A DNA stretch of 38,750 nt from an uncultured Selenomonadales bacterium. Lineage in GTDB: Bacteria > Bacillota > Negativicutes > Selenomonadales > Selenomonadaceae. The translations under genes and the position numbers were made by a program. The stretch is taken from the NCBI GenBank assembly GCA_900314765.1, contig OMWN01000096.1, positions 1 to 38,750 on the forward strand, given 5' to 3'. The stretch's first letter is position 1. Each line of letters begins with the position of its first letter. Below the pieces are notes generated by a model. The model did not search any database. It was not told the DNA's origin and was given only the letters and a program-made list of their open reading frames with translations. This document shows positions 1 through 38,750 of this stretch, piece by piece.

Positions 1-187
1 AAGAAAATGACACGGCGATGCACAGGATTTAAATTTTTAATTCAAAAAAATTTAAAATTTGTGTCCAGTTTTTGTTGACTAGTGCAATGATGAATAATTA
101 ATGTTAATCTTTTACTTTATAGGCAAAACAAACCGAACTATTTCAACTATTATTGAAATAGCGATTACGCTATTGCTAATGAACCGA
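1..187. other. AT-rich intergenic stretch, no gene seen
   Basis: No ORF with a credible ribosome site or family match was found on either strand. The stretch is AT-rich, and the only clear structure is a perfect 9-bp hairpin at 138-146/153-161 with a 6-nt loop. It lacks a T-run, so I do not call it a terminator. Short minus-strand ORFs reaching into 112-347 translate the neighbouring repeat and terminator and are not genes. Confidence 0.5.
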
Positions 188-273
188 TTTGGCATAAGTA
201 AATAATCACAGCATCTGTGAAGCCAGCCTCCCCAATGGGGGAGGTGCCGAGCGACTGCGAGGCGGAGAGGGTC
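188..273 (+). repeat. Dispersed repeat, copy A
   Basis: An 86-bp segment that recurs in inverted orientation at 23669-23754, with 80 of 86 positions identical by eye. A shorter related copy lies at 23864-23907. The core contains a small palindrome (CCTCCCC...GGGGGAGG) followed by a conserved arm ending GGCGGAGAGGGTC. Similarity to the third copy continues a few bases to an ACAAAC motif. It sits downstream of the tRNA-Asn terminator, outside any gene. I know similar GC-rich intergenic repeats from Firmicutes genomes, but their function is unknown to me. Confidence 0.85.
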
Positions 274-303
274 TCCACAAACCATCCAAAAATTTCCCAT
301 ACT

Positions 304-340
304 ACGAAAAAAGAGTCATCGCATTTGCGACGACTCTTTG
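304..340 (-). terminator. Rho-independent terminator after tRNA-Asn (and rpoD read-through)
   Basis: A 13-bp near-perfect stem (310-322 against 327-339, 4-nt loop) is followed on the minus strand by a run of six T. It lies 9 bases past the CCA end of tRNA-Asn. No hairpin separates rpoD from the tRNA, so this is probably the shared terminator of both. Confidence 0.85.
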
Positions 341-348
341 ATTTCAAA

Positions 349-424
349 TGGCTCCCCCGGCAGGGCTCGAACCTGCGACCGATCGGTTAACAGCCGATTG
401 CTCTACCTGCTGAGCTACAGAGGA
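349..424 (-). tRNA. tRNA-Asn (anticodon GTT)
   Basis: The minus strand folds into a full cloverleaf of 76 nt including an encoded CCA end (349-351). The acceptor stem TCCTCTG pairs with CGGGGGA using G-U pairs, the D-arm contains AGCAGGTAGAGC, and the T-arm contains GGTTCGAGCCC. The anticodon stem ATCGG/CCGAT encloses the loop CTGTTAA, which gives anticodon GTT (Asn). It lies 52 bases beyond the rpoD stop codon on the same strand, has its own promoter at 452-480 and a terminator at 304-340. Confidence 0.97.
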
Positions 425-451
425 ATGTGCTGGATTTTACCAACAAAAAGC

Positions 452-480
452 ATTATACACCTATCAAAAGCTCATGTCAA
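452..480 (-). promoter_or_regulatory. Perfect consensus sigma-70 promoter for tRNA-Asn
   Basis: On the minus strand TTGACA (475-480) and TATAAT (452-457) are separated by exactly 17 bases, a perfect match to the housekeeping consensus. The expected start near 445 is about 20 bases before the mature tRNA 5' end. The -35 box contains the TGA stop codon of rpoD (477-479), so the promoter overlaps the end of the sigma-factor gene. Confidence 0.85.
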
Positions 481-2207
481 TCAAGAAAATCACGGAGCTT
501 ATGGCTGCGGCTCGGGTGACGAAGCTTTCTGAGCGCCTTCGCCTCTATCTGGCGAATGCGCTCGCGCGTGACACCAAAATTCTGCCCAACTTCCTCGAGC
601 GTCCTCGCGCGGCCATCGTCAAGACCAAAGCGCAGGCGCAGCACCTTCTCCTCGCGCGGCGTCAACGTGTCGAGCACTTCCTCAAGCTGCTCCTTGAGGA
701 GCATGAACGACGCCGCATCCGCAGGCGCCGGCGCGTCGTGATCCTCGATGAAGTCTCCGAGGTGCGAGTCTTCCTCCTCACCGATTGGCGTTTCGAGCGA
801 GACAGGCTCCTGCGCGATTTTCATGATTTCGCGCACGCGCTCAACGGAGATTTCCATTTCCTTGGCAATCTCGTCCGGGGTCGGCTCGCGTCCGAGCTGC
901 TGCAGGAGCTGACGAGATATGCGAATGAGCTTGTTTATCGTCTCAACCATGTGCACGGGGATGCGGATGGTTCGCGCTTGGTCGGCAATCGCTCTCGTGA
1001 TGGCTTGGCGAATCCACCACGTCGCGTACGTGCTGAACTTGTAGCCCTTGTTGTAATCGAATTTTTCGACGGCCTTTATGAGTCCGAGATTGCCCTCTTG
1101 AATGAGGTCGAGGAACAGCATGCCGCGACCGACATAGCGCTTCGCGATGCTGACGACGAGCCTCAAGTTCGCCTCGGCCAGACGCTTCTGCGCCTCCTCG
1201 TCGCCCTGCTCCATGCGCTTCGCGAGCTCTATTTCCTCGTCAGCGGTCAGGAGCGACACGCGGCCAATCTCCTTTAGGTACATGCGCACAGGGTCATCAA
1301 TGCTGATGCCCTCGGGCATGGAGAGGTCTATTTCCTCATCGCGCTTCTCCATGCCGTCGTCCTCAATCGGCTCGACGGTCTCATCCACGAGCTCTATGCC
1401 CTTTTTGCCAATGACGTCATAGATGTCGTCAATGGCATCCGGCGAGAGGTCCTGCTTCTGCAGAACGTCGATGACTTCGCCGTACGTGAGCACATTGTTG
1501 TTTTTCTTGCCGCGCTCGCATAGGTCAGCGATGATGGCTTCAAGCGATTTGCTCTCCTGCTCATCTTCGTTTTTGTCATCGGCTTTTTCCGCCGCTTTCT
1601 TCTTGGCGCGTGGCTTTTTCGGCGCGGTCTTTTTCTTTTCCTTTGTCCTAGGCTCTGCGAGCTTTTTCCTTTCCCTCGGCTCAGACTCTACAGGCTTTTT
1701 CTTTTCCTTTGGTTCTGACTCCGCAGGCTCAGGCTCCGTAGGCTTTGGCTCCTCTGCCTTCACCTCTTTCGCCTCTGCGGGCTCCTTCTCTACTTTTTTC
1801 TCTGCCTTTTCGCTTTCTGCTGCTTTTATCTTCTTATCTTCCTTTTTCTCTTCCTTTTTCGCCTTTTTGGGCTTTTCAACCTTTTCGACTTTGTCGGCTT
1901 TATCGACTTTTTCAGCCTTCACCGCTTTGTCGGGTTTTGCTTCTTTATCCGCCTTGTTTGATTTCGGCGCGGTTGCTTTTTCCTCTTTCTTTGCTTCTGC
2001 CTTGCTCTTTTTCTCTTTATCTTTATCAGAGGATTTCGGTGGTTGCTTCTTCGTAGCCTTCTTCTTCATGTCCGCTGACTTCACGGTCTCATCAGCTTTT
2101 GCTGTTTTGTCGGCCTTCGGAGCTTTCTCCGCTGCTGCCGCTTTTTTCGCTGACGCCTTCTTCACCGTCTTTGAAGACTTAGGCTCATCATTCTTCTTTG
2201 TTGCCAC
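477..2207 (-). CDS. rpoD: RNA polymerase primary sigma factor RpoD/SigA with long Lys-rich N-terminus
   Basis: Housekeeping sigma factor that directs RNA polymerase to -10/-35 promoters. Residues 1 to about 218 are a low-complexity Lys/Ala/Glu/Pro extension. A region 1.1-like domain follows at about 220-280, region 1.2 starts near 304 ([12 protein letters not shown]), region 2 spans about 343-420 with the -10 reading helix ([14 protein letters not shown]), region 3 about 425-500, and region 4 ends with the -35 reading helix ([19 protein letters not shown]). At 576 residues it is much longer than the roughly 370 residues of B. subtilis SigA, and the excess is all N-terminal. The start is GTG with AGGAGG 8 bases upstream. 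It lies 68 bases downstream of dnaG in the usual macromolecular-synthesis order. The extension is the only unusual part; the core looks intact. Confidence 0.97.
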
Positions 2208-2275
2208 TGTATCCGCCTCCTCTCACTTGCTGGTATGTATGTTGTGTTTCATTATTGTCATTATGTTCATAGAAA

Positions 2276-4075
2276 TCATTGCTGTTCATTTCTTTCCAAT
2301 TCGTTTATTTTCTTTTGAATTTTATTCGACTCCTCGAGCTCACCAATGAAATCCTCGCCTGCTCGCTGAAGCTCATCGGCCTTTATCCTGTGCCCTTCAA
2401 GCCGTATTTTTAGATATGAAATATATATTTTCTGCGCACACTCGTCATAGAGGTCGGCGGCCGTACCGCCCGCGAATGTCTCGGACAATATGCGCGAAAG
2501 CTCGCTGGCCGCATCCTCGCTGAGCGCCTCGAATGCGCCCGACTCGCTGATGGGGACGCCATCGCGCTCGCATTTCGCGAGGTACTTGAGTATCTCGCCG
2601 TGAAGTGCCACAGGGAAATCATCCAACGGCACACGCGCCTCTATGTCGGCCAGTGTGCCCGTGTCTTCCCACGCCTGACGCACCACGACGCGACCCGCCC
2701 GCATCACGGCGTCATCGATGCGCCTCACGGCCTGCCTCATCGGCGCGCCCTGCTGAATGTTCTCTGCGGGCTCGCCCTTGTAGCGGCTGATTTCCTGCGT
2801 TATGATGCCCTCGTCGATGGCGAGCGTTCTTTTAAGCTCCTGCACGAGCTCCATTCGCTCAACGGTCTGAGCCGCGGCGAGCACCGGCACGATGGCGTGA
2901 AGCGCGTTCGATTTGCCATCCATCGTGCGTATGTCGTTGTGCGCGAGCGCGTACTTTATCTGATAGTCGGCCACGGGCAACGCCCTTTTCGCGAGCTCAC
3001 GGAACGCATCAACGCCATGCTTTCTGATGAATTCGTCGGGGTCCTTGCCGTCGGGCACGATGAGCACCTTGACCTTCGCGCCCGTGGCGCGGATAATCGA
3101 GAGCGCCCTGATCGTCGCCTTCTGCCCCGCCTCGTCGCTGTCGTAGCAGAAATAAATCTCAGGCGCGTATCGCATGATGAGCCGCGCATGCTCTATCGTG
3201 AACGACGTGCCGAGCGACGCGACGACATTTCTGACACCCGCGCTCGCGACGGAAATCGCGTCCATGTATCCCTCGACGAGTATCACATAGCCCTCGTCGC
3301 GAATGGCTTTTTTCGCCCTGTCGAGACCAAACAGGAGCTTTCTTTTATTAAATATCATGGTCTCGGGCGAGTTCAAATATTTTGGCACGCTGTCGTCCAT
3401 GACGCGCCCGCCAAATCCCACGAAGCGCCCGCGCTCATCGGCAATCGGTATCATGACGCGGCCACGGAATGTGTCGTACGTCCCCGCGCCGGATTTACGT
3501 TGCTTCACGAGGCCGCACTCGAGCAGGAGTTTCTCCGGCACGCCGCGCTTCAAAAACGCGTTTCTGAGTTTGTCAAAAGAATCGGGCGCAAATCCCAAGC
3601 TGAAATCATCGATAATGTCCTTGCCGATACCGCGCCCCGCGAAATACTCGAGGCCCGGCTTGCCGTACGGCGTATTCACGAGGCAGCTGTGGAAAAAGTC
3701 ACGCGCCATGCCCATGACTTTCCTCATGTCGGCGATTTTCTGATCGCGCGCGAGCTCTGCGCTGCTGCGCCGCTCGTCAGGCAACGGTATGCCGAGTTTT
3801 TCCGCCTGCAGCTTTATGGCCTCGCCGTATGTCACATTTTCTATCAGCGAAATGAATTTGAAGATATCGCCGCCCGCATGACACCCAAAACAATAGAAAA
3901 GGCCGCCTTTGTCCGGCGTCACCGAGAAAGAAGGCGTCTTCTCATTGTGAAAAGGGCAACAGGCCCAGTAGCGGCTTCCTTTTCGCTTCAGCGGCACGTA
4001 CGATGACACGACGCGCAAAATATCGGACGCATCACGCACACGCGTGACGAAAGCATCCCACGCCGCATCTCTCAT
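2276..4075 (-). CDS. dnaG: DNA primase DnaG
   Basis: Synthesises RNA primers at the replication fork with the DnaB helicase. The N-terminal CHC2 zinc-binding domain is visible: C40 and H43 in CCPFH, then C62 and C65 in CFGC. The catalytic core contains the TOPRIM motifs, with E267 in LVEGYMD and the DSD acidic triad near 311. A C-terminal helical region of about 150 residues would be the helicase-interaction domain and is weakly conserved. The length of 599 residues is normal. The start is ATG at 4075; the ribosome site is weak (AAGGGTGG some distance upstream), but the N-terminus aligns with the family. It is flanked by dgt upstream and rpoD downstream, as in many Firmicutes. The 120-base gap from dgt is very AT-rich and probably holds its own promoter, though I could not place one. 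Confidence 0.97.
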   Translation of the reverse strand: MRDAAWDAFVTRVRDASDILRVVSSYVPLKRKGSRYWACCPFHNEKTPSFSVTPDKGGLFYCFGCHAGGDIFKFISLIENVTYGEAIKLQAEKLGIPLPDERRSSAELARDQKIADMRKVMGMARDFFHSCLVNTPYGKPGLEYFAGRGIGKDIIDDFSLGFAPDSFDKLRNAFLKRGVPEKLLLECGLVKQRKSGAGTYDTFRGRVMIPIADERGRFVGFGGRVMDDSVPKYLNSPETMIFNKRKLLFGLDRAKKAIRDEGYVILVEGYMDAISVASAGVRNVVASLGTSFTIEHARLIMRYAPEIYFCYDSDEAGQKATIRALSIIRATGAKVKVLIVPDGKDPDEFIRKHGVDAFRELAKRALPVADYQIKYALAHNDIRTMDGKSNALHAIVPVLAAAQTVERMELVQELKRTLAIDEGIITQEISRYKGEPAENIQQGAPMRQAVRRIDDAVMRAGRVVVRQAWEDTGTLADIEARVPLDDFPVALHGEILKYLAKCERDGVPISESGAFEALSEDAASELSRILSETFAGGTAADLYDECAQKIYISYLKIRLEGHRIKADELQRAGEDFIGELEESNKIQKKINELERNEQQ

Positions 4076-4195
4076 CTTGACAAACCACCCTTGAATTTAC
4101 CGCTAAAATAAAATTTCTGTATCATAGTTAAAATTCTCCGCTCTATTTATATTCAATAAAAAATCTAAATTTCCTTTTTTTATTTAAAAAATTAT

Positions 4196-5221
4196 TCAAA
4201 AATTTTCGTTTCGCGACAAACGCGGTGTCATTATGCCAACAGGCGGCACAAAAATTTCACTGAAAAGCTGCACTGCGTAGCTGTCCGTGAGCCCCGCCAC
4301 GTAGTCGATGACGATGCGCTTTCGTCCCCATCGCTCCTCGCGCAGTCTGAATTCCTCGGGCAGCCGCTCAAAATGGCGCATGAAATACTCGTACAGCTCC
4401 GTCAGCACGAATCCTGCCTGCTCGCGCTCATGCTCGAGCGCCTTCGAGTGATAGATGCGCTCAAACATGAAGCTTCTGAACGTGTCCATGACCTCCTGTA
4501 TCTCGGGCGACATGCGTATGTCGTGCGTGCCCATCGAATTCATGATGACATCGGAGACGAAGCCCGTTATCATCTGCGAGTGCGCATCGCCGATGTGCTC
4601 GACGACGATTTTCGGCAAATCGGACGGCTTCAAAAGTTTCGCGCGCAGGCTGTCATCGTAATCGTGGCAGAGGTACGCGATGCGGTCGCCGACGTGGACG
4701 ATTTTGCCCTCGAGCGTTTTCGGCGATATTTTGCCCGTGTGATGAACGATGCCGTCCTTCACTTCGTCGGTGAGATTGAGCCCCTTGCCGTTGCGCTCGA
4801 GGCATTCAACGACGCGCAGGCTCTGCTCGTTGTGCGCGAAGTGACCCGTGAGGCCGTTGAGTATTGCCTCGCCCGAGTGCCCGAACGGCGTGTGACCCAC
4901 ATCATGGCCGAGCGCGATTGCCTCGACGAGATCCTCATTGAGTCGCAGCCCGCGCGCTATCGTGCGTGAGATTTGCGCGACCTCGAGGCTGTGCGTCATG
5001 CGCGTCCTGTAGTGGTCGCCCGACATGATATAAACCTGCGTCTTGTGCTTGAGGCGCCGAAAAGATTTCGAATGAAGTATGCGGTCGCGGTCGCGCTGAA
5101 ACGCCGTCCTGAACGGGCAGACATCTATAGGGTCTCTGCGCTTCGCCTCTCGGCTCTTCGCCGCGTCCTCCGAAAGAATTTCATATTCGAGCTCCTCTGT
5201 GCGTTCTCTGATGCAGGTCAC
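4196..5221 (-). CDS. dgt: dGTP triphosphohydrolase-like HD-domain protein
   Basis: HD-superfamily dNTP triphosphohydrolase: hydrolyses dNTPs to the nucleoside and tripolyphosphate, which may limit dNTP pools or support DNA quality. The HD metal-site motifs are visible in order: TRMTHSLEVAQISR, then ALGHDVGHTPFGHSGE, and a downstream Asp in YLCHDYDD. The motif FQRDRDRILHSKSFRRLKHKTQV is typical of the dGTPase-like subgroup. For the start I favour GTG at 5221, because the SD GAGGAG lies 8 bases upstream. An ATG at 5227 leaves a spacer of only 2 bases, and a TTG at 5239 has no SD. The protein is then about 341 residues. It sits upstream of dnaG and rpoD in a common arrangement and is divergent from the LptA-like gene. 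Confidence 0.9.
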   Translation of the reverse strand: MTCIRERTEELEYEILSEDAAKSREAKRRDPIDVCPFRTAFQRDRDRILHSKSFRRLKHKTQVYIMSGDHYRTRMTHSLEVAQISRTIARGLRLNEDLVEAIALGHDVGHTPFGHSGEAILNGLTGHFAHNEQSLRVVECLERNGKGLNLTDEVKDGIVHHTGKISPKTLEGKIVHVGDRIAYLCHDYDDSLRAKLLKPSDLPKIVVEHIGDAHSQMITGFVSDVIMNSMGTHDIRMSPEIQEVMDTFRSFMFERIYHSKALEHEREQAGFVLTELYEYFMRHFERLPEEFRLREERWGRKRIVIDYVAGLTDSYAVQLFSEIFVPPVGIMTPRLSRNENF

Positions 5222-5318
5222 AATCATCGCTCCTCTCAAAATTTTCTACGAACTCACTCAATATATATTATTCGACGTCATACGGCTTTTTCCTTTTTTT
5301 CATCATAAATAACTAGAA

Positions 5319-5346
5319 TTGAAGTTGAAAATAACGGAAATAAAAT
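5319..5346 (+). promoter_or_regulatory. Candidate promoter for the LptA-like gene
   Basis: TTGAAG (5319-5324) and TAAAAT (5341-5346) are spaced 16 bases apart, upstream of a good ribosome site at 5363-5369. The TTG at 5319 could formally open a longer reading frame. Its position in a -35 box and the lack of a ribosome site argue that it is not a start codon. Confidence 0.45.
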
Positions 5347-5378
5347 GTCAAAATTTATCTGAAAGGAAGCAATGTCAA

Positions 5379-5879
5379 ATGAAAAATTTGAATCATATCT
5401 TCAGGATTGTGCCGCTCACACTCATCATGGTGCTCATGGCTACTGCCGTGTGCTTCGCGGAGAAGCCTGACATATCGTCCGACGCGCAACGATTTGATTT
5501 CTCAACAATGCGCTACGTGCTCGACGGCCACGTGAAAGTCAAATGGAGCGACCGCGTCATCACGGCGGACCACGCGCAGGTCAGCATCCCATCACTCGAA
5601 GTGTGGGCGCAGGGCAACATCGAGCTTCATCAAGACGACATATATTTCAGGGGCGACGACCTCCACGTCCTCGGCTCGAGCGACACGGCGAACATCACGG
5701 GCAACGCGCGCTTCGAGCGCGACGAACTGAAAATCTCCGCTGACAAAGCTTCATTCAACTGGGACACAAAGCTCGCCGATTTCTACGACAACGTGCTGCT
5801 CGAGGATGAAAGCGACTCGACGAAGTACAGCCATGTGCAGTACAACGTCGTGTCAAAGGAATTCACGACGAAAGAATAA
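5379..5879 (+). CDS. LptA/OstA-like periplasmic protein
   Basis: Probable periplasmic protein of the OstA/LptA family, whose members bridge LPS transport between inner and outer membranes. The start ATG has AAGGAAG 9 bases upstream and gives 166 residues, beginning with a Sec signal peptide (hydrophobic stretch LTLIMVLMATAVC, likely cleavage near CFA-EKP). The remainder shows the repeated beta-strand pattern of the family: SSDAQRFDFST...VLDGHVKV..SDRVITADHAQV, then WAQGNIELHQDD..FRGDDLHV, then ARFERDELKISADKASFNWD. No lipobox is evident. It is one of only two plus-strand genes here and stands away from lptB/lptC genes. A true LptA role is an inference; it could be an OstA-domain paralogue. 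Confidence 0.75.
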   Translation: MKNLNHIFRIVPLTLIMVLMATAVCFAEKPDISSDAQRFDFSTMRYVLDGHVKVKWSDRVITADHAQVSIPSLEVWAQGNIELHQDDIYFRGDDLHVLGSSDTANITGNARFERDELKISADKASFNWDTKLADFYDNVLLEDESDSTKYSHVQYNVVSKEFTTKE

Positions 5880-5894
5880 CTCAAATAGAAATAT

Positions 5895-5947
5895 AGCGCT
5901 CATGATATGAAATTTTTATTCATGTCTTGGGCGCTTTCTTCTTTTTT
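5895..5947 (+). terminator. Terminator after the LptA-like gene
   Basis: A stem of about 17 bp (AGCGCTCATGATATGAA pairing with the segment ending GGGCGCT at 5935, one mismatch and G-U pairs) is followed by a T-rich run to 5947. It lies 16 bases past the stop codon and separates this gene from the downstream membrane protein. Confidence 0.75.
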
Positions 5948-6017
5948 GAACTTGTTTTTAATTAGAAAACGATATAAAATAAAATTAGTCAGAAAATTTT
6001 AGGAGGCGTTGTTCATC

Positions 6018-6617
6018 ATGGCGGGCGGCTTCTTCAGAACGGTCTTTGGAGCAATATTCGGCTTCTTCGCGTCCATCATCGGATTTTTTGCTGGCTGCGT
6101 GAAGCGCTCCATCGGCAGAATATATGGCGTTTTCTTCGCCATCTTCACGATGATTTTTGATCAAATTTTCGGATTTCTGCGCTGGACGCTGTCCATCGCG
6201 CTCGCGCTTTTCACGTACGTCGGCGTGAAAGGCTTCACGTTTCTCATCGAGGACTATTACAAGGCGGAAGACACCATCGTGCCGCTCGTGCTTCACATCG
6301 CGCTCGAGGGCGTCGTCATGGTCATTCCCATCATCGTATGCGCGTATTTCTTCGCGCACAAATGGCGCGTCACGGCCGCGTTTTTCTCGCTCGTCGCGAT
6401 GACATCGCTGAACGCGTTCACACTGCTCCGCGCGATGGAGTCCGCATCGCCCGCGGCGCCTGTCTGGCAGATTGGCACCGTGACCGTCCTCTGCGCCGTC
6501 GTCGGCCTCGCGACCGTCGTCGAGATGCGGGATTTCCGCGACAACAGCAGAGCGAGAGCTGAGGGCATAGAGGAAAGCGACGAGGAAGAAGAAGGCATGG
6601 AGCCTAATCCAGCATAA
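6018..6617 (+). CDS. Unknown multi-pass membrane protein
   Basis: I do not recognise this family. The 199-residue product has about five or six hydrophobic segments: roughly residues 5-27 (Phe/Gly-rich), 34-54, 56-76, 89-112, 117-138 and 147-167. It ends in a hydrophilic acidic tail (EESDEEEEGMEP) likely in the cytoplasm. A loop of charged residues (LIEDYYKAEDT) lies between the third and fourth segments. The start is ATG with AGGAGG 11 bases upstream; a TTG at 6009 is too close to that SD. It follows the LptA-like gene but is separated by a strong terminator, so it probably has its own promoter. It ends at a perfect hairpin terminator. No catalytic motif is evident; a transporter or scaffold role would be a guess. 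Confidence 0.75.
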   Translation: MAGGFFRTVFGAIFGFFASIIGFFAGCVKRSIGRIYGVFFAIFTMIFDQIFGFLRWTLSIALALFTYVGVKGFTFLIEDYYKAEDTIVPLVLHIALEGVVMVIPIIVCAYFFAHKWRVTAAFFSLVAMTSLNAFTLLRAMESASPAAPVWQIGTVTVLCAVVGLATVVEMRDFRDNSRARAEGIEESDEEEEGMEPNPA

Positions 6618-6636
6618 GTGAATTGCATAGGGACAT

Positions 6637-6678
6637 AAAAATGCTGACACACCAAAAATTTGATGTGTCAGCATTTTT
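6637..6678. terminator. Perfect bidirectional terminator hairpin
   Basis: A 15-bp perfect stem (6637-6651 against 6664-6678) carries A5 on one side and T5 on the other, so it can terminate transcription in both directions. It lies 20 bases past the plus-strand membrane-protein gene and faces the minus-strand hydrogenase maturation operon. Confidence 0.9.
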
Positions 6679-6704
6679 TATGTTCTCATGACTATCCACG
6701 AGGG

Positions 6705-6838
6705 GATACCAGTCCGAAGTAACTTAGCAATTTCCTACAGGCTCTTTCGCTGGCTCCGAAGCGGCGTGTTTTCGCTTTTGCCGCGAGGAAGCAAGCGTTA
6801 GAGCCTGTCGAAATTGTGCAGTGAATGAGGACTGGCAT
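6705..6838. repeat. 134-bp imperfect palindromic element of unknown type
   Basis: The two halves of this non-coding segment are imperfect inverted repeats. CCAGTCC (6709-6715) pairs with 6829-6835, CAATTTC (6728-6734) with 6810-6816, ACAGGCTCT (6737-6745) with 6800-6808, and GCGGC (6761-6765) with GCCGC (6780-6784). The ordered nesting would give one long hairpin as RNA on either strand. It lies between two converging transcripts. It could be a miniature inverted-repeat element or a structured RNA. No protein-coding frame is evident. Confidence 0.7.
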
Positions 6839-6897
6839 CGCCAAGTCGTTTTTCTCGTTGCTCTCATACCGAACGAATAGTTTTATATTTTTGCAGC

Positions 6898-7419
6898 TTA
6901 CGCCTTCTCCTTTACATCAACGCCCCATGCCTTCATTTGCGCTATTGCCACGTCGGTGACTTTCGGCACAAGCGCGGCGATTTTCGGTGAAAGCTCCATG
7001 CCTGCCTCGAGATCTTCGGGCGACGCGCCGATAACGACGATGTCAGGTATAGATTTCCCCGTGAGCTCGAGGAGTGTCAACACATCTTGTATGCCAATCT
7101 CATGAGCCGAGAGCTTTTCCGTGAAGTGCGCCTTTATCTCGTCGCCGACGAATTTGTATATGGTACCAGCGGGCTCATCGCCCTTCACCGCGTCGATTAT
7201 CAGAATTTTTTTCGTGCCCGTGATGAATCTGAGTAGCTCCATGCCGAGTGTGCCGCCATCCAACACTTGAACATCGTCGGGAAAATCATAGTTATCATCC
7301 AAAAACTCTGCCACACGAACGCCGAATCCCTCATCGCGCAGGACGATATTTCCGATGCCGAGTATCGTCACGGGCGGAACAATCGGCTCTGCTGATTTTT
7401 CATTGTCGTTTGTCGCCAT
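6898..7419 (-). CDS. [NiFe]-hydrogenase maturation endopeptidase (HyaD/HybD type)
   Basis: Cleaves the C-terminal tail of the [NiFe]-hydrogenase large subunit after nickel insertion. The HybD-family pattern is clear: GIGNIVLRDEGFGVRVAE, LDGGTLGMELL, LIIDAVKG and SAHEIG. Aligned with E. coli HybD, the metal-sensing residues Glu16, Asp62 and His93 correspond to E30, D76 and H106, all present. The length of 173 residues is normal, with about 13 extra N-terminal residues. It starts 2 bases after the hypB stop codon, so the two are translationally coupled. The hydrogenase structural genes and hypCDEF are not in this window. Whether it is hyaD, hybD or another paralogue cannot be decided here. Confidence 0.92.
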   Translation of the reverse strand: MATNDNEKSAEPIVPPVTILGIGNIVLRDEGFGVRVAEFLDDNYDFPDDVQVLDGGTLGMELLRFITGTKKILIIDAVKGDEPAGTIYKFVGDEIKAHFTEKLSAHEIGIQDVLTLLELTGKSIPDIVVIGASPEDLEAGMELSPKIAALVPKVTDVAIAQMKAWGVDVKEKA

Positions 7420-7421
7420 TT

Positions 7422-8078
7422 TCAGCCTCTTTTCCGCTTCACGCCTTCACGCAGATAGTCGAGCCACCCATCGATGCCCTCACCTGTCCTGCATGAGACA
7501 GAAAGCACACGTGCCGACGGATGTATTGTCGTGATGTCATCAACGGCCTGATTCACATCGAAATCCGTATACGGCACGAGGTCGATTTTATTGATGACGC
7601 TGACGGCGGATTCCTTGAAAATCAGCGGATATTTCATCGGCTTGTCATTGCCCTCCGTCACAGAGAGCACGACCACTTTCTCGTCCTCGCCGATGGCAAA
7701 TTCCGCTGGGCAGACGAGATTGCCGACATTCTCGATGACAAGCAAGTCTGTATTATCGAGGTCGAGCTTTGCGAGCACCTTCTCGACCATCGGCGCCTCG
7801 AGATGGCATCCGCCCGTCGTATTGATCTGCACGACGGGCACGCCGTACTTTGAGATGCGGTCAGCATCCTTCGACGTGAACAGGTCACCCTCGATGACCG
7901 CCATGCGAAGCTCGCCATTGAGCGCCTTCATCGTCTGCTCGAGGAGCGTCGTCTTGCCCGAGCCCGGCGAGCCCATCAGATTTATCGTAAATATTTTCTT
8001 CCCCGACAGCATGCCGTGTATCTTCGACGCGATGTCGTCATTTTCCCCGAGTATATCCTTCATAACCTTTACTTCCAC
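7422..8078 (-). CDS. hypB: Hydrogenase nickel incorporation GTPase HypB
   Basis: GTPase that, with HypA, delivers nickel to the [NiFe]-hydrogenase large subunit. The P-loop GSPGSGKT is at residues 36-43, the intersubunit metal site has C91 and H92 (GGCHLEAP) with C123 (NLVCPAEF), and the guanine-specificity motif NKID is near 165. The N-terminal CxxCGC nickel site and the His-rich stretch found in some HypB proteins are both absent, so this is the short form. The start is GTG with AGGAGC 8 bases upstream; the SD begins at the hypA stop codon, which implies coupling. It lies 12 bases downstream of hypA and directly upstream of the maturation protease. Confidence 0.96.
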   Translation of the reverse strand: MEVKVMKDILGENDDIASKIHGMLSGKKIFTINLMGSPGSGKTTLLEQTMKALNGELRMAVIEGDLFTSKDADRISKYGVPVVQINTTGGCHLEAPMVEKVLAKLDLDNTDLLVIENVGNLVCPAEFAIGEDEKVVVLSVTEGNDKPMKYPLIFKESAVSVINKIDLVPYTDFDVNQAVDDITTIHPSARVLSVSCRTGEGIDGWLDYLREGVKRKRG

Positions 8079-8090
8079 GTTTACCAGCTC

Positions 8091-8429
8091 CTATTCCATG
8101 TCGATGTAGTTCACCCTGAGCTCGCGGCCGCTTTTGACAATCATCGTGCCGCCGCAATCGGGGCAAATAAAATTATAATGCTCGATATGGCGCTCTTTGC
8201 CGCACGAATCGCATGTGCCGACGAGCGGCACACGCTCTATGACGAGCTCCGCGCCGTCGGCAAGCGTGCCGCGGACGAGCGATTTCCAGCAAAACTCAAG
8301 CGAGTCAATCTCAACGCCCGCCATCTCGCCGATGAGCAAGCCGACACTCGCGACTTTCGACGCATCATTCTGCTCCGCGTAATCCTTCACGATGCCGAGT
8401 ATGCCCTCGGCAATGCTCATCTCATGCAA
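8091..8429 (-). CDS. hypA: Hydrogenase nickel metallochaperone HypA
   Basis: Nickel chaperone partner of HypB. I place the start at a TTG (8427-8429) because HypA proteins begin Met-His-Glu, and His2 is a nickel ligand. This TTG gives M-H-E-M-S-I-A-E-G-I, exactly the family N-terminus, and a 112-residue protein of normal length. The frame is open upstream to 8522, but those extra 31 residues overlap a likely promoter and resemble nothing. The zinc site shows two CxxC pairs (CDSCG and CPDCGG). A GAGG lies only 3 bases before the TTG, so initiation may be weak. First gene of the hypA-hypB-protease operon. Confidence 0.92.
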   Translation of the reverse strand: MHEMSIAEGILGIVKDYAEQNDASKVASVGLLIGEMAGVEIDSLEFCWKSLVRGTLADGAELVIERVPLVGTCDSCGKERHIEHYNFICPDCGGTMIVKSGRELRVNYIDME

Positions 8430-8478
8430 AAGCCTCACCCGCCTCTTCAATTCATTCGTAGATAATAATTCGACAAAT

Positions 8479-8520
8479 AAATTTTTAATCCTGCTTCCAA
8501 AGATATACAAATTTTTAATC
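8479..8520 (-). promoter_or_regulatory. Candidate hyp promoter with paired 12-bp direct repeats
   Basis: A 12-bp sequence (AAATTTTTAATC on the plus strand) occurs at 8479-8490 and 8509-8520, exactly 30 bp apart, about three helical turns. On the minus strand a TTGTAT (8505-8510), 17-bp spacer and TAAAAA (8482-8487) fall so that each repeat overlaps one promoter box. This could be an operator for the hydrogenase maturation operon; the binding protein is unknown. Confidence 0.35.
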
Positions 8521-8578
8521 ACGACGCGTTAGAGCGGCCTCAATCTCCACTTATGATTTGCACATCATTGAGCAACAC

Positions 8579-8615
8579 AAAAAAATGCCGCACATGAATA
8601 ACAGTGCAGCATTTT
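8579..8615 (-). terminator. Terminator after the Rpn-like gene
   Basis: A 12-bp stem with one mismatch (8582-8593 against 8604-8615, 10-nt loop) is followed by a T-run on the minus strand, 11 bases past the stop codon. Confidence 0.8.
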
Positions 8616-8625
8616 CCATTAATCA

Positions 8626-9507
8626 TCAGAGCATAGCGGCATACTTTGGAAAATCATCCCTATTAATATTAAGGAATTCCATAGCTTGCTCAGCCGTATA
8701 ATTTAACTTTTTCATTACTCTGCGAATATAAGACACACGCTCTTTGTCAAACTCGACGCGTTCCGCTTCAACTGCCTCGCGTTTTTCTTCTTCGAACAGT
8801 CGTCCAACCTTCGTCATCCTGATCCTCTCCTTTATCTTCATAGATGACTCATCATCAATCACCTTATCACAAAACACCAAAAGACCAGACAATATCATGG
8901 TCAACATCTTATCGTCCTGCAGCCTGTCGGCTAGGTCAATCGCTTTAGTGATTGCCTCCTGCTTCATCTTCCTCGCCTTATACGTCAGCGGAAAAATCAT
9001 GAGTTGCATGCAGTCCTTGTCGCTCAATGGCTCTCCAGTCTTCAGCTTATAATCAATCGTATTATAAATCTCATCACCAGACAGCTCACTCAAAAAGGAC
9101 GTATAAATATGAAGCCCAAGTGAATCCATATTGACATCGTCATCCGTCATGCCGCGCTCAATGTCAGCCGTATAAATCACAATCATCCGCAACCGTGGAA
9201 ACTCGCCATTTTCTATCAAGCATCGTTTCATCACACCCACGAGATAATTTGCGTATTTTACTTTATCCTCTTTTGTATAGCAGCTCTCATAATCGACAAT
9301 CGCCCAACTGCCATCTTCCAGCATAAAAAGATTGTCAATGCGCAGTTCATAGGCCTCCACCGTCGGCAAATTGGTTGGCTCGACACGCACAATCTTTGGC
9401 AAGTCCAGCCCATACGCTTCAAACGACTTGCCTTTAAGCGTCTCACCCATCCACTTTGAGAAAATGTCCTTATTCTGATACGCAATATCCGTATCGCCGT
9501 CTGCCAT
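8626..9507 (-). CDS. Putative Rpn/PD-(D/E)XK nuclease-family protein
   Basis: Likely member of the recombination-promoting nuclease (Rpn)/transposase-like PD-(D/E)XK group, from overall pattern only. The motif ELRIDNLFMLEDG followed by WAIVDYES resembles the Asp and (D/E)-x-(E/Q) catalytic strands of that fold, with Glu/Ser where many members have Gln or Lys, so activity is uncertain. Residues 100 to 200 form a mixed region (RMIVIYTADIERG, LMIFPLT), and the C-terminal third is charged and helical (EEEKREAVEAERVEFDKERVS cut short here), as often seen in these proteins. The start is ATG at 9507 with GGAGG 7 to 8 bases upstream, giving 293 residues. It has its own terminator and is not part of the hyp operon. 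Such genes are often multicopy and mobile-associated, but no inverted repeats were found around it. Confidence 0.5.
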   Translation of the reverse strand: MADGDTDIAYQNKDIFSKWMGETLKGKSFEAYGLDLPKIVRVEPTNLPTVEAYELRIDNLFMLEDGSWAIVDYESCYTKEDKVKYANYLVGVMKRCLIENGEFPRLRMIVIYTADIERGMTDDDVNMDSLGLHIYTSFLSELSGDEIYNTIDYKLKTGEPLSDKDCMQLMIFPLTYKARKMKQEAITKAIDLADRLQDDKMLTMILSGLLVFCDKVIDDESSMKIKERIRMTKVGRLFEEEKREAVEAERVEFDKERVSYIRRVMKKLNYTAEQAMEFLNINRDDFPKYAAML

Positions 9508-9674
9508 CGTGAGACCTCCATATTCATTCTCTATCTGCCTGTATTTTATCACAAATGCCTATTTCTCTCAATAAAACATGGTGAATAATCTGCGTCATAC
9601 GTGCAATGAATAACAGATATACAATTTTTTAATCGCACCGTGTTCAACCATTATTGCTCAATCTCATACGCATA

Positions 9675-9713
9675 CAAAAAATGCAGAAGACGCACCCCCG
9701 TCTCCTGCATTTT
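9675..9713 (-). terminator. Terminator of the HPt-CsoR-HPt operon
   Basis: The stem pairs 9677-9692 with 9699-9713 (AAATGCAG and AGACG arms flanking a one-base mismatch) and is followed on the minus strand by a short T-run. It lies 20 bases past the last HPt gene. Confidence 0.8.
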
Positions 9714-9732
9714 CATTTTCACATTTACTTCT

Positions 9733-10089
9733 TTATTCTTTCTTTCCCAGATATGCCCTCACGTCGTCGCAGGCGTCCGCGTATGCGTCGTAGACTGCCT
9801 TTACGAGTTTTTCCATTTCTGAGCCTTGCTTGCCTGCGAATATGCCCTGCGCGGCTTTGTTCGTCGCGTGGAACAGCCGCTCGAGGCTCAGGTTCGACGA
9901 CGTGCCCATGAGCGTATGGAGCGCCTTGTCCGCCATCGCCATGTCATCCATCTCGACGCCCGTGCAGAACTCGACGAACGAGGCATCATAGAGGAAATCC
10001 TCCAAATATTTTCGATACAGTGGCTCATTGCCCATGAAACGCTCAATTCCATCCTCAGCATTGAGGTCCATGTATTTTTTGTCACTCAT
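9733..10089 (-). CDS. HPt-domain protein (atypical phosphotransfer motif)
   Basis: A stand-alone histidine phosphotransfer (HPt) domain of 118 residues. The helical motif ALHTLMGTSSNLS carries the candidate phosphorylated His at residue 58, but the canonical Lys after HTL is Met here. It is related to the HPt protein two genes upstream: both have the pattern RF-x4-E-x2-Y followed by FxxDAS before the His motif. HPt domains relay phosphate between hybrid histidine kinases and response regulators; neither partner is encoded nearby. The start is ATG with AAGGA just upstream. It is the last gene of a three-gene operon, 14 bases after the CsoR-like gene. Confidence 0.75.
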   Translation of the reverse strand: MSDKKYMDLNAEDGIERFMGNEPLYRKYLEDFLYDASFVEFCTGVEMDDMAMADKALHTLMGTSSNLSLERLFHATNKAAQGIFAGKQGSEMEKLVKAVYDAYADACDDVRAYLGKKE

Positions 10090-10103
10090 GATATTCCTTC
10101 TTC

Positions 10104-10499
10104 TCAGCGCACAAACTTGTCTATTGCATTGCCCAAACTTTCCAATGACTCCTTGTCATTTTCCTGCACCGCCTCGACGATGCAATGCTGAATGTGGTCC
10201 TTCAGAATGACCTTGCCCACATTTTTCAACGCGGAGTCCACCGCTGAAATCTGTATGAGCACCTCGCTGCAGTCGCGGCCTTCCTCGACCATGCGGCGAA
10301 TTGCCTGCATGTGCCCGATGAGCCGCGCCATCCTGTTCAGCACGGCCTTCGTCTGCGTATGCGTATGGGAATGCGTATGCTCATGCTCATGTTCATGGTC
10401 ATGATTATGCTCATGGTCATGTTCGTGAATATGGTCATGCGCAGAAATCATCGTCTCATCTTCTGTATGCTCGTGACTGCCTGTGCTCATACTGCTCAA
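10104..10499 (-). CDS. CsoR/RcnR-family metal-sensing repressor with His-rich N-terminus
   Basis: DNA-binding metal sensor of the CsoR/RcnR/FrmR (DUF156) family. The core starts near residue 51 (VLNRMARLIGHMQAIRRMVEEGRDC). The ligands C77, H102 and C106 keep the spacing of copper-type CsoR (Cys36, His61, Cys65), which points to Cu(I) rather than nickel or formaldehyde sensing. Residues 9-47 hold about 16 histidines alternating with Asp, Glu, Asn or Thr, encoded by CATGAG-like repeats, giving a potential extra metal-binding tail. The TTG start overlaps the TGA of the upstream HPt gene (TTGA), which suggests coupling; an ATG three codons on is an alternative. Being sandwiched between two HPt genes is unusual. 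The regulated genes are not evident; autoregulation of the operon is possible. Confidence 0.88.
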   Translation of the reverse strand: MSSMSTGSHEHTEDETMISAHDHIHEHDHEHNHDHEHEHEHTHSHTHTQTKAVLNRMARLIGHMQAIRRMVEEGRDCSEVLIQISAVDSALKNVGKVILKDHIQHCIVEAVQENDKESLESLGNAIDKFVR

Positions 10500-10852
10500 C
10501 CGTCCCTCTCAGCGAGTATTTTGTAGTTCTTGACCTCGGCGATAAATTCATCGTAAAGCGGCGTGAGGCTGTCGTCGAGTCTGCCCGCGCGCAGTGGCTC
10601 GACAATCTGCACGATGATGTCATAAAGCGGCGTGAGCCCCATGTTGGCCGTGAGCCCTTTGAGCGTATGCGCATGACGAAACGCCGTGTCAACGTCCTTC
10701 GCCTCAAGCGCCTCACCAAGACCCGCTATCGACGCATCATTGACGAATTTTTTAAAAAGCCTCGCGTAGAAATCCTCTTTGTTCAAAAATCTGACGAGTG
10801 CGCCATCAATATCGCACCCACGCGCGCGCAGTTCATTAAGCAATGCGCTCAC
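10496..10852 (-). CDS. HPt-domain phosphotransfer protein
   Basis: A stand-alone HPt protein of 118 residues with the canonical motif RHAHTLKG near residue 59-66; H62 is the likely phosphorylation site. The preceding helix pattern (RFLNKEDFYARLFKKFVNDAS) matches other Firmicutes HPt modules. It is a paralogue of the HPt protein at 9733-10089. The GTG start has AAAGGA about 12 bases upstream, a rather long spacer. It is the first gene of the operon, and its stop codon overlaps the start of the CsoR-like gene. Cognate kinases and receivers must be elsewhere in the genome. Confidence 0.85.
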   Translation of the reverse strand: MSALLNELRARGCDIDGALVRFLNKEDFYARLFKKFVNDASIAGLGEALEAKDVDTAFRHAHTLKGLTANMGLTPLYDIIVQIVEPLRAGRLDDSLTPLYDEFIAEVKNYKILAERDG

Positions 10853-10957
10853 GATTCATCACTGTCCTTTCGTTTCTCGGAAACAATCACTAACACTTCT
10901 GCTTCGAATTTGAACAATCAGCCTTTTCTCTATATCATTTTCATACATTCATATAAA

Positions 10958-10986
10958 AATATATCAAACTTTAAAACCTTTTACAA
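10958..10986 (-). promoter_or_regulatory. Candidate promoter of the HPt-CsoR-HPt operon
   Basis: TTGTAA (10981-10986) and TATATT (10958-10963) are spaced 17 bases apart on the minus strand, about 100 bases before the first HPt start codon. The surrounding 10853-11020 region is AT-rich and holds no other feature I can support. Confidence 0.45.
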
Positions 10987-11020
10987 GCCATGAGAATCAA
11001 TTAATGCGCATCGAAATGCG

Positions 11021-11046
11021 AAAAAATAGACGCCCATCGGCGCCTA
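11021..11046 (-). terminator. Terminator of the decarboxylase/cupin gene
   Basis: An 8-bp stem with one G-U pair (TAGGCGCC against GGCGTCTA on the minus strand, 4-nt loop) is followed by six T. It lies about 30 bases past the stop codon. Confidence 0.75.
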
Positions 11047-11076
11047 AAAATTTCACTTGTTAAATTCAGCCCCATG

Positions 11077-11979
11077 TCATTTCAAAGCGTTGTACATGTC
11101 CTCATCAACGGGCTCAAGCCATTCGTTCGACGTGTTCTCGCCCGGCACCTCTATCGAGAGATGCTGGAACGCCGAGTGCGGCGCCGCGCCATGCCAATGC
11201 TTCACGTTCGCGGGAATGTTCACGACGTCGCCGGGGTGAAGCTCCCGCACGGGCTTCCCCCACTCCTGATAGTAGCCGCGCCCCGCCGTCACGACGAGTA
11301 TCTGCCCACCGCCCTGCGTCGCGTGATGCACGTGCCAATGATTCCTGCAGCCCGGCGCGAACGTGACATTGCCAATCGGCGCCTGCTCCGTCGTCATCAT
11401 CGAGAGATAGCTCGCACCGTCAAAATATTTCGCGTATGCCTCATTGAACGAGCCGACCTTGAACGGGCTCACGCGATTGATGTCGTCGAGCGTCATCTCC
11501 ACCTCATCAGACTCCTTCGCTGACTCCGCTTCGCTCTCAGCGTCCTCATCGTAGACCTCGCGCACCATCGGGAACACCATCCACGCCTTCGGCCAGCCGA
11601 GATAAAAAGCGTTCTGCGTGATGAGCTCGACCATCTCGTCCTTCGAGATGCCGTGCTTCTTGCCCATCTCGAGATGCGCCTTCAGCGGAAATCCCGTGAC
11701 GCCCGCGCCCATGAGACCCGAAATCGTCGCGATGCTCCTGTCGTGAAGCGAGAGAATATCGTTTCGCGACCACACCTCGCCAAATAGGATGTCGTCATTG
11801 TATCGCGCAAAATCCGGCGCGAGGTCTCCGAGATTTTTGCGTCCTGCTGTCTGAACAATTTTCACGGCTTCATGTTTTTCATTCATTTCTGCTGCCTCCA
11901 CTGAACTGATTGAAATAAGATTTGTCGAAAGAAACATGCCTGCTACGAGCGCGCCCGCCAAAAACTTTTTCATCATCAT
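11077..11979 (-). CDS. Secreted carboxymuconolactone decarboxylase-cupin fusion protein
   Basis: Two-domain protein of about 300 residues with a Sec signal peptide (KKFLAGALVAGMFLSTNL, likely cut after VEAAE or nearby). The first half is a carboxymuconolactone decarboxylase/AhpD-like domain (FGEVWSRNDILSLHDRS, ATISGLMGAG, GISKDEMVELITQNAFYLGWP). It lacks the CxxC pair of true AhpD, so a peroxidase role is unlikely. An acidic linker (DEDAESEAESAKESDEVE) leads to a cupin barrel with metal-binding histidines in NHWHVHHA and KHWHG. Similar fusions occur in gut anaerobes, and their substrates are mostly unknown. Three consecutive ATG codons (11979, 11976, 11973) follow AGAGGAG; the second and third have better spacing. 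An upstream TTG at 12075 falls within the -35 box and is not the start. It is monocistronic. Confidence 0.85.
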   Translation of the reverse strand: MMMKKFLAGALVAGMFLSTNLISISSVEAAEMNEKHEAVKIVQTAGRKNLGDLAPDFARYNDDILFGEVWSRNDILSLHDRSIATISGLMGAGVTGFPLKAHLEMGKKHGISKDEMVELITQNAFYLGWPKAWMVFPMVREVYDEDAESEAESAKESDEVEMTLDDINRVSPFKVGSFNEAYAKYFDGASYLSMMTTEQAPIGNVTFAPGCRNHWHVHHATQGGGQILVVTAGRGYYQEWGKPVRELHPGDVVNIPANVKHWHGAAPHSAFQHLSIEVPGENTSNEWLEPVDEDMYNALK

Positions 11980-12045
11980 AAGCTCCTCTTTCCACTTTCT
12001 CATTGATAAATCACATTCATCACTCTCATGATTGGTTATGGGCTC

Positions 12046-12075
12046 ATTATATATGCGTCCCATTTCTCTGTCCAA
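12046..12075 (-). promoter_or_regulatory. Promoter of the decarboxylase/cupin gene
   Basis: TTGGAC (12070-12075) and TATAAT (12046-12051) are spaced 18 bases apart on the minus strand, about 70 bases before the ATG cluster. The leader includes AGAGGAG directly before the start codons. Confidence 0.7.
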
Positions 12076-12134
12076 TACTTATGATATATAAAGAAATATA
12101 GAGAGCAGGCATACAATGATGATTATCTTGACGC

Positions 12135-12170
12135 AAAAAAGGCACCACGATTTTATTCGTGATGCCTTTT
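12135..12170 (-). terminator. Terminator of ftsH
   Basis: A 14-bp stem with one mismatch (12137-12150 against 12157-12170, 6-nt loop) is followed by a T-run on the minus strand, about 10 bases past the ftsH stop codon. It marks the end of the tilS-hpt-ftsH operon. Confidence 0.9.
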
Positions 12171-12180
12171 CATTTACTGC

Positions 12181-14166
12181 TTAATCATGTGGCGATATAT
12201 TGAGTTTTGGCTCGGGAGTGCCGAGAGGAATGCTCTCATGCTCCTCCTGCTCGTCGCCTTGAGCGCCTTGCTCAGCGACAAAAGGCGACGGCGGTATCGG
12301 CGCGAGCGTCGGCGTTTTTGGCTCATCGGACTCGTCGCTCTCATCGTCTTTGATGAAGCCATTCGTCATGAGCTCGTCGAGCTGCTTTGCGTCGAGCGTC
12401 TCGCGCTCCATCAGCGCATTCGCGATGAGATGGAGCTTGTCAATATTCTCAGTGATGATTCTGCGGCACGCCTCGTATGCGTCCTCGATGTAGCGACGCA
12501 CTTCCTTGTCAATCTCACAGGCAACCTCCTCCGAGTAGTTGCGCTGATTGTTGAGGTCGCGTCCTAGGAACACTTGATGATTTTGCCCCTCGCCGAATGA
12601 GATAGGCCCGAGCACGTCGCTCATGCCGTACTGCGTAATCATGCTGCGCACGACCTGCGACGCGCGCTGTATGTCGCTCTGCGCGCCCGTCGAAATCTCG
12701 CCGAGTATGACTTCCTCAGCGACGCGCCCCGCGAGCAGCGTCTTGAGCTCGTCCATGAGCTCGCTGCGCGTCTGATACGAGCGATCTTCCTTCGGGAGCA
12801 TCAGCGTGTAGCCGCCCGCCCTGCCACGTGGTATGATTGTGACTTTATGCACAGGGTCAGCATTCGGCAGCATCATGCCCACGAGCGTATGGCCGCCCTC
12901 ATGATACGCCGTAAGTCTCTTTTCCTTGTCGCTCATGATGCGCGATTTGCGCTCTGGTCCCGCCATGACGCGCTCTATTGACTCCTCGAGCGCCTCCATG
13001 CTGATGATTCTCTTGTTGTGGCGCGCCGAGAGAAGCGCCGCCTCATTGACGAGGTTCGCGAGGTCCGCACCCGTGAAGCCCGGCGTGCGACGCGCCAACA
13101 CATCGAGATCGACGTCCACGGCGACAGGCTTGCCCTTCGTATGCACCTTCAAAATGGCGCGTCTGCCACGCACATCCGGTTTGTCGACGACAATCTGCCT
13201 GTCAAAGCGGCCTGGGCGCAGAAGCGCTGGGTCGAGGATGTCCGGCCTGTTCGTCGCCGCAATGATGATGATGCCCTCGTTCGCGGCGAAGCCATCCATC
13301 TCAACAAGGAGCTGATTCAGCGTCTGCTCGCGCTCATCATGGCCGCCGCCGACGCCTGCTCCGCGCTGACGACCCACGGCATCTATCTCGTCGATGAACA
13401 CGATGCACGGCGCGTTTTTCTTCGCCTGCTCAAAGAGGTCACGCACGCGCGACGCGCCCACGCCCACATACATTTCGACGAAGTCAGAACCCGAAATGCT
13501 GAAAAACGGCACGCCCGCCTCTCCGGCCACGGCACGAGCCAACAGCGTCTTGCCAGTGCCCGGCGGGCCATAGAGCAGCACGCCTTTTGGTATGCGCGCG
13601 CCGAGGTCATTGAACTTCTTCGGATGCTTCAAAAATTCAACGACTTCCTCGAGCTCCTGCTTTGCCTCGTCGGCACCCGCGACGTCATTGAAATTCACAT
13701 TCATCTTGTTGCCCGTGCTGAGTCTCGCGCGGCTCCTGCCGAAAGACATCATGCGCCCGCCGCCCATCTGCGTCTGCTGCATGATGAAGAACCACACGCC
13801 AATCAATATGACGACAGGCAAAAAACTCGTCACGAGTTGCATCCACCACGGCGGCTCAGGTGGATTTTTCGCCTGTATGGACACGCCCTTTTCCGTGAGA
13901 TGCGGCACGAGGCTCGTATCGATGTTCGGCATGCCCGGCGTCACCGTGACGAAATCCGTCCCGTCCGCCATGACGCCGTCTATCGTGTTGTCCGTTATCG
14001 TGACGCTCGCGACGGAGCCTTTGTCGACTTCCTGCAGGAACACCGAGTAAGACAGCTCCTGCTTTGGCACGGTACGCACCTGAAAATAATCTATCATCGT
14101 TATGGCAACGAAGATGATGATAAGATAAAAACCTATATTGCGTATAAATTTATTCAATTCAAACAT
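12181..14166 (-). CDS. ftsH: ATP-dependent zinc metalloprotease FtsH
   Basis: Membrane-anchored AAA+ protease for quality control of membrane and regulatory proteins. Two membrane segments (about residues 9-26 and 110-130) flank a periplasmic loop. The AAA domain has Walker A GPPGTGKT (200-207), Walker B IVFIDE (255-260) and the second region of homology ([20 protein letters not shown], 304-323). The protease domain has HEGGH (422-426, Gly in place of the usual Ala) and the third zinc ligand D498 in TGAQSD. The C-terminal tail after about 600 is acidic and variable. The length of 661 residues is normal. The start is ATG with GAGGGAG just upstream. It follows hpt, as in B. subtilis. Confidence 0.98.
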
Positions 14167-14254
14167 AAACTCCCTCGTTTTCCAGATTTATGGAAACACT
14201 GATTAATTGAAGTAATCCGTTTCCTTATATTCCGAGGTAATTGTATCATTTTTC

Positions 14255-14797
14255 TTATTTCTCGTAAACAGAGCGCTTCAAAATGCCAATGCACGGGAGG
14301 TTGCGGTAATTCTCCGCGTAGTCGAGCCCATAGCCCACGAGGAATTCATCGGGTACCTCAAAGCCGCAGTAATCGATATTGACTTCGGCCTGCCTGCGCG
14401 ACGGCTTCGAGAGCATCGCGCAAAGCTTCAGGCTCGCCGGCTCGCGTGTCTTGAGCACTTTCAAAAGGTTCGACATCGTTATGCCCGTGTCGATGATGTC
14501 CTCGCATATAAGGACATCTTTTCCTTTGATGTCAACTTCGAGATCTTTTTTGATTTTGACATTTCCCGAGGAGGTGGCGCCATTGCCATAGCTCGAGGCA
14601 ATCATGAAATCGAGCCTCACAGGACGGCTTATCGAGCGAATGAGGTCTGTCGTGAAGACCGCCGCGCCCTTCAGTATGCCGACGACGATGATTTCCTTTC
14701 CATCATAGTCGCTGCTGATTTTTTTCCCGAGCTCCGCGACCTTCTTCTGTATTTCTTCGGGCGTAAACATTACGCTTTCCACATCATCCATCAACAT
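14255..14797 (-). CDS. hpt: Hypoxanthine phosphoribosyltransferase
   Basis: Purine-salvage enzyme that joins hypoxanthine (and usually guanine) to PRPP. The PRPP-binding loop EDIIDTGIT is at about 99-107, the flexible loop SSYGNGATSSGNVKI upstream of it, and the base-binding C-terminal motif is YCGFEVPDEFLVGYGLDY. I choose the ATG at 14797 because GGAGG lies 8 bases upstream, giving 180 residues, the usual length. The frame extends 6 codons further without a ribosome site. It lies between tilS and ftsH, a nearly universal Firmicutes arrangement. Confidence 0.97.
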   Translation of the reverse strand: MLMDDVESVMFTPEEIQKKVAELGKKISSDYDGKEIIVVGILKGAAVFTTDLIRSISRPVRLDFMIASSYGNGATSSGNVKIKKDLEVDIKGKDVLICEDIIDTGITMSNLLKVLKTREPASLKLCAMLSKPSRRQAEVNIDYCGFEVPDEFLVGYGLDYAENYRNLPCIGILKRSVYEK

Positions 14798-14829
14798 TTT
14801 TATTACCTCCATCATATTTTTAATGCTTA

Positions 14830-16263
14830 TTACTTATATCTATGCAATTTCAACAAAACAATGCTTTGAGCTGATTCATCAGATTTTTTTATCATCCCGA
14901 GGCTCGAACGGCGCACACCGCCCGCCCAGAATATATCGCCGTGCGACACGAATATCGGCACACTGTCTCTTTCCTCGCGTGGGATTTTCGCGTCAATCAA
15001 GAGCTTTTTGATTTTCTTCCTGCCGCCCGACGTCATCATCGCGTCGCCGTCCTCACGCGCGCGAATCGTCCACGGCAACGGCAGCACATCCACATCGACT
15101 GCAATCGTGTGCCTGTCGAGCTTCATATCCGTCATGAGCGACGTCATTTTCTCAATCTCAAGCATCATACCGAAGTCATCAAGGCTCACCGCGACATTTT
15201 CCTTCTCGATTGAAGCTATTTTATATCGTGCTTTGTCGTGCGTCTCTTGCTTTTCTTTTTTTCCATTATGTTTTCTATTATATATGTGAATTTGATTATA
15301 ATCAACAGCTGCGACCATATCAGATGGCAAATTAAGTCGCGCGCTCGTGCGACCATCTTCAATGAGGTTCATCACGTCGTCATAATGAACGGCGGTGAGC
15401 CTCTGACTGAGCCCAATCCGCTCGCCTATGAGCGACAGGAGTTCAAACGCAACAGCCTTCGGCAACTTCTTAAAGGCTTCGCGCCTCACCGAGAAACCAA
15501 ATTCATCCTTCTCAACGACGCCGTCCCATGCTCTCTTCGCCGCCGCGCGCAAAAAATCAGCCGAATCTCCTGCGGCCGACGACAGCCTCATGAGCGCGTC
15601 GTCTATCGCAGGATTGAACTCGCGTCGTATGAGCGGCATCAATATGTGGCGCACCTTGTTGCGCGTCGCGTCGAGCTCATCATTCGTCGCGTCGTGGCGC
15701 GGAGCGAGGCCATGCACCTCAGCGTAACGCTCTATGTCGGCGCGCGATACGTCGAGCAACGGACGGATGATGTCTCCCGCGCGCGGGCGCATCCCACAGA
15801 GCCCCGCGATGCCCGAGCCACGCAAAATGTGCATCATGACCGTCTCGGCCTGATCATCCTTTTGATGCGCGACGGCGATGAGCGCATCGCCGTCGCTCTT
15901 TTGCTCGCTCGCAATCTTGCGCAGGAACGCGTATCGTCTCTCGCGCGCCGCCGTCTCTATCGACATGCGATTTTCTCGCGCATACGAAGGAACGTCCTCG
16001 TGCCTTACAAAGCACGCGACACCTCGTTCGCTGCAAAATTGCTCAACGAACGCGGCATCGGCGAGCGAATCATCTCCGCGAATGCCGTGCTCGAAATGCG
16101 CCGCCACCACATCGATGCCTTCGCGCGCGCGAAGCGAAAGCATCACATCGAGCAGCACGAGTGAATCGGGTCCGCCCGAGCAGGCGACGACGATGGTGTC
16201 GCCTCGATGCCAAAGATGATGCTCATGTGAAAATGTTAAAACCCTGTCCGCTAAATCCATCAT
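14830..16263 (-). CDS. tilS: tRNA(Ile)-lysidine synthase TilS
   Basis: Converts C34 of the CAU-anticodon tRNA-Ile to lysidine so that it reads AUA. The N-type ATP-pyrophosphatase loop SGGPDS is at residues 29-34, with further conserved motifs AAHFEHGIRGDDS and AVAHQKDDQAETVMMHILRGSG. The C-terminal substrate-binding domain (PWTIRAREDGDAMMTSGGRKKIKKLLIDAKIP) is complete. Between the domains, near residue 330, lies a short Lys-rich stretch (HNGKKEKQETHDKARYK). The length of 477 residues is normal. The start is ATG with AGGA 7 bases upstream. It begins the tilS-hpt-ftsH operon, since a terminator separates it from the S1 gene upstream. Confidence 0.97.
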   Translation of the reverse strand: MMDLADRVLTFSHEHHLWHRGDTIVVACSGGPDSLVLLDVMLSLRAREGIDVVAAHFEHGIRGDDSLADAAFVEQFCSERGVACFVRHEDVPSYARENRMSIETAARERRYAFLRKIASEQKSDGDALIAVAHQKDDQAETVMMHILRGSGIAGLCGMRPRAGDIIRPLLDVSRADIERYAEVHGLAPRHDATNDELDATRNKVRHILMPLIRREFNPAIDDALMRLSSAAGDSADFLRAAAKRAWDGVVEKDEFGFSVRREAFKKLPKAVAFELLSLIGERIGLSQRLTAVHYDDVMNLIEDGRTSARLNLPSDMVAAVDYNQIHIYNRKHNGKKEKQETHDKARYKIASIEKENVAVSLDDFGMMLEIEKMTSLMTDMKLDRHTIAVDVDVLPLPWTIRAREDGDAMMTSGGRKKIKKLLIDAKIPREERDSVPIFVSHGDIFWAGGVRRSSLGMIKKSDESAQSIVLLKLHRYK

Positions 16264-16350
16264 GTCAAAATCCTAAAAAGACGCGTGCCACTCGCTCGGC
16301 GTGATGAAAAGCATCGCATAAGCGCATGGTACAAAAATAAACGATAAACT

Positions 16351-16379
16351 AAAAAAGCACCCTCGAACAGAGAGTGCTT
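16351..16379 (-). terminator. Terminator after the S1-domain gene
   Basis: A 10-bp stem with one mismatch (16355-16364 against 16370-16379) is followed by six T on the minus strand, 6 bases past the S1-gene stop codon. Confidence 0.85.
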
Positions 16380-16385
16380 AAATTG

Positions 16386-16892
16386 TTAGCTTGAACGACG
16401 AGCACCGCGTCCTCCGCGTTTGGAGTCCGTCTTCCTGCGAAGATCCGTCAGACGCTCATCGCTGTCCTTCAAAAACTTCGACAATTTATCCTCGAATGAA
16501 AGCGGCCCATTGCTGAAGCGCGTCGGCGCACGATGAAAATCATTACCCTGCGGGCGATGTGGATTCTGATTTCCCTGTGGCTTCTGATAGTGACCAGGTG
16601 CACCGCCATTCGCATTGGCGTGCGGAGCATGAGGAGCCCTCTGCGCTTCAGGCTTTTTCGGCTGGAGGCGCTTGATGGAAAGTCCAATTTTTCCTCTTTC
16701 ATCAATCGTCAGCACCTTCACCTTGACCTTCTGCCCGACCTTAAGAAAATCATTGACATCATTCACGTAGACATCCGCGACCTCGGAGATGTGAATGAGT
16801 CCCACCTTGTGACCCTCGAGCTCAACGAAAGCGCCGAACTTCGTGATACCTGTGACAACGCCCTCTACAATGGCACCAACTTCAATGGACAA
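16386..16892 (-). CDS. S1 RNA-binding domain protein (YabR-like)
   Basis: A single N-terminal S1 domain (residues 1 to about 75: EVGAIVEGVVTGITKFGAFV, GLIHISEVAD, VKVLTIDERGKIGLSIK) binds RNA, probably with a ribosome- or translation-linked role as in B. subtilis YabR. Residues 80 to 130 are a low-complexity tail rich in His, Pro, Asn, Gln and Gly. The end is very basic (KRGGRGARR), which may help RNA contact. The TTG start has a perfect AGGAGG 10 bases upstream. It has its own consensus promoter and terminator, and sits between divIC and tilS, the Firmicutes order. The exact function is inferred. Confidence 0.9.
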   Translation of the reverse strand: MSIEVGAIVEGVVTGITKFGAFVELEGHKVGLIHISEVADVYVNDVNDFLKVGQKVKVKVLTIDERGKIGLSIKRLQPKKPEAQRAPHAPHANANGGAPGHYQKPQGNQNPHRPQGNDFHRAPTRFSNGPLSFEDKLSKFLKDSDERLTDLRRKTDSKRGGRGARRSS

Positions 16893-16932
16893 AATGATAT
16901 TTCCTCCTAATTTGTAAAATAAAATATGTAAA

Positions 16933-16962
16933 ATTATACGCTTTAAAATGTAATAGTGTCAA
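16933..16962 (-). promoter_or_regulatory. Consensus promoter of the S1-domain gene
   Basis: TTGACA (16957-16962) and TATAAT (16933-16938) match both consensus hexamers on the minus strand with an 18-base spacer, about 40 bases before the TTG start codon. Confidence 0.8.
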
Positions 16963-16976
16963 GAAATTTCGTCATC

Positions 16977-17273
16977 TTATTTATCTTTTTTTGGAGCTAT
17001 GTAGGGCATCTCGCCCTGACGCGTCATGCCGAGGTCCTCGCGCGCGACTTTTTCTATGTACCCAGGGTCATCGAGCTCATCACGCTCATTCTTGAGCTCC
17101 GCGTTTTTCGCCTTCGCCTCGTCGAGACGCGCCTTAGCCGTGACATATTCGCGGTCAATATTATTGAGATAGGACTGCTGATCGACGAACACATAGGCAA
17201 ACCAGCCGCCTATCACGACGAGCAAGGCGACAAACCACACGCAGATAACGCTGTCATTTTTACCACTCTTCAT
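16977..17273 (-). CDS. DivIC/FtsB-family septum formation protein
   Basis: Small bitopic divisome protein (98 residues) with the family layout. A short cytoplasmic N-terminus is followed by one membrane helix at about 9-30 (ICVWFVALLVVIGGWFAYVFV), a Lys/Glu/Ala-rich coiled coil at about 35-68, and the conserved end DDPGYIEKVAREDLGMTRQGE. It would act with FtsL and DivIB/FtsQ in septal peptidoglycan synthesis. The start is ATG with GGGAGGGC 6 bases upstream. It lies directly upstream of the S1 gene, as divIC does before yabR in B. subtilis. DivIC versus FtsB is a naming matter. Confidence 0.9.
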   Translation of the reverse strand: MKSGKNDSVICVWFVALLVVIGGWFAYVFVDQQSYLNNIDREYVTAKARLDEAKAKNAELKNERDELDDPGYIEKVAREDLGMTRQGEMPYIAPKKDK

Positions 17274-17293
17274 CAGCGAGCCCTCCCCTCAAT

Positions 17294-18088
17294 TTATTTC
17301 TCCGACCACTGGTAGTAGTCCGTTCCTGCTATTCGCCTGTACACCGAGCTACATTCGCTGCAGATGAATCTGTCGTAGATGTTGTCCATGTCCGGCACGC
17401 CGTCGACGAGCCTCACGGCGCCGCCCTCCATGTAGTCCATCATCTCGCCGCAGCGCGGACATTTCGCTTGATTGTTCTTGTCGCGCTTCAAAAGCGTCGG
17501 CGGAATGTCACCCGTCTTTATGATTTTCTTTGGCTTCTGCTTTTGCTCGACGGGCTTTGCGTCCACCTTGTCCTCATCCGTCTGCGGATACGCGAGATAG
17601 TAGCCCGACGTCATGATTTCGCGATAAAACACGCCGCAGCTGTCGCACTCGTACTTCGGCTTCGTGTTCTCCATGTCCACCTTGCCATCGACGATGCGGA
17701 CCGGCCCACCATCGACAAATCTGAATGGGCGATGACACTTCGGGCAGCGCCGCGAGCCGTCCGACTCCTTCGGCAACGGCACAGGCACAGACACCGTCCT
17801 CGTGTCGTGCGTCCTCGTTATCGGCGGAGCCGCCTTGACCTCTTTTTTTGTCTCAGGCTCCTCCTTTGGCGCTTTCTCAAGCGGGAACACATCATAGTAC
17901 CCCGTGCTCATGACCTCGCGATAAAACACGCCGCACGTCTCACATTCATATCGCGGCTTGTAGTTCTCCATATCCAATTTGCCATTCACTAAAGCAACAG
18001 CACCGCCCTCGACCACCTTCATCTGATGGCCGCAAACAGGACACAGCCACGCGCCGTCAGCCTGCTTCTGGAGCTTTCTGAGACTCAT
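17294..18088 (-). CDS. Unknown protein with three tandem zinc-ribbon repeats
   Basis: I do not recognise a named family. The 264-residue protein consists of three copies of a module of about 50 residues, at roughly 16-65, 115-164 and 210-258. Each has CPxC, then GG-x-V-x-(L/I)-V-(N/D)-G-x-x-DM-(E/D)-N, then C-x2-C, then a (V/F)YR element and a final GTxYY or SGYY. The ligand pairs are C16/C19-C49/C52, C115/C118-C148/C151 and C210/C213-C243/C246, so three zinc sites are expected. The linkers are charged and Pro-rich. There is no signal peptide or membrane segment, so it is probably cytoplasmic. The start is ATG with AGGTGA 7 bases upstream. It lies just upstream of divIC. RNA, DNA or protein binding are all possible. 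Confidence 0.8.
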   Translation of the reverse strand: MSLRKLQKQADGAWLCPVCGHQMKVVEGGAVALVNGKLDMENYKPRYECETCGVFYREVMSTGYYDVFPLEKAPKEEPETKKEVKAAPPITRTHDTRTVSVPVPLPKESDGSRRCPKCHRPFRFVDGGPVRIVDGKVDMENTKPKYECDSCGVFYREIMTSGYYLAYPQTDEDKVDAKPVEQKQKPKKIIKTGDIPPTLLKRDKNNQAKCPRCGEMMDYMEGGAVRLVDGVPDMDNIYDRFICSECSSVYRRIAGTDYYQWSEK

Positions 18089-18201
18089 ACACGTATCACC
18101 TATGGAAATTCAGTTTATGTAGATATCAAATATATAGAAATTCGTCGAATCAAAAAAAATTCCTGCCAACGAAGCAAAAATTTTTAAAATTTTTTAGGAA
18201 A

Positions 18202-19329
18202 TCATTTTGCCTCGTAACGCCGCATCAGCGTCGACACGATGTCGCGTGCGGCGTACGGCTTTTTCATTTCATTGGCACGGCGCCTCATGCTCTCAAGCGC
18301 GCCGCTCTCGTCAAGCAATTCACTGATTGCATCAGAGAGCTTCGACGCGTCATTCACCCAGCGCGCGATGCCGTCATGAACAGCGAGCACGGCATTCTGC
18401 GTCTCGGGTCCGGGGATAGGCTCATGAAGCAAAAGCGGCACACCCGCCGCCATCGCTTCGCTGATAGTCAGCGCTCCCGGCTTCGTGATGATAAATAACG
18501 AGACCGCCATGAGCTCGCGCACATGCGTCGTGAATCCAAACACGACCACATGATGCGGCGCGTGCTGCATGAGTGCCTCAGCCTTTGCCCTGAGCTTTTC
18601 ATTGCGTCCCGCGACGACAATCACGTCAACGGGGCGCTTTATTTTCTCTATTGCGCTGAGCGCGAGGTCCATGCCGCCGAGGCCGAGTCCCCCGCCCATT
18701 ATCAGTATGGATGGATGGCTCGCATCGAGCTTCAGCTTTTCGCGAATCGATGCGATTTCCTCATAGCTCACAGCCTCATGAAACGCGTCGGAGACGGGTA
18801 TGCCCGTCACGAATATCGAGTCTGGCGCTATCCCCGCCGCAATCAAATCGAGCCTCATCGACTCGCGCGCGACGAAGTAGCAATCAACGTGATGATAAAT
18901 CCACATCTGATGAACAGAATAATCCGTGATGACCGTCGCGAGCATGAACTCACTCGGATGATTTTTGTGACGATGATTCGCAGCGCCCTCTGGAAATGGA
19001 TGCGTGCATATCACGACGTCTGGATGATATTTCCTCGTCAACGCCTTTATGTCGTGCGACGTGATCACGGAGATGAGACTCTGCACGGAGAGGCCGCCCG
19101 ATTTCCCGCCCGTGAAGCGATACATCAAATCGTACAGATTCGGGATGAAGCGCAGCATGAAGAGATAACACGCCTTCATGAAAGCTGTCGCCCATGAGAT
19201 GCTCCACTTCGTGAAGTCAATGACAAGGACCTCCGCGTCCTCATATTTATTTTTTATCTCGCTCTGAATGGCCTCAGCCGCCTTCATGTGACCCGAGCCG
19301 ATGGACGCTGCGACTATGAGGAAACGCAT
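18202..19329 (-). CDS. MGDG-synthase/MurG-like glycosyltransferase (GT28 family)
   Basis: Membrane-associated glycosyltransferase resembling the diacylglycerol glucosyl/galactosyltransferases (UgtP, MGDG synthase). The N-terminal MGDG_synth-type domain begins LIVAASIGSGHMKAAEAI, with THPFPEG and ITDYSVHQMWIYHHVD further on. The C-terminal nucleotide-sugar domain contains LIMGGGLGLGGMD, KPGALTISEAMAAGVPLLLHEPIPGPETQNA, whose acidic and Gln residues bind the donor. The length of 375 residues is normal. The ATG start is preceded by AGGAGG and an extended -10 promoter. The likely product is a glycolipid for the membrane or anchor of surface polymers. The sugar and acceptor cannot be told from sequence. 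Confidence 0.88.
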   Translation of the reverse strand: MRFLIVAASIGSGHMKAAEAIQSEIKNKYEDAEVLVIDFTKWSISWATAFMKACYLFMLRFIPNLYDLMYRFTGGKSGGLSVQSLISVITSHDIKALTRKYHPDVVICTHPFPEGAANHRHKNHPSEFMLATVITDYSVHQMWIYHHVDCYFVARESMRLDLIAAGIAPDSIFVTGIPVSDAFHEAVSYEEIASIREKLKLDASHPSILIMGGGLGLGGMDLALSAIEKIKRPVDVIVVAGRNEKLRAKAEALMQHAPHHVVVFGFTTHVRELMAVSLFIITKPGALTISEAMAAGVPLLLHEPIPGPETQNAVLAVHDGIARWVNDASKLSDAISELLDESGALESMRRRANEMKKPYAARDIVSTLMRRYEAK

Positions 19330-19355
19330 TGTCAGTCCTCCTACCTTTGAGAGAC

Positions 19356-19364
19356 ATTATACCA
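19356..19364 (-). promoter_or_regulatory. Extended -10 promoter of the glycosyltransferase gene
   Basis: TGGTATAAT on the minus strand matches the extended -10 consensus (TGnTATAAT). The -35 region is poor. The expected leader is about 20 bases and contains the AGGAGG ribosome site. Confidence 0.6.
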
Positions 19365-19510
19365 TAAAATCATCAACAAAGTAACATTCATGAACAACGT
19401 CTCGAACAAGATTCTGCGCAAGAAGCTGAGCAAAATTTGGACATCACTTGGACGACATTTAAACAATATTCATTCAGCAATTCATTTAACATTCAAATAA
19501 CATTCAACGC

Positions 19511-19544
19511 AAAACAAAAGAGCCATCGCTTCATGCAACGGCTC
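19511..19544 (-). terminator. Terminator of the flagellin gene
   Basis: A 10-bp stem with G-U pairs (19520-19529 against 19535-19544, 5-nt loop) is followed by a T-rich run on the minus strand, 40 bases past the flagellin stop codon. The rest of 19365-19583 shows no gene. Confidence 0.8.
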
Positions 19545-19583
19545 CATACATTACATCATATTATATTGGTTCAGCGATTTCAC

Positions 19584-20441
19584 TTACTTGAGAAGATTGA
19601 GCGCAGCGCCCTGCTGGTTCATGAACATCTTCTGAGCGAACAGCGCCATCTTGTTGAGCGTATCCTCTGACTTGAGCTTCGTGATCTGCTCGGCTATGTC
19701 CGTGTCGCCCATGTTCGATGCAGCGGCTGTCATGTTCTCCGTCTGCGTCGTGTAGTTCGCTGCGGCAAACTCGAGTCTCTGCTGCTGCGCGCCAATCGTC
19801 GTAGCCTCATCGAGCGTCATGCCGAGAGCGGCATCGGCCTCGCCTATCGTCTCAGCCTTGCTTGTCGCAGTGCTGAGCGCGTTCTCCACCTTGCCAAGCG
19901 CATCGGCTATGCCTTCGCTCGATGTGAGGTCCAGTGTCGAGCTTCCATTCTCGTCCACGAGACCGAGTCCCTTGGCGGAAAGATTGCCGAGGTCAACGGT
20001 GTCATACGCATCGACGCCCGCGATTGTCACGGTGCCCGTCGAGCCATCCAGCAGATTCTTGCCATTGAACTGAATCTTTGAATTCTCGTCAATCGTGGCG
20101 ACCGTCTGATCGACGGACTTCTGCAGCGCCGCGATGTCGCTGTCACTGTTCGTGCCGTTCGCCGCGCTCACGAGCTTGTCGCGCAGAGACGTCAGCGCAT
20201 TCACCGTCGAGTCCGCGCCGCCCTGCGCCGTTTTCAAAAGCGCGTTGGCCGTCTGCGTGTTGGCATTCGACTGGTACGTCGCTCCGATGTTGGCATTCAT
20301 GCGAACCAGTATGGAATAATCCGAGGCACCATACGAGGCAGAAGGATACTGAGATCCCGACGCAATTTTCTTGATGCTGTCCTGCATCGCTCGGTTGGTG
20401 TGATTAATCTGATTAAGAAAACCCACTCCATTGATTGCCAT
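19584..20441 (-). CDS. Divergent flagellin-family protein
   Basis: The 285-residue protein has flagellin-like helical ends: an N-terminal pattern (INHTNRAMQDSIKKIASGS...ASDYSILVRMNANI...NANTQTANALLKTAQGG) and a C-terminal one (RLEFAAANYTTQTENMTAAASNMGDTDIAEQITKL...ALFAQKMFMNQQGAALNLL). The usual LSSGxxINxAxDDAAGLAI block is replaced by a variant without the DDAAG core. The central region is short. The ATG start has AAGGAG 8 bases upstream. Its promoter is of the sigma-70 type, not the sigma-28 type usual for filament genes. It stands alone, distant from the rod/ring operon at 30968-35785. It may be a minor filament subunit or have another structural role. Confidence 0.85.
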   Translation of the reverse strand: MAINGVGFLNQINHTNRAMQDSIKKIASGSQYPSASYGASDYSILVRMNANIGATYQSNANTQTANALLKTAQGGADSTVNALTSLRDKLVSAANGTNSDSDIAALQKSVDQTVATIDENSKIQFNGKNLLDGSTGTVTIAGVDAYDTVDLGNLSAKGLGLVDENGSSTLDLTSSEGIADALGKVENALSTATSKAETIGEADAALGMTLDEATTIGAQQQRLEFAAANYTTQTENMTAAASNMGDTDIAEQITKLKSEDTLNKMALFAQKMFMNQQGAALNLLK

Positions 20442-20538
20442 TATTTTCACTCCTTCCATGATATGAAAAATGGAAAATTTCTCAATGATGTGCATTAGGC
20501 ATACTGCAATCATCCACAATTACAATCTACCTATTGTC

Positions 20539-20567
20539 ATTGTATGATAAAGGCGTCAAAAATTCAA
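20539..20567 (-). promoter_or_regulatory. Sigma-70 promoter of the flagellin-like gene
   Basis: TTGAAT (20562-20567) and TACAAT (20539-20544) are spaced 17 bases apart on the minus strand. The resulting leader is about 90 bases. No sigma-28 box (TAAA-N15-GCCGATAA) was seen in the 200 bases upstream of the gene. Confidence 0.65.
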
Positions 20568-20608
20568 GCGAAATATAAAAATAGGCATTATATCCCATCT
20601 GATGAGGG

Positions 20609-20641
20609 CAAAAAATAAGCTTGACGAAAATTCGCCAAGCT
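20609..20641 (-). terminator. Terminator after the small protein (ftsZ-like operon end)
   Basis: A 9-bp stem with one G-U pair (AGCTTGGCG against CGTCAAGCT on the minus strand) is followed by a T-rich run, 9 bases past the stop codon of the 51-residue ORF. Confidence 0.8.
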
Positions 20642-20650
20642 CAGCGCAAA

Positions 20651-20806
20651 TTATTTCTTTGCTTTTTCCATTGCCATCAGTATGGCCTGCATGATGGCGT
20701 CGCACATCGGGAGATCGTTTTTCAGCGTCTCGCTCTTCAAAAGCTCAAACCTCAAATCATGAATGAACTGCTTCTCCTCTGCCGTCTGCTCAGCTGGATT
20801 TGCCAT
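20651..20806 (-). CDS. Small unknown protein (51 aa) downstream of the FtsZ paralogue
   Basis: A 51-residue frame starting ATG at 20806 with a perfect AGGAGGTGA ribosome site 5 to 6 bases upstream, ending at a terminator. The product begins MANPAEQTAEEKQFIHDLRF and ends ILMAMEKAKK. It is charged and probably helical, with one Cys and no signal or membrane segment. It lies 58 bases after the FtsZ-like gene with no terminator between, so the two are probably co-transcribed. I do not recognise the family. The strong ribosome site and the clean end at a terminator make it a credible gene despite its size. Confidence 0.75.
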   Translation of the reverse strand: MANPAEQTAEEKQFIHDLRFELLKSETLKNDLPMCDAIMQAILMAMEKAKK

Positions 20807-20864
20807 GTCGCTCACCTCCTGCTTTTTATTCAGCGCTGCTGTCTGCCCATTGCTCTATTTATAT

Positions 20865-22127
20865 TTATTTGTCATTCCATCGCGGAAATTTCCATGGAAA
20901 CGGCGCACCATTGCGCGCATTAGGACTATTCTCCTTTGACATGAAATCGGGAATATCCACAGAATCATCGTCGTCATCATCCTGCTCAGGCTCGACCGTC
21001 TCTGCGCCGCTCAGCACGCTCGCGAGCTGCGCATTGCTCATCGCGGGCGTCCCGTTTTCCGTCGCTCCGCCAGCCGCAGGCTTTTCCGTCACTCTCGGCT
21101 CTGGCGCGCGGCCAATCGCGTTTGGACTTGCCTCTTGCTTTTCACGCACGAGCACGCTGTCCGCGAAATCCGTCGCCACAATCGTGGCCCTGACCTTTTC
21201 GCCGAGGCGTTTGTCGATGACCGTGCCGAAAATGATATTCACATTCGGATGCGTGTGATCGTATATGAATTCCGACGCCTCGCTCACGGCGTAGAGTGAT
21301 AACGTCTCTCCGCCCGTGATGTTTATGAGTATGCCGCGCGCGCCATCGAGTGAACGCTCTATGAGCGGACTCTCGACGGCGGCCTTCACAGCCTCAACTG
21401 CATTGCCATTGTCATTCGCGCCGATGCCGATGATGGCATCACTCGATTCGCTCTGGCGGAATATGCTCGTCACGTCAGCAAAATCGACATTTACGACGCC
21501 TGTCGTGAGTATGAGCTCCGATATGCCGAGTATCGCTTGGCGCAGCACGTTGTCAGCCGCGCGGAACGAATCGACGAACGTCATGCGGCGATTGCCCTCT
21601 ATCTTCATGAGATTGTCGTTGTGGACGACGATGAGACCATCGAGCGACGTCTTTAGCCTTGCGATGCCTTCATTCGCCGTTCTCATCTTGCGTTGACCCT
21701 CAAATGAAAACGGTGCCGTCACGACGCCCACGGTGAGTATCCCCATGCTGTGCGCTATCTGTGCGACGACAGGCGCGGCGCCCGTGCCGATGCCACTGCC
21801 GAGCCCCGCCGTGATGAACACGAGGTCGGCGTCGCGCATCGACTTAGCTATCGCCATCTGATCCGCCACGGCGGCCTGCATGCCCACGTCCATCACGCCG
21901 CCCGCGCCGCGCCCGCGCGTGATGGCGCCGCCTATGGGGAGCGTCGGTATGCCAGCGGCCTGCAGCCTCGAGAGCTGCTTCATGTCGCTGTTGATGCCGA
22001 GGAGCTCTATGCCCGGCATCCTGTCCTCAGCGATGCGCAGGAGAACATTGTTTCCGCCTCCGCCGACGCCGACGACCTTTATATTCACTATTGCATTCGT
22101 AATCGAGCTGTCATCTACATACTCCAT
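20865..22127 (-). CDS. ftsZ: Divergent FtsZ (probable second, paralogous FtsZ)
   Basis: Tubulin-like GTPase of 420 residues. The N-terminal Gly motif VVGVGGGGNN (18-27), the T7 catalytic loop NVDFADV and the overall fold are kept. The T4 tubulin signature, normally GGGTGTG, is GSGIGTG (110-116) with a Ser and an Ile substituted. The T3 region (GGAITRGRGAGG) also differs from the usual GxxLTRGLGAGxxP. The acidic linker ends in a FtsZ-like C-terminal peptide (VDIPDFM, about 390-396), but 24 more residues follow it. The ATG has GGGAGGA upstream. No ftsA or dcw cluster gene is near; the next gene is a flagellin. This suggests a paralogue of the division FtsZ, though the genome could have only this one. 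Confidence 0.9.
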   Translation of the reverse strand: MEYVDDSSITNAIVNIKVVGVGGGGNNVLLRIAEDRMPGIELLGINSDMKQLSRLQAAGIPTLPIGGAITRGRGAGGVMDVGMQAAVADQMAIAKSMRDADLVFITAGLGSGIGTGAAPVVAQIAHSMGILTVGVVTAPFSFEGQRKMRTANEGIARLKTSLDGLIVVHNDNLMKIEGNRRMTFVDSFRAADNVLRQAILGISELILTTGVVNVDFADVTSIFRQSESSDAIIGIGANDNGNAVEAVKAAVESPLIERSLDGARGILINITGGETLSLYAVSEASEFIYDHTHPNVNIIFGTVIDKRLGEKVRATIVATDFADSVLVREKQEASPNAIGRAPEPRVTEKPAAGGATENGTPAMSNAQLASVLSGAETVEPEQDDDDDDSVDIPDFMSKENSPNARNGAPFPWKFPRWNDK

Positions 22128-22221
22128 AGGCTCGTCCTCCCGTTGAGAACAATTTGTGAAACATGAACCAAAGCCAAACCTTTATGTTCAAACTATCCCA
22201 TTTGTTATAATTCGATATTTT

Positions 22222-23133
22222 TCAGACTTTTCCTGCACGGCGCTGAGAAATTTCTTTATTTTTTTTGAAAATAGAGCCCATCTGCGACGACAGCATACCC
22301 GTGAGCATCATGATGCAGCCAAATATCTCGCGACCCGACAGCGCCTCACCGAGCACAATCCAGCCCGCCAGCGTCCCGAAAACGGACTCGAGGCTCATGA
22401 TGATGGCCGCAGGCGCGGGGTCAGCGTATTGCTGTCCGACAATCTGCAATGTGAAGGCGATGCACGTCGAAAGAATGCCGCCGAACGCGATGGCGACCCA
22501 CGCGCCAAAGACGTCAGCCCATACCCATGTCTCGAAAACGAGCGCAAAAATCGTCGAGAAAATGAACGTGACAATGACCTGAGCGAGCGACATCTCGATG
22601 ACATCGACATCCGATGCGAAATGATCCGTAAACAATATGTGCGCTGTCCAGAAAAATGAGCCGATGAACACGATGAAGTCGCCATGCGATAGCGTCAGCC
22701 CATCTGTCATGCAGAGAAAATAGAGCCCAATGAGCGCCAAAACGCCGCCGACAACATGCGGTATTTTCAGTTTTTGATGAAGAAGGACGCCAAAAAACGG
22801 CACGAATATGATATACAGGCATGTGACGAATGCGGCCTTCGATGCCGTCGTGTATTGAATGCCAAATTGCTGAAATGCCGCCGCGCAGAACATGATGAGC
22901 CCTGCGCCTGTGCCTGCCTTGAAGCCATGACGCACTGCGTTTGTCTTCGCGCTACGCGCCTTTTTGCTACGGACAAGCAGATAAAAAATGAAGAGCGCCA
23001 CGCCGCCGAGAAAAAATCGTGCGGACATATACGTGAACGGCCCGATTTTGTCCATCCCGACGGATTGCGCGACAAACGTCGTGCCCCAGAGAAATGCCGC
23101 GCCTAAGAGGCAAAGATTACCCTTTAATTGCAA
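22222..23133 (-). CDS. EamA/DMT-superfamily transporter
   Basis: Inner-membrane transporter with ten hydrophobic segments in two EamA repeats. The first begins GAAFLWGTTFVAQSVGMDKIGPFTYMSARF, the second GSFFWTAHILFTDHFASDV, with the typical signature PAAIIMSLESVFGTLAGWIVLGEALSGREIFG near the end. The length of 303 residues is normal, and the C-terminus is basic. Such proteins export or import amino acids, nucleotide bases or other metabolites; the substrate is not evident. The TTG start has GAGGAG 12 bases upstream, overlapping the stop codon of the preceding unknown gene, so the two are coupled. The spacing is long, so the exact start is uncertain. Confidence 0.88.
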   Translation of the reverse strand: MQLKGNLCLLGAAFLWGTTFVAQSVGMDKIGPFTYMSARFFLGGVALFIFYLLVRSKKARSAKTNAVRHGFKAGTGAGLIMFCAAAFQQFGIQYTTASKAAFVTCLYIIFVPFFGVLLHQKLKIPHVVGGVLALIGLYFLCMTDGLTLSHGDFIVFIGSFFWTAHILFTDHFASDVDVIEMSLAQVIVTFIFSTIFALVFETWVWADVFGAWVAIAFGGILSTCIAFTLQIVGQQYADPAPAAIIMSLESVFGTLAGWIVLGEALSGREIFGCIMMLTGMLSSQMGSIFKKNKEISQRRAGKV

Positions 23134-23149
23134 TGTGAAACGACGCTCC

Positions 23150-23596
23150 TCATTTCCACGCCGCCTGATAGCGCATGGCTTCCTGCTTTGAGATGATTTT
23201 CCTGCCGTAGAGGTCCGTGAGCCAATACTTTCCGTTCGCGTAGTTCACATGAAGCACATTGTCCGGCGTCTGACGACTCGCAAGGCACTCGAAATCACAG
23301 CGCAGATTTTCCTCGACGACATCATACTTGAGTGTGACCCAATCATTCGTGCTGATGCTGATGCCGTTTTTTATTGCCTCATGCACGAGCACTGGCTCAT
23401 TGTCGTACGTATCGAGGTGCGTGTACGAGTTATCCTTTATGCGTATGCGCTTCAGCACGTCCTCGGCGCCGCCGAAATCAAAAATCTGTGCGCCCTGCGG
23501 CAGCTTCACGTTTACAATATCGTATACGCAGGCCTTTCTCGGCTCCGTGTCCTCAAACATATAGCCATTTTTTTCATGTATGCGATATGCTTTCAT
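23150..23596 (-). CDS. Conserved-looking unknown protein (148 aa)
   Basis: I do not recognise the family. The start is ATG at 23596 (MKAYRIHEKNGYMFEDTE) with AAAGGGG about 9 bases upstream. The frame continues upstream only through the dispersed repeat, so that part is not coding. The protein is rich in aromatic and charged residues, without signal peptide, membrane segment or Cys cluster. It has segments such as FDFGGAEDVLKRIRIKDNSYTHLDTYDNEPVLVHE and NYANGKYWLTDLYGRKI, which suggest a soluble mixed alpha/beta fold. It lies 16 bases upstream of the EamA transporter and is probably co-transcribed with it. Confidence 0.65.
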   Translation of the reverse strand: MKAYRIHEKNGYMFEDTEPRKACVYDIVNVKLPQGAQIFDFGGAEDVLKRIRIKDNSYTHLDTYDNEPVLVHEAIKNGISISTNDWVTLKYDVVEENLRCDFECLASRQTPDNVLHVNYANGKYWLTDLYGRKIISKQEAMRYQAAWK

Positions 23597-23668
23597 TTTA
23601 TCGCGCCCCTTTGGAAAATTTTTGCGAAATTTGTGCCTTGTTTTTATTGACTTGTGCATCGGTGGGGC

Positions 23669-23754
23669 GACCCTCTCCGCCTCGCAGTCGCTCGGCACCT
23701 CCCCCACTGGGGAGGCTGGCGTCACAGATGCTGAGATTATTTACATTAGCCAAA
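23669..23754 (-). repeat. Dispersed repeat, copy B
   Basis: Inverted copy of the 86-bp repeat at 188-273, with 80 of 86 positions identical by eye. The differences cluster in the outer AT-rich end and at single positions flanking the central palindrome. It lies just upstream of the 148-residue unknown gene. Confidence 0.85.
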
Positions 23755-23863
23755 AATCCACACATGAAAGTGTGAACTCTTTTACTCTAGAAAAATCGAT
23801 TAATTGAAAGTGTAAAATATTTTATTCTTTCGTTAATTTTTAGCATTAAGACTCTCATACCTT

Positions 23864-23907
23864 GCCTCCCACTCTGGGGGAGGTGCCCCGCAGGGGCGGA
23901 GAGGGTC
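23864..23907 (+). repeat. Dispersed repeat, short variant copy C
   Basis: A shorter form in the same orientation as copy A. It keeps the palindrome and the GGCGGAGAGGGTC end, but the internal CGAGCGACTGCGAG arm is replaced by CCGCAGG. Downstream similarity to copy A extends to ACAAAC (23911-23916). Confidence 0.7.
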
Positions 23908-24012
23908 TTTACAAACATGTGCGTTTCAGTCTATACCCGAGGCGATGCTAGCCAAAAGTAATTTTGGCGCCGAGTCACTTTCCTTATGTTTTCTAATATT
24001 TATATGACAACG

Positions 24013-25272
24013 TCACACTTCATCAAAGAAATCGCCGCTCGTGAGTTCCCATCCGCCTTTGCCGCTTGGCAGATACTGCCCGCCGTCGATGTAGTCCACG
24101 CCATCGCGAAGCCCCGCGTCGTCGAGATATGGTCTCAGCGCGTCGAGCCCCGCGAAGCACAGCACATAGAGCGCGTTTCTGTGCTTCTTCATTTCCGCGA
24201 TGAGCTTGCCCGCAAAGAGATTGCCTTCATCATCGACGACGACGCGATATGGCTCGCCTTTCTTCGCGTCGAATATCTCGCGCACGAAACGCTCCGATGT
24301 GCCATCGCCGCAAAAGATGCGCTCTCTTCCTGCGGCGGCATTGAATGATATGCGCCACACATCACGCCATCGTCCATACGATTTTTGTATTTCCCTAAAG
24401 AAATTTTTTATCATGCTTTGAGAGAACCACGGCGTCTGGCAAAAACTGTTCAAAAAAAGCTCATTATACGGATCATCATCGATGAAAAAATCGAGCGCCT
24501 TGCCTGCGTAATGATAAATGCCATCGCTGACGGAAATCCCAAAATGACGCTCTATGCTGACGAATTTGTCATAGAGAGCGGGCAGCTCGTGATAATCACG
24601 CGAGAAGAAATAATTCAGCACGTCCTGATCGTAGCAGAACGTCCGCGGATGCGCTTTCAGCATCGCGATGCTGTCGTCGATGAGCGTAGCGCGCTGCCGC
24701 AGCGCATCCATGTCGATGAGCATGACGCCGGAATTGAAATAGCGCTCGCGCGCCACTTCGCCTGACTCGACAAGCGGCTGCGGCGCGGGAAAATCGTGCG
24801 TGATGGCGACCTCGGATATTGCCGCGAGGCCATTCGCACCGACGGGCTCGCGCCACATCCTCACGATGTCCAGATTGACAATCGTGTCCGAGTCGAGGTA
24901 AATCACGCGATGAACGTCGGGCGGCAATACGCTGCCCATGAAGAGCCGATAAAACGCCGCAACGGAAAAGCGCGACGACTCCATCTCCGGCACAGCCTCG
25001 AGCACTCGGATGAGTCCCTGCGTCGCGAGTTCCTCCACATTGTAAAACCGTACGCTTTGACCGTATTCCTTTGCGAGCGCCTCAAACTTTTCGCGATTCT
25101 CCGCGCTCAGCGAGTCATCGTGAAGAAGATGCACGACGACACGCGCGTTCGTGTGCATGAAAACTGACGCCATGCTCGTGCCGACAAATTTCGAGAACGA
25201 GCCCTTTTCATCGTGCAAAGCGTAACATATATTCACGTTCATTGTCGCGTCATTTCCAGCGTTCACATTCAT
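24013..25272 (-). CDS. GT8-family glycosyltransferase with extra C-terminal domain
   Basis: Family 8 retaining glycosyltransferase: the N-terminal strand pattern (NICYALHDEKGSF..FVGTSMASVFMHT), the metal-binding DxD motif in IYLDSDTIV (127-129), YFNSGVMLIDMDALR and the later IYHYAGKALDFF (His near 260) are typical. The GT8 domain ends near residue 310. A further 100 or so residues (ERIFCGDGTSERFVREIF...GQYLPSGKGGWELTSG) form an additional domain of unknown function. It probably modifies a surface polymer or LPS. The start at 25272 has only a weak ribosome site (GAGTGGGCG); an internal ATG at codon 11 is an alternative. It is the last gene of the envelope-type operon, 24 bases after lysA. Confidence 0.85.
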   Translation of the reverse strand: MNVNAGNDATMNVNICYALHDEKGSFSKFVGTSMASVFMHTNARVVVHLLHDDSLSAENREKFEALAKEYGQSVRFYNVEELATQGLIRVLEAVPEMESSRFSVAAFYRLFMGSVLPPDVHRVIYLDSDTIVNLDIVRMWREPVGANGLAAISEVAITHDFPAPQPLVESGEVARERYFNSGVMLIDMDALRQRATLIDDSIAMLKAHPRTFCYDQDVLNYFFSRDYHELPALYDKFVSIERHFGISVSDGIYHYAGKALDFFIDDDPYNELFLNSFCQTPWFSQSMIKNFFREIQKSYGRWRDVWRISFNAAAGRERIFCGDGTSERFVREIFDAKKGEPYRVVVDDEGNLFAGKLIAEMKKHRNALYVLCFAGLDALRPYLDDAGLRDGVDYIDGGQYLPSGKGGWELTSGDFFDEV

Positions 25273-25296
25273 CGCCCACTCATCACTCTATTACGA

Positions 25297-26568
25297 TTAT
25301 TTCTCGCCATGCCACTTAAACTCCGAACCATCAAAATCGAGCGTCGCGAAATAATCATCGAGCGTCTCGGCGCGACGAATGAGCTCGACGCTGCCATCCT
25401 CTTTTAGAAGCAGCTCTGCGCTTCTGAGCTTGCCGTTGTAGTTGAAGCCCATCGCATGGCCGTGCGCACCCGCGTCGTATATCACGAGGCGATCGCCGAT
25501 TTTCACCTCGGGCAGCCAGCGGTCAATGGCGAATTTGTCGTTGTTCTCGCACAGCGAGCCCGTGATGTCATACACATGATCGCACGTGTCGTTTTCCTTG
25601 CCCATGATCGTGATGTGGTGATACGCGCCATACATGGCAGGGCGCATGAGGTTCGCCATGCACGCATCGAGGCCAATGTAGTCCTTGTACGTCTTTTTCT
25701 CGTGCAGCACCGTCGCAACGAGATAGCCGTACGGCCCCGTGATGGCACGGCCCGACTCCATCGCGATGGCGAGCCCGCCAAGACCCGCTGGCTCTATGAT
25801 TTCTTGATAAACTTTGTGTATGCCCTCGCCGACGTACTCGAGATCGACAGGCTTATCCTCGGGATGATACGGTATGCCGATGCCGCCGCCGAGGTTCACG
25901 AACTCGAGGCGAATGCCGAGTTTCTTGTAAATCTCCACGGCCGTCGTGAACATGAGGCGCGCCGTGTTGATGAACGAATCCGCATGGAGCTCGTTTGAAA
26001 TGACCATGCAGTGAAGTCCGAAGCGCTTCACGCCCTTTTCCTTGGCGATTTTGTACGCCTGAATCAGTTGGTCGTGCATGAGACCGTATTTTGCCTCCTC
26101 GGGCTTGCCGATGATGTCATTGCCCGCGATGCCCGCGCCGGGATTATAGCGGAACGACAGGCAGTCTGGGAACGAGGCATGCTTTTCGAGGTAATCGATA
26201 TGCGAAATATCGTCGAGGTTGATGATGGCGCCGAGCTCGCGCGCTTTCTGAAATTCATCGGCAGGCGTGTCGTTTGACGTCAGCATGATTTTCTCGCCCT
26301 TTATGCCGGCCATCTCCGCAAGATAGAGCTCTGCAAGCGACGAGCAGTCCGCGCCTGCGCCCTCCTCGCGCAGCAACTTGAGGATGTATGGGTTCGGCGT
26401 CGCCTTCACCGCGAAATGCTCGCGAAAATCCGGCGCCCAACTGAACGCCTTGAAAAGTCTGCGAATATTTTGGCGGATGGCCTTTTCATCGTAGATATGA
26501 AACGGCGTCGGATATTTGCTGATGATTTCCTCGAGACGTTCCTTGGAAATGGGAAATTTTGTTGGCAT
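25297..26568 (-). CDS. lysA: Diaminopimelate decarboxylase-type PLP enzyme
   Basis: Fold-type III (alanine-racemase-like) decarboxylase; LysA makes lysine from meso-diaminopimelate. The PLP lysine is K55 in HFAVKATPNP. The glycine loop VNLGGGIGIPY binds the phosphate, and the active-site Cys is in GSLCENNDKF. The motif RFGLHCMVISNEL replaces the usual GLHCHIGS, a known subgroup. The length of 423 residues is normal. The ATG start has AAGGGGG 8 bases upstream. It sits between a SpoIVB-type peptidase and a GT8 gene with short gaps. Related enzymes of this fold decarboxylate lysine, ornithine or carboxynorspermidine, so LysA is likely but not certain. Confidence 0.82.
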   Translation of the reverse strand: MPTKFPISKERLEEIISKYPTPFHIYDEKAIRQNIRRLFKAFSWAPDFREHFAVKATPNPYILKLLREEGAGADCSSLAELYLAEMAGIKGEKIMLTSNDTPADEFQKARELGAIINLDDISHIDYLEKHASFPDCLSFRYNPGAGIAGNDIIGKPEEAKYGLMHDQLIQAYKIAKEKGVKRFGLHCMVISNELHADSFINTARLMFTTAVEIYKKLGIRLEFVNLGGGIGIPYHPEDKPVDLEYVGEGIHKVYQEIIEPAGLGGLAIAMESGRAITGPYGYLVATVLHEKKTYKDYIGLDACMANLMRPAMYGAYHHITIMGKENDTCDHVYDITGSLCENNDKFAIDRWLPEVKIGDRLVIYDAGAHGHAMGFNYNGKLRSAELLLKEDGSVELIRRAETLDDYFATLDFDGSEFKWHGEK

Positions 26569-26602
26569 GGTCTTGTCCCCCTTCAGTCTTTCTTTTCGAT
26601 GA

Positions 26603-28798
26603 TCAATCCTTGTCTTTTATATGAAGCGTCGCGTGAATGACATTGTCGATGACGTAGTCCGTCGAGACTTTCGCCCAGCCCGTGCGCGGCTCCTCTTTTT
26701 TCGTGAACGACGGCAACGCCTGATGTGGCTTTTCCTTCTCCTCGGCGTCCGCCCGCTTCTGCGCCTTTACGGCGTTCTTTATGGCCTGTTGCTGCTCCTT
26801 CTCGCTCATCAGCGGACCAGAGCCTGGCTCGATGACGATGTCGTTGTTCGACGGCTCCTTCTCGAAGTCGAGCAGTTTGCTTTCCGTCGTCTGCGTCTTG
26901 TCCTCCGTCGCGGACGTGTCCACGCCCGCCGCCGCATCTGCCGCCGCGAGGAGCTTTTCTATCGAGATGAGCCCGCCACCATGTATGTCGAGGTTCATGG
27001 CGCCCTCTCTCTGCGCTTTTGGCACGATGAACGGCACGGTGACCTTCACCTTCTCGGCACGATACGGCTTCATCGTCACCGTGAAATTCACCGTCTCGCC
27101 CGGCTTTGCCTCAGGCTTGTCGGGAATCGCCGATATGAGCGAAGCCGTTTTTCTCTCGGCCTCGGATGAAATATCCACCTTAATGTCGTATATGTCGGCC
27201 TCGCGCTCCGTATCGGCGACGATGAGATTCATCGCCGTATTGAGCTCGCCGAAAGCAAACTGTCCCGTGTCAGACGGAGAATAGTAGAGATTCGTGCGCT
27301 CGACGTTGCCTTTCTGCGTTGCGTTCGTTCTGATATTGAAATGCACCTTCACCGTGCTGCCCGCCGTCGTATCGGTCACGCGGCCCAGCGCCGCGTATGA
27401 AATTATGGGAGAGAGAAGCGGCACGAAATCTTCATCGTACGCCATCATGGCCGCGAAATCGCTCGACCGCCCGAGCGTCGTGTCCTCGACGGAGAGGCGC
27501 AGTGGCACGACCGTCGGGAATACGCCAATCTGACCGCTGATGCCGGCCTCTCTGTCTTGATTGATACGGCCAATCACGCTCCCCGTGTTCGCGAATTTCA
27601 ATCCGTCCGTCATGCCGTTTACCATGCCGAGGATCGTCGCGTCCGTCATGAAATAGTTCACATTTCCCCTATGGAGAAATGGATGGCCGAAAGCGAGTAT
27701 GCGGTTGTCGTCGTCAACGGCAGTCACCGTGCCCGTGGCCGCGAACGAGAAATCGCCGTAGACGAGCGCCGCACCGACGGCGTCGCCGGGATAGAGCGTC
27801 GCATCGTAGTCCGTATGCGAGCTGTCGCCCTCGGTGCCGCCAAACGGCAACGCTTGATACCCGAGCGGATTGAGCCGCGCCTTCAGCTCGCGCATGCCAC
27901 GCTCGCCAAATCCCGCGGCATAAAATGTCGCCTTGTACTCTGGCTCCTTGCCCACGGACGGCGTATGCTCCTTTTCATCGTCAGAAGCCTTGTCTTTTGC
28001 CTCGTCCGCTTTATCGGATGCGTCGCCCTCTTTTGCCTTCGACTCATCCTTTTTCGGTTCGTCCGACTTCACATCATTTTTTTCATCTTTGTTATTCTCA
28101 GCTTTATCATCCTTGTCGCTTTTATCGTTTTTCTCGTCAGAATTTCCATTTGAAGGCTCATCCTTTTTGGCGCCTTCGTCATCCTTTTTTTCGGTTTCGG
28201 CGGCTTTGTCTGCCTCCGTCTCCGCCGTTGTTATTTCGACGCCCACGACATTTTCATCTTTATCGTTTTTGCCCTCGGCAGCATCATTTGTCTCAGCCGA
28301 TTTTTCATCGGGCTTTGACGTCTTCGCCTTTTCTTCTTTTTTGAAATCAATGACAGCAGGGCGTGTCTGATTTTTCTTGTCCGGCATATCCCATATTGGA
28401 AGCATCGACTCTATCGGCGTAATGAGGAACGTGTGCGGGTCCATGTCGCTGAGCGTTGCCGACGCCGCCCCAATGAGCCTGCCATCGACGTAGACAGGGC
28501 TGCCGCTCATGCCCTGCATGAGTCCGCCCGTCGTGTCGGCAAACGGCCCATCGCTGCGCGCTATGATATACGGCATCGTGCCGCTGCCCGACTGCATGAC
28601 GCCGAGTATCTCCGCGTCAAAACTTTTCACTTCGCCCGAGCTGTCGACGACCGTGTACAGCGTGCCCGTCATGCCCTCAGATACTTCGCTGAGCGGCATG
28701 ATGTCCGGCATCGCAAGCGCCGGCGCCGCAAACGCGAACGTTGCGGACGCTATGGCCATCGCTATGACCTTTCTGAGCCTTTTCATATATTTTTTCAA
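26603..28798 (-). CDS. SpoIVB-type S55 peptidase-domain protein with large charged insert
   Basis: Exported serine peptidase-like protein. A signal peptide (KRLRKVIAMAIASATFAFAAPALA) is followed by a SpoIVB/S55 peptidase region containing the catalytic Ser motif GGLMQGMSGSPVYVDG, with Ser near residue 98. The peptidase domain is interrupted from about residue 150 to 285 by a Lys/Asp/Glu-rich stretch (many KD, DE and NDE repeats), then resumes at GFGERGMREL and IGRINQDREAGISGQIG. The C-terminal half is beta-rich with another short low-complexity stretch. No PDZ domain is seen. It has about 730 residues. I favour a TTG start at 28798 (AGGGGTGG 5 bases upstream); GTG at 28807 and ATG at 28786 are alternatives. 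No sporulation gene is nearby, so an envelope role is more likely. Confidence 0.8.
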   Translation of the reverse strand: MKKYMKRLRKVIAMAIASATFAFAAPALAMPDIMPLSEVSEGMTGTLYTVVDSSGEVKSFDAEILGVMQSGSGTMPYIIARSDGPFADTTGGLMQGMSGSPVYVDGRLIGAASATLSDMDPHTFLITPIESMLPIWDMPDKKNQTRPAVIDFKKEEKAKTSKPDEKSAETNDAAEGKNDKDENVVGVEITTAETEADKAAETEKKDDEGAKKDEPSNGNSDEKNDKSDKDDKAENNKDEKNDVKSDEPKKDESKAKEGDASDKADEAKDKASDDEKEHTPSVGKEPEYKATFYAAGFGERGMRELKARLNPLGYQALPFGGTEGDSSHTDYDATLYPGDAVGAALVYGDFSFAATGTVTAVDDDNRILAFGHPFLHRGNVNYFMTDATILGMVNGMTDGLKFANTGSVIGRINQDREAGISGQIGVFPTVVPLRLSVEDTTLGRSSDFAAMMAYDEDFVPLLSPIISYAALGRVTDTTAGSTVKVHFNIRTNATQKGNVERTNLYYSPSDTGQFAFGELNTAMNLIVADTEREADIYDIKVDISSEAERKTASLISAIPDKPEAKPGETVNFTVTMKPYRAEKVKVTVPFIVPKAQREGAMNLDIHGGGLISIEKLLAAADAAAGVDTSATEDKTQTTESKLLDFEKEPSNNDIVIEPGSGPLMSEKEQQQAIKNAVKAQKRADAEEKEKPHQALPSFTKKEEPRTGWAKVSTDYVIDNVIHATLHIKDKD

Positions 28799-28852
28799 GG
28801 ATTCCACCCCTATTATCTATTTTATCCAAGTTTTTGGAATTAATGCCTAAAA

Positions 28853-29158
28853 TTAATTTCTATTGATTTTCACAACGACATCGCCAGACTTGATAACATC
28901 GCCCGGCGCGACGCACACCTCTGCGACCGTGCCACCGACGCTCGCCCGCGCGGCAACCACCTCGCCGCCCACGAGCGACGATATGCGCACGAGCGCGTCG
29001 CCCTCCCTGACGGTCTCGCCGCGCTCTACGGTCCACGTCACGCGTCCCCCGAGCACGGCGGTCTCACTTTTTGGCGCGGAGCCGACGAAAAACAACGCGA
29101 CGCAGGCAATCACAATCAGCACGCCCGCGACCGCAAATCTGCTTATCTGCTTTTGCAT
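28853..29158 (-). CDS. Membrane-anchored biotin/lipoyl-like domain protein
   Basis: A 101-residue protein with one N-terminal membrane helix (FAVAGVLIVIACVALFFVG) and an extracytoplasmic barrel-sandwich (biotinyl/lipoyl-like) hairpin. The tandem pattern is VERGETVREGDALVRISSLVGGEVVAARASVGGTVAEVCVAPGDVIKSGDVVVKI. The lysine that would carry biotin or lipoate is absent, as in efflux adaptor hairpins, so it probably acts as a structural or adaptor element. The start is ATG at 29158 with AAAGGCG upstream; the frame runs 11 codons further without a ribosome site. It lies between the phosphodiester glycosidase and the S55 peptidase, apparently in one operon. Confidence 0.75.
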   Translation of the reverse strand: MQKQISRFAVAGVLIVIACVALFFVGSAPKSETAVLGGRVTWTVERGETVREGDALVRISSLVGGEVVAARASVGGTVAEVCVAPGDVIKSGDVVVKINRN

Positions 29159-29224
29159 ATCAAATATCGCCTTTCTATTATACATATTCAATATACATCA
29201 TGGCAAGAATTTATTGTAGGAAAG

Positions 29225-30787
29225 CTATCTTTTAAATACGCCCAGTGCACTCCCGACAGGCCTTTCGCTTCCGTCAGATGGACTATTGATGATTTCACCG
29301 CCGACGACCATCTCAGACGAGCCGCCGCCGTCGAAATTGATGGCGTCACGCGCACCGCGCGCGACCAATAGCTCCGCGAACTCCGTCAGCGTCGCGCCTA
29401 TGCTTGACTTCTGACGGCCATCGACGACGGCGAGCATCATGTGACGATTTGCCATGATGGCCACGCCCGTGCGCGGTGCGCGCCCCTTGGCGATGTCAGC
29501 AGGAAAATCCTCATCGTCCGCCGTCACGTTGACTGCGCCATTTTTCACGAGCGTCGGTCCCGCGCCGAGCACATCGGGCACTTTGCTCACGTCGTTGAAC
29601 GCCTCGCCATAATCCTCTGTGAGCGTCACCTTGTCGCCCACGCGCACTCTTGCAAAATCATGCCTCGCCTCGCCGTGCACGGATATGACGTAGCCGTTCT
29701 CGGGTATCTCTGAATTCGCCTGCTGTATCTTTGCGACTTTGCCATTCACGACGATGAACTCGCGCCCGTAGCGGTTCGTCCCCGTCGTGTCACCGTAATT
29801 CTTATTGTAAATGATGAGATTGTCATCGCCGCGCTCGATGTTCACGCCCGAGACGACATGGCTCGCTTTGCCGATCGTAACGGTCGCCGCATAGTACGCT
29901 GGCGCTATGAACGCGCTGCCGTCGCGCCTGAGCCCGAGCGACGAGCGCGTAAAGTACGTCGTGCCGACGAGTGTGCCATCCATGCGCATGAGCCCGATGA
30001 TTTCGCCATTCGTCTCAAAATACGTCGCGTTCACGGCGGCGACAGCGTCGAGATCGTCGCTCATGTCGCTCACCGTCTCGCGGCCTTGGACAATGCCGTT
30101 CGCGAGTATCGGCGCGAGGCGATACTTATTCATATCGACATCGAGGAAATACGCCGTCAAGAGCCCGCGCGCATCACGGCGCTCATATTTCGTAAGCGTC
30201 AGCCCCGGCGCGCGCTCTTCCGATGTCTCGCGCTCATATTCCTTCGCGAAATCTATAAACAGCCGATATGGGTTTTTGAGCTTCTTGACTTCGTACTCGA
30301 CAGGCTCGCTCAAGTCGATCGTCATGCGCAGGCCATCGCCGAGCGTCTGATACTGGACGCGCTCTATGATGTCGCTTTTTATCGCGGACTGTTTCTTTAT
30401 TTTGTTTTTGACGCCGCGCAGCTCAATCACGATGCGCTTGCCGCCATTGTATTCGTTGACCTTGTACTCCGGCCACGCCTCCGCGTCGAACACGATCCTG
30501 TCGCGCGCATCCGTGCTGCCAAATCTGATGTCCGTGAGCGCTGGCATCGCGTCATTCGTCGCATCGTTTTTTGCATTATTTGTCGCATTATTTGACGCGC
30601 CGTTGTCACGCGATTTATCGCTGCCGTGTCTCGTCGATGCGGATGATGACGCACTGTAGCTCGTCTCCTGCGCGCGTCTCGCGGCAGATGCGGTCAGCAA
30701 AAAATTCACGAACGCAAAAATAAATACGGCCAGCGCCACTGCTGCCCGACTAAAAAATTTATGCTGGAAAAAATTTGATAGCTTCAA
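29225..30787 (-). CDS. AMIN-domain phosphodiester glycosidase (NAGPA-type) envelope protein
   Basis: An N-terminal anchor or signal segment (AAVALAVFIFAFVNFLL) is followed by a Ser/Asn-rich linker. A probable AMIN domain comes next (about residues 83-182: RIVFDAEAW...KRIVIELRGV...LSEPVEYEVKKL...YRLFIDF), which in other proteins targets the cell wall. A phosphodiester glycosidase (NAGPA) domain fills the C-terminal half, with YFETNGEIIG, RAPRTGVAI and the hallmark INFDGGGSSEMVVGGEIIN. Related enzymes cleave GlcNAc-phosphodiester bonds or trim wall polymers. I place the start at the TTG at 30787 (AGAGG 8 bases upstream), giving about 520 residues. It is the first gene of the envelope-type operon and lies after the terminator of the flagellar operon. 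Confidence 0.85.
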   Translation of the reverse strand: MKLSNFFQHKFFSRAAVALAVFIFAFVNFLLTASAARRAQETSYSASSSASTRHGSDKSRDNGASNNATNNAKNDATNDAMPALTDIRFGSTDARDRIVFDAEAWPEYKVNEYNGGKRIVIELRGVKNKIKKQSAIKSDIIERVQYQTLGDGLRMTIDLSEPVEYEVKKLKNPYRLFIDFAKEYERETSEERAPGLTLTKYERRDARGLLTAYFLDVDMNKYRLAPILANGIVQGRETVSDMSDDLDAVAAVNATYFETNGEIIGLMRMDGTLVGTTYFTRSSLGLRRDGSAFIAPAYYAATVTIGKASHVVSGVNIERGDDNLIIYNKNYGDTTGTNRYGREFIVVNGKVAKIQQANSEIPENGYVISVHGEARHDFARVRVGDKVTLTEDYGEAFNDVSKVPDVLGAGPTLVKNGAVNVTADDEDFPADIAKGRAPRTGVAIMANRHMMLAVVDGRQKSSIGATLTEFAELLVARGARDAINFDGGGSSEMVVGGEIINSPSDGSERPVGSALGVFKR

Positions 30788-30860
30788 CAAAAAGTCCTCT
30801 CTTCTCGTTATGATGAGCCAGTTTATCATGACATTATTAAATTTAGCTGACAAACGAATC

Positions 30861-30893
30861 AAAAAGACGCATGAACAGTGAAATTCATGCGTC
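30861..30893 (-). terminator. Terminator of the flgFGAHIJ operon
   Basis: A perfect 10-bp stem (30866-30875 against 30884-30893, 8-nt loop) is followed by TTTTT on the minus strand, 75 bases past the flgJ stop codon. It separates the flagellar operon from the phosphodiester glycosidase operon. Confidence 0.85.
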
Positions 30894-30967
30894 CTCTCTT
30901 TTACGGAAATACTGATTATTTTAAGTCTCTCAATTAATCATTGTTTCCTTATTAAATTTTATTACCC

Positions 30968-31411
30968 TCACGGCTTCATGATGCGAATCTTTGAATTCTT
31001 GCCGCCGAGCACTTGCGGTGAAAGCTGATCGTACAGCATATCCGCGAGGCCGATGCCGCCCGATTTCGCAACTTGGTTCATGCGCTCCTCGTCGAGCATC
31101 GAGCGCCAAATTTTTTCGCCGTGGCTTTCGCCGAACAGCTCATTTTTCGGCACGGTGTTGCGCATTTCCTTGTACATCAGCGTGAGGAACATCGCCTCGA
31201 AGCCTTGACACGCATCACGAAGCTTCTGCTCCATCTTCGGGGCAACGCCGTTTTCCTCGGCTGCCTTCGCCTTCTCCGCTTCCTTTGCTTTCTGCAGGAT
31301 GCGGTCAAACTCCGCGGCCTCGCCGCGCGCCTTCGCTATATCGAGATTTGCCTTGCCATTGGCAGAGAGAGACGAGAGCCCTCCAATGCCATTCAAAGCA
31401 TCAATCATCAT
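30968..31411 (-). CDS. flgJ: Rod-binding protein FlgJ (N-terminal domain only)
   Basis: Flagellar rod-capping/rod-binding protein of about 147 residues. The conserved core is EQKLRDACQGFEAMFLTLMYKEMRNTVPK...GEKIWRSMLDEERMNQVAKSGGIGLADMLYDQL. The C-terminal peptidoglycan hydrolase domain of E. coli FlgJ is absent, as in many bacteria with a single-domain FlgJ; a separate hydrolase must open the wall. Two adjacent ATG codons (31411, 31408) follow AGGAG. It is the last gene of the rod/ring operon. Confidence 0.93.
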   Translation of the reverse strand: MMIDALNGIGGLSSLSANGKANLDIAKARGEAAEFDRILQKAKEAEKAKAAEENGVAPKMEQKLRDACQGFEAMFLTLMYKEMRNTVPKNELFGESHGEKIWRSMLDEERMNQVAKSGGIGLADMLYDQLSPQVLGGKNSKIRIMKP

Positions 31412-31442
31412 ATATCTCCTCTTCAAAGTGAAATCAAACGCA

Positions 31443-32558
31443 TCATATTATTTGCAACTCGGCATGAAGCGCGCCGGCGGCCTTTATGGCCTGCAATATC
31501 GATATGATGTCCCTCGGCGTCGCGCCGACTGCGTTGAGCGCGCCCACGATGTCGCCGACGTTCGATGTGGCCGGCAAAACAATGGAGCTTGCCGGCGCCT
31601 CCTCCGCGTTGACGTCGGCTTCTTTCTCAACGACCGTCGTGCCGTAGCTGAATGGCGCTGGCTGATCCACATCCGTGTCCTCCTGAACGCTGATGGTGAG
31701 ACCACCCTGCGTGATGGAGACTTCGTCAACGGACACATCGCCGCCCATGACGATGGTGCCCGTGCGCTCGCTCACGACGACCTTTGCCACATTGTCCGGC
31801 ACAATCGGCAAATCCTCAATGCCAGCGACGAAGCTCACGACATTGCCCCTGTAATACTGCGGTATCGATATGTCGATGCGCCCGGGATTCGCCGCGCGCG
31901 CTATCGGGCCAAAGCGCAGATTTATCACATCCGTGATGCGCGCTGCCGTCGTGAAGTCCGGTTTCGCGAGCGAGAGTGACAGCGTGCCGTTCGCGCCAAG
32001 GTCATCTTCCACCGTGCGCTCAACGATAGCGCCGTTCGGCGTCGTGCCGACCGTCGGGAAATTCTTCTGACGCGTGTTGCTGCTGCCGTTGCCAGCGGTA
32101 AATCCGCCCGTCGAGACTGCGCCCTGCGCCACGGCGTATACTTCGCCGTTCGCCGCCTGCAGCGGCGTCTGCACGAGCTCGCCGCCCTGTATGCTCTTCG
32201 CGTCGCCCATCGACGAAATCGTCGTGTCAATCGTGTCGCCTTCGCGCACGAACGGCGGCAGCGTTGCCGTCACGATGACAGCCGCCACGTTCTTCGTCTT
32301 GAGGTCGGCCTGATTGATTGTCACGCCGAATTGCCTCAATATGTTCGCCACGGACTGCAGCGTCTCGATTGTCTTATTCGAATCGCCGGTCCCGTTGAGG
32401 CCGACGACGAGGCCATAGCCGACGAGCTGGTTCGAGCGCACGCCCTGCACCTTCGCGATGTCCTTTATGCGCGTCATCGCCGAATCAGCGGATGCGATTT
32501 TCGCATTGAACGCGAAGACGCAGAAGCACGCTAATATCAATGATAAAAATTTCTTCAT
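31443..32558 (-). CDS. flgI: Flagellar P-ring protein FlgI
   Basis: Periplasmic ring protein that forms the rod bushing in the peptidoglycan layer. A cleavable signal peptide (LSLILACFCVFAFNAKIASA) precedes the family core: RIKDIAKVQGVRSNQLVGYGLVVGLNGTGD, IDTTISSMGDAKSIQGGELVQTPL and VVSERTGTIVMGGDVSVDEV. The length of 371 residues is normal. The presence of a P ring implies a classical outer-membrane flagellum, unlike that of monoderm Firmicutes. It lies 16 bases after flgH. Confidence 0.96.
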   Translation of the reverse strand: MKKFLSLILACFCVFAFNAKIASADSAMTRIKDIAKVQGVRSNQLVGYGLVVGLNGTGDSNKTIETLQSVANILRQFGVTINQADLKTKNVAAVIVTATLPPFVREGDTIDTTISSMGDAKSIQGGELVQTPLQAANGEVYAVAQGAVSTGGFTAGNGSSNTRQKNFPTVGTTPNGAIVERTVEDDLGANGTLSLSLAKPDFTTAARITDVINLRFGPIARAANPGRIDISIPQYYRGNVVSFVAGIEDLPIVPDNVAKVVVSERTGTIVMGGDVSVDEVSITQGGLTISVQEDTDVDQPAPFSYGTTVVEKEADVNAEEAPASSIVLPATSNVGDIVGALNAVGATPRDIISILQAIKAAGALHAELQII

Positions 32559-32574
32559 ATTACTCCCCCCGTCA

Positions 32575-33171
32575 TCAGAACAGGAAGTTGAATATCTGGC
32601 TCAAAATGCCCTGATGCTGCTTTGCGTTGATTGGACCCTTGCCGTCGAACTTTATCGTCGCGTCGGCAACCTGCGTAGACGGCACCGTATTGTTGTAGCT
32701 CACGTCATCGCGACGCACCACGCCGCGCAGCGTTATCTTGTGCTCGTTGTTGTTCTGCCAAATGGACTGCGTGCCCTCGACAACCATATTGCCGTTCGGC
32801 TCCACCTCCACGACCGTGACAGTCACGCGGCCTGTCGCCCTGTTCGTCGATGTCGTGGAGCCATTGGCCGACCAGCTGTCACGCGCGCCGAACGAGGCGG
32901 GATTGAGAAACGTAAAGAGGCCCACGCCGGCATCGACAGAGCCGCTCGCCTCTTTGCCATTCTTCGATGACTTGTTCATTGACGTCGTCGCCGACTCCGT
33001 AATCAGAATCGTCAGTATGTCGCCCACGTTTCGCGCCTTTTTGTCGGCAAAATAAACGCTTTCGTTATGAGGCCCATCCGACCAAAGTGACTGCGCGTAG
33101 ACGGGCGCCGATGCCGTAATCATCAAAGCACACAGTGAAGCCGCTGCCACTTTTTTAATTTTTGGATTCAT
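32575..33171 (-). CDS. flgH: Flagellar L-ring protein FlgH
   Basis: Outer-membrane ring protein of the flagellar basal body. The family core is SLWSDGPHNESVYFADKKARNVGDILTILI...SGSVDAG...TVTVVEVEPNGNMVVEGTQSIWQNNNEHKITLRGVVRRDDV...DATIKFDGKG. The start is ATG at 33171 with AAGGTGA nearby, giving 198 residues. The signal peptide appears to end at VYA-QS and there is no lipobox Cys after it; the only early Cys (residue 14) lies inside the hydrophobic core. Enterobacterial FlgH is a lipoprotein, so anchoring here must differ. The protein supports the diderm assignment. Confidence 0.95.
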   Translation of the reverse strand: MNPKIKKVAAASLCALMITASAPVYAQSLWSDGPHNESVYFADKKARNVGDILTILITESATTSMNKSSKNGKEASGSVDAGVGLFTFLNPASFGARDSWSANGSTTSTNRATGRVTVTVVEVEPNGNMVVEGTQSIWQNNNEHKITLRGVVRRDDVSYNNTVPSTQVADATIKFDGKGPINAKQHQGILSQIFNFLF

Positions 33172-33213
33172 CTTGTCACCTTCAATTCTCAACCTCAATT
33201 TTTAACCTTTATT

Positions 33214-34035
33214 TCAACTTTTATTTTCCACTTCAACAGTGTTCGCATCGACGACGCGCCCGAGCACGACACGCCGCGAGCTGTTGTTTCTGACGCGTAT
33301 GCGCTCATGAAGCCTGCCCGACTCGAGCGCCATGCCGTCCATTTTCACCATCACGCCGTTCATATTCGTCATGATGACGATGGGCGCGCCGGGCTCGATG
33401 ATGACGGGCCATTTCAGCATCGATTGCAGCAGCGGCTGACCGATATTCACGCTGCGCATCACGACTTTGCCGACGGCGTCATCTTTGCTGAAAAAATAAT
33501 TTTTGCCGCGCGTGCCTATCTCGCGCTCTTCCATGCGTATGTCATCGGACGAAATCGGCACATTCGGCTGTATCGGCTTCGCCGCGACACATATATTGTC
33601 GTAAATGTGAATACGCACTTGGCAGCTTATCTTCCTGAACGAAACGCCATCGACGAAAATCTCGAAATATGTGGCCGTGTTCCCGTAAAACCGCACACCA
33701 TTTGGCGTCGTCACGGAGAAGCTTAGCTCTCCCTCTGGCGCTCTCATGTCCCTCGGGATATGCACGACTTCCGCCGTGTAGCGACGCCCGTCACCCGTCG
33801 CCGCCATCACCTCGTCTATATGATCAAGCACGAGGCTCTCAAATTGATCCGGCGCGATGACCTGCGGATACTTCATCTCCCGCGTCACGCCGTATGCGTA
33901 GGCAGGGAATGAAAAACACATCAGAACGACCGCAACAGCGATGAACGCTGTCAAAAAACGCGCAACGCCAAAAAATTCTCTCAGAAATTTGCCATGAACG
34001 TAATCATTTTGCTGCAGAGGCATATTCATAGGCAT
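33214..34035 (-). CDS. flgA: P-ring assembly chaperone FlgA
   Basis: Periplasmic chaperone needed for FlgI assembly. After a hydrophobic signal (FLTAFIAVAVVLMCFSFPAYA) comes a variable N-terminal domain. The SAF-domain C-terminal half follows: VAAKPIQPNVPISSDDIRMEEREI, GKVVMRSVNIGQPLLQSMLKWPVIIEPGAPIVIM and GRLHERIRVRNNSSRRVVLGRVV. The length of 273 residues is slightly longer than usual. The start at 34035 is preceded by GAGG; an ATG three codons on is an alternative. It lies between flgG and flgH, matching its role in ring assembly. Confidence 0.9.
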   Translation of the reverse strand: MPMNMPLQQNDYVHGKFLREFFGVARFLTAFIAVAVVLMCFSFPAYAYGVTREMKYPQVIAPDQFESLVLDHIDEVMAATGDGRRYTAEVVHIPRDMRAPEGELSFSVTTPNGVRFYGNTATYFEIFVDGVSFRKISCQVRIHIYDNICVAAKPIQPNVPISSDDIRMEEREIGTRGKNYFFSKDDAVGKVVMRSVNIGQPLLQSMLKWPVIIEPGAPIVIMTNMNGVMVKMDGMALESGRLHERIRVRNNSSRRVVLGRVVDANTVEVENKS

Positions 34036-34054
34036 AAAACCTCATCAAGGTTTA

Positions 34055-34843
34055 TCAGCGCTTCAAGCCATTCGCTATCTCGAGCATCGAGTCGGACGTC
34101 GTTATCGCCTTCGCGTCAGACTCGTATGCGCGCTGAGCAACAATCATGTTGACCATTTCCTCGACGACCTGCACATTGCTCATCTCGATGACGGACTGCA
34201 CGAGCGTGCCCGCGCCATCCTCGCCAGGATTGCCCAAGAGCGCATCGCCCGACGATGCGGACTCTATGAAAAGATTCTTGCCAATCGCGGTGAGACCCGC
34301 AGGATTGACGAAACGCGCAATTTGTATCTGACCGAGCTGGTTGATTTCGCCATCGACCTCATCGGCGACACGGCCATCAGATGAAATCGTGATGGAGTCA
34401 TTCGACGCGTTCTGATCGAACGTGATGTTGTCGGCCTCTGGGTAGCCGTCAGACGTGACGAGGCGCCTGTCCTGGTCGAGCTTGAAAGAGCCGTCGCGCG
34501 TGTACGCTATCGTGCCGTCCGGCAACTGAATCTGGAAGAAGCCCTCGCCCTCGATGGCAATATCCGTCGGATTGTCCGTCGACTGGAGATTGCCCTGCGA
34601 GAATATGCGCTGCGTCGCCGCGAGTTTGTCGCCGAGACCAATCTGCAGACCCGTCGGGTACTGCGAGTCAGCACCGCTCTCCGCGCCTGCCGTCCTCAGC
34701 GTCTGGTAAAGAAGGTCCTGAAACTCCGCGCGGACCTTTTTCATGCCGAACGTGTTGACATTGGCGAGGTTGTGCGCGACAACGTCCATATTCTGCTGCT
34801 GAGTCTTCATGCCAGATGCCGCCGACCAAAGAGCTCTCATCAT
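34055..34843 (-). CDS. flgG: Flagellar distal rod protein FlgG
   Basis: Rod protein of 262 residues. The N-terminal helix (ALWSAASGMKTQQQNMDVVAHNLANVNTFGMKK) and C-terminal helix (VQVVEEMVNMIVAQRAYESDAKAITTSDSMLEIANGLKR) carry the rod/hook signatures. The middle matches FlgG (DIAIEGEGFFQIQLPDGTIAYTRDGSF). The ATG start is preceded by GGGAG; two consecutive Met codons are present. A gap of 141 bases with two palindromes separates it from flgF. Confidence 0.95.
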   Translation of the reverse strand: MMRALWSAASGMKTQQQNMDVVAHNLANVNTFGMKKVRAEFQDLLYQTLRTAGAESGADSQYPTGLQIGLGDKLAATQRIFSQGNLQSTDNPTDIAIEGEGFFQIQLPDGTIAYTRDGSFKLDQDRRLVTSDGYPEADNITFDQNASNDSITISSDGRVADEVDGEINQLGQIQIARFVNPAGLTAIGKNLFIESASSGDALLGNPGEDGAGTLVQSVIEMSNVQVVEEMVNMIVAQRAYESDAKAITTSDSMLEIANGLKR

Positions 34844-34920
34844 GGTAACATCGCTCCCATCATTTTAATCGTTTAATCTTATTATTGAAATTCTCGGTAT
34901 ATCGGAGGGCATACGCCCCT

Positions 34921-34949
34921 ATTTCTATTATCGTGACAATAATAGAAAT
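34921..34949. other. Perfect stem-loop in the flgF-flgG gap
   Basis: An 11-bp perfect inverted repeat (34921-34931 against 34939-34949, 7-nt loop) lies in the 141-base gap. A second small GC palindrome (GGGC/GCCC near 34908-34919) stands next to it. No T-run follows on the minus strand, so it is more likely an mRNA stability or processing element, or an operator, than a terminator. Confidence 0.5.
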
Positions 34950-34984
34950 TCTTAACGGAAAAAAGACCTATTTATTTAAAAATT

Positions 34985-35785
34985 TTACGAATTATTGCGT
35001 CCGACTTCATTGACAGAGTGGTCAATCATCGTGTCCTGCGTCGTGACGGCTTTCGAATTTGCCTCGTAGACGCGATAATTGTTCACGAGGTCCACCATTT
35101 CATCAATCACATTGGAATTCGACCGCTCCAAAAGACCCTGATTAATCTCGCCTGTCGCGGGCTGTGGCTGTGCGCCCTGCTGCGGATAGAAAAGGCTGTC
35201 GCCTTGCTTCAAGACGGCGCGGCGGTCATTGAACTGCACGAACTGAAGCTGTCCGACTTGGCGCCTGTCCGCCCAAATCTGCCCCTGCGCACCGACCATG
35301 ATGTCGCGCGTGCCGGGCCGTATGTTGATGCCCTGCCCATTTTGATCAAGCACGGCCTGACCATTCGACGTGACGAGGTCACCCGCCTGCGTGAGATAGA
35401 AATTGCCATTGCGCGTGTAGCGCACACCGTCGGGCGTCTGTATGGCGAAATACCCCTCGCCCGAAATCGCGAGATCGAGCGGATTGCCCGTCGTCATCAT
35501 ATTGCCCTGCGCATGATCTGTCGCTATCTCCGCCGTATATGCGCCAAGGCCGAGCGTGCCGACGCGCGGCGGCTTGCCCTCTATCGAGAAACGCTTGAAA
35601 TCCGTCACCTTGTACTGCTTCGTGTCGTTGATGCGCCGAATCAGCATCGGTGAAAATTCCTCATTGACGGCGCGATCACGCTTGTAGCCCGTCGTATTGG
35701 CATTCGCGAGATTATTCGCGATCACAGCTGTGCGATTTTGCTCCGTTATCATGCCCGTCGCCGCCGTGTAAAGTCCACGCCACAT
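34985..35785 (-). CDS. flgF: Flagellar rod protein FlgF (FlhO-like)
   Basis: Proximal rod protein of 266 residues. The N-terminal signature is RGLYTAATGMITEQNRTAVIANNLANANTTGYKRD and the C-terminal one NSNVIDEMVDLVNNYRVYEANSKAVTTQDTMIDHSVNEVG. The middle has GNPLDLAISGEGYFAIQTPDGVRYTRNGNF. The ATG start has AGGTGA 6 bases upstream. It opens the flgF-flgG-flgA-flgH-flgI-flgJ operon and directly follows an mreB/mbl gene, the same order as mbl-flhO-flhP in B. subtilis. Confidence 0.93.
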   Translation of the reverse strand: MWRGLYTAATGMITEQNRTAVIANNLANANTTGYKRDRAVNEEFSPMLIRRINDTKQYKVTDFKRFSIEGKPPRVGTLGLGAYTAEIATDHAQGNMMTTGNPLDLAISGEGYFAIQTPDGVRYTRNGNFYLTQAGDLVTSNGQAVLDQNGQGINIRPGTRDIMVGAQGQIWADRRQVGQLQFVQFNDRRAVLKQGDSLFYPQQGAQPQPATGEINQGLLERSNSNVIDEMVDLVNNYRVYEANSKAVTTQDTMIDHSVNEVGRNNS

Positions 35786-35806
35786 ATCATTTCACCTCAT
35801 TAATAG

Positions 35807-35854
35807 ATGTAAATGTATCATAACAAATAAATGTAAATGCATTATAACAAATCT
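35807..35854 (-). promoter_or_regulatory. Tandem duplicated extended -10 promoter of the flagellar operon
   Basis: Two head-to-tail 24-bp units (35807-35830 and 35831-35854) differ at only a few positions. On the minus strand each carries an extended -10 element, TGTTATAAT (35841-35849) and TGTTATGAT (35817-35825). The -35 regions are weak. The unit repeat places two potential start sites 24 bases apart before flgF. Confidence 0.55.
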
Positions 35855-35872
35855 CGATTAAACTTATTGCCC

Positions 35873-36898
35873 TTATTTATTCAGGACGCTCGTCATTTCC
35901 TGACCGTCCTTGAAATGGTCGACGAAATCGAGTGCCTTTCCCGTGCCAATCGCGACACAGGATAGCGGGTCATCCGCGAGCATCGTCGGTATGCCCGTCT
36001 CACGATGTATGAGTTCATCGAGCCCGTAGAGCATGGAGCCTCCGCCCGTCAGCACGATGCCGTGGTCCATGATGTCAGCCGCGAGCTCAGGCGGCGCCTC
36101 CTCGAGAACTTTCTTCACGCAGTCAACGATGCGGGCAACGGACGGTGCCAATGCCTCCGCGACCTGCGCCGTCGTGATGACGATGCTCTTCGGCAGCCCC
36201 GACAAAAGGTCGCGCCCCTTTATCTCCATTTGACTCTGGCGCGCCTCTGGAAACGCGCCGCCGATTTCCATCTTTATATTCTCAGCCGTGCGCTCGCCAA
36301 TCATGACGCTAAACACACGACGCACATAGGCGATGATTGCCTCGTCGAATTTGTCGCCCGCGACTCTGAGGCTGTCACTGATGACGATGCCGCCAAGGCT
36401 GATGATGGCAATATCCGTCGTGCCGCCGCCGACATCGACGACCATCGAGCCCGTCGCCTCGTCCACGGGCAAACCCGCGCCGATGGCCGCCGCCATTGGC
36501 TCCTCTATGAGGTGCGTCTTTCGCGCGCCCGCCTGCTCCGCGGCCTCCTGCACCGCGCGTTTCTCGACCATCGTGACGCCCGACGGTATGCATATCATGA
36601 TGCGCGGACGAAACACGAAGCTATGGCCGATGACCTTCTCGATGAAAAACCTCAGCATCGTCTCCGTGATATTGTAATCGGCAATGACGCCGTCACGCAG
36701 AGGGCGAATCGCAACGATGTCGCCCGGCGTGCGCCCGAGCATGCGCTTTGCCTCCTCGCCGATGGCGAGCACTTGATTCGTGTCGCGGTTCACGGCGACA
36801 ACGGAAGGCTCGCGCAGCACGATGCCTTTATTTTTGACATAGACCAGCACATTCGCCGTGCCGAGGTCAATGCCTATATCCATCTTCATGCCAAACAT
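35873..36898 (-). CDS. mreB: Rod-shape determining actin homologue MreB/Mbl
   Basis: Bacterial actin that guides lateral wall synthesis. The phosphate-1 motif [19 protein letters not shown], the connect region [16 protein letters not shown], the phosphate-2 motif [20 protein letters not shown] and the adenosine motif [18 protein letters not shown] are complete. The length of 341 residues is normal. The ATG start has AAGGGG about 10 bases upstream. No mreC or mreD follows; instead flgF comes next, so by position it corresponds to Mbl of B. subtilis. Mbl versus MreB cannot be settled from one sequence. Confidence 0.95.
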
Positions 36899-36970
36899 TA
36901 TATGAACTGCCCCTTAATTAAAACGATTTCCTAAATTCATGACTGAAAACTTTACAATACTACATCTACC

Positions 36971-36999
36971 ATTTTAGTATAAATGAGTTCCTATTGCAA
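36971..36999 (-). promoter_or_regulatory. Candidate promoter of mreB/mbl
   Basis: TTGCAA (36994-36999) and TAAAAT (36971-36976) are spaced 17 bases apart on the minus strand, about 70 bases before the mreB start codon. No recO terminator was identified in the 150-base gap. Confidence 0.5.
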
Positions 37000-37048
37000 T
37001 AACAAAATCACGTCGAATAAACTTCTATCAAACTTCTGTCATCAATAT

Positions 37049-37786
37049 CTAGCTCATCTGACGAATAAATTTTATCGATTTGAGCTCATGCCCCGTCATT
37101 TGACGAATGTCATCATAAAGAATCGTCTCGGCCTGAGTGAGATCGCTGCGCTTCACAGTGAACGGCGCAGGGCTATCCCAATCAAGCGACACGAGCGTCA
37201 GCAGAAGCTGCCGCGTCGTCTCAGGGTACGCATAGAGCCTCGGCAAATCTCCCGCGCATTTTTTATCAACTGCTCCTCCCTCGTCAATGGAAAAGAGCGC
37301 GTCGCCTGCTATCGCCTCGCCGCACACGACGCATTTGTCGTACGAAAATCCGACACCCGCGAGCGAAAGAAGCTGATACCCCGCAGCGAGCGAGACAATG
37401 CGCGGATTGTGCTCACCCGTGGCGGCGAACACGCTTGGCAAAAGATCGTACACTTCCTCGCTCGGCACACCCTCGGGCTCTATCTCCGACACGAGCTCCG
37501 CGACGAATGACGCGTACGATATCGCCATGAGGTCACTCTCTAGTGACGAAAAGTGGCGCACGAGACTCGCCTGCCGCACCGTGTCGATGCGCTCGCCAGA
37601 CGCGAGCGAGACATTCACGACGTTGAACATCTGCATGGCGCCCGCCAGCGGGCTCTTTGAGCGTCTGCACCCGAATGCCACCGCCTTGAATTTACCACGC
37701 TCACGTGAAAAAAACTGGAGCATCTTGTCAGCCTCGCCCCAGTTTTTTGATCCTATGATGATTGCTTCCGTTGTATAAATCGCCAT
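37049..37786 (-). CDS. recO: DNA repair protein RecO
   Basis: RecF-pathway mediator that loads RecA and anneals SSB-coated strands. An N-terminal OB-fold (TTEAIIIGSKNWGEADKMLQFFSRERGK, FGCRRSKSPLAGAMQ) is followed by a helical region and a C-terminal zinc-binding site. The site has C152-x2-C155, then D174-x2-C177 where most RecO proteins have Cys-x2-Cys, so one zinc ligand is Asp or the site is weakened. The length of 245 residues is normal. It starts one base after the era stop codon and is coupled to it. Confidence 0.94.
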   Translation of the reverse strand: MAIYTTEAIIIGSKNWGEADKMLQFFSRERGKFKAVAFGCRRSKSPLAGAMQMFNVVNVSLASGERIDTVRQASLVRHFSSLESDLMAISYASFVAELVSEIEPEGVPSEEVYDLLPSVFAATGEHNPRIVSLAAGYQLLSLAGVGFSYDKCVVCGEAIAGDALFSIDEGGAVDKKCAGDLPRLYAYPETTRQLLLTLVSLDWDSPAPFTVKRSDLTQAETILYDDIRQMTGHELKSIKFIRQMS

Positions 37787-37787
37787 T

Positions 37788-38696
37788 TTATTTGAAACCT
37801 AAATTTTTGAGCACGGCATCACGATTGCGCCAATCTTTCTGCACTTTGACCCAGAGGTCGAGATACGTCTTCGTGCCGAGCAGCGCCTCTATATCGTGAC
37901 GCGCTCGACCGCCGATTTCCTTGAGCATGGCGCCGCGCGCACCGATGATGATGCCTTTCTGCGAGTCGCGCTCGCAATATATCGTCGCGCGCACATACAT
38001 GTCGCCATTCGGGCGCGTCGTCATCTCCTCGGTCTCGACGGCTATCGCATGCGGCACCTCATCGCGCGTGAGCTCCAAGACTTTTTCGCGGATGAGCTCA
38101 GCGACGATGAGTCGCTCGGGCTGGTCCGTCACCATGTCCTCAGGATAGTACTCTGGTCCCTCGGGGAGATGCATCTTTACCTCTGAGAGCAGTTCATCGA
38201 GATGCGCCTCTTCTTTTGCAGAAATAGGCACGACCGCCGCGAAATCGTACTCCTTCGAATAATTTGCGATAATCGGCAATATCGCCTCGCGCTCAACGAG
38301 GTCGATTTTGTTGAGCGCCAAAATCACAGGCTGCTTCGTCTTCTTGAGGCGCTCTATGATGTAATGCTCGCCCGCGCCCAGTTTTTCTGTCGCGTCGACG
38401 ACAAATATGATGGCATCGACCTCTGACAGCGTATTTTCGACGGTATGCTCCATGATTTCGCCGAGCTTGTGCATCGGCTTGTGCACGCCCGGCGTGTCGA
38501 TGAAGACAAACTGCGCATCCGGCTGCGTCAAAATGCAGAGGATGCGATTGCGCGTTGTCTGCGGCTTATCGGACATGATGACCACTTTCTGCCCGATGAG
38601 CGTGTTGATGAGCGTCGATTTGCCGACGTTTGGCCGCCCGATGACGGCGATGAATCCCGATTTGTGCTTCTCTGCTTTGCTATTGCTCTGTGTCAA
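37788..38696 (-). CDS. era: GTPase Era
   Basis: Ribosome-associated GTPase for 30S assembly and 16S rRNA 3'-end maturation. The GTPase motifs are G1 GRPNVGKSTL, G3 DTPGVHKP and G4 NKID. The C-terminal KH domain has IIIGARGAMLKEIGGRARHDIE. The length of 302 residues is normal. The start is TTG (38694-38696) with AAGGAG 6 bases upstream, with no ATG nearby to compete. It is followed directly by recO, a conserved Firmicutes pairing. Confidence 0.97.
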   Translation of the reverse strand: MTQSNSKAEKHKSGFIAVIGRPNVGKSTLINTLIGQKVVIMSDKPQTTRNRILCILTQPDAQFVFIDTPGVHKPMHKLGEIMEHTVENTLSEVDAIIFVVDATEKLGAGEHYIIERLKKTKQPVILALNKIDLVEREAILPIIANYSKEYDFAAVVPISAKEEAHLDELLSEVKMHLPEGPEYYPEDMVTDQPERLIVAELIREKVLELTRDEVPHAIAVETEEMTTRPNGDMYVRATIYCERDSQKGIIIGARGAMLKEIGGRARHDIEALLGTKTYLDLWVKVQKDWRNRDAVLKNLGFK

Positions 38697-38750
38697 ATTT
38701 TTCTCCTTTTACGTAAATATATTATTTTATGAGCTTGTGAAAATCGCCGA

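Follow-up and report, generated by a model that had tools for sequence, protein, structure and literature searches.

A conserved Selenomonadaceae operon that combines free-standing HPt proteins with an InrS-like CsoR-family repressor

In plants, the pseudo-HPt AHP6 retains the HPt fold and has lost the phospho-His. Bacterial HPts that resemble the proteins described here are HptB and the HPt domains of BarA and Shewanella (3MYF). Among metalloregulators, InrS, the Synechocystis repressor (5FMN) that responds to Ni(II) by weaker DNA binding, was the closest functionally characterised relative of the present CsoR in a PDB search; the copper CsoR proteins of M. tuberculosis and Geobacillus (4M1P) share part of its ligand set. 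A physical tie between CsoR and an HPt-containing signalling protein has been described in P. putida, where CsoR binds CheA (mainly P3, and weakly the HPT and HATPase domains) and inhibits CheA autophosphorylation, an effect that copper weakens (PMC11978298). By two-hybrid assay the same interaction was also detected for B. subtilis, A. caldus, P. syringae and P. stutzeri, and not for three others (PMC11978298). In the open-access full-text literature that was searched, a single paper, on this P. putida CheA, contained both CsoR and an HPt domain, and no description of the operon reported below was found.

The window (the whole 38,750-nt stretch of DNA that was analysed, from an uncultured Selenomonadales bacterium) carries HPt1, CsoR and HPt2 as one tight unit on the minus strand (Table 1), which confirms the three open reading frames of the initial annotation. 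That the genes overlap or nearly touch, as had been stated, also held: taking TTG as the start of CsoR, the gene shares 4 nt (TTGA) with HPt1, although there is an ATG 3 codons further on, and a gap of 14 bp separates it from HPt2. The unit is predicted to be made from a single transcript. Candidates for the shared promoter and terminator that had been proposed were present, both of them weak consensus matches (four promoters and four terminators were found, versus 2.1 and 1.5 expected from shuffles), and the TTTGATATATTTT element of the candidate promoter is common to the window and the sister species G001. The upstream neighbour, a cupin/carboxymuconolactone-decarboxylase gene, ends in a terminator-like hairpin. 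Downstream of the operon, a 308-aa protein (window 8626-9552, minus strand) had no Pfam or NCBIfam match and by eye resembles Rpn/PD-(D/E)XK transposase-like proteins.

Table 1. Coordinates of the HPt1-CsoR-HPt2 unit and of adjoining features in the window
Feature	Position	Strand	Description
HPt1	10496..10852	(-)	Free-standing canonical HPt, 118 aa, GTG start, motif HAHTLKG
CsoR/RcnR-family repressor	10104..10499	(-)	131 aa from TTG, alternative ATG at 10490
HPt2	9733..10089	(-)	HPt-fold protein, 118 aa, LHTLMG: His kept, Lys to Met
Candidate promoter TTGTAA-17-TATATT, extended -10	10958..10986	(-)	Weak consensus match, 9/12
Weak candidate terminator 3' of HPt2	9684..9700	(-)	6-bp stem, 3 G-C pairs
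Candidate terminator of upstream cupin gene	11027..11046	(-)	8-bp stem then T6; separates cupin gene from operon
hypA	8091-8522	(-)	TIGR00100; NiFe-hydrogenase maturation, downstream context; co-transcription of hypA, hypB and hupD with operon only putative
hypB	7422-8078	(-)	TIGR00073; NiFe-hydrogenase maturation, downstream context
hupD-type protease	6898-7419	(-)	TIGR00140; NiFe-hydrogenase maturation, downstream context

CsoR is a member of the PF02583 (Trns_repr_metal) family (E 3e-26, 91.9 bits against a cut-off of 22.8). It had been annotated as a copper-type repressor with a tail of about 16 histidines: the 16 His are there, in an N-terminal extension and not in a C-terminal tail. The copper assignment is doubtful. 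The PDB search matched InrS 5FMN at 2.6e-21 versus 1.4e-15 for copper CsoR 4M1P. In 49/49 CsoR orthologues the W-X-Y-Z positions are His-Cys-His-Cys, as in InrS, with the X-Y-Z Cys-His-Cys that is shared with Cu(I)-sensing CsoR, and position A is Asp, where copper sensors have Tyr. The Cu(I)-sensor second shell (Tyr at A, Glu at B) was not found, position B being variable and Ser in the window, so that the protein differs from copper CsoR by the lack of both residues and by its His at W. It resembles InrS in its H-C-H-C pattern, its His-rich N-terminus and the absence of Tyr at A, and differs in its longer His-rich extension, its HPt flanks and the lack of a conserved Glu at B (98) and C (95), the assignment of C being uncertain because the alignment has a gap close by. 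The fingerprint alignment also included an RcnR sequence, which served for orientation and not as evidence. The authors of the InrS study caution that the metal cannot be predicted from the W-X-Y-Z residues (PMC4235346).

Gene contexts were read as well. No copper efflux or chaperone gene was recognised beside CsoR in the window or in the relatives' loci that were read, and this genome encodes a separate CsoR paralogue, C80, that does show the copper-type Tyr/Glu fingerprint. CsoR orthologues adjoin nickel-type (nik) ABC transporter genes (L098, L101, L106, L108, L195), a CbiK-like gene (L108) and NiFe-hydrogenase or hyp genes (L100, L185); hypAB-hupD lie near the window copy, and a hypE-like gene, identified by eye, is close to the HPts of G001. 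The nickel context thus consists of importer or hydrogenase genes, unlike the nrsD-type exporter of InrS. Because of the InrS-like fingerprint and of these relatives beside nickel transporter and NiFe-hydrogenase genes, nickel or cobalt appears likelier than copper, and copper was rejected as the favoured reading on the residue fingerprint and the gene contexts. In some relatives a class I SAM methyltransferase carries the CsoR orthologue as a C-terminal fusion (L101:7379-8491 in G022, L103:5741-6658 in G039, and L195:5440-6399), and the fusion genes of L101 and L195 are oriented divergently to a nickel-type ABC transporter operon.

The motifs AHTLKG in HPt1 and LHTLMG in HPt2 are as originally described. 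HPt1 scored above the Pfam Hpt cut-off (E 2e-9), carries the HxxKG site in addition to the fold of known free HPts, and was modelled by AlphaFold (AF2) with a pLDDT of 94. HPt2 scored below the cut-off (E 0.026, 15.2 bits against 24.6) and lacks a complete HxxKG site, His being present and Lys replaced by Met. Its AF2 model (pLDDT 92) had HPt structures as best Foldseek matches (3MYF, TM 0.82-0.84; BarA 3IQT, 0.76; HptB 7C1I, 0.77), and the model thus assigns it the HPt fold. Both window proteins differ from the known HPts in being encoded with a metalloregulator rather than with a kinase or regulator, and HPt2 also in its altered site.

The two proteins had been called paralogous: both are HPts (HPt2 by fold), and they are not close duplicates. 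In a tree of 35 HPt sequences, HPt1 sequences form one orthologue clade (support 95/94) and HPt2 sequences another (100/98), and HPt1 groups against HPt2 (100/98) with HPt3, the free HPts that other genomes encode next to response regulators and hybrid kinases. This grouping rules out a local tandem duplication, and therefore HPt1 and HPt2 are no recent tandem pair; to judge from the tree, they are separate old lineages that both ended up beside the same repressor. The CheA P1 branch was too long for P1 to be placed as the origin of the HPts. Pairwise dN/dS was 0.01-0.07 for HPt2, pairs with lost His included, about 0.05-0.11 for HPt1 and 0.08-0.18 for CsoR, several dS values being saturated. 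Given this low dN/dS despite the altered site, HPt2 probably still has a role for which efficient phosphotransfer is dispensable. At L093-L096, HPt3 adjoins a conserved receiver protein of about 435 aa, with a hybrid kinase as well in L094 and L095, and these loci are candidate complete phosphorelays of the relatives.

A survey of the neighbourhoods of CsoR homologues, as the initial annotation had proposed, found the HPt-CsoR linkage conserved across several genera; the possibility that it is absent in all relatives was not borne out. A CsoR match, in most cases to a close orthologue, was obtained in 138/189 family genomes, the named relatives (S. ruminantium, S. ruminis, Mitsuokella) being Selenomonadaceae, and HPt1 and HPt2 profiles were run on the same 189 genomes. 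Strong HPt2 matches were obtained in 42 genomes: no more than 150 bp from CsoR and on its strand in 33, about 6.3 kb downstream of CsoR in six, and without an orthologous CsoR in three (G001, G030, G175). In G016 (L089:1383-7483) csoR and HPt2 are separated by an RND-type transporter gene and a further two long ORFs, and five other g16 genomes share this spacing. HPt1 was strongly matched in 29 genomes and adjoins CsoR in all 14 that have both; an orthologous CsoR was not found by search in the remaining 15, and HPt1 persists without CsoR across genus g21. The full HPt1-CsoR-HPt2 order occurs in genera g1, g7, g20 and g29, HPt1-CsoR without HPt2 in G020, G023 and G033, and CsoR-HPt2 without HPt1 in g3, g4, g14, g16, g26 and G114. 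In G001 (draft genome, 82% complete), HPt1 and HPt2 are about 145 bp apart and CsoR is absent. Among 80 CsoR loci from species genomes, HPts were present at eight, all Selenomonadaceae or Selenomonadales, and were absent at about 40 loci of Lachnospiraceae, Oscillospiraceae and other Clostridia; most CsoR orthologues in relatives have no HPt neighbour.

Being conserved in relatives, the arrangement is no chance one; it dates far back within the Selenomonadaceae and, as far as sampled, is confined to this family, a conserved lineage-specific operon built from known protein families. Relatives of Selenomonas that carry the three-gene unit live in the gut and rumen. The link between CsoR and the HPts is not obligatory, each occurring without the other. 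It is conceivable that independent genes gathered at a permissive site (often 3' of ileS) under one promoter and were kept there by descent with no functional link. The frequent housekeeping neighbours (ileS, prfC, tkt and rplQ, assigned by eye except for ileS), the occurrence of each gene apart from the other and the failure to find a CsoR operator agree with such an incidental cluster, which we consider rather unlikely; against it, two HPt lineages flank one CsoR in several genera with tight overlaps, and HPt1 lies next to CsoR in every genome that has both.

The most instructive part of the operon is the stepwise decay of the HPt2 active site. HxxKG is intact in 28/28 genomes that have hybrid receivers and no HPt1, and altered in 12/12 genomes with HPt1, Lys being replaced by Ile, Val, Met or Arg. 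The His was replaced by Ile, Gln or Tyr in 3 of these 12 genomes, and by Asp in 2/2 genomes lacking both HPt1 and hybrid receivers (hybrid REC). G001, G029, G174 and genus g30 have Tyr, Ile, Gln and Asp, respectively, in place of the phospho-His, and the loss of this residue was judged, from residue identity and lineage, to have occurred about four times. HPt2s from HPt1-bearing genomes form one clade in the tree, and therefore the active-site shift itself may have few origins. The HPt2s without His resemble AHP6 in that loss; the window HPt2 differs in keeping its His, which places it outside the pseudo-HPts in the sense of an absent phospho-His, and an inhibitory role like that of AHP6 is only putative. 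The series (canonical, Lys lost, His lost) offers a natural bacterial record of a phosphotransfer protein becoming seemingly non-catalytic, under purifying selection throughout, and it correlates with HPt1 and hybrid kinases.

HPts matched by the HPt2 profile also co-occur with hybrid-type receivers in the 189 genomes (both in 136, neither in 35, discordant in 18; Fisher 9e-23, relatives being counted as independent though they are not), and the co-occurrence and motif patterns rest partly on shared ancestry. The window's own genome has at least three HisKA-HATPase-REC hybrid kinases whose part that was read contains no HPt (C29, C31, C58:12115) and one hybrid kinase that carries its own (C58, 1000 aa); no HPt was found in this genome beyond HPt1, HPt2, that kinase and the P1 domains of CheA. 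The window HPts have neither a kinase nor a regulator gene beside them, so their partners were deduced by elimination.

Building on the gene order, conservation, fold, motif pattern, hybrid-kinase co-occurrence and constraint that were observed, our preferred model, to which we assign a probability of roughly 45%, is as follows. One transcript of a small Selenomonadaceae operon would yield HPt1, an InrS-type metal-sensing repressor and HPt2. HPt1 would be the working shuttle, predicted to relay phosphate between response regulators and those hybrid histidine kinases that lack an HPt. HPt2 would be the older HPt of the locus, whose catalytic site lost constraint once HPt1 was present, and would now most likely dock on receiver or kinase domains without efficient transfer, as a pseudo-HPt or near-pseudo-HPt. 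CsoR, most likely a Ni(II)/Co(II) sensor, would most likely have nickel uptake and hydrogenase genes as its targets, and co-transcription with the 4-nt overlap would tie its level to that of the HPts. The evidence supports co-expression; a direct link between CsoR and the HPts is unproven. We regard as quite unlikely the bolder extension that CsoR and the pseudo-HPt jointly gate the availability of the working HPt by nickel status, i.e. a metalloregulator directly gating a multistep phosphorelay, which would feed metal status into His-Asp signalling from the cytosol with no sensor kinase involved. A conserved operon of a nickel-type CsoR and free HPts would be a natural system for asking whether metal sensors feed phosphorelays.

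By analogy with P. putida, modulation of CsoR by an HPt, or of an HPt by CsoR, is possible. In its explicit form, CsoR would bind HPt1 or HPt2 metal-dependently, apo-CsoR restraining the phosphorelay and metal releasing it, or else phospho-HPt would alter DNA binding by CsoR, with HPt2 as an adaptor. The metal-dependent contact between CsoR and CheA gives this a precedent (PMC11978298), and two separate HPt lineages beside the same CsoR orthologue, often with the 4-nt overlap, and the retention of HPt2 after its active-site change are in its favour. The P. putida contact is, however, mainly with the CheA dimerisation domain, absent from free HPts, and concerns a kinase/repressor pair that came from interaction screening, with copper instead of nickel and without a conserved operon with free HPts. 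With HPt1 and HPt2 retained in the CsoR-less G001, HPt1 lacking CsoR in 15 genomes and HPts lacking beside most CsoR orthologues, a direct complex is unlikely.

The main reading of the initial annotation was that the metal sensor may control the phosphorelay components, i.e. that CsoR regulates its own operon and metal induces both HPts. The linkage itself proved conserved, a candidate promoter of its own precedes the operon, and autoregulation is common among repressors of the CsoR family. Against such control, the G-tract inverted repeat typical of CsoR/RcnR-family operators was found in 0/12 regions upstream of HPt1 operons (window and 11 relatives), the -10 element is retained in G001, which has no CsoR, and HPts persist without CsoR elsewhere; we consider autoregulation improbable.

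A scan of the own genome for CCCCC-N(1-4)-GGGGG returned 90 sites and was useless for defining a regulon, since most of the sites inspected belong to a single interspersed repeat. CCCCC-N3-GGGGG occurred about 90 times (e.g. L134-L140, L143) and the reversed control not at all, and most inspected copies belong to a repeat of about 50 bp, CCCTCTCCGCCCCCTGCGGGGGCACCTCCCCCAGAGTGGGAGGCATA. Of the tracts near nickel transporter genes, the one between csoR and nikB in L098 was discarded, as it looks like a terminator and is followed by a T-run. The tract CGTACCCCCCTGGGGGGGCTTATG (L106:5974-5999, G211), which follows csoR directly and is flanked by a terminator and by the -10 region upstream of nikB, is possibly a better operator candidate. 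In the own genome, GATAGGGGGTAGGGTATACCCCTCCC (C22, L144 about 2890-2925), upstream of a nikB-like gene, resembles by eye a CsoR/RcnR-type operator.
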